Assembly: GCA_017962545.1 (NCBI GenBank)
Contig: JAGCVD010000022.1
Location: 21,075 to 85,074, forward strand
DNA: 64,000 nt
Reading direction: 5' to 3'
Source of the DNA: Bacteroidales bacterium
GTDB taxonomy: Bacteria > Bacteroidota > Bacteroidia > Bacteroidales > P3
Shown here: in pieces, positions 1 to 64,000 of the stretch
How the letters are laid out: each line of letters starts with the position of its first letter
Numbering within the stretch: the first letter of the stretch is position 1
Made by a program: the position numbers and the translations under genes
Notes under the pieces: model-generated
Told to the model about the DNA's origin: nothing
Database searches by the model: none
What the model saw: the letters and a program-made list of their open reading frames with translations, nothing else

Positions 1-1227
1 AGTCCGATACTCGAAGTGCTAGTTTCGACACAAGGCCGCCAGTCGGTCAACAGCTTTACCGACACGCTCTATCGTATCGCGGAGGATTACACCGATGCTT
101 TCCGTCGGACAGACCTCGACCTTGACGCTTATGCGGGACAGACCATCTGGATTGCCTTCCGTCATATATCACACTGGGGCAGGGGCATCATCTGGCTCGA
201 CGACGTGAGGGTGCGCAATGACCTCCCGCCTGTAGTGCAGCTTTCGGTCCCCGCCGGCTACGAGCGCACGGTGGCGGCACAGACGGGCGTGGAGCATCCT
301 GTGCATCTTGGCGACGCCGTAACGCTCAATGCCGACCTGCTGTTCGGGAACCATATAGATGTTACCTACACATGGCACAGTGCGATGGTCGACAGGGGTG
401 AAGCCTCAATGATACCGGACAGCAACATGCTTACCATCAGTTATCTTACTGAAGGGGTGGACACCATCACCGTGGTGGCCGACAACCACTTCGGCCTTGA
501 CACCACCACCACTCCGGTAACTGTTATCAACTGCACCGCCATCACCGAATTCCCTTACACGGAGAGTTTCGACGCGGGCAGCGAGAGTGCCGGTTGCTGG
601 CAAGTGTTCAATCCCGACACCGCCAGTTATGTGAGCGTGGAAATCCATGAACAAGACTTCCTCTGGAGTTGGAGTACCGACAGCAGCGACATGTCATCCC
701 TTTGGGCGGTGTCACCGCAGATAATATTGCCTGACAACGATGTGGTGTATGAATTGTCCTGGAGTGCCGCCCGGAGCGATACCCCCTATAGTGTCCTGTT
801 ATCACCGGCAGGATGCGACGAGACCGTCTGCTTTACCACGTTGCTCTACACCGACACCGTCGATGCTTCCAACGACGACTACTTCCGTCAGCACAGCCTC
901 ATGCTCGGCGATTACGCCGGACAGCCCGTCCGAATTGCCTTCATGGTTACGGAAGGGTCTTCTGACTATAACTCGCTGACGATTGCCCTTAACGAGGTGA
1001 ACATCCATGCCACCGACAGCGTGCGCGTGGGGATTGCCCCGACCGGAGAGGACAATGTGCGAGTGTATGTGCGCGAAAAGAGAGTGGTGGTGGAAGGCGC
1101 TGACGGCATGAGAGTGAACGTCTACGACATGATGGGCCGTCAAGTCGAACACAATGCGTCCCTACGTCCCGGCGTCTACCTTGTCCGCATTGGGACATCT
1201 GCCGCCCGAAAAGTAATAGTGTACTAA
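1..1227 (+). CDS. T9SS-sorted cell-surface protein with adhesin-like (choice-of-anchor J) domains, 5' truncated
   Basis: The frame is open from the first base, so the N-terminus lies outside the window. The visible 408 codons hold two lectin-like beta-sandwich segments of the cleaved-adhesin/choice-of-anchor J kind, each ending in a similar strand pattern (AYAGQTIWIAFRH near the start, DYAGQPVRIAFMV about 300 residues later). Between them is an Ig/PKD-like stretch (VTYTWHS to ADNHFG). The last 80 residues have the type A sorting-domain pattern (VNVYDMMGRQV, then LRPGVYLVRI and a basic end), the signal that directs proteins through the type IX secretion system to the cell surface. The ligand is unknown. 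The sorting-domain assignment is firm; the adhesin role is inferred from the fold pattern. Confidence 0.8.
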   Translation, partial: SPILEVLVSTQGRQSVNSFTDTLYRIAEDYTDAFRRTDLDLDAYAGQTIWIAFRHISHWGRGIIWLDDVRVRNDLPPVVQLSVPAGYERTVAAQTGVEHPVHLGDAVTLNADLLFGNHIDVTYTWHSAMVDRGEASMIPDSNMLTISYLTEGVDTITVVADNHFGLDTTTTPVTVINCTAITEFPYTESFDAGSESAGCWQVFNPDTASYVSVEIHEQDFLWSWSTDSSDMSSLWAVSPQIILPDNDVVYELSWSAARSDTPYSVLLSPAGCDETVCFTTLLYTDTVDASNDDYFRQHSLMLGDYAGQPVRIAFMVTEGSSDYNSLTIALNEVNIHATDSVRVGIAPTGEDNVRVYVREKRVVVEGADGMRVNVYDMMGRQVEHNASLRPGVYLVRIGTSAARKVIVY

Positions 1228-1341
1228 AAATGGGTAACGAAAAAGACGGCGACTGCCATCGCCTTCTACCGCATCGACACCGAGGAACAGCGCAAGGCAC
1301 TGCTGGACTATCAAATGAACAATCTGGAAAACAATAAATAA
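1228..1341 (+). pseudogene. Short coding remnant in frame after the T9SS protein
   Basis: Directly after the stop of the upstream gene, the same frame stays open for 37 codons to the stop at 1339-1341. The segment has no good start, yet its codons (gcc atc gcc ttc tac cgc atc gac acc gag) have the strong third-position G/C bias of real genes here, and it reads as an ordinary helical protein tail (AIAFYRIDTEEQRKALLDY). It is probably the 3' end of a lost gene. I do not recognise the family. Confidence 0.45.
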
Positions 1342-1346
1342 GGTAT

Positions 1347-2645
1347 ATGAAACACACAGCCAAACTTTTCACCCTGTTGGCCGCCGTGCTCATCTTTGCG
1401 GCCTGCAACAAAGACAAAGAGGAGTTGCGCCAGGAGCGTGATATTGTCTACACCGTAGCGCCTGCAGGAACAGGGCATGACATGTCCACAGACAATGCCG
1501 ACGCAACCACATCGGTTCATCTGTATACCGAGGCGGAATGGCAGGCCTTGCTGGACCGCTTCTGCGACTATGCCGAGGAAGGCAGCACGGTGACTTTCCA
1601 CAACGCCAATAAGTCGCCTAAAGGCACCAAGGACGCCACCACCTTCTCCACCACCGACCGCGAGGAGATGAAACGCTGGATGGCCCAGATGGAGGACGCG
1701 GGCATGACCGTCACCGTCAGCTACGACCCCAATACCGGCACCTGGAACGGCACCGCCTACGCCACCGCGCCCCTGGAAAACACGAAACGACTGAGTCGCG
1801 TCACCATGACCAAGTCTTGCGGGTCGGGGCAGTTTATTTCTAAATTATGGAGACCGGAATATGATAATTATTTCGGACTTCATACTGTCTACAATTACAA
1901 CTGGAATGGCGACCAACTGACCAGTGTCGACATGGATGAAGAAACAATCATTTATATGTCGGACGGCGTTACGGTCGACTCTGTTCTCCACGTCCACAAC
2001 ACCGCCACCTTTGACTATGTGAGCGGGAACCGCACCTCGTTGTATCTCTACGACAATGACAGCAACCTGGTTAAAGAATACCGATACGTTTACAATGACA
2101 GCGGGCGCCTTGTCCAGGAATTCCAAACCGACCATGCCTACGACGCTCATCATATGGATTACTATTACTACAAAGAATTTATGGGGCTGGATTGGTATTT
2201 TGCACCCTCTTTTCTCAACTTTGCATTTAGAGCAACTCTAGGTTTTGACATCCATTATGATAGCGCAGGATATCTTCTTGGTATTACACCTGAGGACAGA
2301 CACATTACCGACGGTCCAAGCCATATTTCGTACGACTGCTTATGGAGCAACGGCGACCTTCTTCGCACGGTATCTTCATTTGGCGTCCTGCAGCATGCCT
2401 ACCAGTATAGCTTCTCCCTACAGCCATACGGCATCTCCACGGGCACCACGTCGTTGCTGCCGGGATACAACACGTTCTTCCCATGGATGACATTTTGGAG
2501 TCGGCACAACCTGACACACATTTCCGGACAGGGGCCTGAGATGTGGATTTCCCATACCTACAACTCCGACGGCACCATTGCCACCGCCCAGATGACATGG
2601 ACCGACGAGAGCACCATCCGATGGGTTTTTGAATATCTCGACTAA
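1347..2645 (+). CDS. Hypothetical lipoprotein with YD-like beta-strand repeats
   Basis: 432 residues. The N-terminus is a type II signal peptide with a lipobox (VLIFAAC, Cys about residue 20), so the mature protein is a lipoprotein, probably in the outer membrane. The body is rich in Tyr, Asp, Asn and Trp and contains repeats such as YNYNWNGDQLTSVD, YRYVYNDSGRLVQE and HYDSAGYLLGI, which resemble the YD/RHS-type strand repeats common in Bacteroidales surface proteins. A proline- and threonine-rich region at residues 30-130 precedes them. No catalytic motif is visible. The start follows a coding remnant by 5 bp. Function unknown. Confidence 0.75.
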   Translation: MKHTAKLFTLLAAVLIFAACNKDKEELRQERDIVYTVAPAGTGHDMSTDNADATTSVHLYTEAEWQALLDRFCDYAEEGSTVTFHNANKSPKGTKDATTFSTTDREEMKRWMAQMEDAGMTVTVSYDPNTGTWNGTAYATAPLENTKRLSRVTMTKSCGSGQFISKLWRPEYDNYFGLHTVYNYNWNGDQLTSVDMDEETIIYMSDGVTVDSVLHVHNTATFDYVSGNRTSLYLYDNDSNLVKEYRYVYNDSGRLVQEFQTDHAYDAHHMDYYYYKEFMGLDWYFAPSFLNFAFRATLGFDIHYDSAGYLLGITPEDRHITDGPSHISYDCLWSNGDLLRTVSSFGVLQHAYQYSFSLQPYGISTGTTSLLPGYNTFFPWMTFWSRHNLTHISGQGPEMWISHTYNSDGTIATAQMTWTDESTIRWVFEYLD

Positions 2646-2704
2646 AAAAACCTTGTATATTAGCCCCACCCTCCTCCTTGATACTCCGTATTTTAAACGT
2701 CAGT

Positions 2705-2747
2705 TTTACGTTCGTTTTACGATTAATAAACGTTAAACGAACGTAAA
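2705..2747. repeat. 17-bp inverted repeat at the left side of the AT-rich island
   Basis: Positions 2705-2721 and 2731-2747 are inverted copies with one mismatch (core TTTACGTTCGTTT / AAACGAACGTAAA) around a 9-bp AT spacer. No T-run follows, so it does not look like a standard intrinsic terminator. It could be an operator or a recombinase core site. Confidence 0.6.
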
Positions 2748-2795
2748 TGGATGGTTGATATATCATTGAGTATTGCTCCAAGGTAGGGGGAAGGT

Positions 2796-2846
2796 GACTG
2801 CCACCCGGGCTGACAATTTGTCAGCGGGTGGCAGTCGCTTTTTTTA
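2796..2846 (+). terminator. Nested hairpin followed by a T-run
   Basis: An 11-bp perfect outer stem (2796-2806 with 2826-2836, GACTGCCACCC/GGGTGGCAGTC) encloses the inner palindrome CTGACAATTTGTCAG (2810-2824). A run of T begins at 2839. It may terminate the lipoprotein transcript, but most of it is also the left copy of the 38-bp repeat found upstream of groES. Confidence 0.55.
2802..2839 (+). repeat. 38-bp direct repeat, left copy
   Basis: Matches 5168-5205 at 35 of 38 positions. The two copies bracket the AT-rich GH16 island. Confidence 0.8.
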
Positions 2847-2946
2847 TATTTCCACGAGAAAAGTATAAATAACCAGAAATTCCCCATAAATATTTTTTTT
2901 GTTAACAAATTTTTCATGTTCATATGTATAATTCGGGGAATATATG

Positions 2947-2954
2947 TAAATTTG
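2947..2954 (+). promoter_or_regulatory. Bacteroidota -7 box (TAAATTTG) upstream of the GH16 gene
   Basis: TAAATTTG fits the TAnnTTTG consensus of the primary sigma factor and lies 37 bp before the ATG at 2991. No clear -33 TTTG is present. Confidence 0.45.
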
Positions 2955-2990
2955 CCACACAATCCTAAAGCGATACAATATAACAAACAT

Positions 2991-4465
2991 ATGGGAATAA
3001 GACACATAAGTATTTTTTTCGCAATAATCTTTTCTTTCTGTTTAAATACATTCTGCCAGTCTGAGAGTTTAGTGGACACATTCCGAACCGTATATTGCGA
3101 TACGACAATCTGGATGTGTCGGGAAGAACCTTGGGTATTAATTTTCGAAGATGAGTTTGATGGCAACTCTCTTAACAGCAATAACTGGGACATAATAAAA
3201 GGAGTGCCTAGAGATTTTTATTTTGAAATACAGAAAGCATGGCATCAAGAAGATAATATAGATGTAAGTAACGGCAGTCTCAAAATTGTCACCCGTCATG
3301 AATTTTTACCCAATATGTGATATCATACGACCCGTTAACATATAACATATCCGACTTTGATTATACCAGTGGAGAAATATGGAGTAAACGAAAGTTTATG
3401 TTCGGGAAATACGAAGCACGGATAAAGATTCCGAAAGGCTGGGGATTGTGGCCAGCATTCTGGCTATACGGTGATGGTCATATCGGCAACGAAATTGATG
3501 TTTTTGAATTTGTAAACGAAACACCATCATCAAACCTTGCCAAGAAACAGCATATGACTGTTCATTATGACTATAATCATGACGGTCACGTTGATGATAG
3601 ATACTATGAATATTTACATGAAGATATGTCCTTAAAATATCATATATACACTTTAGTGTATCTTCCTGGATATATCAAATGGATGGTTGACGGGAATACT
3701 CTCGCTGAACATTACAGATATTATGAGTACTATAATTTCCCAGAAAGGCCCGTCGAATGCGAAATCATTGGAGGATCCATCTATATGGAGAATAAACTTT
3801 TTCCGTTTCCTCCAATGAATGTTATTTTTAATACTGCGGTTCAATATGGCCAGGGAAATGAACCAAACGGAAATACTATTCTTCCAGCACAGATGGAGGT
3901 GGACTGGTTTAGATATTATGTAAGTGCAAACAATATATTAGTGCAAACCAAAGATATACAGCAACAATATTTAAACAATGATATAAACAATGCTTATGCT
4001 GGATATGATGTGAGATTGGATACCCTAATTATTCCATCAGAGGCACAAATCAATATTATTGCATTAAATGAGGTTGTATTACAACCCGGTTTTGAGGCTG
4101 AATCTGGGTCTGATGTTAAAATACTTATTCATCAAACGTCACCCCAACAAATGACATATGCTAATACATTACAAAACTCAGAAGAATTAGAAGAATTGGA
4201 AATTTGTTTACAACAAAATGACATACCAGATGTTTCCATTTTCCCCAATCCCACATCTGGCAATGTAACTATTTCTTTTCCTGATAATATCGTGAACAAC
4301 GGAGAAATACTTATTTTCTCATCAAACGGAGAACTCTTGAGACAGAATGCAATTACAGAAAAAACAATACTACAAAATATAAATTATGCACCTGGAATAT
4401 ACATCCTAGCTATCCGCAATTTAAGAGACAATACTGTATCATCATTCAAAATTATTGTGAAATGA
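2991..4465 (+). pseudogene. GH16 family beta-glucanase (laminarinase-like), T9SS-exported, split by a frameshift
   Basis: The first part (2991-3320) has a signal peptide (MGIRHISIFFAIIF) and the N-terminal GH16 strands (LIFEDEFDGNSL, DNIDVSNGSLKI). It stops at 3318-3320. The rest continues in the -1 frame up to 4465 with the GH16 core: GLWPAFWLYG, the catalytic motif EIDVFEF (two Glu and one Asp), then a strand pair near VIFNTAVQYG. After the catalytic domain come a coat-hanger-like segment (EVVLQPGFEAESGS) and a C-terminal T9SS type A sorting domain (SIFPNPTSGNVTIS). Together they would form one secreted enzyme that cleaves beta-1,3 or beta-1,3/1,4-glucans. The break lies near 3300-3317, close to a five-T run; loss of one base would explain it. 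The gene is far more AT-rich than its surroundings, which suggests transfer. Confidence 0.8.
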
Positions 4466-5166
4466 AACGGTGGCTATTGGTTCTGATATTATTGGCATCT
4501 ACGACAAACGCTTTCCCCCAAAGAGTACATAGAGTGATTGACTCTTTATATATTTTTTTTAAAGAGTTCCATATATCAACTGATATTGGTTATTATATTC
4601 TTATTCCAAATACCAGTACACATGATGACAAATATGGATGGATAAATCCCAATACTATGTACACCTATGATTACCTTCATCATAACCAATGGGACATTGC
4701 TGTGGCTGCAGAAAATGAAATTGTAAGATGGCGGCTCGCCATAGAGCGCGATTATTTGAATTATGGTATTTACCAGCCCAAAAGGAATCTTCAAGCAGAT
4801 TACCTACGCGCTTCTCTTTCTCTACAGATTTTCCTCTTAAGAAAAATGAAATATCATATACTCCTTGGTCCTGCATTTGAATGGGACAGGATTACACGAT
4901 ATGTCTATTCTACTGATGAACAAACACTAAAAAACCCAAATATAGGACAGACTCTAGGACACAACTTTCTGTTATGTCTGACATTTACCTACGCCATAAA
5001 CAACAAGAGCAGAGTATTTCTCCAAACATCTGGAGGCCTACGCTTGCGTCACGACCATGATTTTCCGAGTTTTAACCACTGGGGCTATGGCCTCGGTCCT
5101 GAGGCTGCTTTAATGTCCAACTGTCCATTAAGCGTTGGCATAGGGTACAATTATTTGTTTAAATAG
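4462..5166 (+). CDS. Hypothetical exported protein, probably a small outer-membrane barrel
   Basis: The start overlaps the GH16 stop by 4 bp (ATGA), so the two are probably translationally coupled. The 234 residues start with a signal peptide (MKRWLLVLILLASTTNAF). The body has alternating aromatic and polar strands (WDIAVAAENEIVRW, RVFLQTSGGLRLR) and ends in a strand with a terminal aromatic (VGIGYNYLFK), as outer-membrane beta-barrels do. It shares the AT-rich composition of the GH16 gene. No specific family is recognised; a role in glucan handling is only suggested by the coupling. Confidence 0.65.
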   Translation: MKRWLLVLILLASTTNAFPQRVHRVIDSLYIFFKEFHISTDIGYYILIPNTSTHDDKYGWINPNTMYTYDYLHHNQWDIAVAAENEIVRWRLAIERDYLNYGIYQPKRNLQADYLRASLSLQIFLLRKMKYHILLGPAFEWDRITRYVYSTDEQTLKNPNIGQTLGHNFLLCLTFTYAINNKSRVFLQTSGGLRLRHDHDFPSFNHWGYGLGPEAALMSNCPLSVGIGYNYLFK

Positions 5167-5167
5167 G

Positions 5168-5205
5168 CACCCTGACTGACAATTTGTCAGCGCGTGGCAG
5201 TCGCT
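5168..5205 (+). repeat. 38-bp direct repeat, right copy
   Basis: Matches 2802-2839 at 35 of 38 positions and contains the same 15-bp palindrome (5176-5190). It starts 2 bp after the stop of the secreted protein and lies in the groES upstream region. Confidence 0.8.
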
Positions 5206-5238
5206 GGCAGTTTTATGGGGGTTGGCACGGTTGTTGAT
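5176..5238 (+). promoter_or_regulatory. Candidate groESL control region (palindrome and sigma54-like element)
   Basis: A perfect 7-bp-arm palindrome, CTGACAATTTGTCAG (5176-5190), precedes TGGCAC-N5-TTGAT (5223-5238). The latter resembles a sigma54 -24/-12 site except for GA in place of GC at -12. The region lies 73-135 bp before groES and is a plausible heat-shock control region. This is an inference from sequence resemblance only. Confidence 0.35.
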
Positions 5239-5310
5239 AACATTGGATGTCGCCGCGCTGAAGCACGGCGCACCGAACAAACGAAGTAAAACAAAAAAAA
5301 CATAACAGTT

Positions 5311-5583
5311 ATGACAAACATCCAACCTTTAGCAGACCGAGTCCTCGTGCGTCCCGCCGAGGCTGAACAGAAGACCGCCAGCGGCATTATCATCCCCGAC
5401 ACCGCCAAGGAGAAACCGCAGCGCGGCGAAGTCCTCGCCGTTGGTAAGGGCACCAAAGACCATGAGATGACCGTCAAACCCGGCGACCACGTGCTCTACG
5501 GCAAGTACAGCGGCACCGAGATTGAAATCGACGGCGAGAAGCTGATGATCATGAAGGAAAGCGACATCTACGCTATTATTTAA
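5311..5583 (+). CDS. groES: Co-chaperonin GroES
   Basis: 90 residues, the usual length. The protein shows the GroES fold signature: [20 protein letters not shown] at the start, the mobile loop [16 protein letters not shown], the turn [13 protein letters not shown] and the end ESDIYAII. The heptameric lid caps GroEL during ATP-driven folding of cytoplasmic proteins. It lies 125 bp before groEL, as in most bacteria. The intergenic space holds AT-rich repeats of an ACCTTT word. Confidence 0.97.
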
Positions 5584-5640
5584 TGTTGAAGGGTATAAGG
5601 GTTTGAGAGTTTAAGTGTAAGTTGGCACCTTCAACCCACC

Positions 5641-7346
<1,706 letters not shown>

Positions 7347-7352
7347 TTCCGA

Positions 7353-7400
7353 GTAGTTAAGGAGACAGTAGTTAAGTAGTTAAGTAGTTAAGTAGTTAAG
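7353..7400 (+). repeat. TAGTTAAG tandem repeats after groEL
   Basis: Four exact copies of the 8-bp unit TAGTTAAG occupy 7369-7400, with a further degenerate copy from 7353. The array lies between the groEL stop and its terminator. A related word recurs in reverse complement at 26459-26494. Confidence 0.75.
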
Positions 7401-7421
7401 ACAATACTGCTACTATCAACA

Positions 7422-7454
7422 AAAGGGAGCATCCAATCGGGTGCTCCCTTTCTT
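7422..7454 (+). terminator. Intrinsic terminator of groESL
   Basis: A 13-bp stem (7422-7434 with 7439-7451, AAAGGGAGCATCC/GGGTGCTCCCTTT, one G-T pair) with a 4-nt loop ends in T-rich sequence. The following 95 bp to the next gene show nothing recognisable. Confidence 0.85.
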
Positions 7455-7549
7455 ATTACCTTCTTTGTGGGTTCTATGATCCCTCGGCCCTTGAGATTGC
7501 CTTTCCGATTGGTTTCAAGACCGGTTGGGACTAGCGCAGGGGCGATTTA

Positions 7550-8272
7550 CTATTTCTTCATTTTAGGACGGACTTTGTGGTATTCGGTATTTCCTTCCCT
7601 ATCCCAACCTTGAATGAAAAACCAACCGTCCGCACCCCAGAATGAGTCGCCACACGGCCACCATCGCGGTGGTGTTTTGTAGACATACGGCTTGCCGAGC
7701 TTGTCCGATGTGCAATCATAAGGGTAGATATAAACAATACCCTCCGCTCCTTCAAAAGGGGCGTCCCAATAAATGACATCTGTAAAATAACTGGCCAATA
7801 AGTTATCCGTTGACAAAGACATCCTGCAAGTCTCTATACGTGTTGTATCGTTGTGTGTATGTGTGCAACAGTAATCTCCCGCGGCAAGCTCAACGATGTG
7901 CCCACAACCCTCAAAGTCGTAAAAGCCACACTCTTCCATGCAATCTTCATAATCGAATCCTATTTCTTTGGCCCATTTGCGAACGATGGCAGAATCTTTT
8001 TTATCGGGAGTGCGCTCGGAGCGTATCCTTTGGTATTGTTCCTTGACCCGTGAGGCCGCATCGAATGTGGCCTCACTTATCCTCACGTCCTCCCACACTA
8101 TCCCGTTTTGCGTCACCTCAACTGCCTGTTCCTCAAAGGCCGTATCCATAAGATGGATGGTGTCCGTGATGCGGGTAGTGTCCTCTTCGACTCCGGTGTT
8201 ATTGGCATTCATGCAGGCGGTCATCATTCCGAAGGCGCACACCATCGCGCCGAGCAAAAAGAGTTTCTTCAT
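7550..8272 (-). CDS. Hypothetical cysteine-rich lipoprotein
   Basis: 240 residues. A type II signal peptide ends in GMMTAC (Cys about residue 20). The mature part begins with a low-complexity Thr/Asp/Glu stretch and contains several paired cysteines (YEDCMEECGFYDFEGC, GDYCCTHTH), then a Trp-rich C-terminal half (PPRWWPCGDSFWGADGWFF). The cysteines suggest disulfides in the periplasm or on the surface. It is the last gene of a minus-strand run behind alaX, 12 bp after it. I do not recognise the family. Confidence 0.7.
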   Translation of the reverse strand: MKKLFLLGAMVCAFGMMTACMNANNTGVEEDTTRITDTIHLMDTAFEEQAVEVTQNGIVWEDVRISEATFDAASRVKEQYQRIRSERTPDKKDSAIVRKWAKEIGFDYEDCMEECGFYDFEGCGHIVELAAGDYCCTHTHNDTTRIETCRMSLSTDNLLASYFTDVIYWDAPFEGAEGIVYIYPYDCTSDKLGKPYVYKTPPRWWPCGDSFWGADGWFFIQGWDREGNTEYHKVRPKMKK

Positions 8273-8284
8273 TTCGTTGTAGTT

Positions 8285-8761
8285 TTAGTTTATCTCTTCC
8301 AACTTGAAGCGCATTCGCCAGGTGTGGGTGTCAGCGTTATAATCGTGGGAGAGAATTTTGAAGCGACCGATTTCGGAGGTGTTGTGGACGTGGGTGCCGA
8401 CGCAGGCGCAGAGGTCGTAGCCGCCGATGCGGACGAGGCGTAGAGTCTCGGAAGCATCGTCGGGAAGCTTCCAGAGGTCCACCTCGGGCGGCACCTCTCC
8501 CCTCTTCACAAACTCGTAGCTGACGGGCAAGTTCTGCGCAATCACCTCGTTGACGCGGCGCTCTATCTCCGCCACCTGCTCCTCGGTGGGGCAGGCATCG
8601 AGCAGGTAGTCGCACTTGCTCTTCTTGCGCTCGATATGCGCGTTGCGCGACCGCGGACAGCCAAACATCCGCACCATCGTCTGGTTCAAGATATGCTCCG
8701 CCGTATGCATGCGAGGGTCTTCCTGCTTATGATGCTCATTAAGAATTGGTTGTTGTTCCAT
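8285..8761 (-). CDS. AlaX-type trans-editing protein (AlaRS/ThrRS second additional domain)
   Basis: 158 residues, a free-standing editing domain that hydrolyses mischarged tRNA (Ser- or Gly-tRNA-Ala in known members). The two metal-binding motifs are present: HTAEH (His19 and His23) and CVGTH (Cys120 and His124), followed by NTSEIGRFKILSHD as in the AlaRS editing domain. The first 18 residues form a short lead before the first motif. Copies of this 5' region precede two lipoprotein ORFs just upstream. The gene is 18 bp after one of them, so co-transcription is likely. Confidence 0.85.
   Translation of the reverse strand: MEQQPILNEHHKQEDPRMHTAEHILNQTMVRMFGCPRSRNAHIERKKSKCDYLLDACPTEEQVAEIERRVNEVIAQNLPVSYEFVKRGEVPPEVDLWKLPDDASETLRLVRIGGYDLCACVGTHVHNTSEIGRFKILSHDYNADTHTWRMRFKLEEIN
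8672..8761 (-). repeat. alaX 5' segment, parental copy of a three-copy repeat
   Basis: Codons 1-30 of alaX. This segment, including the start codon and the MHT codons, is repeated at 9212-9298 and 9874-9954. Confidence 0.75.
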
Positions 8762-8779
8762 GATTATTAGTTGTATTTG

Positions 8780-9298
8780 TTATTGGTTGTATTCTACAAT
8801 ACTCCAAAGACTATGGACAATTAGGTAACCATCAGCCCTTGCTTCTTTCTCGTAACATAATGGATTCCCTTCTCTCCAGTGGTAACTTATGTTGGCATCA
8901 GAACGTTCAGGACGGAAATAATCTGGTTTTTCACCTAATATATGGAGTGTGTCGCCCGACACTTTGAAGAAAATTGGTTTGTATAAGATTGCAATATTGG
9001 CAGTGGTATCCCACAGTTCAGAGTGCTTGTTTGTAGTTGAAAGAAAAAGTTCATCATGATCATTATCTCTGAAATATACAGTCGTCTTTCCACCTGAACT
9101 ATTGCCTACTGTGATTGGTTTGACTTTTACCGTGATGTTATCAATACATGATGTTAATCCCAATATGGATGTTAGGACGATTAAATCTGTAACGCATCTT
9201 CTTATTACCATTTTCGTTAAGGGTGTGTTCAATCCGCCTGTATGCATCGGCGGGTACTCTTCTTTGTTATGAGCATTAAGCATCGGTTCTTGTTCCAT
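8780..9298 (-). CDS. Hypothetical lipoprotein ORF fused behind a copy of the alaX start
   Basis: Read from 9298, the protein begins MEQEPMLNAHNKEEYPPMHT, nearly the alaX N-terminus, and then turns into a lipoprotein signal peptide (VLTSILGLTSC). An internal ATG at 9211 (MVIRRCVTDL) gives a normal N-terminal signal peptide and is probably the native start; the upstream 29 codons are then a transplanted leader. The mature part of about 120 residues has no recognised domain and is richer in A/T than alaX. It lies 14 bp after the next lipoprotein gene and 18 bp before alaX. Confidence 0.6.
   Translation of the reverse strand: MEQEPMLNAHNKEEYPPMHTGGLNTPLTKMVIRRCVTDLIVLTSILGLTSCIDNITVKVKPITVGNSSGGKTTVYFRDNDHDELFLSTTNKHSELWDTTANIAILYKPIFFKVSGDTLHILGEKPDYFRPERSDANISYHWREGNPLCYEKEARADGYLIVHSLWSIVEYNQ
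9212..9298 (-). repeat. alaX 5' segment, second copy
   Basis: 29 codons that match alaX codons 1-20 closely and the 9874-9954 copy over nearly the whole length, including the shared tail TTG-ac-ACACCCTTA. The reading frame is kept and joins the lipoprotein frame. Confidence 0.8.
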
Positions 9299-9312
9299 AT
9301 CTGTTTAGTATA

Positions 9313-9954
9313 TTATTCAGCCATAGTTCCATTGTACATTCCCACCAACTTCCCCTCTTCAAAGAAATATATCACACCCCAATATGGCATTTGGTTTCCA
9401 AGAGAGAGTTGCTGATCATTTGAGTATTCGGCATTGATAACCCCATGATATTGTTGTTCTAATCTCTCTCGGTCGTCGCCAATGCTTATTGAATGACTCA
9501 TTTGGCATTCCGTCGGTCCTGTAACAGCTATTCCATCCACAGAAAGGGCCAGTCTTGACTTAGCCACCTCTGCAGAATCCCCGTAAACATCAATCCTCAC
9601 ATTCTTTTTCTGATAGAACCAAGACTGGTGAAGTGCTCCGTCAAATTCCAAGACCACTGCCTCCGATAACGAATCAGGATTACCCCAGCACTCAATCACT
9701 TTTCTGATTGAAATATATGGAGTAAGCCAACCGTCAATGGTGTCTTGAAGAAAAGCAGAGTCAACAATATCTGATACTGTAACAGAATCCCCATTGTCCG
9801 CCTGTGGTTGTTGGCAACCAGCAAGGCTCATCAGGAACAATGCCATTATAAAAAAGCCTATCTTCAATTTGTTTTTTAAGGGTGTGTCCAATCTTCCCGT
9901 ATGCATCGACGGGAACTGCTGCTTGTTATGCTCGTTGAGAATCGGTGTTTCCAT
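9313..9954 (-). CDS. Hypothetical lipoprotein ORF fused to a second copy of the alaX start
   Basis: 213 residues from 9954. The first 27 (METPILNEHNKQQFPSMHT...) copy the alaX leader; then comes a lipoprotein signal peptide (LKNKLKIGFFIMALF, MSLAGC). There is no ATG at the expected native start: the codon before KNKLKIG is TTA, so translation needs the alaX-derived ATG, or a TTG at codon 31. The mature part (about 160 residues) includes a short Ser/Asp-rich stretch and no catalytic motif. It is more AT-rich than alaX. It is first in the minus-strand run. Confidence 0.6.
   Translation of the reverse strand: METPILNEHNKQQFPSMHTGRLDTPLKNKLKIGFFIMALFLMSLAGCQQPQADNGDSVTVSDIVDSAFLQDTIDGWLTPYISIRKVIECWGNPDSLSEAVVLEFDGALHQSWFYQKKNVRIDVYGDSAEVAKSRLALSVDGIAVTGPTECQMSHSISIGDDRERLEQQYHGVINAEYSNDQQLSLGNQMPYWGVIYFFEEGKLVGMYNGTMAE
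9874..9954 (-). repeat. alaX 5' segment, third copy
   Basis: 27 codons, aligned to the 9212-9298 copy with one 3-bp in-frame deletion. It carries start codon, LNEHNK and MHTG codons. Confidence 0.8.
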
Positions 9955-10101
9955 GTTGATATAACGTAAGATAATGGAAATTATTTTGCCCTGTTGCTCC
10001 AGTTGGATATCTTCTGCGTTTCAGCGACCGACTGCGCCTACTCCACCTGCTATTGGAAAAGAAAAACTGATTTTCTTTTCGCTCGGTTTAAGAAACTTTC
10101 G

Positions 10102-10109
10102 TATCTTTG
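10102..10109 (+). promoter_or_regulatory. Bacteroidota -7 box (TATCTTTG) for the M13 peptidase gene
   Basis: TATCTTTGC lies 38 bp before the ATG at 10148. A T-rich stretch sits where the -33 element belongs, but without a clean TTTG. The 146 bp between the alaX run and this box show nothing else. Confidence 0.65.
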
Positions 10110-10147
10110 CATTTTGTTTTGGAAACAATTATTAATAACAAAATAAC

Positions 10148-12205
10148 ATGAAGAAAACCCTTTTAAGCATTGCTACTATGGCAGTTATCGCTACCGGTTG
10201 TCAGCACAAGGCCCAGCTCACGTCGGGCATCAATTTGGACAACTTTGACACCACCGTCCGTCTGGAGGACGATTTCTACCAGTACGCCTGCGGCGGCTGG
10301 ATGGCTAACAACCCCCTCGACGCCGAGCATTCGCGCTACGGTGCCTTCGACGTGCTGGCCGAGAACGCGCTGAAGAATGTCAATGACATCATCGACTCCG
10401 TCAGCAAGAATGAGAACGAGGCTGGCTCGCTGGCCGACAAGATTGCCATGCTCTACAACATCGGCATGGACAGCGTCCGTCTGCAGGAGCAGGGTGCCGC
10501 CCCGCTGATGCCCTACCTTGAGGAAGTCAATGCCATCAAGACCAACGCCGAAGTCTGGAACGCCCTGCTCAAGTTACACCACATGGGTGTCCCTGTGCTG
10601 TTCGGTATTTTCGGTGAGGCCGACAAGGACGATGCCAACATGTGCATCGCTTGGGCCTACCAGAGTGGCCTCGGTCTCGGCGACCGCGACTACTACCTCC
10701 TTGACGAGGGCAACAACAAGAACATCCGCGCCGGCTACGTCGCCTTGATGACCAAAGAGTTTGCCATGGCTGGCTATGACAAGATGAGCGGCAAGAGAGC
10801 CGACAAACTGGCTCAGACCGTCATGACTTTCGAGACCCGTCTGGCCAAAGCCATGAACACCAAGCTCCAGAACCGTGACCCGCAGGCCACCTTCAACCGC
10901 TACACCGTGGAAGAGGCTGCCGCCTTCGCCCCCAACATCGACTGGAAAGGCTACTTCCAGACCATGGGTATCCTCGATGGCATGAAGAGCTTCAACATCG
11001 CCCAACCCAACTACTTTGCTGAAGTCAACAAAGTGCTGACCGACACCGACGTCGAGACCCTCAAGGCCTACTATGCCTGGCAGATCATCAACGCTTTCGC
11101 CAGCTACCTGAGCGATGACTTTATCAACACCAACTTTGAGTTCTACGGCAAGCTGCTCAGCGGCCGTGAGCAGAACCGTCCCCGTTGGAAACGCGTCACC
11201 TCGACCGTTGAAGGCGCCATGGGCGAGGCCCTCGGCCAGCTCTATGTCGAGAAATATTTCCCCGCCGAGGCCAAGACCCGCATGGAGACCCTCGTGCAGA
11301 ACCTCATCACCGCCCTCGGCCAACGCATCGACATGGCTGAATGGATGACCGACGCCACCAAGGCCAACGCTCACAAGAAACTTTCCACCATCTATGTCAA
11401 GATTGGTTATCCCAACAAATGGCGCGACTACAGCGGTCTTGAAATCAAGGACGACAGCTATCTGGCCAACATTGTGCGCAGCAACATATTCGACATGGAC
11501 TATATGTTCAGCAAGATCAACAAGCCCGTCGACAAGGACGAGTGGCTGATGACTCCGCAGACTGTCAACGCCTACTACAACCCCACCACCAACGAGATTT
11601 GCTTCCCCGCCGCCATCCTGCAGCCGCCGTTCTTCAACATGGAGGCTGACGAGGCCGCCAACTACGGTGCCATCGGCGTGGTCATCGGCCACGAACTGAC
11701 CCACGGCTTCGATGACCAGGGCCGTCAATATGACGAGAACGGCAACCTGAACGACTGGTGGACTGAAGATGACGCCAAGAACTTTGACGCCAACAAGCAG
11801 ACCCTCATCGAGGCCTTCAACAACTGCATCGCCCTCGACGACCCCGAGCTCGGTCTGATGCACGGCAATGGTGAGCTGACCCTCGGTGAGAACATCGCCG
11901 ACAACGGCGGTCTCCACGTGAGCTACCTCGCCATGCAGAACGCCATGGCCAAGAAGCAGGTCAACAAGGAGCAGATGGACGGCTTCACCCCCGAGCAGCG
12001 CTTCTTCCTGGCCTACGCCGCTGTGTGGGCTTCGAACATCCGTCCCGCCGCTGCCCTGCAGCTCACCCAGATGGATGTGCACTCGCTGGGCCGCAACCGC
12101 GTCAACGTGGCCCTGCCGCAAGTGACGGAGTTCATCGACGCCTTCGGCATCAAGGAAGGCGACGGCATGTGGCTCGCCCCCGAGAAACGTGTGGTGCTCT
12201 GGTAA
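10148..12205 (+). CDS. M13 family zinc metallopeptidase (neprilysin/PepO-like), lipoprotein
   Basis: 685 residues, the normal family length. A lipoprotein signal peptide (VIATGC) anchors it in the envelope. The zinc site is complete: HELTH (His515, Glu516, His519) and the third ligand in GENIAD (Glu581). The upstream NAYYNPTTNEICFPA strand that binds substrate backbone is also present. The N-terminal DDFYQYACGGWM begins the peptidase_M13_N domain. It cleaves oligopeptides in the periplasm or at the surface. A strong -7 box precedes it, and the next gene starts 3 bp after the stop. Confidence 0.93.
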   Translation: MKKTLLSIATMAVIATGCQHKAQLTSGINLDNFDTTVRLEDDFYQYACGGWMANNPLDAEHSRYGAFDVLAENALKNVNDIIDSVSKNENEAGSLADKIAMLYNIGMDSVRLQEQGAAPLMPYLEEVNAIKTNAEVWNALLKLHHMGVPVLFGIFGEADKDDANMCIAWAYQSGLGLGDRDYYLLDEGNNKNIRAGYVALMTKEFAMAGYDKMSGKRADKLAQTVMTFETRLAKAMNTKLQNRDPQATFNRYTVEEAAAFAPNIDWKGYFQTMGILDGMKSFNIAQPNYFAEVNKVLTDTDVETLKAYYAWQIINAFASYLSDDFINTNFEFYGKLLSGREQNRPRWKRVTSTVEGAMGEALGQLYVEKYFPAEAKTRMETLVQNLITALGQRIDMAEWMTDATKANAHKKLSTIYVKIGYPNKWRDYSGLEIKDDSYLANIVRSNIFDMDYMFSKINKPVDKDEWLMTPQTVNAYYNPTTNEICFPAAILQPPFFNMEADEAANYGAIGVVIGHELTHGFDDQGRQYDENGNLNDWWTEDDAKNFDANKQTLIEAFNNCIALDDPELGLMHGNGELTLGENIADNGGLHVSYLAMQNAMAKKQVNKEQMDGFTPEQRFFLAYAAVWASNIRPAAALQLTQMDVHSLGRNRVNVALPQVTEFIDAFGIKEGDGMWLAPEKRVVLW

Positions 12206-12208
12206 GAG

Positions 12209-13594
12209 ATGAGACGCACACTGTTCATATTGACACTTCTACTGTACTGCTGCACGATTTCGGCGCAGCAGTACAGTTTCTCGTTCCAGCCTGCAGAGCT
12301 GGAGGACACCACGCTGTACATCGGACGCCACTACCGTGACGAGGTGCAGCTCCTCGACTCAACACGCTACAGCGCCAAAGGATATATCTTCCGTGGCAAG
12401 CGTACATGGCCACGAGGCATCTATGCCCTGGTGCGACAGGACCGCAAGACAGTGCTCACCGACTTCCTGGTCGACGACAGCCGTTCGTTCACTCTCAGCG
12501 GTGACGCCAAGATGACGGCAACCAGCATCAAGGTAAAGGGCAGCAAAGCCAACCAACTGATGTTCAAATACAGGGCCACCGATCAGGAGGCCCGTCGCGA
12601 GGCCGACAGTCTGCGCAAGGCAGGTAACCAGGAAGCCTTGACAGCCTTGTCCGAACGCATGGCAGCCTATATAGAGCAAGTTGAGCGCATCGGCAAAGAC
12701 AACCTCTATCTGCAGCTTGAAAACAGCTGCGAGCCTGCAGAAGTGCCCGACAGCATCACAGACAAGCCCTACTACTACCGCACCCATTACTGGGACCCGC
12801 TGTTTAATTCGGAATTCGGAATTCGGAATTCGGAGTTGCTTTATAGTCCGCAGTTGTTCAACAAGATGAACTACTACTTCTTCGGACTGCTCTACCGTGC
12901 CGATGCCGACACCATTATCAAAGAGCTTGACCGACTGATGGCCCGCATTGGCGACGACACCGCCATGACACGTTATGTGTTGCAGTTCATCGAGCCCCGA
13001 TACTACCGCTCCACACGCAACATCGGCTGGGACGCCGTGTGGTGTCATATCGCTAGTAATTACATCCTCAAAGGACGCTGTCCGTGGATGCGCGAAAGCG
13101 AACTCTATCTGGCACGACAGAACTATAACCGCATCAGCAAGAGCATCATCGGCGCCCATGGACAGGAGTTGTGGATGCTCGACACAACACAGATTGACGC
13201 TCCAGAACACTGGCACTCGTCGCATCGCCAGCCGGCGCGCTATGTCATCCTCTGGTTCTGGGACCCCGACTGTCACCACTGCCAGGAACAGAGTGCCGAA
13301 CTGAAAACACTCTACGATTCGCTGACAGCCCCCGACCGACGCTTCGAGGTCTATGCCGTGGGCTACGACAGCGATGTTGAGAAGTGGAAAAAATACGTCA
13401 AGGAACACGACTTCCGCTGGATAAATGTTGGTGGCCCCAATGTCAATATAGACTACCAGGAGGCCTACAACGTACACGGCGCCCCAACAATGATTATCCT
13501 CGACTGGCGCCGCGACATCATCATGAACAAGGTGCTGCCCATCAAGAGCCTGCTGCAGTTCCTGGATAACTACGAAAAGAACACTAAACACTAA
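12209..13594 (+). CDS. TlpA-like thioredoxin-fold protein with N-terminal DUF4369-like domain
   Basis: 461 residues with a signal peptide (MRRTLFILTLLLYCCTISAQ). Residues 20-130 form a small beta domain of the DUF4369 kind that precedes many Bacteroidales redoxins. The C-terminal third is a thioredoxin fold with the active site PDCHHCQE (Cys355 and Cys358) and a cis-Pro loop (HGAPTMIILD). It probably acts as a periplasmic thiol-disulfide reductase. A 28-bp array of the heptamer AATTCGG (12806-12833) sits in the middle of the ORF and encodes FNSEFGIRNSEL. Confidence 0.82.
   Translation: MRRTLFILTLLLYCCTISAQQYSFSFQPAELEDTTLYIGRHYRDEVQLLDSTRYSAKGYIFRGKRTWPRGIYALVRQDRKTVLTDFLVDDSRSFTLSGDAKMTATSIKVKGSKANQLMFKYRATDQEARREADSLRKAGNQEALTALSERMAAYIEQVERIGKDNLYLQLENSCEPAEVPDSITDKPYYYRTHYWDPLFNSEFGIRNSELLYSPQLFNKMNYYFFGLLYRADADTIIKELDRLMARIGDDTAMTRYVLQFIEPRYYRSTRNIGWDAVWCHIASNYILKGRCPWMRESELYLARQNYNRISKSIIGAHGQELWMLDTTQIDAPEHWHSSHRQPARYVILWFWDPDCHHCQEQSAELKTLYDSLTAPDRRFEVYAVGYDSDVEKWKKYVKEHDFRWINVGGPNVNIDYQEAYNVHGAPTMIILDWRRDIIMNKVLPIKSLLQFLDNYEKNTKH
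12806..12833 (+). repeat. In-gene heptamer array (AATTCGG)4
   Basis: Four perfect 7-bp units inside the TlpA-like gene. The frame is kept across the array, but the unit is not a multiple of three, so a change of one or two units would shift the frame. Confidence 0.85.
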
Positions 13595-13608
13595 ATAAAC
13601 ACTTAGAA

Positions 13609-15387
<1,779 letters not shown>

Positions 15388-15388
15388 C

Positions 15389-16000
15389 ATGGCACAATAC
15401 CAACCACAGGGATTCCGCATATTGCCCACCGCTGTCAAGCACTTGCTTATAATCAACACCATCTGCTACCTGGCATATTACGTGCTGGCCAAACAACAGA
15501 TCATTGACCTCAACTACTGGCTGGGCATCTGGACGCCGTCAAGCGGCATGTTCCGTATATGGCAGCCGTTGACCTATATGTTTATGCACGGCTCGTTTGA
15601 CCACTTATTCTTCAACATGTTCACCTTATGGATGTTCGGTGCCGTATTGGAGCGCTATTGGGGCACACGACGCTTCCTGTTCTACTACCTCATATGCGGC
15701 ATCGGCGCAGGACTGCTGAACCTTCTGGTGCCGGGAGTGCATCTCAGCGTGGGTGCCTCGGGAGCTGTATACGCATTGTTGCTGGCTTTCGGCATGATGT
15801 GGCCCAACGAGTACATCTATCTCTATTTCCTAGTGCCCATCAAGACCAAGTGGTTCATCATCGGCATGATTGCCATCGAGCTCTTCGAGGGTATCTTCCG
15901 CAGCTATGACGGCATCGCCCACTTCGCCCACCTCGGCGGTATGCTCATCGGTCTTCTGCTCATCCTCTACTGGCGCAAACACCCTTTTTCAAGAATATAA
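15389..16000 (+). CDS. Rhomboid family intramembrane serine protease
   Basis: 203 residues with six hydrophobic segments. The catalytic serine lies in GASGAVYALL and the catalytic histidine in FAHLGGMLIG, with the conserved MFMHGSFDHLFFNMFTLW loop before them. Rhomboids cut substrates inside the cytoplasmic membrane. The gene starts one base after the mutL stop and is probably co-transcribed with it. The substrate cannot be told from the sequence. Confidence 0.92.
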   Translation: MAQYQPQGFRILPTAVKHLLIINTICYLAYYVLAKQQIIDLNYWLGIWTPSSGMFRIWQPLTYMFMHGSFDHLFFNMFTLWMFGAVLERYWGTRRFLFYYLICGIGAGLLNLLVPGVHLSVGASGAVYALLLAFGMMWPNEYIYLYFLVPIKTKWFIIGMIAIELFEGIFRSYDGIAHFAHLGGMLIGLLLILYWRKHPFSRI

Positions 16001-16024
16001 AAAATAAAACAAATATTACAAAAC

Positions 16025-16582
16025 ATGAAGAAAAGTCTATTATTGGTTGCCATGCTTTCAGTGCTGGCCACTTCAATTGCTCAAGAAGACAATGTCTTTA
16101 ACATCCACTACAACTGGGACAAGATGCTTGCCTACACCTACCAGCCTGGCTATCCCTACGGCTTCGGCTTGGCAGGTGGTTCATTTATGTCGTTTGGTTT
16201 TAGCGACGGAGAGACAAGATACCTCGAAACCACGACCGACTACTACCAATCGACCTGGTCGCTGCGTTTTGGTTGGGTTGGATACTCCATCGATGAAGGC
16301 GTCACCGGATGGGGCGCCGTTACCTTCCGTCCTTTTGTGAACATGGGCATGGACTTCATGAAACACTACACCCAGACTGCCTCAGGTATGGATTCCAAGA
16401 CCAAAACCTACTTCACCTTTGCCCCGTCGCTGGCGGTGAATGTCTATATGCTCAACTTCTTCGTGGGCTATGAAATCGTCCCCCGCTTCAAACAGCTCAA
16501 CGGTCTCAACTTCGGTGCAGGCTTCTCCATCCCGCTCAAATCTAGCAAGACCGCCGAGAAAAGCAATATTATACACATCTAA
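16025..16582 (+). CDS. Hypothetical small outer-membrane beta-barrel protein
   Basis: 185 residues with a signal peptide ([20 protein letters not shown]). The rest consists of alternating aromatic-rich strands ([41 protein letters not shown]) typical of 8-stranded barrels. The C-terminus ends in a basic/polar tail instead of an aromatic residue. The gene lies between the rhomboid gene (24 bp) and valS (5 bp). Function unknown. Confidence 0.65.
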
Positions 16583-16587
16583 TTATT

Positions 16588-19245
16588 ATGGAAATAGCAT
16601 CGAAATACGACCCTCGGCAAATCGAGGAGAAATGGTATCAGTTCTGGCTTGACAAGAAACTCTTCCACTCGGAACCCGACCACCGTGTGCCCTACACCAT
16701 CGTCATCCCGCCGCCCAACGTGACCGGTGTGCTGCACATGGGTCATATGCTCAACAACACCATTCAAGATGTGCTAGTGCGCCGCGCTCGCATGCAGGGC
16801 AAGAACGCCTGCTGGGTGCCCGGTACCGACCACGCCTCCATCTCGACCGAAGCCAAGGTCGTCAAAATGCTTGCCGAACGCGGCATCAACAAGCGCGATC
16901 TCACACGCGACGAGTATCTCAAGTACGCTTGGGAGTGGAAAGAGAAATACGGCGGCATCATCCTCAAGCAGCTCCGCAAGCTTGGAGCCAGCTGCGACTG
17001 GGATCGCACCTCCTTTACCATGGACGAGGTGCGCTACGAGAGCGTCATCCGCGTATTCGTCGACCTATACAACAAAGGACTCATCTACCGCGGCGTGCGC
17101 ATGGTCAACTGGGATCCCCAGGCCCTCACCGCTGTCAGCGACGAAGAGGTCATCTATAAGGAAAGCCACGGAAAACTATTCTACCTCCGCTACTATGTGG
17201 AGGGCGAGGACAAGTATATCATCGTCGCCACCACGCGTCCCGAGACCATCATGGGTGACACCGCCGTCTGTGTGCATCCCGAGGACGAGCGCTACCAGTG
17301 GCTCAAGGGCAAGCGTGTCATCGTGCCCGGCGTGGGCCGTGTGGTGCCCATCATCATGGACGATTATGTCGACCGCGAGTTCGGTACCGGTGCCCTGAAA
17401 ATCACGCCGGCCCACGACATCAACGACTACAACCTCGGCATGAAATACGGCCTTGAGAGCATCGATATCTTCAACGACAACGGCACCCTCAATGAGCACG
17501 GCGGCAAGTACTGCGGCATGGACCGCTTCGCCTGCCGCAAGGCCATCATGAAAGACCTTGAGGAGGCCGGCCTCGTCGAAAAGACCGAAGACTACACCAA
17601 CAAGGTGGGTCACTCAGAACGCACCGACGCTGTCATCGAGCCCAAGCTCAGTGCCCAGTGGTTCCTCAAGATGGACGACATGGCCAAGCGAGCCCTCGAG
17701 GTGGTGGAGAACGACACCATCCGCTTCCACCCCGCCAAGTTCAAGAACACCTACCGCCATTGGCTGGAGAATATCAAGGACTGGTGCATCAGCCGCCAGC
17801 TATGGTGGGGACACCGCATCCCGGCATGGTACCTTGAGGTGAACGGCCGCGTGGAGACCATCGTGGCACTCAATGCCGACGAAGCCAAGAAGATTGCCAC
17901 CGAGAAGTACAGCTATACCGGCGAATTGCGCCAGGACGAAGATGTGCTCGACACCTGGTTCAGCTCCTGGCTCTGGCCCATCTCCCTCTTTGACGGAATC
18001 CGACATCCCGACAACGACGAGATTAAATACTACTACCCCACTGCCGACCTTATCACCGCTCCCGACATCATCTTCTTCTGGGTGGCCCGCATGATTATGG
18101 CAGGCGAAGAATACCGTAATGATGTTCCCTTCCACAACGTCTACTTCACCGGTATCGTGCGCGACAAACTGGGCCGCAAGATGAGCAAGAGCCTCGGCAA
18201 TAGCCCCGATCCCATCGAACTCATCGAGAAATACGGCGCCGACGGCGTTCGCATGGGCATGCTCCTCACCGCCCCTGCCGGCAACGACCTTCCCTTCGAC
18301 GAAAACATTTGTGAGCAAGGCCGCAACTTCAGCAACAAGCTATGGAACGCCCTGCGACTGGTCAGCGGCTGGCAGGTCTCTGGAGAATCCGAAAATTCTG
18401 GAAACAACGAAGTTGCCGTCCAGTGGATGGAGCAGCGCATGGCACAGGTGCTCGAGGAAATTGAGAAAGACTTCGACCAGTACCGCCTCAGCGAAGCCCT
18501 CATGGCCAGCTACAAACTCGCCTGGGACGACTTCTGCTCGTGGTACCTCGAGATGGTCAAGCCCGCCTACGGTACCCCCATCGACCGTGAGACCTACGAC
18601 GCCACCATCAGCATCTTCTCCCGTCTGATGCTCATCCTGCACCCCTTCATGCCCTTTGTCACCGAAGAGATATGGCATGCACTGCAAACCATCGGCAAGG
18701 ACGACGAGAAGGCTGCCTTCATCAATGCCAACTACAGCATTATGAACCAGCACATGCCCACCAGTGTCTTCTTCGACCAGCGGATGCTCGACGAGTTCGA
18801 CACCGCCCGCGAGGTCATCGCCGGCGTGCGCAACATACGCAACACCCGCAACCTCTCGCCCAAAGAGGCACTGGAGGTCTCGTTCATCGCCGCCGACGAC
18901 CGCTACCGTTTCGCCCGCTTCGACGGCATCGTGCGCAAGCTGGCCAATGTCAGCGCCATTCACGAAGTGACCGAGAAGCCCGCCGGCGCCCTATCGTTCA
19001 TGGTGGGCACCATGGAGTGCTTCGTACCCATGCCAGAGAACGTCAACAAGGACGAGGAACTGAAGAAACTGCAAGAGGAACTGAAGTACGCCGAGGGATT
19101 CCTCAACAGCGTGCTGAAGAAACTCTCGAACGAGAAGTTCGTCAACGGCGCCCCGGCAGCCGTCATCGAAAAGGAGCGCAACAAGCAGCGCGACGCCGAG
19201 ACCAAGATTGCCGCCCTCAAGGCGCAGATAGAAGCCTTAGGCTGA
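16588..19245 (+). CDS. valS: Valyl-tRNA synthetase
   Basis: 885 residues, the full class Ia enzyme. It has the HIGH-type motif ([15 protein letters not shown]), the editing domain signature [13 protein letters not shown], the KMSKS loop ([13 protein letters not shown]), the [16 protein letters not shown]-type block (here [16 protein letters not shown]), and the C-terminal coiled-coil tRNA-binding arm ([15 protein letters not shown] to [10 protein letters not shown]). It charges tRNA-Val in the cytoplasm. It ends at a strong terminator shared with frdB. Confidence 0.98.
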
Positions 19246-19257
19246 TAGCTTATAAAC

Positions 19258-19297
19258 AGAGGGGGCCCACGCAAAGCGCGGGCCCCCTCTTCTTTTA
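19258..19297. terminator. Bidirectional terminator between valS and frdB
   Basis: An 11-bp perfect GC-rich stem, AGAGGGGGCCC (19258-19268) with GGGCCCCCTCT (19280-19290), followed by TCTTTTATT on the plus strand. The two flanking genes converge on it. Confidence 0.88.
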
Positions 19298-20053
19298 TTC
19301 GCGGCGGTCTCGCCCGAAAGCCTGACCAATCCAGTTTCTGTTCAGACGTGCAATATTCTGCCGCTTGATTTGCTTGGGGCACTCTGCCTCACAGGCATAG
19401 GTGTTGGTGCAGCCGCCGAAGCCCAGCTCGTCCATCTTGACAATCATGTTGCGGGCACGGTCCAGTGCCTCGGGCTCGCCCTGCGGTAACAGGTTGAGAT
19501 GGCTCACCTTGGCACCGACAAAGAGCATGGCACTGGCATTCTTGCAGGCTGCCACACAGGCACCGCAACCGATACACTGGGCGGCATCCATGGCCTGGTC
19601 GGCCACATGCTTCGGCACAAGGATATTGTTGGCGTCGGGCACACCGCCAGTGGTGACGCTGATATAACCACCAGCCTGTATAATCTTGTCGAAAGCCGTA
19701 CGGTCGACCACCAAATCCTTGATGATGGGGAACGCCTTGGCACGCCATGGCTCGACCCATATCTCGTCGCCGTCATGAAAACGGCGCATGTGGAGCTGAC
19801 AGGTGGTCACGCCGTCGTCGTTGCCATGGGGACGACCGTTGATATAAAGGCCGCACATGCCGCAGATACCCTCGCGACAGTCGTTGTCGAAGCAAACAGG
19901 GTGCGCTATCTTGTCGTTGATGAGCTTCTCGTTGAGCTGGTCGAGCATCTCGAGAAACGAGCAGTCGGCCGAGATGTTGTCAATCTCATAGGTCTCGAAA
20001 TGGCCTTTGGCGCGGGCGTTCTCCTGACGCCAGATATGTAGTGTGAATTTCAT
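19295..20053 (-). CDS. frdB: Fumarate reductase/succinate dehydrogenase iron-sulfur subunit
   Basis: 252 residues. The ferredoxin domain holds the [2Fe-2S] ligands CREGICGMC (with Cys59, 64, 67 and Cys85), and the C-terminal domain holds the two further cluster motifs [17 protein letters not shown] and [13 protein letters not shown] for [4Fe-4S] and [3Fe-4S]. It passes electrons between the quinone site in FrdC and the flavin in FrdA. It is the last gene of frdCAB, 3 bp after frdA. In anaerobic Bacteroidales this complex runs as quinol:fumarate reductase. Confidence 0.96.
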
Positions 20054-20056
20054 GGC

Positions 20057-21994
20057 TTACTTGTAATTACGTTTCACAATCTGAATGTGCTCGTAGTTGA
20101 GCTCTTCCTTATGCATCACCTCGGGCTGGTCGTGACCTTGGTACTCCCAGGCAGCGACAAACATGAAGTTGTCGTCGTCGCGGAGGGTCTCGCCGTCCTC
20201 GGTCTGGTGCTCGATGCGGAAGTGGCCGCCGCAACTCTCCTCTCGCTGTGTGGCATCGGCCACGATGAGGCGAGCCAGCTCGAAGTAATCCTCTAGACGG
20301 TAGGCCTTCTCCAACTCGGGGTTCATCTCCAGCGCCTTGCCGGGAATATAGAGGTGCTGGTAGAAATCTGCCTCCAACTCGACAATCTTCTCGGCGGCGG
20401 TGGCCAGACTCTCCTTCGAACGGGCCATTCCGCAGTACTCCCACATGATGCGGCCCAAAGCCTTGTGGTAGTGGTCGACGGAGTGCTCACCCTGTATCGT
20501 CATCAGGCTCTCCATGCGAGCCCGGACGTTGGCTTCGGCCTCGTCGAACTCGGGGCCTTCGGCCTTGATTTTGCCCACGTATATCTGGTCGGCCAGGTAA
20601 TTCTGCAACGTGTAGGGCAGCACGAAGTAGCCGTCGGCCAGTCCCTGCATGAGCGCCGAGGCGCCGAGGCGGTTGGCGCCGTGGTCGCTGAAGTTGGCCT
20701 CGCCGGCGGCGAAGAGGCCAGGGATGGTGGTCTGCAGTTCATAGTCGACCCACAGGCCTCCCATGGTGTAGTGTACAGCGGGATAAATCATCATCGGCTC
20801 CTCATAGGGGTCGGTGTCAACAATCTTCTGGTACATCTGGAAAAGGTTGCCGTACTTCTGCTCCACCACGTCGCGTCCCAGACGCTTGATGGCGTCGGCG
20901 AAGTCAAGGTATACGGCCAATCCTGTGGGGCCTACGCCGTAGCCGGCGTCGCAGCGCTCCTTGGCGGCACGGCTGGCAACATCGCGTGGCACCAGGTTGC
21001 CGAAGGCGGGATAGCGGCGTTCAAGGTAATAATCACGGTCTTCCTCGGGGATATCAATGGGACGCAGCTTGCCGGCACGGATAGCCTCTGAGTCCTCTTT
21101 CTTCTTGGGCACCCAGATGCGTCCGTCATTACGCAAGCTCTCGCTCATCAGCGTGAGCTTCGACTGGTAGTCGCCGTGCACGGGGATGCAGGTGGGGTGT
21201 ATCTGCACGTAGCAGGGGTTTGCGAAGGCGGCGCCGCGACGGTGGCAGACCCACGCGGCGGAGCCGTTGCTGTTCATAGCGTTGGTCGAGAGGTAGTAGA
21301 CGTTGCCGTAGCCGCCGGTGGCCACCACCACAGCATGGGCGGCGTAGCGCTCCAGCTCGCCAGTGACGAGGTTTCTAACAATAATGCCTCTGGCACGACC
21401 GTCCTTGATGACGAGATCCATCATCTCATGACGCTCGTGCAGCACCACGGTGCCGCGGGCTATCTCGCGACTTAAGGCGCCGTAGGCACCCAGCAGCAGT
21501 TGCTGACCGGTCTGGCCGCGGGCGTAGAAGGTTCTAGAAACCTGTGCACCGCCGAAGGAGCGGTTGTCGAGCAGACCGCTGTAGTCGCGGGCGAAGGGAA
21601 CGCCCTGGGCGACACACTGGTCGATGATGTCGCCGCTGACCTCGGCCAAGCGGTAGACGTTGGCCTCGCGGGCACGGTAATCGCCACCCTTGATGGTGTC
21701 CTTGAAGAGACGCTCCACGCTGTCGCCGTCGTTCTGGTAGTTCTTGGCGGCGTTGATACCGCCCTGGGCGGCGATGGAGTGGGCGCGGCGCGGCGAATCC
21801 TGGATGCAGAAGATGTCGACATGGAATCCCAGTGCGCCGAGAGAGGCGGCGGCCGAGGCACCGGCTAGGCCAGTACCCACCACGATGATGTCGAGCTTGC
21901 GCTTGTTGGCAGGGTTCACCAGCTTCTGCGCGGCTTTATAATTGGTCCATTTCTGACTGAGCGGACCTTCGGGTATCTTGGAGTCTAATTTCAT
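20057..21994 (-). CDS. frdA: Fumarate reductase/succinate dehydrogenase flavoprotein subunit
   Basis: 645 residues. The FAD-binding start [14 protein letters not shown], the covalent-flavin region [16 protein letters not shown], the active-site segment [20 protein letters not shown] and the [10 protein letters not shown] motif are all present. It reduces fumarate to succinate at the end of the anaerobic fumarate respiratory chain. Length and motifs match the Bacteroides/Wolinella type. The gene is 18 bp downstream of frdC. Confidence 0.97.
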
Positions 21995-22012
21995 CGGTTT
22001 AAGATTTAAGGA

Positions 22013-22963
22013 TTAAAGGCCAAAGTAAACGAGTATCGGCACCACGGCGAACATCAGGCAGACGACCCAGGCATAGAGACGGCCAAGAACCTCGATGATG
22101 TTGTTGTATTTATAATTGTTCAAACCCAGCGTCTGGAAGGCCGACGGGAAAGCATGGCGCATGTGCAGGAATACGATGACAAAAAATACCAGATAGCCCA
22201 ACACGATGTGCCACACCTGGAACTTCTCACGCGCCATGTAGTAGAAGTCGGGCTCGGGCTTGCTCTCGGGAAGCACCTTCTTCAGCGTCTGGCGCTCCTC
22301 ATAGGTGAGATGACGTATCCACTGCATATCTTCTGTGATATCACCCTCCATCTGGGCCCGCTGCACAATGTCGAGAACCACCAGCTGGCCACGCAGACCG
22401 TCGATGTAATCTCTCATCTCCTCGTCGCTTTCTCCGTACTCCATAGCGTTGGCCTCCATCTCATTGACAATGTCTTCGGGACTCATACCCATCTGCTGGG
22501 AGAATTGCACCAGATTCATCATCTCTTCGCTCTGCAGTTTCTCGGTCTTCACCATATATTCGCCCTTCACCACGCCGAGTTTGACGAGGTAGAAATCGTA
22601 GAAATGGAAGGCCAGGCAGACAAAGATAAGGATGCCCGTCCACACCATCAGCTTTGAGGTGGTGTGGGTGGTGCTCTTCTGAGCCTGACGGTAGCGCACA
22701 GGGCGCGCCAGCCGGTTGGTCAGTGCCAACCACAGCGTCAGCAGGATATGTAGCGCTATGGCGCCCAACAGGACAATCTCGAAAGCCTTGACAAGCCAGT
22801 TGGTGCCCATAAAGTGGCAGAAAGCACCATACCAGGCGCCGCCGTCGTGGCGCAGGATGAAGAGGTTGGCTGTGGCATGGAACAACAGGAAGATGAGCAG
22901 AAAACCGCCCAACAACGCCACAAGTATCTTCTTCGTGATAGAGTGTAGTTTGGGTAGATTCAT
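22013..22963 (-). CDS. frdC: Fumarate reductase/succinate dehydrogenase cytochrome b subunit with a large inserted loop
   Basis: 316 residues, against about 230 in typical Bacteroidales FrdC. Five hydrophobic helices can be seen at about 13-33, 60-82, 105-128, 250-268 and 295-315, with histidines in helices 1, 2, 3 and 4 that would bind two haems b. Between helices 3 and 4 lies an extra acidic, Met/Glu-rich stretch of about 100 residues (140-240: LQSEEMMNLVQFS, MSPEDIVNEMEANAM). It is predicted helical and soluble. The subunit takes electrons from menaquinol. First gene of frdCAB, with its own promoter. Confidence 0.88.
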   Translation of the reverse strand: MNLPKLHSITKKILVALLGGFLLIFLLFHATANLFILRHDGGAWYGAFCHFMGTNWLVKAFEIVLLGAIALHILLTLWLALTNRLARPVRYRQAQKSTTHTTSKLMVWTGILIFVCLAFHFYDFYLVKLGVVKGEYMVKTEKLQSEEMMNLVQFSQQMGMSPEDIVNEMEANAMEYGESDEEMRDYIDGLRGQLVVLDIVQRAQMEGDITEDMQWIRHLTYEERQTLKKVLPESKPEPDFYYMAREKFQVWHIVLGYLVFFVIVFLHMRHAFPSAFQTLGLNNYKYNNIIEVLGRLYAWVVCLMFAVVPILVYFGL

Positions 22964-23007
22964 ATTTACAATTTGTTATACATTATACTATTACAGACAA
23001 TTCGGTG

Positions 23008-23039
23008 CAAAATTACAAAATAATTGGCACTCCTGCAAA
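23008..23039 (-). promoter_or_regulatory. Promoter of frdCAB
   Basis: On the minus strand: TTTG (23036-23039), 20-bp spacer, TAATTTTG (23008-23015). This is a full match to the Bacteroidota consensus, 45 bp before the frdC ATG. Confidence 0.8.
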
Positions 23040-23115
23040 TAAAAAAAACGAGCGACCTTTTTTCGCCTCAAAAAGCACAAAAATGCTTTTTCGGGTTTCA
23101 GTGGGATTTTTTTCG

Positions 23116-23123
23116 TAATTTTG
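23116..23123 (+). promoter_or_regulatory. -7 box of the symporter gene
   Basis: TAATTTTGC ends 26 bp before the ATG at 23150. It lies inside a longer open frame, which supports 23150 as the true start. Confidence 0.65.
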
Positions 23124-23149
23124 CAGGCGTACAAACTAGCATCTTTCCG

Positions 23150-24649
23150 ATGGAACTAACTATACTTGTGTGTTTTGCGGTATACACAGCGCTGTTGTTT
23201 CTCGTCATGTGGCTCACTGGGCGGCGTGGCGCCAAGGGCAACGAGGCCTTCTTCCGCGCCGGCCGTCGGTCGCCGTGGTTCGTGGTAGCCTACGGCATGA
23301 TAGGGGCATCGCTTTCGGGCGTCACCTTCATGTCGGTGCCAGGCGGCGTCTACGGCGGAGCCTGGACCTATATGCCCCTGGTCTTTGGCTACGTGCTGGG
23401 CTATGCGGCGATAGCACTGGTGCTGCTGCCTCTGTACTACAAGCTCAACCTCACCTCCATCTACACCTACCTCGAACAACGTTTCGGCATCGCCAGCGAG
23501 AAGACCGGCGCGCTGTTCTTCATCCTCAGCCGTCTGCTGGGCTCGGCACTCAGGATGTACCTTGTGGTCTTCGTGCTCTACGAGTTCGTCTTCCGTGCCT
23601 GGGGGCTCCCCTTCTGGGTGCCCGCCGTGGTATTCATCGCCATCATACTGCTTTACACCTTCCGCGGCGGCATCAAGACTGTCGTCTGGACCGACACGCT
23701 GCAGACCACCTTCCTGCTGCTGGCGGCAGGCGCCACGGTGGTGGCCATCATGAACAACCTCGACATGGGCATCGGCGACCTACTGAAAGCATCGTCGGAG
23801 AAAGGTTACACACGCATGTGGGAGACCGACCCCACGGCACCTAAATACTACTGGAAGCAGATTCTCAGCGGCATGTTCATCACCATCACCATGACGGGCC
23901 TCGACCAGGACATGATGCAAAAGAACCTCACCTGCAAGAGCCTGCGCGATGCACAGAAGAACGTCATGACCTCCTCGATGCTCTTCATCGTGGTGAACAT
24001 ACTCTTCCTCTGCCTCGGCTCGGCGCTGCTGCTCTACGCTGAACAGACGGGCTTCGCGCTGCCCGTGAACGAGGCCGGCGCCGTGGTACCCGACAAGATA
24101 TTCCCCTCCATAGCCTTCTCGCTCAGCGGCTTCACAGCCATCTGCTTCGTGCTCGGCATGGTGGCGGCGGGCTACAGCAGCGCCGACGGCACCCTCACGG
24201 CCCTCACCACCACCTTCTGTTATAACTTTCTCAAGTTTGGAGAGCGGAGTTCGGAGAGCGGAGTTGGTTGCCGCACAAAAAAACTCCGAACTCCAAAATT
24301 CGAACTCCGAACTCGCCGTTGGGTTCATGTCGCCTTCGCGCTGCTCTACCTGCTCGTCATCATCGCCTTCCGCCCCTTCCACCGCCAATCGCTCATCGAC
24401 ACCGTCTTCGATGTAGCCGGCTTCACCTACGGTCCCCTGCTGGGTCTCTACGCCTTCGGCCTTTTCACCCGCCGTCGCGCCCGCGACCGCTGGGTGCCTT
24501 TCATCGCCGTTGCCTCACCCGTGATATGCTACATTCTCAAGCTCAACAGCTTCCAGTGGTTCGGCTACCACTTTGGCTTTGAAATACTCCTCCTCAACGG
24601 CCTCATCACCTTCCTGCTACTCTGGATTTCCTCACTGAAACGCTCATAA
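23150..24649 (+). CDS. Sodium:solute symporter (SSS family)
   Basis: About 500 residues from the ATG at 23150 (MELTILVCFAVYTALL); the frame is open 42 codons further upstream, but the promoter lies there. About 13 hydrophobic segments are present with the SSS pattern near the start (RAGRRSPWFVVAYGMIGASLSGVTF) and the Na+-site-like VAAGYSSADGTLTALTTTF. The substrate is not evident. A loop after that helix is encoded by inverted heptamer arrays (24239-24315; residues ERSSESGVG to FELRTR), just before the next membrane segments. The Na+ gradient from NQR could drive it. Confidence 0.88.
   Translation: MELTILVCFAVYTALLFLVMWLTGRRGAKGNEAFFRAGRRSPWFVVAYGMIGASLSGVTFMSVPGGVYGGAWTYMPLVFGYVLGYAAIALVLLPLYYKLNLTSIYTYLEQRFGIASEKTGALFFILSRLLGSALRMYLVVFVLYEFVFRAWGLPFWVPAVVFIAIILLYTFRGGIKTVVWTDTLQTTFLLLAAGATVVAIMNNLDMGIGDLLKASSEKGYTRMWETDPTAPKYYWKQILSGMFITITMTGLDQDMMQKNLTCKSLRDAQKNVMTSSMLFIVVNILFLCLGSALLLYAEQTGFALPVNEAGAVVPDKIFPSIAFSLSGFTAICFVLGMVAAGYSSADGTLTALTTTFCYNFLKFGERSSESGVGCRTKKLRTPKFELRTRRWVHVAFALLYLLVIIAFRPFHRQSLIDTVFDVAGFTYGPLLGLYAFGLFTRRRARDRWVPFIAVASPVICYILKLNSFQWFGYHFGFEILLLNGLITFLLLWISSLKRS
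24239..24315 (+). repeat. Inverted heptamer arrays inside the symporter gene
   Basis: GGAGAGC, GGAGTTC, GGAGAGC, GGAGTTG (24239-24266) are followed by AACTCCG, AACTCCA, AAATTCG, AACTCCG, AACTCG (24282-24315). The second block is the reverse complement of the GGAGTT type, so the mRNA could form a hairpin. Confidence 0.8.
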
Positions 24650-24699
24650 ACTCACCGACACAAAGACTTACTGACTTAAAGACTCACCGACTCCCAAAC

Positions 24700-25491
24700 A
24701 TGAATATGTTCGTCACCATACTAGGCTCAGGAGCCGCGCTGCCCATCGGTGCACGGCGCTGTTCGGCACAGGTACTCAACATCGGGGGCTTCAGGCTGCT
24801 CATCGACTGCGCCGAAGCCACGCAGGACCGCATACGCTACAACCACCTGAAGCTGCAGTCGCTCTCCACCATCATCATCTCGCACCTCCACGGCGACCAC
24901 TTCTTCGGGCTGCCGGGCCTGCTCTCCACCATGCACCTCTGCGGACGCACCGAGCCCGTCTTCATTGCGGCACCCCGAGGCGCCCGTCAGGTGATAGAGA
25001 CCACCTTCGAACTCACAGGCAACCATGTGGGCTTCCCCATCGAATGGTATGAGATGGACTTCACCGAAGGCGAGCAGCGCATCTTTGAGCACAAACGCTG
25101 CACCATCGACGCATTCCCGCTCGACCACTCGGTGCCCGACTACGGCTTCCGCATCACCGAGGTGCCCCACAACGACCGCCAGCCTTTGAGCTACGCCTAC
25201 TGCTGCGACACCGCCTATGACGAGCGGCTGGTGGAACATCTGTGCGGCGTCGACCTGCTCTGTCTGGAGTGCACCTTCAGCAATGAGTTCGAGCATCTGG
25301 CCGCCGAGCGCAAGCACCTCACCGCCGGACAGGCGGGACGGCTGGCACGGCTGGCTGGAGCCAAACAGCTCCTCCTGACGCACATCAGCGCACGCTACCG
25401 CGAAGACGAGCCCCTCATCAGCCAGGCACGTGCAGAGTTCGAAAACAGCTTCCTGGCGGCCGACAACACCCGCATTGAAATCAAAAAATAA
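24700..25491 (+). CDS. rnz: Ribonuclease Z (tRNA 3'-processing endonuclease)
   Basis: 263 residues of the metallo-beta-lactamase fold. The main metal motif is HLHGDH (His62, His64, Asp66, His67) followed by FFGLPGLLSTM, the RNase Z signature. Further ligands fit the histidine in DHSVPDYGFRI, the Asp in CCDTAYDE and the His in LLLTHISARY. It trims the 3' trailer of tRNA precursors, here next to a tRNA gene. It is about 40 residues shorter than typical family members. A spaced start MNMF leaves two possible ATGs. Confidence 0.88.
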   Translation: MNMFVTILGSGAALPIGARRCSAQVLNIGGFRLLIDCAEATQDRIRYNHLKLQSLSTIIISHLHGDHFFGLPGLLSTMHLCGRTEPVFIAAPRGARQVIETTFELTGNHVGFPIEWYEMDFTEGEQRIFEHKRCTIDAFPLDHSVPDYGFRITEVPHNDRQPLSYAYCCDTAYDERLVEHLCGVDLLCLECTFSNEFEHLAAERKHLTAGQAGRLARLAGAKQLLLTHISARYREDEPLISQARAEFENSFLAADNTRIEIKK

Positions 25492-25533
25492 GAATTCAGA
25501 ATTATTTTTTTCATCCAACAAATACACTGACAA

Positions 25534-25568
25534 TCAACTGTCAACTGCCAACTGCCAGCTGTCAACTA
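25534..25568 (+). repeat. Intergenic heptamer array (TCAACTG type)
   Basis: Five consecutive 7-bp units: TCAACTG, TCAACTG, CCAACTG, CCAGCTG, TCAACTA. It ends 9 bp before the tRNA-Ser promoter. Confidence 0.85.
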
Positions 25569-25577
25569 AAAAATAGT

Positions 25578-25608
25578 TTTGCCATATCGCCAAAAAGTAG
25601 TACTTTTG
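25578..25608 (+). promoter_or_regulatory. Promoter of tRNA-Ser
   Basis: TTTG (25578-25581), 19-bp spacer, TACTTTTG (25601-25608). It shares TTTTGCCAT and GTACTTTTGCACCCG with the tRNA-Leu promoter at 27587. Confidence 0.82.
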
Positions 25609-25650
25609 CACCCGTTTTTGAGCCTAGGGAGGCTTGACAACATTCAATTC

Positions 25651-25737
25651 GGAGAGATGCCGGAGTGGTCGATCGGGGCGGTCTCGAAAACCGTTGACCA
25701 GCTTGCTGGTCCCAGGGTTCGAATCCCTGTCTCTCCG
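25651..25737 (+). tRNA. tRNA-Ser(CGA)
   Basis: 87 nt, class II with a long variable arm. The acceptor GGAGAGA (25651-25657) pairs with TCTCTCC (25730-25736), discriminator G. The anticodon loop CTCGAAA has CGA at 25685-25687. The T-loop GGTTCGAATCC is canonical. No CCA is encoded. Confidence 0.95.
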
Positions 25738-25754
25738 CGAAACACAACAAAAGA

Positions 25755-25790
25755 AGCGGGGCAACCAGTGGTTGCCCCGCTCGTCGTTTC
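25755..25790. terminator. Terminator between tRNA-Ser and rplY
   Basis: An almost perfect palindrome AGCGGGGCAACCA / TGGTTGCCCCGCT (25755-25781) between two converging genes. A short T-rich stretch follows on each side, weakest on the minus strand. Confidence 0.78.
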
Positions 25791-25805
25791 ATTGTATCAT
25801 CGCTA

Positions 25806-26393
25806 TTACTCGGCGGCAGCCTCACCTTCACCCTCGCCAGCAGTGGCACTGGCACGGGTGCTGAGGACGTTGACCACCTCAGCGCTCTTCGGGTTGAGGA
25901 TGGTGTAGTTCTCACAGGCGATGTCCTGCACGCGGATGCGCTGGTTGACATCGAGGTTGGTGATGTCGAGGAGCACTTCGCTGGGCATGTTGGCAGGCAG
26001 AGCCTTCACGTTGAGGCGTTTCTGCTTGTAAGCCAACTTGCCGCCCTTCATGACACCCTTGCTGGTGCCGATGGTGTGCACGGGGATGGACATCACGACG
26101 GGCTTGTCGTCGGTCAGTTCATAGAAATCGGCATGGTAGACGATCTCGGTCACAGGGTGGAAGTCGATGTCCTTCAGCATGGCGCTGTGCTTGGTGCCAT
26201 TGATGTCGATGCTGACGAAGCAGGGCTCGGGGTTGAACAGAATACGCTGGAAAGCCGTCTGGTCAACGCAGAACAGAATCTGCTCACCTTTGCCGTACAT
26301 CACGCAAGGCACTTTGGCGTCGCGACGCAGAGCCTTAGCATCCTTTTTCCCTACGTTCTCGCGAAGAGAACCGCTCATTGATACTACTCTCAT
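25806..26393 (-). CDS. rplY: 50S ribosomal protein L25 (general stress protein Ctc form)
   Basis: 195 residues, the long two-domain form. The N-terminal L25 domain (GSLRENVGKKDAKALRRDAKVPCVMYG) binds 5S rRNA; the C-terminal TL5-like beta domain follows (KPVVMSIPVHTIGTSKGVMKGG) and the tail is Ala/Glu/Gly-rich. It is placed next to prs as in many bacteria, 104 bp downstream of it on the same strand. A second in-frame ATG lies five codons in. Confidence 0.93.
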   Translation of the reverse strand: MRVVSMSGSLRENVGKKDAKALRRDAKVPCVMYGKGEQILFCVDQTAFQRILFNPEPCFVSIDINGTKHSAMLKDIDFHPVTEIVYHADFYELTDDKPVVMSIPVHTIGTSKGVMKGGKLAYKQKRLNVKALPANMPSEVLLDITNLDVNQRIRVQDIACENYTILNPKSAEVVNVLSTRASATAGEGEGEAAAE

Positions 26394-26458
26394 TGTGTTT
26401 GTTTTTTTGATGGTTTGTAAATAATTATTTGTATAGGTGTAGTCAACTAATACTATTG

Positions 26459-26494
26459 GCTTAACTACTTACCTACTGTCTACTTAACTACTCA
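26459..26494 (-). repeat. Degenerate CTTAACTACT repeats between prs and rplY
   Basis: The words TTAACTACTT, ACCTACTGTC, TACTTAACTACTC form a degenerate array. Read on the minus strand it resembles the TAGTTAAG array after groEL. Confidence 0.6.
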
Positions 26495-26497
26495 AAA

Positions 26498-27484
26498 TTA
26501 TTCATTCATTCTCTTAATCACACCTTTGTGGTGCAGAGTGGTCTCGTAGAGGTTGTCGAGACTCTCGTAGTTAACCACGCGGCGGATGGCCTCGGCCAGC
26601 AGCCAGTCGCAGCTGAGCACGTGGATCTTGCTGCTCTCGCGCTTCAGCGGGATGGTGTCTGCCACCACCAGCTCCTCGAGTTCAGAAGCCTCGACCTTCT
26701 CGGTGGCCTGACCGCTGAGCACGGGGTGCGTAATCATGGCACGGACACTCTTGGCGCCGCTCTGCTTGATGATAGCGGCGGCCTTGCAGATGGTCGAGCC
26801 GGTGTCGATGATGTCGTCTAACAGGATGACATGCTTGCCCTCGACGTCGCCGATGAGGCGCATCTCGCCAATTTCATTGGGCTTGTTACGGTGCTTGTAG
26901 CAGATAACGAAGCTGTTGTTGAGCGTCTTGGCGTAGGTGCCGGCACGCTTGCTGCCACCCATGTCGGGGCTGGCGAACATCACATCCTCAATGTCGAATT
27001 TCTCACGGATATACGGCATGAAGAGGCTCGAGCCGTAGAGGTGGTCGACGGGAATGTTGAAGAAGCCCTGAATCTGGTCGGCATGGAGGTCCATCGTAAT
27101 GACACGGTCGACGCCCGCGACGCTGAGCATGTCGGCGATGAGCTTCGATGCTATGGGCACGTGGGGCTTGTCTTTGCGGTCCTGACGGGCGAAGCCGTAG
27201 TAAGGTATCACGGCGATAATCTTCTGCGCCGAAGCACGCTTGGCAGCGTCGATCATCATCAGCAACTCAAAGAGGTTGTCCGTCGGCGGGATGGTCGACT
27301 GGATGATGAAGACGATACCGCCACGGATGGTGTCTTCGTACGAAGGCTGGAATTCACCGTCGGCATACTGAAAAACGGTCGAATTTCCCAGAGGGATGCC
27401 ATAGATTTCCGCCACACGGCGTGCCAAATCCTGAGTAGCGCGGCCGGCGAAAATGAAAACTTTGTCAGAACGCTTGTCGTTCAT
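26498..27484 (-). CDS. prs: Ribose-phosphate pyrophosphokinase
   Basis: 328 residues. It makes PRPP from ribose 5-phosphate and ATP for nucleotide, His and Trp synthesis. The N-terminal FQYADGEFQPSYED, the flexible-loop and DLHADQIQGFFNIPVDHL segment, and the PRPP-binding motif VILLDDIIDTGSTI are all present. It is slightly longer than the usual 310-315 residues. A full promoter lies 66 bp upstream, nearly back to back with that of tRNA-Leu. Confidence 0.97.
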   Translation of the reverse strand: MNDKRSDKVFIFAGRATQDLARRVAEIYGIPLGNSTVFQYADGEFQPSYEDTIRGGIVFIIQSTIPPTDNLFELLMMIDAAKRASAQKIIAVIPYYGFARQDRKDKPHVPIASKLIADMLSVAGVDRVITMDLHADQIQGFFNIPVDHLYGSSLFMPYIREKFDIEDVMFASPDMGGSKRAGTYAKTLNNSFVICYKHRNKPNEIGEMRLIGDVEGKHVILLDDIIDTGSTICKAAAIIKQSGAKSVRAMITHPVLSGQATEKVEASELEELVVADTIPLKRESSKIHVLSCDWLLAEAIRRVVNYESLDNLYETTLHHKGVIKRMNE

Positions 27485-27549
27485 TACAATGTTGATTTAA
27501 GGTACTTTATATTGTTTTAGGTTCTTTTTCAGGCTCCTGAAATCGAGTG

Positions 27550-27580
27550 CAAAGATACACATTTTTATACTACTAACAAA
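27550..27580 (-). promoter_or_regulatory. Promoter of prs
   Basis: On the minus strand: TTTG (27577-27580), 19-bp spacer, TATCTTTG (27550-27557). Confidence 0.82.
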
Positions 27581-27586
27581 AAAAAT

Positions 27587-27617
27587 TTTGCCATGTGTGA
27601 AAATGTTCGTACTTTTG
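27587..27617 (+). promoter_or_regulatory. Promoter of tRNA-Leu
   Basis: TTTG (27587-27590), 19-bp spacer, TACTTTTG (27610-27617). Only 6 bp separate its -33 element from that of the divergent prs promoter. Confidence 0.82.
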
Positions 27618-27646
27618 CACCCGCTTTCGACAGAAAAAAAACACCT

Positions 27647-27729
27647 GCCCTGGTGGTGGAATGGTAGACACGGTAGACTCAAAATCTGCTGCTCGCAAGG
27701 GCGTGAGGGTTCAAGTCCCTCCCGGGGTA
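27647..27729 (+). tRNA. tRNA-Leu(CAA)
   Basis: 83 nt, class II. Acceptor GCCCTGG (27647-27653) pairs with CCGGGGT (27722-27728) with two G-U pairs; discriminator A. The anticodon loop CTCAAAA has CAA at 27680-27682. T-loop GGTTCAAGTCC. No CCA encoded. Confidence 0.94.
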
Positions 27730-27731
27730 CA

Positions 27732-27764
27732 AAGAGCGCTGAAATTTCAGCGCTCTTTTCTTTT
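27732..27764. terminator. Terminator between tRNA-Leu and the ZIP transporter
   Basis: AAGAGCGCTGAAA / TTTCAGCGCTCTT palindrome (27732-27757) followed by TTCTTTTA. Confidence 0.85.
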
Positions 27765-27788
27765 ATCCTTACTCGGGACTTGGAAGCA

Positions 27789-28547
27789 TTACCCAAACAG
27801 CACATCCATCGCCATCATCAGCACGAATCCGATGGCGAAACCGATAGTGGAGAGGTTGGTGTGGCGACCTTCGGCGGTTTCGGGGATGAGCTCTTCGACC
27901 ACCACATACATCATGGCACCTGCGGCGAAAGCTAACAGGTAGGGCAATGCAATGCCCAATACTGAAGCCAGCAGCAGGATGGCCACCGAGCCGACAGGCT
28001 CCACCACACCGCTCAATGAGCCGATAAGGAACGAACGCCAGCGCGAGTTGCCCTCGGCGTGCATGGGCATCGAGATGATGGCTCCCTCGGGAATGTTCTG
28101 TATGGCGATGCCGATGCTCACCGCCAATGCCGCGCTGAGTGTCAGCCCCTGCGCTTCGCCAGCAAACACCACACCCACGGCCATACCTTCGGGCAGGTTG
28201 TGGATGGTGACGGCGAGCGCCAGCATGGCGGTGCGCGAGAGTTTCGAACGTGGTCCTTCGGCCTTCTGCGCCCCAAGGTGCAGGTGAGGTGTCAGCTCAT
28301 CGATAAGCAACAGGAACCCCATGCCCGCCAGAAAACCCACGGCGGCAGACAGCACACTCTCTCCTGCCATATCTATCGAGGGTATCAGCAGCGACCAGAC
28401 GCTGGCCGCCACCATCACGCCGCTGGCGAAGCCCAGCAGCGTCTTCTGCAGCCGGTCGGGAATCTCCTTTTTCATGAAAAAGACAAACGCCGACCCCAGC
28501 ATCGTGCCCACCAAAGGCAGCAGTATTCCTATGATTATAGCAGACAT
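27789..28547 (-). CDS. ZIP family metal (zinc) transporter
   Basis: About 252 residues from the ATG at 28547 (MSAIIIGILLPLVG); a longer frame to 28619 exists, but the promoter lies inside it. Eight hydrophobic segments are visible. The metal-binding motifs of the ZIP family are HNLPEGMAVGV in helix 4 and NIPEGAIISMPM in helix 5. A histidine-containing loop (ELTPHLHLG) lies between helices 3 and 4. It imports zinc or a similar divalent metal across the inner membrane. Confidence 0.9.
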   Translation of the reverse strand: MSAIIIGILLPLVGTMLGSAFVFFMKKEIPDRLQKTLLGFASGVMVAASVWSLLIPSIDMAGESVLSAAVGFLAGMGFLLLIDELTPHLHLGAQKAEGPRSKLSRTAMLALAVTIHNLPEGMAVGVVFAGEAQGLTLSAALAVSIGIAIQNIPEGAIISMPMHAEGNSRWRSFLIGSLSGVVEPVGSVAILLLASVLGIALPYLLAFAAGAMMYVVVEELIPETAEGRHTNLSTIGFAIGFVLMMAMDVLFG

Positions 28548-28568
28548 ATCTCTTCCTATTTCACGGTG

Positions 28569-28576
28569 CAAAAGTA
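28569..28576 (-). promoter_or_regulatory. -7 box of the ZIP transporter gene
   Basis: TACTTTTG on the minus strand, 21 bp before the chosen ATG. No -33 TTTG at the right distance. Confidence 0.55.
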
Positions 28577-28654
28577 CGAACAATTTCCGAATCAACAGAG
28601 GACAAATCTGCAAAATCACTACTTTTGGTTATTTCAGAGTTGCTGTAACGGCAG

Positions 28655-28662
28655 TAATTTTG
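28655..28662 (+). promoter_or_regulatory. -7 box of the membrane protein gene
   Basis: TAATTTTG on the plus strand, 25 bp before the ATG at 28688. The -33 element is not clear. Confidence 0.55.
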
Positions 28663-28687
28663 CAGCAGAATTTAAAACAACACAATT

Positions 28688-29254
28688 ATGGATAAAAAAC
28701 TGACAAACACACAAAAAGCGTTCAAAGTTCTCCTGATGGCCGTCGCTTATCTGGCCATGTTCGTTATGGGTGCCGCCAGTGGTGCCATTCACCCCGCATG
28801 CTATGCCTACATCGGTGCGTTGTTGCCGTTCATCTCCGCGTTTATCTATCTTCGCACGGCGACCCTTATCCGTGGCTTCGGCGTGGCGACGGCACTTAAC
28901 GGGTTCATCTTTGTCCTCTTCCTGATTGCGGGCGAAGCTGATATGCCGTTCATCATCGGCATGATTGGCTTGACGGCGATTGCCGAACTTATCCGATTCC
29001 TCTGCAAGTACGACTCGCGGAAGGGCATCCGCTGGAGTTTCGTGCCCTTCGCCTTCTCGTTCTTCACCTACACCCTCCATTGGTGGACCGACACCGAAGG
29101 CTCGCTGGCTGCTGCCGTCGAGGAGATGCCCGCCGGCTATGACCAGCTGATGATACCCGTCATCGACAACATCCCCATGCTGGTCGTCGTCCTGCTGCTG
29201 ACCATCCCCGTCGCCCTCCTTGCCATGCGAATTGCCGAGCGAGTGTGTCGTTAG
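28688..29254 (+). CDS. Membrane protein, possibly an MptD-family ECF transporter S component
   Basis: 188 residues with five or six hydrophobic helices: 13-35, 40-57, 65-83, 87-105, 118-130 and 160-182. The layout, length and the loop after helix 4 (CKYDSRKGIRWS) resemble the MptD/Trep_Strep family of putative substrate-binding ECF components, but this is a weak call. No energising ATPase genes are nearby. The gene has its own promoter and its 3' end overlaps the converging flavodoxin gene by 4 bp. Confidence 0.6.
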   Translation: MDKKLTNTQKAFKVLLMAVAYLAMFVMGAASGAIHPACYAYIGALLPFISAFIYLRTATLIRGFGVATALNGFIFVLFLIAGEADMPFIIGMIGLTAIAELIRFLCKYDSRKGIRWSFVPFAFSFFTYTLHWWTDTEGSLAAAVEEMPAGYDQLMIPVIDNIPMLVVVLLLTIPVALLAMRIAERVCR

Positions 29255-29667
29255 CTATTGCTGACTGTCGATTGGATGAATTTGTGGAAGGCATCGATGT
29301 CTTGTGCATCGGGATGGCCGCTATGGACGGGACCCATCGAGCCTTTGCAGGTAAACTCCTGGGGGCTGACGGTGATGCCGCGGGCCTCCAGCGCCTTGCG
29401 CATCTGCGGCACGGGGGAATTGATGATGGCGCACGACCCGAAGCAGACGACCCGCCCTACCTTGTCGGGCGTTAGCGATGCGATAAAGTCCATGACCGCG
29501 CCGTTGACTTTGCCAAGGAAGACACCCGCACCAAGATAGAGCGTGTCGACGGGTTCGCTCAACGGCTCGGCAACGGTGGCGGCCTTTGCGCCTACAATAT
29601 TCTCTATGGCCTCGGCCATCTGTTTGGAATGACCAAACTTGCTGTAGTATCTGATTGCTGCATTCAT
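29251..29667 (-). CDS. Flavodoxin family protein
   Basis: 138 residues. The FMN phosphate loop fits YYSKFGHSKQMAEAI at the N-terminus, and strand 3 with its loop reads LYLGAGVFLGKVNGAV. It lacks the long 20-residue loop of long-chain flavodoxins. It is a small electron carrier or FMN protein. It lies 2 bp downstream of the radical SAM gene in the same operon, so it may supply electrons for the radical SAM cluster. Confidence 0.8.
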   Translation of the reverse strand: MNAAIRYYSKFGHSKQMAEAIENIVGAKAATVAEPLSEPVDTLYLGAGVFLGKVNGAVMDFIASLTPDKVGRVVCFGSCAIINSPVPQMRKALEARGITVSPQEFTCKGSMGPVHSGHPDAQDIDAFHKFIQSTVSNS

Positions 29668-29669
29668 AT

Positions 29670-30785
29670 TTAATTGTTCTTTAGTTTATTCACCATTGCC
29701 TCTACTTCGTCGCGGTGTTCGTAGAGGGTGCAGCCGCCGGTGTGCGCCCAGCCGAGGATGCTGGCGTCGCGGAGGGCGCGGAAGAGGGGCGACTGGAGGG
29801 CTCCCTTGACACCGAGCTCGAGCACGTTGCTGTCGCTGAAGGGCGAGAAGGGACAGGGCTCGGCCGAGCCGTCGGGACCGATGTGGAAGAAGCCGCGTCC
29901 CGAGGCGATGCAGCCGCCGGTGGCTTTCTCGTCGCCGGGGAAGGAGAAGAAAATGATGTCGCTGTACTCGTTGCGGCGCTGCAGCACGGTGACGGCCATG
30001 CGGGCCACCTGCTCGTCGTCGAGGGCCAGGTGCTCGGTGCCTTTCTCGGTGGGCACATATTCGATGTAGAAGAGCAGGCGGCAGCGTTTCGCCCGGAGCG
30101 ACTCGATGAACTGCGGCGAGGTGACCAGTTCCATGTTCTCGCTGGTGACGGTGATGCTGGCACCGAAGATAAGGTCCTCCTGCTTCAGCATATCCATCGA
30201 CAGCATGGCGCGCTCAAACACGCCCTTTCCACGGCGTTCGTCGGTGCCCAAGGCGGTACCTTCAATGCTGATGACGGGGATGATGTTGAGGTTGCGCTTG
30301 ATGAGGTCGATGTAGGTGGGACCGATAAGGGTGCCGTTGGTGAAGACCGGATAGATCATCTCCTTCACCGAGGCCACCGCTTCGATGACATCGCGCCGCA
30401 TCATCGGCTCGCCGCCCGCCAGCAGGGTGAAGTTGACACCCAACGAAGCGGCTTCGGCCATGATGCCGCGCCACTGTTCTGGCGTGAGTGTGGCTTTCTG
30501 CTGCGCCTCGTTGTCCTCGGCGATACCGTTGCTCCTGGCGTAACAACCCTTGCAATGCAGGTTGCAGGTGGTGGCGATGCTGGCGATGAGGAACGGCGGC
30601 ACCGCCAGCCCATCCTTCTCCAGCACCTCGCGCCGTATTTTGGCCGATTTCTCCACCACACGGCGCATACGGTGAACGAAACGTGCCTCCCGGGGATTGG
30701 AAAGCACGTTTCGGTAAGCCGCCGCCATGAACTCGCGGATGCCGTCGCTCATATAGGCGGCCAGGTCAAACTTTGTCTCGCTCAT
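29670..30785 (-). CDS. Radical SAM protein with SPASM-like C-terminal cysteines
   Basis: 371 residues. The [4Fe-4S]/SAM motif is CNLHCKGC (Cys74, 78, 81), preceded by a helical N-terminus of about 60 residues. The SAM-binding LLAGGEPMMR and the ITVTSENMELV strands follow. The C-terminal part has further cysteines (GGCIASGRG, AEPCPFSPF, GGCTLYEH) that could bind a second cluster, as in SPASM or twitch enzymes. No peptide substrate gene is nearby. The gene is preceded by a mini winged-helix gene (3-bp gap) and followed by a flavodoxin gene. Substrate unknown. Confidence 0.85.
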   Translation of the reverse strand: MSETKFDLAAYMSDGIREFMAAAYRNVLSNPREARFVHRMRRVVEKSAKIRREVLEKDGLAVPPFLIASIATTCNLHCKGCYARSNGIAEDNEAQQKATLTPEQWRGIMAEAASLGVNFTLLAGGEPMMRRDVIEAVASVKEMIYPVFTNGTLIGPTYIDLIKRNLNIIPVISIEGTALGTDERRGKGVFERAMLSMDMLKQEDLIFGASITVTSENMELVTSPQFIESLRAKRCRLLFYIEYVPTEKGTEHLALDDEQVARMAVTVLQRRNEYSDIIFFSFPGDEKATGGCIASGRGFFHIGPDGSAEPCPFSPFSDSNVLELGVKGALQSPLFRALRDASILGWAHTGGCTLYEHRDEVEAMVNKLKNN

Positions 30786-30788
30786 AGG

Positions 30789-30962
30789 CTATTTGGCAGG
30801 TTCCCACTTGCAGCGGACGGGCGACACGATGGCTCCCTCTTTCTTCAGTTCGGCGAAAGCCTTGTCGACCTCCTTGCGGTCGATGCCTGTGATTTCTGCA
30901 ATCTTGCCGGCGTTGACGGGTGCGCCGAACTCACGCATGGCCTTTAGCACTTTCTCTTTCAT
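30789..30962 (-). CDS. Small winged-helix-like protein (57 residues)
   Basis: A short ORF reads MKEKVLKAMREFGAPVNAGK and then IAEITGIDRKEVDKAFAELK, ending CKWEPAK. The pattern (helix, helix, recognition helix, then a beta wing with KKEGAIVSPVRCKW) is that of a compact winged helix-turn-helix. Codon bias matches its neighbours. It starts the operon with radical SAM and flavodoxin genes, 3 bp before the former. It may be a regulator or a structural partner. Confidence 0.75.
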   Translation of the reverse strand: MKEKVLKAMREFGAPVNAGKIAEITGIDRKEVDKAFAELKKEGAIVSPVRCKWEPAK

Positions 30963-30982
30963 CGTTGTAAGGTTTTAGGGCG

Positions 30983-31438
30983 TTACATCTGCTTCACCAG
31001 CCAGTTCTGGACGCCGATCTTCTCAATCATGTCCATCTGTTCCTCGTCCCAGTAGAGGTCCTCCTCCTCGTCGGCCAGGTAGGCCTTGGTGATGTCGTAG
31101 GTGGTGGGGTCGCAAGCCAGGGTGGGCATCATCTGGTAGAGAGCCTCCACGCCCTCACGCTGCAGCTTGAGATCGGCCTTGATGTACTCGACGGGGTCTT
31201 CGACGAGCTTGCACTCCTGGCAGAACTTCACCTGCGGCACACAGCCGAGGTCGAGCATACGATTGGCATACTTCTCCACCCATTCCATCTCCTCGGTGTA
31301 GTGGTCGAGATACTTCTGGCCCAGCTTTCCGAAGCCCTGCGACTTGAAAAGCAAACCCTGCATCTTGTGCACAAAGGCACTACTGGAAAGTTCATTCACA
31401 ATCAATTGTGAAACCTGCAATGTCGGTTTAAAATCCAT
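30983..31438 (-). CDS. Bacterioferritin-like protein lacking the di-iron histidines
   Basis: 151 residues of the ferritin-like four-helix type. By alignment with the known bacterioferritin pattern, the four Glu ligands (16, 50, 95, 124) and the haem-ligand Met (51, in TEEME) are kept, but the two His ligands are replaced: EExxH reads EEMEW (Trp53) and EEEH reads EEED (Asp127). The C-terminal helix (QMDMIEKIGVQNWLVKQM) is typical. A CxxC pair (FCQEC) lies in the loop after helix 2. It may store or bind iron or haem without normal ferroxidase chemistry. A full promoter precedes it. Confidence 0.8.
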   Translation of the reverse strand: MDFKPTLQVSQLIVNELSSSAFVHKMQGLLFKSQGFGKLGQKYLDHYTEEMEWVEKYANRMLDLGCVPQVKFCQECKLVEDPVEYIKADLKLQREGVEALYQMMPTLACDPTTYDITKAYLADEEEDLYWDEEQMDMIEKIGVQNWLVKQM

Positions 31439-31503
31439 AATTGTAATATTTAATATTGATTATTAATAATTTAATGACACATACCAGTGTTGGTTTCTGA
31501 TTG

Positions 31504-31534
31504 CAAAAATACAAAAGTTTCCGCTTTCGACAAA
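31504..31534 (-). promoter_or_regulatory. Promoter of the bacterioferritin-like gene
   Basis: On the minus strand: TTTG (31531-31534), 19-bp spacer, TATTTTTG (31504-31511). Confidence 0.75.
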
Positions 31535-31587
31535 ATCCAAAACAACACAAAAATTGTCTGAAACGATACAGATATGTTTTTTTTTCG

Positions 31588-31595
31588 TATCTTTG
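31588..31595 (+). promoter_or_regulatory. -7 box upstream of the AraC-type gene
   Basis: TATCTTTGC, 139 bp before the ATG at 31734. The long leader contains a 20-codon ORF (31605-31667) and a GTGAAATGGAGT-type word that recurs, roughly inverted, in a pyrimidine-rich repeat at 31680-31720. Confidence 0.65.
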
Positions 31596-31733
31596 CACCT
31601 TGAAATGAAGAAGCGAAATGGTGTGAGAAGTCGTGAAATGGAGTCAAAGGACAATAGCACCGTCTAATACATTTGTCATCTCACTCCCTATCACTTCCCT
31701 TCACTTCCTTTCACTCCCTAAAAACAAACACCC

Positions 31734-32606
31734 ATGTACAGTTTAAAAGAAGCCATTGGACTATTTGCCGGCGACCACACCGAAGAGTGGAACGGCGCGA
31801 TGTATTGCTTTGAGACCAATACAGCGACGGCGCTGCGCACCAACGAGACACAAGGGTTCTTCGCCTGCTTCGTCTTTACGTTGGTTGAAAGAGGGTGGCT
31901 GACCATTCGCTACAACGGTCGCGAGCTGACATTCCATCCCGACGACCTCTACACCTATTCGCCAGGGCTTCCCGTCACCGTCATCGCCACCTCCGACGAC
32001 TTTCACGGATTAAGCCTGATGGCTGACGAGCACGCTGCCATCGATGACCCCACACTCCACGACCTCGTACACATCGCCTACCTGCCCATCGTGCAGTTGA
32101 ACGAGCCAAAGCAGACGCTGCCTGCCGACACCGCACGACATCTAGCCGCCAAAATGCGCGAAATCATCGACTACCTGCAATCCGACCACATCTACAAAGT
32201 CGAGGTGCTGCGGCTGCTCTACGCCGTCTTCTTGCTCGACCTGCAGAACGCACAGAACCGAGTCATCGTTCACCATCAGGTTCCCCAGCGCGTCGAGGAA
32301 ATCTTCATCGGCTTCATCCATCTGCTGTCCGACCATTTTGCCGAGCACCACGACATCCCGTTCTACGCCTCCGCGCTCCACATCAGTCCCGTCTATCTCT
32401 CGCGTGTCGTCCGCCAGGTCACGAGGCGCACCGTCGTCGACTATATCAACCAGATGCTCCTCATGGAAGCCTCGTTCCTGCTGCGCACCTCGGAGCTGAG
32501 CATCACCCAGATAGCCGACCGACTCCATTTCGCCGACACCCCCTCTTTCAGCAAGTTCTTCTCCCGCCTGAAAGGCCAGTCGCCGAGAGCCTTCCGCGAG
32601 CAATGA
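31734..32606 (+). CDS. AraC family transcriptional regulator
   Basis: 290 residues. The N-terminal half is a cupin-like sensing domain (residues 1-160, with LTFHPDDLYTYSPGLPVTV). The C-terminal 100 residues carry two helix-turn-helix units: ASALHISPVYLSRVVRQVT and TQIADRLHFADTPSFSKFF, with the family end SPRAFREQ. It faces the lipoprotein-flavodoxin gene tail to tail, and genes of this class often control adjacent oxidoreductases. The effector is unknown. Confidence 0.9.
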   Translation: MYSLKEAIGLFAGDHTEEWNGAMYCFETNTATALRTNETQGFFACFVFTLVERGWLTIRYNGRELTFHPDDLYTYSPGLPVTVIATSDDFHGLSLMADEHAAIDDPTLHDLVHIAYLPIVQLNEPKQTLPADTARHLAAKMREIIDYLQSDHIYKVEVLRLLYAVFLLDLQNAQNRVIVHHQVPQRVEEIFIGFIHLLSDHFAEHHDIPFYASALHISPVYLSRVVRQVTRRTVVDYINQMLLMEASFLLRTSELSITQIADRLHFADTPSFSKFFSRLKGQSPRAFREQ

Positions 32607-32647
32607 TAAGCGTCTGCCAACCGTCCCCGATGGATGTTGTAACAAAA

Positions 32648-33175
32648 TCAGTTCATCAGCCGACTCTCTCCCCAAGAATAATGCGGATAGGCCTTCTTGA
32701 GGTCTTTGGCCGAACCTTCCACACCGCTGCCACCGCTGGTGGCGAAGACGTTGAGCACCTTTCCGCTGAGGTCGTGGGCTTCGATGAAGGTGTTGACAAT
32801 GGTGGGTGCGGTGTACCACCACACAGGGAAACCAATCCACACGGTGTCGTAGTCGGCGATATTCTCGCAACGGCTCTTGATGGCGGGACGCGAACTCTTG
32901 TCCTTCATTTCAATGGTGGAGCGAGAAGACTTATCGCGCCAGTCGAGGTCGGCGTCGGTATAGGGAACCTCTGGGGTGATTTCGTAGAGGTCGGCATTGT
33001 GTTCTTTGGCGAGCCTTTGTGCAGCGGCCTTTGTGGTTCCCGTGGCCGAGAAGTAAACTACCAGTGTTTTTTTCATTGCGTTATTGTTTGATTGTGTTAT
33101 TGCGTTATTAGGACTTTGTGCGCATGCGGTCAATATCAACGTGGCTGCGAATGCGAGTAATGCTAATTTCTTCAT
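32648..33175 (-). CDS. Flavodoxin-fold lipoprotein
   Basis: About 175 residues from the ATG at 33175 (MKKLALLAFAATLILTAC), with a lipobox. A second ATG four codons upstream (33187) is possible. After a short Asn/Ser/Thr linker encoded by simple GTTATTG-type repeats, an internal Met leads into a full flavodoxin (LVVYFSATGTTKAAAQ, IGFPVWWYTAP, ATSGGSGV). A flavodoxin is normally cytoplasmic; here it appears to be exported and anchored, unless translation starts at the internal Met. Flavodoxins of this form are often NADPH-linked electron carriers. Confidence 0.78.
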   Translation of the reverse strand: MKKLALLAFAATLILTACAQSPNNAITQSNNNAMKKTLVVYFSATGTTKAAAQRLAKEHNADLYEITPEVPYTDADLDWRDKSSRSTIEMKDKSSRPAIKSRCENIADYDTVWIGFPVWWYTAPTIVNTFIEAHDLSGKVLNVFATSGGSGVEGSAKDLKKAYPHYSWGESRLMN

Positions 33176-33374
33176 AGTGATATTCATTTTGAATATGATA
33201 ACGCAAAAGGCGAAAAAATATTGTGCCAAAAAAGGGGCGGTCATACGTTGTGGCCGCCCCCACCCTTGTCCTTGAAGAAGCATTCCTTAATTTTTGTTAA
33301 ACGCAGTTTTGCTCTATTTAACATAACCCTGGTTTTAATAACGCTGTAACACACTGAAAATCAACACTACCTAT

Positions 33375-33402
33375 CTACCCTCACTCTACCCTCACTCTAC
33401 CC
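33375..33402 (+). repeat. 11-bp tandem repeat (CTACCCTCACT)
   Basis: Two exact copies and a half copy in the 480-bp gap upstream of the DUF2130 gene. The rest of the gap from 33284 holds no gene and no known RNA that I can recognise. Confidence 0.8.
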
Positions 33403-33522
33403 ACCACACAAAAGCATCTCATCCACAGTGTGTTGTACAAAAACAAAATAGAGACTTTTTAGGGAGAGAGTACCTTCCGGATAGAGTTAAGATATGTTAA
33501 AAGTGATAGTTGAGAGTTAGCT

Positions 33523-33554
33523 GAGTGACTTAGTGACTCAGAGACTCAGAGACT
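33523..33554 (+). repeat. GTGACT / CAGAGACT short repeats
   Basis: GAGTGACTTAGTGACT followed by two CAGAGACT units, just before a terminator-like hairpin. Confidence 0.65.
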
Positions 33555-33561
33555 AAAAAGG

Positions 33562-33588
33562 GCTCTCAAACAGAGAGCTTTTTTTATT
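33562..33588 (+). terminator. Hairpin and T-run with no gene upstream
   Basis: GCTCTC (33562-33567) and GAGAGC (33573-33578), loop AAACA, followed by seven T. No plus-strand gene lies before it, so it may end an unannotated transcript. Confidence 0.65.
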
Positions 33589-33614
33589 TCTTTCGTTGTG
33601 TCGGAATATTTTCG

Positions 33615-33622
33615 TATCTTTG
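33615..33622 (+). promoter_or_regulatory. -7 box of the DUF2130 gene
   Basis: TATCTTTGC, 53 bp before the ATG at 33676; a TTTC at 33591-33594 with a 20-bp spacer is a near -33 element. Confidence 0.7.
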
Positions 33623-33675
33623 CAGCCGAAATCCCCATGAGGAGGGGTTGAAAAAACACATCCAAGAGCGACATC

Positions 33676-35049
33676 ATGAAAGAGATAAAGTGCCCGAACT
33701 GCGGAACGGTGTTTTCCGTGAACGATTCCGACTACGAGTCGATTGTGAATCAGATACGTACCGACGAATTCAACAAATCGGTCGAAGAGCGCCTGCATAC
33801 CAGCGAGGAAGCGCTCCGCGCCCGCCACGAGGTGGAGATGACCCGACGCGAGCAGACCCACCAACAGGAGCTGAACGAGAAAGAGGGGCGCCTGCAGGCC
33901 CTGCAGGCCGAAATCGAGGCTATGAAGGAGCGCGAGGCCACCATGCGCAAGGAAGAGCAGCAGGGCTACGAACTGCGCCTGCGCGACGAACGCGACAAGA
34001 TGCAGCGCCACCTTGACGAGAAGCAGAAGGTGGTGGACGGTCTCACCATGGAGGTGAAGATGAACGAAAGCCGCATGGCGCAGGCGCGCCTCGAGGAGCA
34101 GAACCGCGCGAAAGACGAGGTGCAGAAGAAAGAGCTCGAGATAGCACGCCTGAAGGACATCATCATCACCGGCCAGAAGCAGGTCACCGACCAGAAGAGC
34201 CTCTACGAGGAGAAGCTCAAGGAGAAGGACGCCATGATCGACCGCTACCGCGACATGAAGACACGCCTCTCCACCAAGATGGTCGGCGAGACACTCGAGC
34301 AGCATTGCAGCAACCTCTTCGAGACCAACATCCGCACCCTGCTCCCCAACGCCACTTTCGAGAAAGACAACGACGCCGTCGACGGCACCAAGGGCGACTT
34401 CATCTTCCGCGACTTCGACGAGGAGGGCAAGGAATACATCTCCATCATGTTCGAGATGAAAAACGAGATGGACGAGACCGCCACCAAGCACAAGAACGAG
34501 GACTTCCTCAAGAAGCTCGACGAGGACCGCAGGAAGAAGGGCTGCGAATATGCCGTGCTCGTCTCCCTGCTGGAGCTTGACAGCGAGCTCTACAACAACG
34601 GCATCGTCGACAAGTCGCACCGTTTCCCGAAGATGTACGTCATCCGTCCCCAGTTCTTCATACCGCTCATCACGCTCCTCGTGCAGACCTCGCGCAAGAG
34701 CATCGACCTGCAGCGGCAACTCGCTGTGGCGCGGAGCCAGTCGGTCGACGTGAACAATTTCGAGACCGAGCTGGCGGCCTTCAAGGAGGCCTTCGGACGC
34801 AACTACCGCATCGCCAGCGAGAAGTTCACCACCGCCATCAAGGAAATTGACAACTCCATCGCCCATCTGCAGAAAATCAAGGAGGCCCTCATCGGCTCGG
34901 AGAACCAGCTGCGTCTGGCCAACGACAAGGCCGACGGCCTGACGGTCAAGAAGCTGACCCGCAACAGTCCCCTCCTCGCCGCCGACTTCGCCGCGGTGCG
35001 CAAACAGCGCTCCCAGCCGTCCGACGAGGCCCCCACGACAGAGGAGTGA
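33676..35049 (+). CDS. DUF2130 domain protein with zinc ribbon, coiled coil and nuclease-like domain
   Basis: 457 residues. A half zinc ribbon opens the protein ([12 protein letters not shown]). Residues 40-190 form a long, charged coiled coil rich in Glu, Arg and Gln. Residues about 195-330 match the DUF2130 core with nuclease-like acidic strands ([11 protein letters not shown] and [10 protein letters not shown], like PD-(D/E)XK strands), and a helical tail follows. The family is widespread and often near defence or restriction genes, but none is here. The reaction is not established. Confidence 0.82.
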
Positions 35050-35127
35050 CGATTGCAAAAATATATCACAGATACAATATATATTGCTTATTCCCGTTAT
35101 TGACAAGGATTGTAAACCGCTTTTGAC

Positions 35128-35538
35128 ATGAGAAAGACTGCACTATTGATTATCACCCTGCTGCTGGGCGGCAGCGTGGCGATGGCCCAGAACAATGGCA
35201 CCGCCACCGTGGGCGGCGAGATATACACCGTCGTGGAGCAGAGCCCCGAATTCCCGGGCGGCGAAGACGCGCTGATACAATGGCTGGGCACCCACGTGCA
35301 ATACCCCACGGCGGCCAAGGAGAAAGGTGTGGAAGGCGCCATATTCGTCACCTTCGTGGTGGAGAAAGACGGCTCTATCTCGGATGTGAAGGTCATCAAC
35401 TCGAAACCCGAGACGGCCGCACTGGAGCAGGAGGCGGTGCGCGTGGTGCGCGCGATGCCCAAATGGAAAGCAGGCAAGTCACGCGGCAAGAAGGTGCGCG
35501 TGCAGTTCAACCTACCCATCGTGTTCAAACTCCAGTAG
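35128..35538 (+). CDS. TonB C-terminal domain protein
   Basis: 136 residues with a signal peptide (MRKTALLIITLLLGGSVAMAQ) instead of the membrane anchor of true TonB. The mature part is the TonB-C fold: EFPGGEDALIQWLGTHVQYP, AIFVTFVVEKDGSI, VRVVRAMPKWKAGK and the final strand VRVQFNLPIVFKLQ. This stand-alone periplasmic form is common in Bacteroidota, where it may bind TonB-box partners. It starts the row of surface-sugar genes and lies 3 bp before the glycosyltransferase gene. Confidence 0.87.
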   Translation: MRKTALLIITLLLGGSVAMAQNNGTATVGGEIYTVVEQSPEFPGGEDALIQWLGTHVQYPTAAKEKGVEGAIFVTFVVEKDGSISDVKVINSKPETAALEQEAVRVVRAMPKWKAGKSRGKKVRVQFNLPIVFKLQ

Positions 35539-35541
35539 CCG

Positions 35542-36675
35542 ATGAAAGTCATCATCCTGGGTACAGCGTGGCCCTATCGCGGCGGCCTGGCGGCCTTCAA
35601 CGAGAGGCTGGCGCGCGAATACCAGTCGCAGGGGCATGAGGTGGAGATTGTCACCTTCACGCTGCAGTATCCCTCGTTCCTCTTCCCCGGCAAGACGCAA
35701 TACAGCACCGAGCCGGCCCCCGAAGGGCTGAAGATTACACGGCGTCTCAACGCCATCAACCCCTTCAACTGGATTGCCGTAGGGCGTTACATCAAGAAAC
35801 AACGGCCCGATCTGCTGATTACCAAGTTCTGGCTGCCTTTCATGGCGCCTGCGCTGGGCACGGTGAACCGTGTGGCACGCCGCAAAGGCATCCGCCGCAT
35901 CTCTATCCTCGACAACCTCATCCCCCACGAGAAACGTCCGGGCGACAAGCTCTTCGCCCAGTATTTCGTGGGCTCGGTGGACGGCATGGTGGCCATGAGC
36001 CGTTCGGTGCTGGCCGACGTGGACCTCTTCGACTCCAAACAGCGCAAAGCCCGCGCTTTCTGCCCCCACCCTCTCTACGACCACTACGGACAGACGCTGT
36101 CGGCCGACGAGGCTCGGCGTCAGGTCGGCTTGCCGACAGAAGGCCGTTACGTACTCTTCTTCGGCTTCATACGCGACTACAAGGGCCTCGACTTGCTGCT
36201 CGACGCCATGGGCGACGAGCGGCTCAAGGCAATGGACGTGCACCTCGTGGTGGCCGGCGAGTTCTACGGCGACGCCAAGCCCTACATGGAACAGGTGGAG
36301 CGGCTGGGCCTGGGCGAGCGGCTGGTGCTGAAGACCGACTTCATCCCCGACAGCGAGGTGAACCGCTATTTCTGCGCCGCCGACATCGTGGCGCAGCCCT
36401 ACAAGAGTGCCACACAGAGCGGCGTGACACAGATAGCTTTCCACTTCGAGAAGCCGATGCTCGTCACCAACGTCGGCGGCCTGTCCGAGATAGTGCCCGA
36501 CGGCAAAGTGGGCTTCGTGGTGGAGCCCGACGTACGGCAGATTGCCGACGCGCTGGTGCGCTTCTACGCCGAAGGCTGGGAGGAGCGTCTGACAGCAAAC
36601 GTCCGCGAGGAGAAAAAGAAATACCTATGGACCAATATGACCGAGACGATAGAGGGGTTAAGGGTTAAAAATTAA
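35542..36675 (+). CDS. Glycosyltransferase family 4 protein
   Basis: 377 residues, two Rossmann-like GT-B halves. The N-terminal half begins VIILGTAWPYRGGLAAFNERL and the C-terminal half carries the sugar-nucleotide site (LFFGFIRDYKGLDLLL, PYKSATQSGVTQIAF, VTNVGGLSEIV). The acceptor and donor are not evident, but the downstream genes make GDP-heptose, so a heptosyl or mannosyl transfer is a fair guess. The stop lies in a short AT-rich repeat (ttaagggttaaaaattaaa) before hddA. Confidence 0.85.
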   Translation: MKVIILGTAWPYRGGLAAFNERLAREYQSQGHEVEIVTFTLQYPSFLFPGKTQYSTEPAPEGLKITRRLNAINPFNWIAVGRYIKKQRPDLLITKFWLPFMAPALGTVNRVARRKGIRRISILDNLIPHEKRPGDKLFAQYFVGSVDGMVAMSRSVLADVDLFDSKQRKARAFCPHPLYDHYGQTLSADEARRQVGLPTEGRYVLFFGFIRDYKGLDLLLDAMGDERLKAMDVHLVVAGEFYGDAKPYMEQVERLGLGERLVLKTDFIPDSEVNRYFCAADIVAQPYKSATQSGVTQIAFHFEKPMLVTNVGGLSEIVPDGKVGFVVEPDVRQIADALVRFYAEGWEERLTANVREEKKKYLWTNMTETIEGLRVKN

Positions 36676-36692
36676 AAATTAAGAGTTAAGAT

Positions 36693-37712
36693 ATGACAAT
36701 TAGAAGCAAAGCACCTCTACGACTGGGCCTCGCCGGCGGCGGCACCGATGTGTCGCCCTACTCGGATCTCTACGGCGGCGCCATCCTCAACGCCACCATC
36801 AGCATGGCTGCCTACACCACCATCGAGCCCACCGACGACGGCCGTGTGGAGTTCCTCGCGCCCGACAAAGGGTTGCGCGAGGTTTATGAAAACGCCACCG
36901 AGGTGGACACCGACGGATACTTTGTGCTCCACAAAGGCGTGTACAACAGAATCGTCAAGCAGTTCACCCACAAGCCGCTGTCGATGAGGATAGCCTCTTT
37001 CGTCGACGCCCCCGCAGGTAGCGGTTTGGGCACCTCGTCGACGCTGGTGGTCAGCATCCTGGGCGCCTACGTCGAGTGGCTCAAGCTGCCGCTGGGCGAA
37101 TACGACATCGCCCGTCTGGCCTACGAGATAGAACGTATCGACCTTGGCCTCGCTGGCGGCAAGCAGGACCAGTATGCAGCCACCTTCGGAGGCTTCAACT
37201 ATATGGAGTTCAACGGCGACAACGTCATCGTCAACCCCCTGCGTGTGCGACAGCAGTACATCGACGAGCTGAACCACAACCTGCTGCTTTACTGGACCGA
37301 CACCAGCCACGTCAGCGCCGACATCATCAAGGAGCAGCAACAGAACGTCAAGGACAAGAAGACCTCCAGCATCGAGAGCATGCACAAGCTCAAAGAGCAG
37401 GCCCAGCAGATGAAGGAGGCGCTGCTCAAAGGTCACGTAAGCGAAATCGGCCAGATTCTCAACTTCGGCTGGCAGCACAAGAAGCAGATGGCGCAGAGCG
37501 TCAGCAACGCCCGCATCGACGCCATCTACGACGCCGCTATGGCGGCAGGCGCCACAGGAGGCAAGATCAGCGGTGCCGGCGGCGGCGGATTCATGTTCTT
37601 CTACTGTCCTGGTCTGACGCGCTTCGCCGTGCGCGAGGCCCTCTGCCAGTTCGGTGGCGAGACCAAGCGCTACGACTTCACCGCCGAAGGCCTGAAGACA
37701 TGGACGCTGTAA
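36693..37712 (+). CDS. hddA: D-glycero-alpha-D-manno-heptose 7-phosphate kinase
   Basis: 339 residues, a GHMP kinase: N-terminal APLRLGLAGGGTDV, phosphate loop APAGSGLGTSSTLVVS, and C-terminal GGKISGAGGGGFMFFY. The best family match is HddA, which makes the 1,7-bisphosphate of D-glycero-alpha-D-manno-heptose. That assignment is strengthened by gmhA, hddC and gmhB next door, which are the other three steps to GDP-heptose. GHMP kinases for fucose or arabinose are similar but lack this context. Confidence 0.9.
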   Translation: MTIRSKAPLRLGLAGGGTDVSPYSDLYGGAILNATISMAAYTTIEPTDDGRVEFLAPDKGLREVYENATEVDTDGYFVLHKGVYNRIVKQFTHKPLSMRIASFVDAPAGSGLGTSSTLVVSILGAYVEWLKLPLGEYDIARLAYEIERIDLGLAGGKQDQYAATFGGFNYMEFNGDNVIVNPLRVRQQYIDELNHNLLLYWTDTSHVSADIIKEQQQNVKDKKTSSIESMHKLKEQAQQMKEALLKGHVSEIGQILNFGWQHKKQMAQSVSNARIDAIYDAAMAAGATGGKISGAGGGGFMFFYCPGLTRFAVREALCQFGGETKRYDFTAEGLKTWTL

Positions 37713-37717
37713 TAAAA

Positions 37718-37747
37718 TGAAAACTGATAATTGAAAACTGATAATTG
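37718..37747 (+). repeat. 14-bp direct repeat before gmhA
   Basis: Two tandem copies of TGAAAACTGATAAT with the second running to GAGATG at the start codon. Confidence 0.75.
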
Positions 37748-37749
37748 AG

Positions 37750-38322
37750 ATGTATAGAATACAGGAATCGATAGAGCAGAGCGTAGCTGTCAAGCAGCAG
37801 ATTTTGGCTGACAAGGAGTTGATGCAGCGCGTTGAAGAGGCTGCCAAGATGATTGAGCGGAGCCTCCGTGCCGGCGGCAAGATACACTTCTGCGGCAACG
37901 GTGGCAGCGCCGCCGACGCACAGCACCTCGCCGCCGAGCTCAGCGGCCGTTTCTACTTCGACCGTCCGCCCCTCAACGCGGAGGCGCTGCATTGCAACAC
38001 CAGCTACCTCACAGCCGTGGGCAACGACTACGGCTATGAATATATCTTCGCCCGCCTGCTGCGCGGCACCGCCAAGCGGGGCGACGTGCTGGTGGGCATC
38101 AGCACCAGCGGCAACAGCAAGAATATCCTCGAAGCCTACAAGGTGGCCCAAGAGCTGGGCGTGAACATCGTCTCCATGACCGGAGCCTCCGGTGGCAAGA
38201 TGCGCGACTGCGGCGGCCTGCTGCTCAACGTACCGTCGACCGACACCCCCCGCATCCAAGAGAGCCACATCATGCTAGGTCACATCATCTGCGAGCTGGT
38301 AGAGACAGCTATGTTTAAGTAG
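37750..38322 (+). CDS. gmhA: Sedoheptulose 7-phosphate isomerase
   Basis: 190 residues of the SIS fold. The motifs HFCGNGGSAADAQHLAAEL (with the zinc His), SGRFYFDRP, and GISTSGNSKNI are typical of GmhA. It turns sedoheptulose 7-phosphate into D-glycero-D-manno-heptose 7-phosphate, the first step. The ending ESHIMLGHIICELVE carries the usual second His pair. It lies 37 bp after hddA, in the same operon. Confidence 0.95.
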   Translation: MYRIQESIEQSVAVKQQILADKELMQRVEEAAKMIERSLRAGGKIHFCGNGGSAADAQHLAAELSGRFYFDRPPLNAEALHCNTSYLTAVGNDYGYEYIFARLLRGTAKRGDVLVGISTSGNSKNILEAYKVAQELGVNIVSMTGASGGKMRDCGGLLLNVPSTDTPRIQESHIMLGHIICELVETAMFK

Positions 38323-38359
38323 AGGAGATAAGGAGACAGGAGATAAGGAGTAAAGGAGG
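38322..38359 (+). repeat. AGGAGATAAGGAGA(C) repeats with a Shine-Dalgarno match
   Basis: Two imperfect copies of AGGAGATAAGGAG, then AAAGGAGG at 38352-38359, nine bases before the hddC ATG. A clear ribosome-binding sequence is unusual in this window. Confidence 0.65.
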
Positions 38360-38368
38360 TTGTATTCA

Positions 38369-39055
38369 ATGAGAGAAGCTATCGTTTTGGCTGGTGGTTT
38401 CGGCACCCGTCTACGCTCCGTGGTGAGCGATGTGCCCAAGCCCATGGCTCCCGTTGCCGGACGTCCGTTCCTAAGCTACCTGCTCGACGACTTGTTGCAG
38501 CAGGGCTATCGGCACGTTGTCCTCGCCACTGGCTATCTGCACGAGAAGGTGGAGGAGTATTTCGGCCACGAATACCACGGTATCGCGATTGACTACGCCC
38601 GTGAGACCTCGCCGCTGGGTACTGGCGGCGCCATCGTCAACGGTCTCCAGCACTGCCGTGAGGAGCGCGTCACCGTGCTTAACGGCGACACCCTTTTCCG
38701 CATCGACCACGACCGCCTGCTGGCTGTCGGCGACGAGAGCCGTCTGACCCTCGTGCTGCGCCACGTGCCCGATGCGGGCCGCTACGGTGCCGTGGAGGTC
38801 GACGCCCACGGCTGCGTCACCGCCTTCCGTGAGAAAGACCCCACCGCTGGCGAGGGTCTCATCAACGGCGGCATCTACCGCCTGCACCGCTCCCTGCTCG
38901 ACGGCTGGCCTCTGGGGCAGCAGTTCTCTTTCGAGAAAGAGGTCATGCAACCCCTCCGCGAGACCTTCCGTGCCTACCTCTCCGACACCTATTTCATTGA
39001 CATCGGCGTGCCCGGCGACTACGCCCGTGCCCAAACCGAACTGCCGACACTATGA
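38369..39055 (+). CDS. hddC: D-glycero-alpha-D-manno-heptose 1-phosphate guanylyltransferase
   Basis: About 228 residues from ATG 38369, chosen for its good ribosome-binding match. The nucleotidyltransferase signature is AIVLAGGFGTRLRS, followed by DVPKPMAPVAGRPFL, VLNGDTLFRID and EKDPTAGEGLINGGIY. It adds GMP to heptose 1-phosphate to form GDP-D-glycero-alpha-D-manno-heptose. The gene order makes this the final step of the pathway. Confidence 0.9.
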   Translation: MREAIVLAGGFGTRLRSVVSDVPKPMAPVAGRPFLSYLLDDLLQQGYRHVVLATGYLHEKVEEYFGHEYHGIAIDYARETSPLGTGGAIVNGLQHCREERVTVLNGDTLFRIDHDRLLAVGDESRLTLVLRHVPDAGRYGAVEVDAHGCVTAFREKDPTAGEGLINGGIYRLHRSLLDGWPLGQQFSFEKEVMQPLRETFRAYLSDTYFIDIGVPGDYARAQTELPTL

Positions 39056-39570
39056 GAGCCTTGTTTCTTGACCGCGACGGTGTGCTCAACGTGCTGCGCC
39101 CCGACGACTACGTGAAGAACCCCGACGAACTGGAGGTATTGCCCGGCGTGGCGGAGGCCCTGGAGTTGTGCCGCAAGCAGTTTGACCGTATCTTTATCGT
39201 CACCAACCAGCAAGGCATCGGCAAAGGGCTGATGACCGAGGCCGACCTTGAGGCCATCCACCGCAAGCTGGTGGAATCCATCGGCCCCATCGACCGTATC
39301 TACCACTGTCCCGCGCTGAAGCGCGAGCACAGCTTCCGCCGCAAACCCAACATCGGCATGGCGTTGCAGGCGCGGCGCGACTTTCCCGATATCCGACTCA
39401 AAGACAGCGTGATGGTCGGCGACAGCGAGACCGACATGCTTTTCGGCCGCCGCGCCGGCATGAAAACAGTGCTGGTCGGCAACAACTCCACTGTCGCCAC
39501 CGACCAGCCCCATCTGGTGGATTACCGTTACTCCACGTTACTTGACTTCGCGCAGCAATGGCGGTCGTGA
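39052..39570 (+). CDS. gmhB: D-glycero-D-manno-heptose 1,7-bisphosphate 7-phosphatase
   Basis: 172 residues of the HAD-IIIA family: DRDGVLN at the start (Asp8, Asp10), IVTNQQGIGKG in motif 2, and VMVGDSETDML in motif 4. The YHCPALKREHSFRRKP stretch fits the GmhB zinc loop only in part (one Cys). It removes the 7-phosphate between HddA and HddC. The start overlaps hddC by 4 bp, and the end overlaps the converging cation transporter gene by 43 bp. Confidence 0.9.
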   Translation: MRALFLDRDGVLNVLRPDDYVKNPDELEVLPGVAEALELCRKQFDRIFIVTNQQGIGKGLMTEADLEAIHRKLVESIGPIDRIYHCPALKREHSFRRKPNIGMALQARRDFPDIRLKDSVMVGDSETDMLFGRRAGMKTVLVGNNSTVATDQPHLVDYRYSTLLDFAQQWRS

Positions 39571-40481
39571 CAGTGGCTGCTCTGGGTTTCCAATTCCAAA
39601 GTACTGTGATGGATGCCGATGCCGTCGAGGTAATCCTTCAGACGGTCGGTGACCTCCTCGAGCATGGTGGCTTCGGGGATGACGATATGCGCCGTGATGG
39701 CTGTCTCGGTGGTGGAGATGGGCCAGATGTGCATGTGGTGCACGTTGAGGACGCCCTCCTGCGCCTCTAACTGCTTGGTGACATCCTCGACGTCGAAGCC
39801 CTCGGGCACGGCATCGGTGCTCATACGCAGGCTCTCGGACAGCAGGCTCCAGGTGCTGACAAGAATGACGACAGCGATGACGAGGCCGATAATGGGGTCG
39901 ACGACGGTCCATCCCGTGAGGTTGATAACCACGCCGCTGACGACGACGCCTACCGACACGAGGGTGTCGGCCAACATGTGCAGGAAGGCGCCGCGGGTGT
40001 TGATGTCGTGCTGCTGCTGACGACTGAGCACCCAGGCGGTGACGCCGTTGATGACTATGCCCACGGCGGCGGTCCAGATGATGAGGGTGCCGTTGACGTC
40101 GGCAGGATGGAAGAACTTATCGACGCTCTCCACGATGATGGCGCCGACGGCGACGAGGAGGATGATAGCGTTGAGCAGTGAGATAAGCACCGAAGCCTTG
40201 CGGTGGCCGTAGGTGAAACGCTTGGTGGCATGACTGGAGGCCAGCTTGAGGGCTATCATAGCCAGCAGCAGCGAGAAGACGTCGCTGAGGTTGTGACCAG
40301 CGTCGCTGAGGAGGCCCAGAGAGTGACCGATGAAGCCTGCCACGACCTCGACGATGACGAAGGCCAGATTGAGGGCTACGGCTACTATATATATTGTAGA
40401 GAGCCGCTCGATAGCATGGGTATGGTGGTGGTGATGATGATGACCGTGGTCGTGGTCATGATGGTGGTGTTCGTGTGACAT
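39528..40481 (-). CDS. Cation diffusion facilitator (zinc/cobalt exporter)
   Basis: 317 residues. The N-terminus is a striking His/Asp run (MSHEHHHHDHDHGHHHHHHH, residues 1-20), a metal-buffering tail. Six membrane helices follow with the HxxxD metal sites in helix 2 (SDAGHNLSDV) and helix 5 (LHMLADTLVS), and the C-terminal cytoplasmic domain (NVHHMHIWPIS) is that of CDF exporters. It uses proton antiport to expel zinc. It has its own -7 box. Confidence 0.93.
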   Translation of the reverse strand: MSHEHHHHDHDHGHHHHHHHTHAIERLSTIYIVAVALNLAFVIVEVVAGFIGHSLGLLSDAGHNLSDVFSLLLAMIALKLASSHATKRFTYGHRKASVLISLLNAIILLVAVGAIIVESVDKFFHPADVNGTLIIWTAAVGIVINGVTAWVLSRQQQHDINTRGAFLHMLADTLVSVGVVVSGVVINLTGWTVVDPIIGLVIAVVILVSTWSLLSESLRMSTDAVPEGFDVEDVTKQLEAQEGVLNVHHMHIWPISTTETAITAHIVIPEATMLEEVTDRLKDYLDGIGIHHSTLELETQSSHCHDRHCCAKSSNVE

Positions 40482-40515
40482 AATGCGTTGTTTTTTTTGT
40501 TCTAATTTCGTTTTG

Positions 40516-40523
40516 CAAAATTA
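40516..40523 (-). promoter_or_regulatory. -7 box of the CDF gene
   Basis: TAATTTTG on the minus strand, 35 bp before the ATG. No TTTG at standard spacing; folC ends only 12 bp upstream. Confidence 0.55.
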
Positions 40524-40534
40524 CGAACATTCTG

Positions 40535-41818
40535 TCAAACAGGGTCCTCACCATTATTGGTGAAAGCGAGGGCGTCGGCGACGAGGAAGATACTACCCGT
40601 AACAAGCACCAGGTCATCGGGTTGCGCCGCCTGACGGGCGGCGGTGACGGCTTCACCTACCTGTCCGTAGGCCTCACCATGGATACCAATGGCCTCGGCA
40701 GCGGCCTTCAAATCACTCACAGGAAGGGCTCTGGGCACCGAAGGTTGGGTGAAGTACCAAATGAGTTCAGAGTTATGAATCAAGAGTTCGGAGTTGAGAA
40801 ATTGGAGGATGTGAGTGAAGTCTTTGTCGTTAACACAGCCATAGATAATGTGGAGATTACGATGTGGTGTATTGTTTACTCCCTGCAACATGGCGCGGAT
40901 GCCGGGCTCGTTGTGGGCCGTCTCACAGATGGTGAGTGGTGCCTCACCAATCTTCTGCCAGCGGCCGTGGAGGTGGGTATTGGTTACAACGTGGCTTAAG
41001 CCTCGTTGCAAGTGTGTAGTGGTCAGTGTGTAGCGGTTATTTTTTCGGAGGACTTCGACAGCTTCGAGGACTGTGGCGATATTCTTCTTCTGATATTCGC
41101 CCGTTAGTTCCTCGGTATAGCGGATGATGTCGTCGACCACATAGTGTTGGTCGGCGAAGGTGATGGGTGCATGATGGGAGGCGGCGGTAGCGAGAAAGAC
41201 GGGCGCCGTCTCGGATTGCGTCTCCCCTATCACCACGGGGACCCCCTCCTTGATGATGCCGGCCTTCTCGGCGGCTATCTTCTCCAGCGTGTCGCCGAGG
41301 AACTGGGTGTGGTCGAGGCCGATGTTGGTGATAACACTCAGTTCGGGAACAATGACATTGGTAGAGTCGAGGCGACCTCCCATACCCACTTCGATGACGG
41401 CGATGTCGACCTGCTCACGGGCGAAGTAGTCGAAGGCTAGGCCGACGGTCATCTCGAAAAATGACAGGGAGTTGGCTGTCAGCAGTTGGTAGTTGGCAGC
41501 AACAAAATTTACAACTTCGTCTTTAGGTATCATCTGGCCGTTGATGCGGATACGCTCGCGGAAGTCGACGAGGTGCGGCGAAGTGTAAAGGCCCACCTTG
41601 TAGCCCGCCTCCTGGAGTATAGAGGCGAGGAAATGGCTGACGGAACCTTTGCCGTTTGTGCCAGCGACATGGATGCTGCGGAACTTGCGCTCCGGATTGC
41701 CGAGGGCCTCCATCATGTCGACGGTGGGCTGTATGTCGGCCTTGTAAGCAGCAGCGCCGATGCGGTGATACATCGGCAACTGCGAAAACATGAAGTCTAG
41801 TGTTTCCTGGTAAGTCAT
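40535..41818 (-). CDS. folC: Folylpolyglutamate synthase / dihydrofolate synthase
   Basis: 427 residues of the Mur-ligase type. The P-loop is GTNGKGSVSHF (residues 53-63), then YTSPHLVDFRERIRING, EVGMGGRLDSTNV and the C-terminal domain start HLHGRWQ. It adds glutamate to dihydropteroate and folates. Two heptamer arrays sit inside the gene (41470-41497, encoding part of VAANYQLLTANSLSF; 40763-40804, encoding FLNSELLIHNSEL). It is the last gene of a four-gene minus-strand operon and starts 4 bp inside the preceding gene. Confidence 0.95.
   Translation of the reverse strand: MTYQETLDFMFSQLPMYHRIGAAAYKADIQPTVDMMEALGNPERKFRSIHVAGTNGKGSVSHFLASILQEAGYKVGLYTSPHLVDFRERIRINGQMIPKDEVVNFVAANYQLLTANSLSFFEMTVGLAFDYFAREQVDIAVIEVGMGGRLDSTNVIVPELSVITNIGLDHTQFLGDTLEKIAAEKAGIIKEGVPVVIGETQSETAPVFLATAASHHAPITFADQHYVVDDIIRYTEELTGEYQKKNIATVLEAVEVLRKNNRYTLTTTHLQRGLSHVVTNTHLHGRWQKIGEAPLTICETAHNEPGIRAMLQGVNNTPHRNLHIIYGCVNDKDFTHILQFLNSELLIHNSELIWYFTQPSVPRALPVSDLKAAAEAIGIHGEAYGQVGEAVTAARQAAQPDDLVLVTGSIFLVADALAFTNNGEDPV
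40763..40804 (-). repeat. Heptamer array in folC, C-terminal
   Basis: Plus-strand units GAGTTCA, GAGTTAT, GAATCAA, GAGTTCG, GAGTTGA, GAAATTG: 42 bp, in frame. Confidence 0.75.
41470..41497 (-). repeat. Heptamer array in folC, N-terminal half
   Basis: Plus-strand units AGTTGGC, TGTCAGC, AGTTGGT, AGTTGGC. Confidence 0.7.
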
Positions 41819-43578
41819 TTGTGCGGGATGGTATAGGTGAGGCCGGCGAGGAAGAGGCCGCGCTGCGAGGGGTAGTTAGCCCAATACCAGTAGCGCTGGA
41901 AGGCGAGGTTGTCCATCTTCGCGAAGAAACTGAGGGCGCGGTTGTGGCGGTATTCCACCTCGGCGTTGATGCCGTAGCGCATGGGCAGCGTCTGACCGCC
42001 GTCGGCCTCCATCTTGCCCAACAGCTGTCCTTCGAGGTAGAAGAACCACTTGTTGTGGTAATTGACCTTGGCGCTGACGAGGGCATCCCAGTCGGGACGG
42101 TAATACATGCTCCAAACAGGCTGGATGGCACCTATTTCGGTAAAGTTGTAATGATAGTAGTGGCCACCGGCACGGAGGGTAATCATCTCGTCATTGACGA
42201 AAGTGATGTCGCCGCCCACCGTCAGGCGGTTGAGGCTATTGTAGGCCACCTGATAGACATTATCAAGATCGTAATAGGGGCTGAGCGTGAAGGTGATGTC
42301 GTTCTCGCGGAGCGAGTAGCTCACCTCGGCGTTAGCCTCGAGTTTCTTGCTCAGCGTCCAGCGGGCGTGGCCGACGAAGTCGTAGTGGGAAGTGGCAGCA
42401 GTCGAGCCCCATTGCGATATCTCGGGCATCACATAGGGGTTGATTTGCCGGATGCTGTTCAGGCTGTTGGCCTCCATGCCTCCGGTGGCGGCCAGGCTGA
42501 GCACGAGGTTGCCCTTCATCAGTTTCTTGCTGACAACGACATCCGGGAAGAAATGGAAAACGGTGCCGGGATTGTTCATAAGGCCATCCCAGCCCATCGT
42601 AACGCCCGCGTGGATATCCAGCCCGCGGAAGAAGAAAACGGCGAATGGGTTGACCTGAACAAGGTTGCCTACATAATTGGGGTTGAAGAGGAAAGGCGTG
42701 TTGTTTCTACCCAGCGGCAAGTTATCGGACGACATCTCGTATCGGTAGGCATCCCACTCGGCATGCAGATAGGCGATACCTTTATACTTGTGGGCAATAT
42801 TGAATCCATAATGCACATCGCCGCTAAGGTTGAGATTGAGTTCGTTCTGGTTCCAGATGCTCCAAAGGTCGGCAAGGTGCACGTTGACAGCGTAGCCCAG
42901 TTTGTTGGCATCAAGTTCCATATTCTTGATGCCGACGTTCCAAGTGGCCACGTTGTAGGAAGCGCGGTAGTCGGCGAGGCTGATGTCGTCGCGCGTCAAT
43001 CCGAGAACATTCTGGAGGGTATTGTCGGTGAAGCCGTAGTAGAGATTATGGTCATGTTCGTAACTGAGGTCGGACGAGAGCTGAAGGACGTCGCCAACGA
43101 TATACTTACCAAAGAGGGTGACACCCGTGTTGCCCTGCTGCACAGGACCGTATTCAGGCAATTTGGAGAACTTGTCCCATGAGGAGAAGTGGTTAATGCG
43201 GACACCGTAGGTCTTGAGGCGGTCGCGCGTGGAGCTCCAATAGAGGTCGGCTAGAGGCGACCAATAGTTACCGAAGCCAAGACGCAGGTAATTGTTGTAG
43301 AGCTTGGTAGCGGGCTCTCCGATAATGCGGGCGGCACGGATGCGGGTGGGCTCATACATGGCACGCAGACGCGTGGGCGTAATGGTGTAATGGTAGGTAT
43401 GCTCGATACGCGACAAAGTGTCGGTAATCTGTGCTGGGAAATTGAGTTTCTCAGCCTGGTCGATGACAGGCGTATAAGAACCTTTGACGACGACACTCTC
43501 ATTGTAGGTGTTGTCGTTCTGTGCAAAAAGGGCTGCGGAGCAGAGCAGCAGGGCTGTGGATATAATGATCTTTTTCAT
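41815..43578 (-). CDS. Outer-membrane beta-barrel protein (TonB-dependent receptor-like, no plug)
   Basis: 587 residues with a signal peptide (MKKIIISTALLLCSAALFAQ). After a short N-terminal part (ESVVVKGSYTPVIDQAEKL) the whole length alternates in barrel-like strands (NYLRLGFGNYWSPLADLYW, GVRINHFSSWDKF), ending GLTYTIPHK. The plug domain of true TonB receptors is absent. It sits between a long TPR protein and folC, with 12-bp spacing and 4-bp overlap, so it is probably part of one transcript. Its cargo is unknown. Confidence 0.75.
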   Translation of the reverse strand: MKKIIISTALLLCSAALFAQNDNTYNESVVVKGSYTPVIDQAEKLNFPAQITDTLSRIEHTYHYTITPTRLRAMYEPTRIRAARIIGEPATKLYNNYLRLGFGNYWSPLADLYWSSTRDRLKTYGVRINHFSSWDKFSKLPEYGPVQQGNTGVTLFGKYIVGDVLQLSSDLSYEHDHNLYYGFTDNTLQNVLGLTRDDISLADYRASYNVATWNVGIKNMELDANKLGYAVNVHLADLWSIWNQNELNLNLSGDVHYGFNIAHKYKGIAYLHAEWDAYRYEMSSDNLPLGRNNTPFLFNPNYVGNLVQVNPFAVFFFRGLDIHAGVTMGWDGLMNNPGTVFHFFPDVVVSKKLMKGNLVLSLAATGGMEANSLNSIRQINPYVMPEISQWGSTAATSHYDFVGHARWTLSKKLEANAEVSYSLRENDITFTLSPYYDLDNVYQVAYNSLNRLTVGGDITFVNDEMITLRAGGHYYHYNFTEIGAIQPVWSMYYRPDWDALVSAKVNYHNKWFFYLEGQLLGKMEADGGQTLPMRYGINAEVEYRHNRALSFFAKMDNLAFQRYWYWANYPSQRGLFLAGLTYTIPHK

Positions 43579-43590
43579 TGTTTCCTGGTC

Positions 43591-46500
43591 TTAAAGTTCG
43601 ATGGTTATCTCTTCCTCGTCGGAGGGCTGCGGGGCAGGCTGCTCGGCGGCGATGATGGCGGCAAGTTTCTGTCGAGCCACACTCAGGAGTTCCTCACCGT
43701 CATAGTTGTCGATGATACTCTGGAGGGTCTGCTTGGCCTGAAGACTATTGCCATGGGCGTAGTAGATGTCGGCCCAGAGGATGAACGAGTAGGCCAACCA
43801 ATAGTCACTCGAGGCGTCGTCCACGATGCTCTCGATGATCTTCTCTGCCTGCTGGTATTGTTGCTGCTGCATCAATATCTCGGCCTGGCGGCAACGGGCC
43901 TCGCCGTTGTACTCGCCATTGGAAGAGTTGGCAATGTAGCCGTAGTAGACGTAAGCCGAGTCACGGTATCCTCCGTCAAAGAAGGAACGAGCCATATCGA
44001 GGCAGGCCTCCTCCTTGAGTTCAGGAGTAGCCTTGCTTTCGGCGAGCAACTTACGTCCCCAGAACTCGATGTTCCCGGTATGACCACCCAAAGCCACCGC
44101 GCTACGTAGGGCTCCAACATAGCCTTGCAGCAGGCTTGCGTCGCTCTCGGCATTGGTGCAGAGGCGCTCATAGAGGGAGCCTGCTTTGGCATAGTCGCCC
44201 ATGTTATAGGCAATATTGGCGGCATTGTTGAGCGAACGTTCGCTGTACTGGTTCTTGCCCGCCGCGGCGACGGCCTCGTAATGCGGCAGCGCCTTGCCAT
44301 CCTGCTGTTCACGGTGGTAACAGTCGGCCAACAGGTAATGGGCCTTGAGGGCGAAGAGGCCGTTGGGGAACTTCTGAAGATAGCTCTCCAAGCCAGTGGC
44401 CGCAGCGGTGAAGTTACTCTGCTGGTAGCGCTCCTCGGCCGCCAGGAAGGTGGTGGAGTCTTGCTCGACGGTGGACACAGCTACCTTGGTGGTACGCTGG
44501 ACGTAGGTGAAGTATTCGTCCACTCGGTTCTGGGCAATATAGATATTCTTCACCATGCTAAGTGCATCGCGGGCCTCGTCGGTGCCCGGATATTCCGTCA
44601 ACAGCCTGTCGAAGGCGCGTAAAGCCTCGTTGTTATGGTCGGTATTATAGTAAATCAAACCCTGATTGAGGAGAGCATTCTTGACATAAGCGCTCTGCGG
44701 GTATTGCTTGATGAAGTTATTATAGTAGGTCATAGCCATCTCGTTATTGTCGCACATCATGTAGGTGTTGGCAATCTCGAGCATAGCCTTCGACTTAAGG
44801 GGCGAATTGTTGAAGCGCTCGAAGATATAGTTGAGATGGGTCAGCTTGTCGCCGTTCTTACCCTGGGCACCATAGGCGAGGGCTTTCTGATAGGTTGCAT
44901 AGTCGGCATCGCGACCACCGGCCTTGATAACCTTGTCATATTGCGGGATAGCCTCTGCAAAGCGGCTCTGCACATAGAGACAGTCGCCCATGCGATTCCA
45001 CACGTCATTCTGCATCTTTCTCTGCTTTTGGATGCCAGCGTCTGACGAGGCAGACGCCTCTTTCGACATTCGTGCATCCAACTCACTGAAGGTCTCGTAT
45101 GCGTCAGCATACTGCTTCTTCTTCATCTGCAGGTAGCCGTAGGTGTAACGAGCATCATTGGCATATATAGAACTATTGGAGTAGGATGACAGCAGGAAAC
45201 GCTCCAGATTGCGCTCCGCCTCACGACCTTTTCCATTGCGATATTGCCACTCGCCAAGCAGATAGTTGGCGTCGGCGGTGATGCGGGGCACCGCGTTGAT
45301 CTTCACCGCCTTCTCATAGAGTTTTACGCCTTCCTCCTCCTTACCACTGTTGCTGAGTTCTATGCCACGGTTGAGTACAGCGCGCTGGTAAGCCTGCTCG
45401 AGGGCGGCGTTGCGGTCGGGCACCTTCTCCAAGAGACGGATGGCGTCCTTGTAGTTGTTGGTAGAGCAGTAGAGCTCCGTCAATATCTCCTCAGCCTCGG
45501 TTTTGTGGCGGCTCTTGGGATACTTCTTCAGGTAACTCTCGAAAGACTTGATGCTCTCGCCCATGGCATTCTGGTTGAGTTCACAACTCAGCTTGGCGTA
45601 GTTGAAGAGGGCGTCCTCCTTGATTTTCTTGTCGAAATCCATCTTCGACGCCTGGAGGAACATGCTGCGGGCTTCCATCTTGCGGCCCAGCTTCACGTAG
45701 CAGTCACCCAATACATAGAGGGCGTTCTGTGCCACGCTGTCGCTGCATGAGGTTTTCTTGGCCAGGTAGATGGCTGCCTCGTCATACTTGCCGAGCATAT
45801 AGTAGCTGTAGCCCACCTGATAGTCGTTGTCCTGAGGAGTGCAGCTCTCTACCTTGCGCTGCTCGTTTTCCACCTCGCGATACTGTTCCAGCGCCTTGGC
45901 ATACTCGCCACGGTTGAAGTATATCTCGCCAATCATCTGGTGTATCTCGTTCTTCTTGAAGGCATCGTGCTCATTGAGCAGTTGAGGCGCCATCTCCAGC
46001 AACTCGTCATCCTTGCCGAGGTAATAATAGATACGGGCGATATAACTGGGGGCTATCTTGGCGAACTTACGATCCTGCTGCAGCTCACGGAAGTTCTTCA
46101 GTGCCAAGTCATACTGTCCGTTCATATACTGTATGTGGGCATAATAGTAAAGGCTTGACGTGCGGTACTTTGAATGGCCGTCAATCTGCTGCGAGAAGAG
46201 TTTGGCAGCGCGCTGTGTGTCACCGCGCTGGAAGTAGCAATAGCCCATCTTAAAGTTGTACTCGCTACGATGGTCGTATTCCACCTCGGCGGCATTGACC
46301 TCGCGGTAGTACGACAGCGCCCGCTCATAGTCACCTCGCGTGTAGTAGAAATTGCCAAGATAGAAGCGCGCCATATTGCAACGCGAACTCTGAGGGTAGA
46401 GGCGCAGGAACTCCTCCAGCCGATAGTAGGCGTCATTATTGTCGAGTTTTTCCGAACAGACGGCGGCATAATAGGCAGCGTCGCTGGCCGTCAACCAGTC

Positions 46501-46686
46501 GACAGAGGCTGGCACCACATGGTCGAATATCTGCTGCGCAGCAGCGTACTTCTGTTTCTGATAGAGGTCGGTAGCTTGGCGGTAGCGGTCACGCAGCCGT
46601 TCGCCGCCAGTCTCTTTCTGCGCCCATACAGGCAGCGAGAGAGCCACCAAAGCCACAATGGTCAAAAAATGCTTGCTGTTATTCAT
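43591..46686 (-). CDS. Large periplasmic TPR-repeat protein
   Basis: About 1031 residues from ATG 46686 (MNNSKHFLTIVALVALSLP, signal peptide); the frame is open further upstream. The body is almost all tetratricopeptide-like helical repeats, such as DLYQKQKYAAAQQIFDHV, RFYLGNFYYTRGDYERALSY and YLLADCYHREQQDGKALPHY. The C-terminus is acidic (PSDEEEITIEL). Proteins of this form scaffold envelope complexes such as gliding/T9SS-like or YbgF-type assemblies. The next gene encodes a barrel, a possible partner. Confidence 0.82.
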   Translation of the reverse strand: MNNSKHFLTIVALVALSLPVWAQKETGGERLRDRYRQATDLYQKQKYAAAQQIFDHVVPASVDWLTASDAAYYAAVCSEKLDNNDAYYRLEEFLRLYPQSSRCNMARFYLGNFYYTRGDYERALSYYREVNAAEVEYDHRSEYNFKMGYCYFQRGDTQRAAKLFSQQIDGHSKYRTSSLYYYAHIQYMNGQYDLALKNFRELQQDRKFAKIAPSYIARIYYYLGKDDELLEMAPQLLNEHDAFKKNEIHQMIGEIYFNRGEYAKALEQYREVENEQRKVESCTPQDNDYQVGYSYYMLGKYDEAAIYLAKKTSCSDSVAQNALYVLGDCYVKLGRKMEARSMFLQASKMDFDKKIKEDALFNYAKLSCELNQNAMGESIKSFESYLKKYPKSRHKTEAEEILTELYCSTNNYKDAIRLLEKVPDRNAALEQAYQRAVLNRGIELSNSGKEEEGVKLYEKAVKINAVPRITADANYLLGEWQYRNGKGREAERNLERFLLSSYSNSSIYANDARYTYGYLQMKKKQYADAYETFSELDARMSKEASASSDAGIQKQRKMQNDVWNRMGDCLYVQSRFAEAIPQYDKVIKAGGRDADYATYQKALAYGAQGKNGDKLTHLNYIFERFNNSPLKSKAMLEIANTYMMCDNNEMAMTYYNNFIKQYPQSAYVKNALLNQGLIYYNTDHNNEALRAFDRLLTEYPGTDEARDALSMVKNIYIAQNRVDEYFTYVQRTTKVAVSTVEQDSTTFLAAEERYQQSNFTAAATGLESYLQKFPNGLFALKAHYLLADCYHREQQDGKALPHYEAVAAAGKNQYSERSLNNAANIAYNMGDYAKAGSLYERLCTNAESDASLLQGYVGALRSAVALGGHTGNIEFWGRKLLAESKATPELKEEACLDMARSFFDGGYRDSAYVYYGYIANSSNGEYNGEARCRQAEILMQQQQYQQAEKIIESIVDDASSDYWLAYSFILWADIYYAHGNSLQAKQTLQSIIDNYDGEELLSVARQKLAAIIAAEQPAPQPSDEEEITIEL

Positions 46687-46702
46687 AGTGCTTGATTCTT
46701 TT

Positions 46703-48184
46703 TCAATCGGTAAACTCCAATTTGGGCCGTTCCTCGTCGAGTTTCTCCCATGGGGCATGCAGCAAAAATCCGCTACCCGGCGTCGGCGTAACGCTGTAAG
46801 GCTGACGGCCCTCAGGGTCGAAGAGGATGAACCACGGGTAACTCACCACTCCCATACTCTCCAGCCAACGATACTGTCCGTCGAAGTGCAACCATGTCCA
46901 TGTGTAGCGCACCCCACGACGGCTGTTGCGCAACAGGTGGTACATCTTCTGGAACTCACGGTCACAGGCAATACTAACGAACACCACGTTATCGTTCTGG
47001 GCATAGACGCTATCCTTGAAGTGTGCCAACGTCTCGAGTTCTCGCAGTGAGTTGGGGTCACCCACACGTACAAAACTCATGTATACCCACTTGCCTCGCA
47101 GCGAGTCAAGACTCACCTTGTTGCCGTCGACATCGGGAAGGGAGAGTGCGGCAATTTCCTTTTTCCGCTCGCCACTTTCCTCTTGCCATATTCCACTCAC
47201 CACCGCCTCGGCTATCCTGCGGTGCTCTTTCCATTTACTCCGTTGAGCCAAGGTGACAAGCATACGCAGAACCCCATCACGGTCGTAGTCGGGGTCATAG
47301 AAACTCTCCTTGAGGGCCACAAGCGCTGCCAACTCGCGCAACTGCTCATCGTAGAGAAGCGGCTCAGTGCCTAGCGAGTCAAGGTAGCGGTCCAGATTTC
47401 CTTGATGCACCCACTCCATCAGGCGCCATTTTCCCACTTTCCTCATCCCCTGACTCACCATACCACCCAACACATCGAACAGCGTGCGCATATAACACTC
47501 GTCATGGTAGAGTATCGGCTGCGGCAACACCTTGCCAAGCATCTGCTTGCGGCTGGCGAAGCCCATATCATAACGCATCTGTGCCAATGTAAAACGGGCA
47601 TAGCGAGCAAAGAAGTCATCACCCTCCATCGGCATCTGGATACTGGCAACCAAACTGTCCATCCACTGCCGACGAGGCTTGAAGCGGGGATCGAAATACA
47701 CACGGTGTTCGCTGACGAAACTGTCGACCGCCTCATCGAAGCGCAATATCTTCACATTTAACTCTTCTTGGGGGAGATTGAGAAATTCCAGAGGCAACTC
47801 CACTGGGTCGAGGTAGACGTTGCGCTCCTCGTCCTGCTCCCAGCGGAACGACGGCAGCCACACCTCATAGCGACGCCCGGGTTCTACATAAAACGACTGG
47901 CTATAGCATTCCACCTGCACCACCACTAGCCGAGGATAAGTCAGGTAGCATTTCAGAATGAAAGCACCTGTACTGTCAACGATGGCTTCGTCGAGCACCC
48001 GTTCTTGCAGGGACAACATATCCTCATAGCATATCAATTCCACACGCTTGCCGGCAGCATTGGCCGACTCCCCCACAATGGTCACATTCATCTGACCGTA
48101 TGCTCCGCACAGCGGCAACAGCAACACGAGTATAATCAGCAGTCGTCTCACTTCGTTAACTATTGGTGTGTATAAAACGCCCAT
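46703..48184 (-). CDS. Redoxin-fold exported protein without the CxxC motif
   Basis: 493 residues; the ATG at 48184 or a GTG eleven codons on (giving MRRLLIILVLLLPL) could start it, the second giving the cleaner signal peptide. The C-terminal 150 residues follow the TlpA/redoxin pattern (EIAALSLPDVDGNKVSLDSLRGKWVYMSF and SMGVVSYPWFILFDPEG), but the active-site segment reads VRVGDPNS, without cysteines. The N-terminal region has a DUF4369-like beta part and helical middle. It may have a binding or structural role. It is first of four genes that include folC. Confidence 0.72.
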   Translation of the reverse strand: MGVLYTPIVNEVRRLLIILVLLLPLCGAYGQMNVTIVGESANAAGKRVELICYEDMLSLQERVLDEAIVDSTGAFILKCYLTYPRLVVVQVECYSQSFYVEPGRRYEVWLPSFRWEQDEERNVYLDPVELPLEFLNLPQEELNVKILRFDEAVDSFVSEHRVYFDPRFKPRRQWMDSLVASIQMPMEGDDFFARYARFTLAQMRYDMGFASRKQMLGKVLPQPILYHDECYMRTLFDVLGGMVSQGMRKVGKWRLMEWVHQGNLDRYLDSLGTEPLLYDEQLRELAALVALKESFYDPDYDRDGVLRMLVTLAQRSKWKEHRRIAEAVVSGIWQEESGERKKEIAALSLPDVDGNKVSLDSLRGKWVYMSFVRVGDPNSLRELETLAHFKDSVYAQNDNVVFVSIACDREFQKMYHLLRNSRRGVRYTWTWLHFDGQYRWLESMGVVSYPWFILFDPEGRQPYSVTPTPGSGFLLHAPWEKLDEERPKLEFTD

Positions 48185-48236
48185 TCTTTATTATTATTGT
48201 ATCATAAGAAAAAAAATACAAGTCATATTTTTTTCA

Positions 48237-48244
48237 TATATTTG
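48237..48244 (+). promoter_or_regulatory. -7 box of the aspA-nqr operon
   Basis: TATATTTG, 71 bp before the aspA ATG. No clear -33 TTTG. The following leader is AT-rich with a short GGGAGCA word but no strong hairpin. Confidence 0.6.
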
Positions 48245-48315
48245 TAAACCACATCCTCCCTTACGGGAGCATATAATTATTTAAACAATAATCATTTAAG
48301 CAACAATATTCCTAT

Positions 48316-49734
48316 ATGGACAACACAAAATACCGTACCGAGACCGACCTACTGGGAAGCCACAACGTGCCATCAGAAGCCTATTATGGCGTGCAGACGG
48401 CCAGAGCGATGGAGAATTTCCGTATCAGCGGACGCTACTTGAGCGAGTTTCCCCGGTTTATTGCCGGACTGGCCATGACGAAAAAAGCAGCGGCAATGGC
48501 CAATGTCGAGGTGGGGATGATTACAGCAGAACAAGGCGAAGCCATCCAGTGGGCCTGCGACCAACTACTGGCCGGGATGTACCACGACCAGTTTCCGATA
48601 GACATGATTCAAGGTGGCGCCGGTACCAGCACCAACATGGCTGCCAACGAGGTTATCGCCAATCTGGCACTGGAGCATATGGGACACCAGAAAGGTGAGT
48701 ATCAGTATTGCTCACCCAACGACGTTGTCAACGCCTCACAAAGCACCAACGACGCCTATCCCTGTGCCATACACCTGGCCATGTTCTTAGAACATGAAGC
48801 TTTCCTGCCCCATCTGGAGCAGATGATCGCAGCACTTAAATACAAAAGCCGGGAATTCTCACACGTCATCAAGATGGGTCGCACACAGTTGCAGGATGCA
48901 GTCCCCATGACGCTGGGACAGACCTTTGGCGCCTTTGCCGCAAGCCTGCGCGGCGAGGTAAACAACCTCAACCTGTCGGCCCGTGAGTTCCTTACCGTGA
49001 ACATGGGTGCCACAGCCATCGGCACAGGCATCTGCTCGAAACCGGGCTACAGCGAGGCCTGCATAAAGGCGCTGCATAAAGTAACGGGATGGAATATCCG
49101 TCTGGCCGACAATCTCATCGAAGCCACCTCGGCGGTGAGCTGCATGATACAGTATTCCTCGGCCTTGAAACGGCTGGCCTTGAAAGTAAACAAGATATGT
49201 AACGACCTGCGCTTACTCTCGAGCGGCCCTCGCTGCGGACTCTATGAGATACACCTTCCCGAACGGCAGCCTGGCAGCAGCATCATGCCCGGCAAAGTAA
49301 ATCCCGTCATTCCCGAGGTGATGAACCAAGTATGCTACAAAGTTATCGGTAACGATATGACCATCAGTTTCGCCAGCGACAACGGCCAGTTGGAGCTCAA
49401 TGTCATGGAACCCGTCATCGCATACACCCTCTTCGAGAGTGTGCACCTGCTGGAGAACGGACTTGACACGCTACGCACTTTCTGTATCGACGGCATCATC
49501 GCCAACGAGGAGCGCTGCCGCCAGCTGGTGGAGCGCAGCATAGGCATCGTCACCATGCTCAACCCCATCATCGGCTACAAGCAGAGCACCAAGATAGCCA
49601 AGGAGGCCAGCGAGACTGGCCGCGGCGTATACGAACTGGTGCTGGAACACGGCCTGCTCACCAAAGAGCAACTTGACGAAATACTCAAACCTGAGAACAT
49701 GCTACAGCCTGTGGACCTTACTTTGAAGAAATGA
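48316..49734 (+). CDS. aspA: Aspartate ammonia-lyase (aspartase)
   Basis: 472 residues of the fumarase/aspartase superfamily. The SS-loop signature GSSIMPGKVNPVIPE, the TSTNMAANEVIANLAL and the SQSTNDAYP segments are all present. It deaminates aspartate to fumarate and ammonia. The C-terminus (KEQLDEILKPENMLQPV) is longer than that of class II fumarase and fits aspartase. It is coupled to nqrA by an ATGA overlap, so the fumarate source and the respiratory pump are probably made together. Confidence 0.95.
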   Translation: MDNTKYRTETDLLGSHNVPSEAYYGVQTARAMENFRISGRYLSEFPRFIAGLAMTKKAAAMANVEVGMITAEQGEAIQWACDQLLAGMYHDQFPIDMIQGGAGTSTNMAANEVIANLALEHMGHQKGEYQYCSPNDVVNASQSTNDAYPCAIHLAMFLEHEAFLPHLEQMIAALKYKSREFSHVIKMGRTQLQDAVPMTLGQTFGAFAASLRGEVNNLNLSAREFLTVNMGATAIGTGICSKPGYSEACIKALHKVTGWNIRLADNLIEATSAVSCMIQYSSALKRLALKVNKICNDLRLLSSGPRCGLYEIHLPERQPGSSIMPGKVNPVIPEVMNQVCYKVIGNDMTISFASDNGQLELNVMEPVIAYTLFESVHLLENGLDTLRTFCIDGIIANEERCRQLVERSIGIVTMLNPIIGYKQSTKIAKEASETGRGVYELVLEHGLLTKEQLDEILKPENMLQPVDLTLKK

Positions 49735-51044
49735 ATCATACAATAAAAATCAAGAAAGGGCTCGACATACCGCTCGGTGGACTGCCAGAACGGACGCTCA
49801 TCGACGTCCGCTGCATCGAACGTTATGCCGTAAAGCCGCCGGATGTGGTGGGCTTCACCCCACGTCTATTGGTGGCCGAGGGCGACATGGTCGCAGCAGG
49901 ACAGCCTCTGGTGACCGACAAGCACGACCCACGGCTGACACTCCCCTCCCCTGTCCACGGCACCGTGGAAGCCATCGTGCGTGGAGAGAAAAGGAAGTTG
50001 ATGGAGGTGGTGGTGAGAAAAGACCTTGAAGACCTTAAGGACCCTAAGAATCATAAAGACCTTACCCCAGAGGCTCCCGTTTGGTGGATGATTAAGGAAC
50101 GGCCTTTCGGCACCATCGCCAATCCTGACCACAAACCCAAGGGCATCTATGTCAGTCTACGCGACACCAACCCGTTGGCGCCGGACTTAGACTTCGCGTT
50201 GAAAGGACGCGAACAGGAGTTTGAAGCTGGTGTGAAAGCACTGGAAGCTATCGCCGAGGTACATTGCGTGAGAGCCGAAGGCCCACACCCCGCCGGCAAT
50301 ATCGGCACAATCATCGCCTCACTCGACCCCATCAACAAAGGCGAATGTGTATGGACCGTCAACGCGCAGGACGTAGCCAACATCGGCCGGTGGTACCTCA
50401 CTGGCGAGTACCGTCCCGAGCGCGTCATCTCTGTCGGCGGCCCCGCGGCCAAAACACCACACTACTACCGTGTACTCTGCGGTGCATGCCTGAAACAGCT
50501 TACCGACGCCCAACTGATGGATAACAGTTATCCTAGTTTAACCCGTACAACCAATACCACCAGAATCATCAGCGGCAGCCCCCTCAACGGCACCACCGTG
50601 GCTGCCGACGGTTTCCTCGGCATGTACGACCAGCAGCTCTGCTTCATCGAAGAGGGCGACCATTACGATTTCATGGGTTGGCTGATGCCGGGACTGAAGA
50701 AATACAGTTTCAGCAAGACCTTCTTGAGTGGAGTTATAGGTACTCTAGGAAATATTGGTTCCTTAATTCCCATCCACTACAACTTCAACACCAACGTTCA
50801 CGGCTCGGTGCGACCATTCCTCTTCACAGGCAACTTCGAGCAGGTGTTTCCCTTCGACATCTATCCGCTACAACTCATCAAGGCCTGCATCGTGGGCGAC
50901 GTGGAGCTGCAGGAGAAACTCGGCATCTATGAGGTGGAACCCGAGGACTTCGCCCTGTGCGAGTTCATCGACCCCTCGAAGACCGAGATACAGACCATTA
51001 TACGCGAGGCTCTCGAAGTCCTCAGAAAGGAGGCTATCGCATGA
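49731..51044 (+). CDS. nqrA: Na+-translocating NADH:quinone reductase subunit A
   Basis: 437 residues, including a barrel-sandwich lead (KGLDIPLGGLPE, VAEGDMVAAGQPLV, PSPVHGTVEAIVRGEKR) and the quinone-binding region at the C-terminus. A short stretch after residue 97 (DLEDLKDPKNHKDL) is encoded by near repeats of gaccttaag and departs from other NqrA. Peripheral cytoplasmic subunit. Overlaps aspA and nqrB by 4 bp each. Confidence 0.94.
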   Translation: MNHTIKIKKGLDIPLGGLPERTLIDVRCIERYAVKPPDVVGFTPRLLVAEGDMVAAGQPLVTDKHDPRLTLPSPVHGTVEAIVRGEKRKLMEVVVRKDLEDLKDPKNHKDLTPEAPVWWMIKERPFGTIANPDHKPKGIYVSLRDTNPLAPDLDFALKGREQEFEAGVKALEAIAEVHCVRAEGPHPAGNIGTIIASLDPINKGECVWTVNAQDVANIGRWYLTGEYRPERVISVGGPAAKTPHYYRVLCGACLKQLTDAQLMDNSYPSLTRTTNTTRIISGSPLNGTTVAADGFLGMYDQQLCFIEEGDHYDFMGWLMPGLKKYSFSKTFLSGVIGTLGNIGSLIPIHYNFNTNVHGSVRPFLFTGNFEQVFPFDIYPLQLIKACIVGDVELQEKLGIYEVEPEDFALCEFIDPSKTEIQTIIREALEVLRKEAIA

Positions 51045-52177
51045 ATTTAAAGTGGCTAGAAGACTGGTTTGAGAAGATTGAGCCCAAGGGCAAGTGGAGC
51101 TGGCTGGGGAGCACCTACGAAGCATTCCACACCTTCGCTTTCACACCTAAGACAGTGACCAAGAGAGGCAGTCATATCCGCGACGCTGTGGATATGAAGC
51201 GTAGCATCATCATCGTAGTTATTGCACTGATTCCGGCGCTGCTTTTCGGCATGTGGAATATCGGCCACCAGACTGCCATAAGCACAGGTGCCGACTGGCA
51301 CTGGTTCTATATGTGGTGGTTCGGTTTCCTGCGGATGCTGCCGATGATTGCGGTGAGCTATATCGTGGGACTCTTCATCGAGTTTGCCTTTGCGCAATAC
51401 CGAGGACACGAAGTCAACGAAGGCTTCCTCGCCACCGGTCTGCTCATTCCGATGATTGTGCCGGTGACCACACCGCTGTGGCAGCTGGCATTAGCCGTAG
51501 CTTTCGCCGTGATTATCGGCAAGGAGGTCTTCGGCGGCAGCGGTATGAACTTCCTCAACCCCGCCCTGGTGGCGCGCGCTTTCCTCTTCTTCGCCTACCC
51601 GACACACATGAGCGGCGACAAGGTATGGATTGCCAACGACCTGTGGGGTAGCGACGCCATCGCCGGTGCCACGCCTATGGGACAGCTGGCCACAGGCACG
51701 CATCTTTCGGCGTCGGCGTTGGATATGCTTATCGGAACAATACCCGGCAGCACCTGCGAGACCTCCGTCATTGCCATAGCACTTGGAGCAATACTCTTGT
51801 TGATGACAGGCATCGCCAGCTGGCGCATCATGCTGAGTGTGTTCCTCGGCGGCGGCGCCATGGGACTGCTGTTCAACGCCATCGGATATAACGACTACAT
51901 GCAGCTGCCGTTCTACTATCATTTCCTGATGGGCGGCTTCGCCTTCGGCGCAGTCTTCATGGCCACCGACCCCGTCACCGCCGCACAGACCAACACCGGC
52001 AAGTGGATCTACGGCCTGCTCATAGGCGCCTTCGCCGTGCTGCTGCGCGTCTGCAACCCCGCCTACCCGGAGGGCATGATGCTCAGCATCCTCTTCATGA
52101 ACTGCATGGCCCCGCTCATTGACCACTGCGTGGTGGCAGCAAACATCAAGCGCAGAGAAAGGAGGGCCTTGAAATGA
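51041..52177 (+). CDS. nqrB: Na+-translocating NADH:quinone reductase subunit B
   Basis: About 378 residues from ATG 51041 (MNLKWLEDWFEK), in overlap with the nqrA stop. It is a membrane subunit with about ten helices; the segment IAGATPMGQL contains the Thr that carries covalent FMN in known NqrB. The family pattern KRGSHIRDAVDMKRSIIIVV at the N-terminus fits. A longer open frame begins inside nqrA, but the coupled start is preferred. Confidence 0.95.
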   Translation: MNLKWLEDWFEKIEPKGKWSWLGSTYEAFHTFAFTPKTVTKRGSHIRDAVDMKRSIIIVVIALIPALLFGMWNIGHQTAISTGADWHWFYMWWFGFLRMLPMIAVSYIVGLFIEFAFAQYRGHEVNEGFLATGLLIPMIVPVTTPLWQLALAVAFAVIIGKEVFGGSGMNFLNPALVARAFLFFAYPTHMSGDKVWIANDLWGSDAIAGATPMGQLATGTHLSASALDMLIGTIPGSTCETSVIAIALGAILLLMTGIASWRIMLSVFLGGGAMGLLFNAIGYNDYMQLPFYYHFLMGGFAFGAVFMATDPVTAAQTNTGKWIYGLLIGAFAVLLRVCNPAYPEGMMLSILFMNCMAPLIDHCVVAANIKRRERRALK

Positions 52178-52749
52178 AGAAGAACTTCAGCAACACCTAT
52201 ATCTTCATCTACTCGGCTGTGCTCGTCGTGGTGGCAGCCTTGATACTCACGGTTGTCAGCGTGAGCCTTAAGCCCCTGCAGACCAAGAACCAGCAGGCCG
52301 AGCAAAAGCAGATGATCCTGAAAACCATCGGCGTGGAGGCCACCCGCGACAACGCCGCAGAGCTCTACGCCAAGTATATCACCGAGGCAGACGGCTACTA
52401 CCGCTTCGACGGCGGTATCGTCCTGCCGCTGAAGGGCACCGGCCTCTGGGGTCCCATCTGGGGCTACCTGGCACTGGATAACACCAGTACTGTCGTCGGT
52501 GCCGTCTTCGACCACAAGGGCGAGACTCCCGGCCTCGGCGGCGAGATTGCCACCGACAAGTTTGCCCAGCGTTTCATCGGCAAGAAGATGGACACCCAAG
52601 CCATCCACCTGGCCAAGAACGCCGACCGCGATAACCCCTACGAGGTGGACGCCATCAGCGGCGGCACCATGACCAGCAACGGAGTCACCGCCATGCTGGC
52701 CAAAGCCTATGACGATTACAGCAAGATGAGAAAGGAGGCTACCGAATGA
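52174..52749 (+). CDS. nqrC: Na+-translocating NADH:quinone reductase subunit C
   Basis: 191 residues with one N-terminal helix (TYIFIYSAVLVVVAALILTVVS) and a periplasmic FMN-binding domain. The covalent-flavin motif is ISGGTMTSNGV. It is shorter than the Vibrio form (about 255), as in other Bacteroidales. Start and stop overlap those of nqrB and nqrD by 4 bp. Confidence 0.94.
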   Translation: MKKNFSNTYIFIYSAVLVVVAALILTVVSVSLKPLQTKNQQAEQKQMILKTIGVEATRDNAAELYAKYITEADGYYRFDGGIVLPLKGTGLWGPIWGYLALDNTSTVVGAVFDHKGETPGLGGEIATDKFAQRFIGKKMDTQAIHLAKNADRDNPYEVDAISGGTMTSNGVTAMLAKAYDDYSKMRKEATE

Positions 52750-53360
52750 AAAACTTTGACCTTATCAAACTCCCCTTCAGTAAGAACAACCCCATCCTGG
52801 TACAGGTGCTGGGTGTCTGCTCCTGCCTGGCCGTGACGGCACAGCTGAAGCCTGCCGTGGTGATGGCCTTGAGCGTCACCGTGGTGGTGGTGCTGGCCAA
52901 CCTCATCATCTCGCTGCTGCGCAACACCATCCCGCCGCGCATCCGCATCATCGTGCAGCTCGTCGTCGTCTCCACCCTCGTGGTGCTGGTCGACCAGGTG
53001 CTGAAAGCCTACGTCTACGACGTCAGTAAGCAGCTCTCCGTCTTCGTGGGCCTCATCATCACCAACTGCATCGTCATGGGCCGCCTCGAGGCCTTCGCTA
53101 TGGTGCAGAAACCGTGGCCCAGCGTCCTCGACGGACTCGGCAACGGACTCGGCTACAGCGTCATCCTCATCGTGCTTGGGTTTGTAAGAGAACTCTTCGG
53201 CAGCGGCACCCTCTGGGGCTACCCCGTGGCAGAGAAGCTCGGTCTCTACAGCATCGGCTATGAGAACAACGGCCTGATGATCATGCCCCCCATGGCCCTC
53301 ATCCTCGTCGGCCTCATCATCTGGTGGCACCGCAGCCGCAACAAAGACCTGTGTGAATAA
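52746..53360 (+). CDS. nqrD: Na+-translocating NADH:quinone reductase subunit D
   Basis: 204 residues and six membrane helices. The NqrD/RnfE pattern is clear: NNPILVQVLGVCSCLAVT, the iron-ligand half helix around TNCIVMGRLEAFA and GLGNGLGYSVILI. Overlaps nqrC by 4 bp. Unlike the rest of the operon it is not followed directly by nqrE; an insert of 1.8 kb lies between. Confidence 0.95.
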   Translation: MKNFDLIKLPFSKNNPILVQVLGVCSCLAVTAQLKPAVVMALSVTVVVVLANLIISLLRNTIPPRIRIIVQLVVVSTLVVLVDQVLKAYVYDVSKQLSVFVGLIITNCIVMGRLEAFAMVQKPWPSVLDGLGNGLGYSVILIVLGFVRELFGSGTLWGYPVAEKLGLYSIGYENNGLMIMPPMALILVGLIIWWHRSRNKDLCE

Positions 53361-53400
53361 TAGTCCACTAAACCCATTAGCCCCATGAACAATACCCCTA

Positions 53401-53511
53401 ATCCCTCGGTGATCCTTCGGCGATCCTTCGGTGACCCTTCGACGGTATTCCCTTCTTCCTCCCTTCTACGATCCTTCTATGTGCCTTCTATGATCCTTCG
53501 ACAATGCTGCA
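53401..53511 (+). repeat. 11-bp repeats (GATCCTTCGGT type) after nqrD
   Basis: Units GATCCTTCGGC, GATCCTTCGGT, GACCCTTCGAC run in tandem, then more degenerate copies (GATCCTTCTAT, GTGCCTTCTAT, GATCCTTCGAC) follow. Confidence 0.8.
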
Positions 53512-53553
53512 GCAAGATGGTATGGTTTTTCTAACTTCTAATTCATAAACAAT

Positions 53554-54879
53554 ATGAAGAAAATGTTTTTACTCTCCACCCTTCTCCTTTGTGCCAATGT
53601 GCTTTTTGCACAAATCACTATTTTGGATGAGGATGTTCAAGAGAAGATTGTGTCAAAACCACGAGCTTTTGACAGTCTTTCAAATATTACCTATCAGAAG
53701 GACCCTATCCAATACAAGCAATATATTGGCTACAAATTATACAGTCTTCCATTTTCTTCCAAATATAAATGCCCAGGCTCAAATTGCTCGGTTCACATGA
53801 AAGAGTTTAAATACCAATCACCTCAAGATTATATCTTACCACATGTACCGTATGAGCAATCTAGTGTAGGAATGGCGCACAATAATATGGTCGGCTATCC
53901 ACGCGATCTATATCAGAAGGATAAAGAAGAATATGAAAAGACTTTCGTTATCACAACAGACATTTACAACGCTACTGACGATGGTACAGTCTATGACACA
54001 AAACCGAACAACCCCCAGCATCATATATATAATTCATACGAATCAATCCAAAACACATATTATACGGTTTTAAATATAGAAATAAGTACTTTTCGAGATG
54101 GCCCATATCTCAAATTGGAGGAATGGGATAGCGAACATGATAATAATCCCTTTTTGCGTTTCACTCTTAAGAACGAAACATCAGGAGAAGAAATATACTG
54201 GATTCCTCAGAGCGGACGATACTTAAGTGATGCAATGATGTTCCTTGTACCATATTTTGAAAAGATGCAAAAGACGTATAAAAATAAAAATGTGGTGCCT
54301 ACAAAAAAGATAGAAAAAATTGCCGACATCAGTACTGGCGAGCCAGCAAACATCCAGCCAGGGGATGTGTGGTACTGTTATGACGTCACTTTCATAAACC
54401 TAAAGGATAAGAAATATGTCCAACCCTATTTTCTCCTAGAAAACGATGGAGTCAAAGTGATGATTTCATTCAATGATTTTACAAAGAAATGTGAGGGAAT
54501 ACTTACAAGAGCCGAAAATGGTTATACAAATTATCCGATGTTTATGCTGGAACAAGATTACAATGAGATTATCGCCATAAGGCAACGTACAGCAGAAGAA
54601 AGACAACGGTTAGAGGAAGAGAGACAACGTCAAGAAGAGTTGGCCCAACAAGAGCACAACAAACAGATTATGCAAAAATATGGCAATAAATATGGTAAAC
54701 TGATTTGTGAAGGGAAAGTGTGCCTTAATATGACAAAGGAAATGTGCATAGATGCTTGGGGGGAACCTTTATATGTAAATTCAACTATCGTCAAAGGTTT
54801 AGTCCACGAACAATGGGTATATGGATGGCATAACTACCTGTATTTCGACAATAATATATTAACTGCAATTCAAAATTGA
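53554..54879 (+). CDS. AT-rich hypothetical exported protein inserted between nqrD and nqrE
   Basis: 441 residues with a signal peptide (MKKMFLLSTLLLCANVLFA). Residues 30-340 have no recognised domain. About residues 345-370 form a charged helix (RTAEERQRLEEERQRQEELAQ), probably a coiled coil. The last 60 residues (LNMTKEMCIDAWGEPLYVN, HEQWVYGWHNYLYFDNNIL) resemble the BamE/SmpA-like small domain seen at the end of other Bacteroidales exported proteins. Base and codon use are far more AT-rich than in nqr genes, and simple repeats flank it on both sides; it looks like a late insertion. Confidence 0.75.
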   Translation: MKKMFLLSTLLLCANVLFAQITILDEDVQEKIVSKPRAFDSLSNITYQKDPIQYKQYIGYKLYSLPFSSKYKCPGSNCSVHMKEFKYQSPQDYILPHVPYEQSSVGMAHNNMVGYPRDLYQKDKEEYEKTFVITTDIYNATDDGTVYDTKPNNPQHHIYNSYESIQNTYYTVLNIEISTFRDGPYLKLEEWDSEHDNNPFLRFTLKNETSGEEIYWIPQSGRYLSDAMMFLVPYFEKMQKTYKNKNVVPTKKIEKIADISTGEPANIQPGDVWYCYDVTFINLKDKKYVQPYFLLENDGVKVMISFNDFTKKCEGILTRAENGYTNYPMFMLEQDYNEIIAIRQRTAEERQRLEEERQRQEELAQQEHNKQIMQKYGNKYGKLICEGKVCLNMTKEMCIDAWGEPLYVNSTIVKGLVHEQWVYGWHNYLYFDNNILTAIQN

Positions 54880-54897
54880 CATTTATTTTCCAATAGA

Positions 54898-55100
54898 TTT
54901 TGAAAATGGCCGAAATGACCCATTACACCGCCAAGCAATTTTGGAAATGACCGAAATGAACCATATAAATTTTGCAATGGCCGAAATGGGCCATTACAAC
55001 GCCAAGCAAGTTTTGCAACGGCTGAAATGGACCATTATAACGCCGGGCGGTTTTGGAAGGGGCTGAAATGGGCCATTACACCCTCGGGCAGATTTTGAAA
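54898..55100 (+). repeat. Minisatellite of about 41 bp, five units
   Basis: Units start with TTTTG at 54898, 54939, 54970, 55011, 55051, and a partial one at 55093. Each carries a GGCCGAAATGGRCCATTA-type core; the second unit is shortened by about 10 bp. No spacer diversity as in CRISPR. Confidence 0.85.
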
Positions 55101-55169
55101 CGCAGAATAATCATCAAAAGAATCAATTATAACACACTAACGCATTAACACATTCACGCATTATAGATA

Positions 55170-55784
55170 ATGGACTACATCAACATATTCATCAAGTCGA
55201 TATTCGTCGACAACATGATCTTCGCCTTCTTCCTCGGCATGTGCTCGTACCTGGCCGTGTCGAAGACGGTGAAGACCTCGGCGGGCCTCGGCATAGCGGT
55301 CACCTTCGTGCTGCTCATCACCGTGCCTATCAACTATCTGCTCAACAAATTCTTCCTCGCCCCCGGCGCGCTGGCGTGGATATCGCCCTCGCTGGCGAAC
55401 GTGGACCTGAGCTTCCTCAGCCTCATCATGTTCATCGCCGTCATTGCGGCCATCGTGCAGATGGTGGAGATGATTGTGGAGAAGTTCAGCCCCGCCCTCT
55501 ACAACTCGCTGGGCATCTTTCTGCCGCTCATCGCCGTCAACTGCGCCGTCATGTCGGGCTCGCTCTTCATGCAGGAGCGCGGCTATGCCAACATCGGCGA
55601 GGCGACGGTCTTCGCCCTCGGCAGCGGCATCGGCTGGTTCCTGGCCATCGTGGCCATCGCCGCCATCCGCGAGAAGCTGCGCTACAGCCACATCCCCCCA
55701 GCCCTGCGCGGCGTGGGCATCACCTTCATTATCACCGGCCTTATGGGTATGGCATTCATGTCATTTATGGGATTTAAGTTATAA
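55170..55784 (+). CDS. nqrE: Na+-translocating NADH:quinone reductase subunit E
   Basis: 204 residues and six membrane helices, paralogous to NqrD in inverted topology. It starts [32 protein letters not shown] and contains [12 protein letters not shown] and the iron-ligand half helix near [11 protein letters not shown]. It ends [12 protein letters not shown]. The gene is separated from nqrD by the AT-rich insert and from nqrF by a palindromic repeat. Confidence 0.95.
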
Positions 55785-55873
55785 CCAGCCTCCCCCCCCC
55801 TTACCTATCTCCATGTGGAGAGGGGAGTAGAATGTAATAATTATGAACAAATCGTCAAATAACAAATAAACAT

Positions 55874-55922
55874 CCTCACCAACATCTCCCCTCTCCTCCC
55901 AGGAGAGGGGCTGGGGGTGAGG
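55874..55922. repeat. Palindromic element between nqrE and nqrF
   Basis: Outer arms CCTCACC (55874-55880) and GGTGAGG (55916-55922), inner arms CCCCTCTCCT (55888-55897) and AGGAGAGGGG (55901-55910). A related half (GTGGAGAGGGGAG) lies at 55815-55827. It resembles the short palindromic elements that recur between genes. Confidence 0.75.
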
Positions 55923-55933
55923 CTCTATTAGCT

Positions 55934-57256
55934 ATGACTACAACATTAATATCTGCAATCATAATCATCCTGGTCGTCATCCTGCTCTTGGTGGCGCTGC
56001 TGCTCGTGCTGCGCGCCAAGCTCATACCGCAGGGCAACGTGAAGATTACCATCAATGACGACAAAGAACTGACCGTACCGACTGGTGGCACGCTCATCTC
56101 CACCCTCGGCGATGCCGGCGTCCACCTGCCTTCGGCCTGCGGCGGCAAGGGGTCGTGTGGCCAGTGCAAATGCCGCGTGGTCAAGGGTGGTGGCAGCATA
56201 CTCCCCACCGAGACACCCCACTTCAGCCGCAAGCAGATACAGGAAGGCTGGCGCCTCGGCTGCCAGGTGAAGGTCAAAGAGGACCTCAGCCTCAAGCTCC
56301 CCGAAAGCATCCTCAGCATTAAGGAGTACGAATGCACCGTGGTCTCGAACCGCAACGTGGCCACCTTCATCAAGGAGTTCAAGGTGCAGCTGCCTGCCGG
56401 CGAGGCGGGTGCTCCCGCTGAGCGTTTCGACTTCGTGCCCGGCAGCTACGCCCAAATCAAGATTCCGACATTCAAAATCAACTACAGCGACTTCGACCGC
56501 AGCCTTATCGGCGAAGAATACCTGCCCGCATGGGAGAAGTTCAAGATGTTCGACCTCGTCTGCGTCAACACCGAACCCACCGTCCGTGCCTATTCCATGG
56601 CCAACTACCCCGCCGAAGGCGACGTCTTCATGCTAACCGTGCGTATCGCCACGCCTCCGTTCAAGCCCGACCGCTCGGGATTCATGAACGTCAACCCCGG
56701 TATCGCCTCAAGCTATATCTTCTCCCTCAAGCCCGGCGACAAGGTCATCATGAGTGGCCCCTACGGCGAGTTCAGCGTCCGCGGCACCGTCGACGGCACC
56801 TGGCGCGACGACCCGCAGGGTAACGAGATGATATGGGTCGGCGGCGGCGCCGGCATGGCACCCCTCCGCGCACAGATCATGCACCTCACACGCACGCTGC
56901 ATTGCCAGAACCGCCCCATGCACTACTTCTACGGCGCCCGTGCCCTCAACGAGGTCTTTTACTTACAGGACTTCCACCAACTCGAGAAAGAATTCCCGAA
57001 TTTCCACTTCCACCTCGCCCTCGACCGGCCCGACCCCGCCGCCGATGCCGCCGGCGTGCCCTACACTCCCGGCTTCATCCATCAGGTCATGTACGACACC
57101 TACCTCAAGGACCATCCCGCCCCCGAGGATATCGAGTACTACATGTGCGGCCCCGGCCCCATGAGCAGTGCCGTCGTGCAGATGCTCGACTCCCTCGGCG
57201 TCCAACCCGAGAACATCGCCTACGACGACTTCGGCGGTAGCACTCCCAAGAAATAG
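55934..57256 (+). CDS. nqrF: Na+-translocating NADH:quinone reductase subunit F
   Basis: 440 residues: one N-terminal helix, a ferredoxin domain with CGGKGSCGQCKC and the fourth ligand in RLGCQV, then the FAD domain (RAYSMANYPAEG) and NADH domain (GGGAGMAPLRAQI, YYMCGPGPMSSAV). It takes electrons from NADH to start the NQR chain. Length and all motifs are complete, so the operon appears functional despite the insert. Confidence 0.96.
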   Translation: MTTTLISAIIIILVVILLLVALLLVLRAKLIPQGNVKITINDDKELTVPTGGTLISTLGDAGVHLPSACGGKGSCGQCKCRVVKGGGSILPTETPHFSRKQIQEGWRLGCQVKVKEDLSLKLPESILSIKEYECTVVSNRNVATFIKEFKVQLPAGEAGAPAERFDFVPGSYAQIKIPTFKINYSDFDRSLIGEEYLPAWEKFKMFDLVCVNTEPTVRAYSMANYPAEGDVFMLTVRIATPPFKPDRSGFMNVNPGIASSYIFSLKPGDKVIMSGPYGEFSVRGTVDGTWRDDPQGNEMIWVGGGAGMAPLRAQIMHLTRTLHCQNRPMHYFYGARALNEVFYLQDFHQLEKEFPNFHFHLALDRPDPAADAAGVPYTPGFIHQVMYDTYLKDHPAPEDIEYYMCGPGPMSSAVVQMLDSLGVQPENIAYDDFGGSTPKK

Positions 57257-57329
57257 ATTATTTTTACACAGACACACAATATATTAGCAAAATAAACGTT
57301 ATTGGAGCTAAAGAAATTCGGTTAAGACT

Positions 57330-58109
57330 ATGAATATTAAACAGATATTACTGACGCTGATGCTGGTGGCCCTCAGTGGGACGATGGCGGCGCAGACCGG
57401 CCGCGACCTGCAGGATGACGAATTGCATGGCGCCGTCAAGCGTATTGACTCCCGTATGTACGAGGCTCACTACGACCTCAACGACAACTTGGAACGCGGC
57501 GAGCAGCTGGAGCACCTCATCACCGAATACAAGTCCAACGGCTACCGCCGCTCGCAGACCTACCTTTCGGTGGCCGAGGACATCATCTTCCGTACCCGCT
57601 ACAAGCACGACGGTTTCGGCTTGACAACCTTGGAGCACATCGTCGATAACCAGGAGCATGTGGTAGGACGTACCTACTACGTCTACGACGCCGACCACAC
57701 GCTCACGGAGGTCTATGTCGAAGATGCCGAGCGTCAAGTAGAGAGCCGTATGCTGCTTAAGCACGACGGGGAAGGCCGCATCAGCCAGCGCAGTTACAAC
57801 GACCACCGCAATGACATCTTCAAACGTGAGGTATACACCTACAACCCCGACGGCACTATCAACAAGGCCGTCGTCTACGACCGCTCGAAACAGAAAGTGC
57901 AGGAAAAGCGCTGGGAGTACGACGAACAAGGCTACCCCACCAGCTACACCCTCTACGACTACACCGAGGAGGAGCCCGAGATGTTCGTTACGCTCTACAT
58001 GCGTGAGTACGACGCCCACGGCAACTGGGTACGCTGCACCGAGTACGACATGCTCGGCGACCGCATGATACCCACCTACACCACCGTTCGCACCATAGAA
58101 TATTTCTAA
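57330..58109 (+). CDS. Hypothetical exported protein with YD-like strands
   Basis: 259 residues with a signal peptide (MNIKQILLTLMLVALSGTMAAQ). The rest is a set of Tyr/Asp-rich strands (YKHDGFGLTTLEHI, YVYDADHTLTEVYV, YTYNPDGTINKAVVYDR, WEYDEQGYPTSYTLYDY) resembling RHS/YD repeats, as in the lipoprotein at 1347. It shares one base with the era start (TAATG), which implies a common transcript. Function unknown. Confidence 0.75.
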   Translation: MNIKQILLTLMLVALSGTMAAQTGRDLQDDELHGAVKRIDSRMYEAHYDLNDNLERGEQLEHLITEYKSNGYRRSQTYLSVAEDIIFRTRYKHDGFGLTTLEHIVDNQEHVVGRTYYVYDADHTLTEVYVEDAERQVESRMLLKHDGEGRISQRSYNDHRNDIFKREVYTYNPDGTINKAVVYDRSKQKVQEKRWEYDEQGYPTSYTLYDYTEEEPEMFVTLYMREYDAHGNWVRCTEYDMLGDRMIPTYTTVRTIEYF

Positions 58110-58987
58110 TGAAGAGTGGTTTTGTCAATATCATCGGCAACCCGAATGTCGGCAAGTCGACCCTTATGAACGCTCTCGTAGGAGAGCGTTTAAGCATTAT
58201 TACCAGCAAGGCCCAGACCACCCGCAAGCGCGTCATGGGAATCGTAAACGGGGACGACTTCCAGATAGTCTACACCGATACCCCCGGCATCGTCAACCCT
58301 GCCAACAAGCTCCATGAGCAGATGATGGGCTTTATCGGTACCGCCCTGCAGGACGCCGACCTCTTCCTCCTCGTCACCGAGGTGGGCGAGACCTTCAAGA
58401 ACCGTCAGGTGCTGGAACGGGTGGTGAACAGCGACATCCCCGTCATCCTCATCATCAACAAGATAGATCTTTCCGACCAAGCTACCATCAGCGAGAAGAT
58501 AGCCTACTGGCAGGAGCAGATACCACGCGCCGTGGTCGTCCCCTGCTCCGCCACCGAAGGCTTCAACCTGACACGTATTTTCAATACCATCCTTGCACTC
58601 CTGCCCGAGCACCCCGCCTACTTCCCCACCGACGAACTCACCGACCGCACCATGCGCTTCTTTGTCAGCGAGATTGTCCGCGAAAAGATACTCCTCTACT
58701 ACCAAAAGGAAATCCCCTACAGTTGCGAGGTGGCTGTGGAAGCCTACGAAGAGAAAGACGGCATCGACAACATCTCGTGCCTCATCTATGTCGAGCGCGA
58801 AAGCCAGAAAGCCATCCTCATCGGCCATCAGGGTAAAGCCATCAAGAAGCTGGGCATCGAGGCCCGCAAAGATATCGAGGAATTCACCGGCAAGCGGTGC
58901 TTCCTCAGCCTGCATATCAAGGTCCTCAAAGACTGGCGCAACAGCGACCGCGCCCTCAAGAGCTTCGGCTACGCGCTGGAAGACTAG
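58109..58987 (+). CDS. era: GTPase Era
   Basis: 292 residues: G1 GNPNVGKSTL, G3 DTPGIV, G4 NKID, and the C-terminal KH domain (YVERESQKAILIGHQGKAIKKLG). It binds the 3' end of 16S rRNA and aids 30S maturation. The start overlaps the preceding gene by one base. Confidence 0.97.
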   Translation: MKSGFVNIIGNPNVGKSTLMNALVGERLSIITSKAQTTRKRVMGIVNGDDFQIVYTDTPGIVNPANKLHEQMMGFIGTALQDADLFLLVTEVGETFKNRQVLERVVNSDIPVILIINKIDLSDQATISEKIAYWQEQIPRAVVVPCSATEGFNLTRIFNTILALLPEHPAYFPTDELTDRTMRFFVSEIVREKILLYYQKEIPYSCEVAVEAYEEKDGIDNISCLIYVERESQKAILIGHQGKAIKKLGIEARKDIEEFTGKRCFLSLHIKVLKDWRNSDRALKSFGYALED

Positions 58988-58992
58988 CCCCG

Positions 58993-60198
58993 TCAATCGT
59001 TCAACGCCAAGCCGCCGAGGGAAGTCTCTTTGTAGAGGCTGGGGAGGTCGTGGCCGGTGAGCTTCATGGTCTTCACCACCTTGTCGAAACTGATGATGTG
59101 GCGGCCGTCGCTCATCATGGCGTAGATGTTGATGTCCAGCGCACGGAGGGCGGCCATGGCGTTGCGTTCGATGCAGGGTATCTGGACGAGTCCGCACAAG
59201 GGGTCGCAGGTCAGTCCCAGGTTGTGCTCCATCGCCATCTCGGCGGCATACTCTATCTGTTTGGGACTGCCGCCGAAGAGCTGGTTGCTGGCTACGGCAG
59301 CCATCACACAGGCCGAGCCCACCTCGGCCTGGCAGCCTGCCTCAGCACCGCTGATGGTGGCGTTAGTCTTGATGACGTTGGCGAAGAGGCCGGCGGTGGC
59401 CATGGCACGCAGTATCTCGCGGTCGCTGAAGTCGTGATTCTTCTTCAGGTGGTAGAGCACCGCCGGCAGCACACCACTCGAGCCACAGGTGGGGGCGGTG
59501 ACGATGCGGGCGCCGCAGGCGTTCTGCTCGCTGGTGGCCAGGGCATAGGCGATGACGAGGGCACGGCTCTGGAGCGAGGGCTTGAAGCCGCTGGCACGGA
59601 CATGATACTGGTGGGCCTTGCTGCGCAGATGAAGGCCGCCGGCGATGACGCGGTCGTCGAGCAGGCCCTCCTCGATGGTCTGCTGCATCTGACGCCACAT
59701 CTCCTCGAGGTAGAACCACAACGAGCCGTCTTCGCACTGCTCCACATATTCCCAGAAACTCAATCCCTCTTTGTCGATATACTCCATGATTTCCTTCATG
59801 GTGTTGTGCGGATAGACCTCGCCCTCAGGGGTGATGCCCAGCGGCACCTCGCCCTCCTCGGTGGAGAGATAGCCGCCGCCGATGCTGTACACCAGCCACG
59901 TGTCCACCACCCCACCCTCGGCGTCGAGGGCTTCGAAGAGCATGCCGTTGGGATGGAAGGGCTTGACGATGTCGGGCCGCCAGACAATCTCCGTCTCTTT
60001 GGGTGCCAGCCCGCGAGTGACGGCCATGTCGGTGTGGTGGCCGCGGCCGGTGGCGGCGAGCGAGCCGTAGAGGGTGACACGGTAGCGGGCGGCTTGCTTG
60101 GTGCGGGCAGCAAACATCTCGGCCGCGCGGTTGGGTCCCATGGTGTGGCTGCTGCTCGGGCCGTAGCCTATCTTGTATATCTTCTTGATGGTTTCCAT
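58993..60198 (-). CDS. sdaA: L-serine ammonia-lyase (single-chain, iron-sulfur)
   Basis: 401 residues, beta and alpha parts fused. The N-terminal YGPSSSHTMGPNRAAEMF and the alpha-domain motif TAPTCGSSGVLPAV are diagnostic, and the cysteines for the [4Fe-4S] cluster fit CGSSG and CDPLCGLVQIPC. It makes pyruvate and ammonia from serine. It converges with era, 5 bp apart. Confidence 0.93.
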   Translation of the reverse strand: METIKKIYKIGYGPSSSHTMGPNRAAEMFAARTKQAARYRVTLYGSLAATGRGHHTDMAVTRGLAPKETEIVWRPDIVKPFHPNGMLFEALDAEGGVVDTWLVYSIGGGYLSTEEGEVPLGITPEGEVYPHNTMKEIMEYIDKEGLSFWEYVEQCEDGSLWFYLEEMWRQMQQTIEEGLLDDRVIAGGLHLRSKAHQYHVRASGFKPSLQSRALVIAYALATSEQNACGARIVTAPTCGSSGVLPAVLYHLKKNHDFSDREILRAMATAGLFANVIKTNATISGAEAGCQAEVGSACVMAAVASNQLFGGSPKQIEYAAEMAMEHNLGLTCDPLCGLVQIPCIERNAMAALRALDINIYAMMSDGRHIISFDKVVKTMKLTGHDLPSLYKETSLGGLALND

Positions 60199-60299
60199 AA
60201 CTATTATTACAACGCAAAATCACTTCAAATATTGTTCAACAAGTCTCAACCACCAATTCATGGCTCCATCCAGAGGCATTTTCCATTGTTGTTTTCTTG

Positions 60300-60338
60300 C
60301 TGTTCTTTTACTGTTCTTTTAGAAAAGTAAAAGAACAG
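60300..60338. repeat. Perfect 12-bp inverted repeat
   Basis: CTGTTCTTTTAC (60300-60311) and GTAAAAGAACAG (60327-60338). The left arm's word TGTTCTTTTA is itself doubled. It lies in the 410-bp gap between sdaA and secA, in which only this and the secA promoter were recognised. Confidence 0.7.
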
Positions 60339-60504
60339 AAGTTAATATGCTAAATAAAAGGAAGATAAAAAGCAACCTTTAGGTACATACAATACAGGCC
60401 GTTCTGCACTGTTTCTTCGACATATCTTCGGTTTTTGCAGAAAGAATGGCATGAAACAGACAAAGAAAAGAGAGATTGAATGCCAATTATTCAGAAAGTT
60501 TTCG

Positions 60505-60512
60505 TATCTTTG
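60505..60512 (+). promoter_or_regulatory. -7 box of secA
   Basis: TATCTTTGC in the usual TTTCG context, 98 bp before the secA ATG. No -33 TTTG at standard spacing. Confidence 0.7.
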
Positions 60513-60610
60513 CAGTTTCACTTATGGCACGCTTTTTGCTATAACCATTTGTAGCACAAAACGAAGACCTTTGTATAACAATTATTGAATAAAGAAACAT
60601 AAATAAAAAT

Positions 60611-63925
<3,315 letters not shown>

Positions 63926-63951
63926 GTCCGCATCAGTACCCACCAAAAAAA

Positions 63952-63988
63952 CGTGCCAGTCCCACCCTCTGGATTGGCACGCCTTTTG
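63952..63988 (+). terminator. Intrinsic terminator of secA
   Basis: 11-bp stem CGTGCCAGTCC (63952-63962) / GGATTGGCACG (63971-63981), followed by CCTTTTGT. Confidence 0.85.
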
Positions 63989-64000
63989 TCATGATTACCT

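Follow-up and report, generated by a model that had tools for sequence, protein, structure and literature searches.

Copies of the alaX start head tandem rows of exchangeable genes in Bacteroidales and probably serve as docking sites for them

In the window, by which we mean the whole 64,000-nucleotide stretch of Bacteroidales DNA that was analyzed, an alaX gene is preceded on its own strand by two lipoprotein ORFs, each of which begins with an in-frame copy of the alaX start. We consider it probable that this is an alaX-anchored cassette array, in which the repeated start supplies the start codon, the reading frame, and the homology for recombination. As read from the sequences, such arrays exist in many relatives and are tied to alaX; their cargo is fused in frame to the leader, is shared between species, has switched leaders, and appears to be under purifying selection. 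The features of the locus are the following.

8285..8761, minus strand: alaX (alanyl-tRNA editing protein), which is intact, has a tRNA_SAD domain, and anchors the array at its 3' end
8702..8761, minus strand: leader copy 3, alaX codons 1-20, from sequence and leader-profile comparison
8780..9298, minus strand: cassette 2, consisting of leader, linker, and lipoprotein LP1; LP1 falls in cargo cluster 3, found in 7 loci
9218..9238, minus strand: linker GGLNTPL, DNA GGCGGATTGAACACACCCTTA, not present in alaX, from junction comparison and motif search
9239..9298, minus strand: leader copy 2, codons 1-20 of the LP1 ORF, from DNA alignment
9313..9954, minus strand: cassette 1, consisting of leader, linker, and lipoprotein LP2; the LP2 cargo recurs in relatives
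9877..9897, minus strand: linker GRLDTPL, from junction comparison
9898..9954, minus strand: leader copy 1, 19 codons, METPILNEHNKQ type, from DNA comparison
9955..10147, minus strand: putative native-type alaX upstream region, now in front of cassette 1 and reaching the divergent peptidase gene

The alaX, LP1, and LP2 ORFs start with MEQQPILNEHHKQEDPRMHT, MEQEPMLNAHNKEEYPPMHT, and METPILNEHNKQQFPSMHT, respectively. The anchor gene has the features of AlaX: it matched the Pfam family tRNA_SAD (PF07973) at 3.9e-13, above the cut-off, and NCBIfam AlaXM at 3.2e-24, under the curated cut-off, and it contains HTAEH, which we take to be the AlaX HxxxH motif. A search with the alaX leader recovered the starts of LP1 and LP2 with E values of 4e-6 and 3e-5 among 37 sequences. 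An earlier note on this DNA had recognized the shared start of the three ORFs and called for its alignment at the DNA level; over 59 nt, the alaX leader shares 75% and 64% identity with the two cassette leaders, which are 79% identical to each other over 71 nt. The shared start is thereby confirmed, but the part in common with alaX spans 19-20 codons, not the 27-30 proposed. The note had the resemblance stop after MHT and run into the signal peptide; the resemblance to alaX does end there, but the next seven codons (GGLNTPL and GRLDTPL) are common to both lipoproteins. Its account of the start codons was correct, in that LP1 has an ATG at codon 30 and LP2 has none between the leader and the hydrophobic core, as was its observation that both cargos are richer in AT (GC of 0.37 for LP1 and 0.43 for LP2, versus a mean of 0.56 for the alaX bodies of 39 array loci).

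Only 14 nt separate LP2 from LP1, and 18 nt separate LP1 from alaX. Neither lipoprotein matched a Pfam family at E <= 1; when Pfam and NCBIfam were searched, LP1 had no match and LP2 had one match, far under the cut-off. A leader model that had the LP2 peptide among its rows gave three strong matches in the window's genome, all at this locus, and the fourth match had an E value of 1.2. The second half of leader copy 3 (KQEDPRMHT) is like that of cassette-free relatives (EEPRMHS or EDPRMHS), and its first half (MEQQP) is like that of cassette-type leaders; judged by eye against L037, L040, and L044, this copy resembles a hybrid. The sequence 5' of leader copy 1 resembles that of some cassette-free alaX genes (cgttatatcaac, e.g., L044 and L045). 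The divergent gene at 10148-12205 is presumably an M13-type peptidase. The gene directly after alaX in the window begins with a copy of a lipoprotein signal-peptide start (MKKLFLLGAMVCALGMMTAC), which is discussed below.

The distribution of the leader was determined in a first survey of 61 genomes, in a search with an alaX alignment against GTDB contigs (the best 80 of 572 confirmed matches were kept, and the loci were then scanned with the leader profile), and in a genus-wide search of 120 genomes; most of the genomes are MAGs. The leader matched at E <= 0.01 in 89 of the 120 genus genomes, and most of these matches are alaX itself. After deduplication, 135 loci contained the leader: 82 have alaX alone, and 53 (including L122 and L154, which are one contig) have at least one leader-headed ORF other than alaX, with one to a maximum of seven such ORFs per locus. 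Relatives with no, one, or more leader-headed ORFs, which the earlier note had proposed to look for, were thus found. The leader-headed ORFs always lie upstream of alaX and on its strand. Among leader matches of at least 14 bits, 235 are on the array strand and none on the opposite strand, and no leader was found downstream of alaX in the 135 loci. In seven loci, more than 300 nt separate the last leader ORF from alaX.

alaX is present in 39 of the 53 array loci. Among the 14 without it, 11 end less than 700 nt past the last leader; in L160, counted here, alaX is broken by Ns; and L180 (genome G103) and L181 (G065) are isolated leader remnants without alaX that lie away from a contig end. In 10 of 38 array or alaX stretches that were retrieved, a leader is found no more than 300 nt from the end of the contig, a hint of variation or of collapsed repeats. 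The earlier note had held that the leader is native to alaX, and this stood: 121 alaX copies bear it, 82 of them in loci without a cassette. Two observations were named as counting against an alaX origin. As for the leader in front of unrelated genes away from alaX, in the loci read it stands before other genes only upstream of alaX or on contigs that end, except for the two decayed remnants in G103 and G065. An alaX with an unlike N-terminus was found in four more distant cases (L023-L026), whose start diverges before MHT, so the full leader is not universal.

Candidatus Colimorpha merdihippi (L067) belongs to the genus searched. Beyond this genus, RhuM-Fic ORFs headed by the leader lie upstream of alaX in genomes G408 and G496, and similar RhuM-Fic ORFs are found in L076, L091, and L116, from MAGs named Bacteroidaceae or Bacteroidales. 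An acyltransferase is the cargo in L073. Odoribacter laneus YIT 12061 (L061) carries a GNAT cargo; the array is therefore not confined to metagenome bins. Across the order, the leader matched at E <= 1e-6 in 49 of 393 sampled genomes, with most matches ending where alaX does.

Around the His codon of MHT, the DNA reads CCGCCG-ATGCAT-ACGGCGGAGCAT in alaX and CCGCCG-ATGCAT-ACGGGAGGATTGRACACAYCCTTAA in cassettes. Conservation of the ACACA-CC core is about 85% across 88 cassette and 121 alaX junctions. The seven-codon linker (GGLNTPL-like) recurs at the DNA level in cassettes elsewhere and is common to unrelated cargos. The linker motif gave 16 matches in 14 of the 120 genus genomes, all 16 at leader positions, versus one match for the reversed-pattern control; no other anchor gene for the linker was found among these 16 matches. 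The gap from a cassette's stop codon to the next leader is 0-20 nt in 40 of 74 cases, 21-130 nt in 15, and longer in 19. Complete leader ORFs number 81, of which 67 continue in frame to at least 100 aa and 14 are shorter; a further nine are cut off. Five of the short ones are of a 40-aa type, followed in four instances by an ORF of 277-278 aa; another is the N-interrupted alaX, and one stands before a gene that we take to be DUF1016-like. Some units contain genes with their own ATG.

Leaders within an array are more similar to one another (mean identity 0.747) than leaders from different arrays (0.709), a difference obtained in 0 of 500 label shuffles. Synonymous constraint in codons -12 to +3 does not exceed that in the rest of alaX (0.082 for both), and only single codons stand out. 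The presumed native promoter motif, CGTTAYW, precedes the first leader in seven of 38 arrays, alaX in four of 39 arrays, and alaX in seven of 77 cassette-free loci; the motif therefore marks only a subset.

The earlier note described the cargo as lipoproteins, but membrane proteins, LRR proteins, RhuM-Fic proteins, GNAT proteins, and acyltransferases also occur. Using a blastn rule, 85 cassettes (88 before the duplicate stretch L122 was dropped) fell into 32 clusters, some of which are one short type split; 23 clusters have a member of at least 100 aa, and the largest cluster is present in nine loci. In 19 of these 23 cargo families, a hydrophobic segment lies within 55 residues after the linker start, and eight have a crude lipobox match. 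Since most families start in this way, the leader could be lost with the signal peptide.

The same cargo, often with more than 90% DNA identity, occurs in different species behind different leaders and in front of different next genes. The LP2 cargo has relatives with 91-96% protein identity in four other genomes and contig-end fragments in two more, each adjoining a leader; within the genus it was found in seven of 120 genomes, in all seven beside a leader. The KYWW cargo is present in 10 of the 120 genomes, nine times beside a leader copy or the alaX start; the tenth genome is G034. RhuM-Fic relatives are present in 78 of the 120 genomes, mostly at places without a leader match, which indicates that cargo can come from ordinary genome content. 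Median dN/dS values for the cargo are between 0.12 and 0.53 in 12 of 13 clusters; the value of 1.42 for the thirteenth rests on dS < 0.02. Given these low values, the cargos look as if they are kept as working proteins. When viral contigs were scanned, neither LP1 nor the leader alignment nor the TYWG cargo had a confirmed relative, and the LITRT cargo had no match in phages. Plasmids were considered as a source of TYWG relatives; the 72 records were all less than 60% identical, and the five viewed were LRR proteins.

Comparison of neighboring units suggests how cassettes are exchanged. The LP2 cassette is followed by alaX in L038 and by LP1 in the window, and the leader that comes next is shared by the two up to CCGATGCA; the window's leader copy 2 is thus alaX's own start in L038. 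Similarly, the LITRT cassette is found in three genomes with an identical closing leader up to CCGATGCA, followed by three different genes. In L167, L006, and L038, the alaX leader is unlike that of the first ORF and is joined to the cassette end, i.e., alaX has a new in-frame N-terminus. L045, which has no cassette, and L167, which has one, share 98% identity across the 1.5 kb upstream and on into the leader as far as CCCATGCACAC, where the cassette begins in L167. The alaX bodies of these two loci are 89-91% identical and their downstream regions are unrelated, which points to a larger exchange; no example isolates a clean single insertion. In the pair L062 and L186, the flanks are 95% and 90% similar, and L062 carries the DUF1016-like unit.

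Switch points were mapped in pairs with the same cargo and at least 90% DNA identity and are given in nt from the His codon of MHT; the pairs are not independent. On the 5' side (56 pairs), the switch lies at -17 to +9 in 32, at +22 to +29 in 11, at -33 or farther in 12, and at the edge of the compared segment in one. On the 3' side (26 pairs), it lies at 0 to +10 in six, at -25 in three, and at -37 or beyond in 12, while five show no switch. In 12 of 26 pairs the switch falls no later than the point where the next leader begins, and five pairs show none; the cargo thus often moves without the next leader. A strict site-specific junction was not upheld by this mapping. Because the switch points scatter and leaders within an array are more alike, homologous exchange together with conversion fits better than a single cut site.

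Recombinases were sought in carrier genomes. The window's genome (81% complete) has two PF00589 tyrosine recombinases, on contigs C34 and C2, and no PF00239 resolvase; the array is on contig C3. By reading, the two proteins (306 and 305 aa) appear XerD/XerC-like. G021 (98% complete, with a cassette) also has two PF00589 proteins and no resolvase. The respective PF00589 and resolvase counts are three and zero in G104, which has seven leader ORFs, five and zero in G115, two and four in G121, and three and two in G022. Among the matches listed, a PF00589 match lies on the array contig in G102, G009, and G129, 25-36 kb from the array.

These data bear on an integron-like alternative, in which a recombinase acting in trans, or XerC/D, cuts CCGCCG-ATGCATA-CGGCGG in the alaX start and circular cassettes are integrated. 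The 5' switch points do cluster around ATGCAT (the 32 of 56 pairs at -17 to +9), but this is also the most conserved stretch, which homologous exchange would favor, and switches occur within the leader (-25, -33 to -42) and the linker (+22 to +29) as well. The exact inverted repeat with its 7-nt spacer (CCGCCG..CGGCGG) is commoner in cassette-bearing alaX: it is present in 22 of 28 cassette-bearing genus-like alaX genes coding PPMHTA, versus 17 of 43 cassette-free ones and five of 28 others. This keeps the alternative alive, although loci that share cassettes are not independent. In PP and TAE, the synonymous positions vary less than expected from codon usage; however, several later alaX codons are equally uniform. 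Set against the two PF00589 proteins and the lack of a PF00239 resolvase in both G021 and the window's genome, such a site-specific system seems to us unlikely. The model of the earlier note, in which a cassette-bearing element enters the alaX start, each time with duplication of a long target, is highly improbable. Units have been added repeatedly and alaX stays intact, as that model has it, and near-identical cassette and alaX leaders do occur in some genomes with one or a few cassettes, namely L234 (identical over the 36 nt compared), L232 (one mismatch), L036, and L085. But simple insertion coupled to duplication of a long target does not agree with leader copies that differ within arrays, as they do in most of the multi-leader loci viewed. 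Neither does it agree with one cargo carrying different leaders across species, sometimes with the next gene's leader traveling along so that a foreign leader lies 3' of the cargo, with a linker common to unrelated cargos, or with switch points spread across leader and linker; by eye, no transposase or integrase was recognized in the array gaps of relatives.

Serial duplication of alaX followed by decay and chance gene fusion, with no mobile system, is the least credible of these explanations. A truncated alaX remnant upstream of the cassette in Odoribacter laneus agrees with it, but the search for remnants upstream of alaX returned this locus (L061) only, two other matches being alaX against itself, and the same cargo is found at >=90% DNA identity in genomes with different leaders and neighbors. 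A further proposal concerns function and is compatible with the cassette array: the rows might be a store of orphan immunity or defense genes resembling rAID arrays, with the alaX leader incidental. The genes are co-oriented, short, and diverse, recur in gut and rumen Bacteroidales, and are mostly envelope-directed, and rAID arrays have been described in the same order (PMC12247911, as far as that account goes). The Pfam matches of 20 cargo ORFs from relatives include no immunity-named family, an absence that leaves room for an immunity function; LRR, RhuM-Fic, GNAT, and acyltransferase cargos would be atypical, and the window's array contig has no recombinase. We regard this proposal as doubtful, though somewhat less so than site-specific integration.

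In the alaX-anchored cassette array that we favor, a cassette would be an ORF brought in from elsewhere, in most cases with no start that it could use itself, and placed in frame behind about 20 alaX codons and the seven-codon linker. Cassettes lie head to tail on the strand of alaX, often less than 20 nt apart, with alaX closing the row. Because a copy of the alaX start opens and follows every cassette, cassettes can be gained, lost, reordered, or swapped by recombination between starts. Such exchange, across cells and species, would keep the reading frames and leave alaX with a working start: incoming cassettes would arrive on leader-cargo-leader DNA, and a crossover in the leader would keep alaX readable. 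The enzyme is most likely the general, RecA-type homologous recombination machinery, acting on repeats of 60-90 nt; it is favored because carriers can be without any recognizable dedicated site-specific recombinase. The leader would provide the start codon for the cargo, which may be expressed from the alaX promoter. As the cargo is mostly secreted across or held in the membrane, the leader could be removed with the signal peptide or left in the cytoplasm, and exported cargo would tolerate the added N-terminus. The cargo may have envelope functions, possibly in defense during bacterial competition.

The alaX start may not be the only plug of this kind, a coding start that would at once offer a homologous landing site, a start codon, and a reading frame. 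The lipoprotein signal-peptide start MKKLFLLGAMVCALGMMTAC was found in 38 of 120 genomes; in the stretches read it heads differing cargos, and it has its own tandem clusters. That the genus has at least two unrelated plugs, and with them a general, integrase-free way of building arrays, strikes us as evenly balanced between true and false.

If the cassette array is real, it would represent gene capture without an integrase of its own, in which the start codon of a housekeeping gene is docking site, promoter access, and frame setter. Exchange would be possible between species with similar alaX starts, and this would explain the circulation of envelope genes in rumen and gut Bacteroidales without recognized mobile elements. 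The cargo would be mostly exported for the reason that the added N-terminus is discardable. The model predicts recombination across 60-90 nt of coding homology.

A search of the titles and abstract starts of open-licence papers found no description of such arrays, and we compared them with known systems that they partly resemble. Integron arrays are co-oriented rows of single genes that can be exchanged; they occupy one fixed place in the chromosome, are shared between species, and have an integrase and a 3' attC. The alaX arrays are like integrons in their co-oriented rows of swappable single genes, their fixed site, and their sharing between species. Unlike in integrons, the repeated element found is a coding start at the 5' end, fused in frame, rather than a 3' attC, and no integrase is adjacent to the array in the window (the window's genome and G021 have two PF00589 proteins each).

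Elements at dusA, a gene for a tRNA-modifying enzyme, and SXT at prfC integrate into the 5' end of a gene, whose start they rebuild; the dusA elements tabulated are 23-37 kb long, with an integrase, a directionality factor, and a 21-bp repeat (PMC8409611). As in the elements that this source covers, the host gene gains an N-terminus from incoming DNA and stays readable, as in L167, L006, and L038. In contrast to them, the alaX units are single genes without an integrase (in the window, single lipoprotein ORFs), stack up to seven, and have their cargo fused to the host start. The rAID arrays, as outlined in PMC12247911, are co-oriented genes, about 100-300 codons long, that occur in gut Bacteroidales together with a predicted tyrosine recombinase and intergenic motifs. 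The alaX arrays likewise consist of co-oriented short genes in gut Bacteroidales; however, no tyrosine recombinase heads the array or lies elsewhere on its contig in the window's genome, and what is conserved is not an intergenic motif but a repeat within coding sequence, mostly in frame.

Orphan cdiA-CT/cdiI and rhs-CT modules, as presented in PMC4927057, also form tandem arrays, many with a fragment of one full-length gene; homologous recombination has been proposed for them, the fragment is part of the swapped toxin, and integrase and transposase genes often lie between modules. The alaX arrays share with them the tandem units with repeated homologous heads. They differ, as far as that source goes, in that the fragment is the start of an unrelated tRNA-editing gene, which serves other cargo as a start codon; the repeat is not toxin-derived, and the cargo families recognized are of other kinds. 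Judged on these comparisons, the alaX array fails a tested defining feature of integrons, rAID arrays, 5'-end elements, and CDI/Rhs arrays alike.

The alaX leader, a copy of the first ~20 codons of alaX that heads each upstream cassette ORF, is not the only start segment found at this locus. The lipoprotein gene that directly follows alaX begins with a lipoprotein signal-peptide segment of a second, DNA-conserved type, MKKLFLLGAMVCALGMMTAC:

7550-8272, minus strand: lipoprotein gene directly after alaX (start segment 8213-8272)

This second-type start was present in 38 of the 120 genomes of the genus set, with 57 matches listed; the reversed control gave 0. In the stretches read, the cargos behind it differ from one another. 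Second-type starts also form tandem clusters (G088:C12, G025:C141, G007:C4, G104:C9, and G067:C197, given as genome:contig), in which some cargos are common to different species. These clusters include one or more hybrids that keep the reading frame (locus L268, 1059). The spacer 5' of some second-type genes (L258, L266, and L270) contains ATTGAACATACCC, which resembles, perhaps by coincidence, ATTGAACACACCC, the linker of the alaX cassettes.

At nine loci (L032, L150, L152, L164, L165, L057, L154, L249, and L251), two partial leader copies flank an inserted stretch (like HNLAESESRANPICFAEPKQGHELNAHNK); these long hybrid leaders lie 5' of alaX or of cassettes. In L050, L031, L032, L062, and L184, the next leader closely follows the end of a gene that we take to encode a DUF1016-like nuclease, and the C-terminal motif match of this gene begins 44 nt 5' of that leader in all five loci found. 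Among the matches listed, the tyrosine recombinase family PF00589 was matched on three array contigs (G102:C33, G009:C2, and G129:C2), 25-36 kb from the leaders.

In Odoribacter laneus (L061), a truncated alaX remnant (9300-9460) is located 5' of a leader-GNAT cassette and an intact alaX. Judged from the sequence, this layout resembles what would result if an alaX already in place had gained a neighbouring block of leader, cassette, and second alaX.
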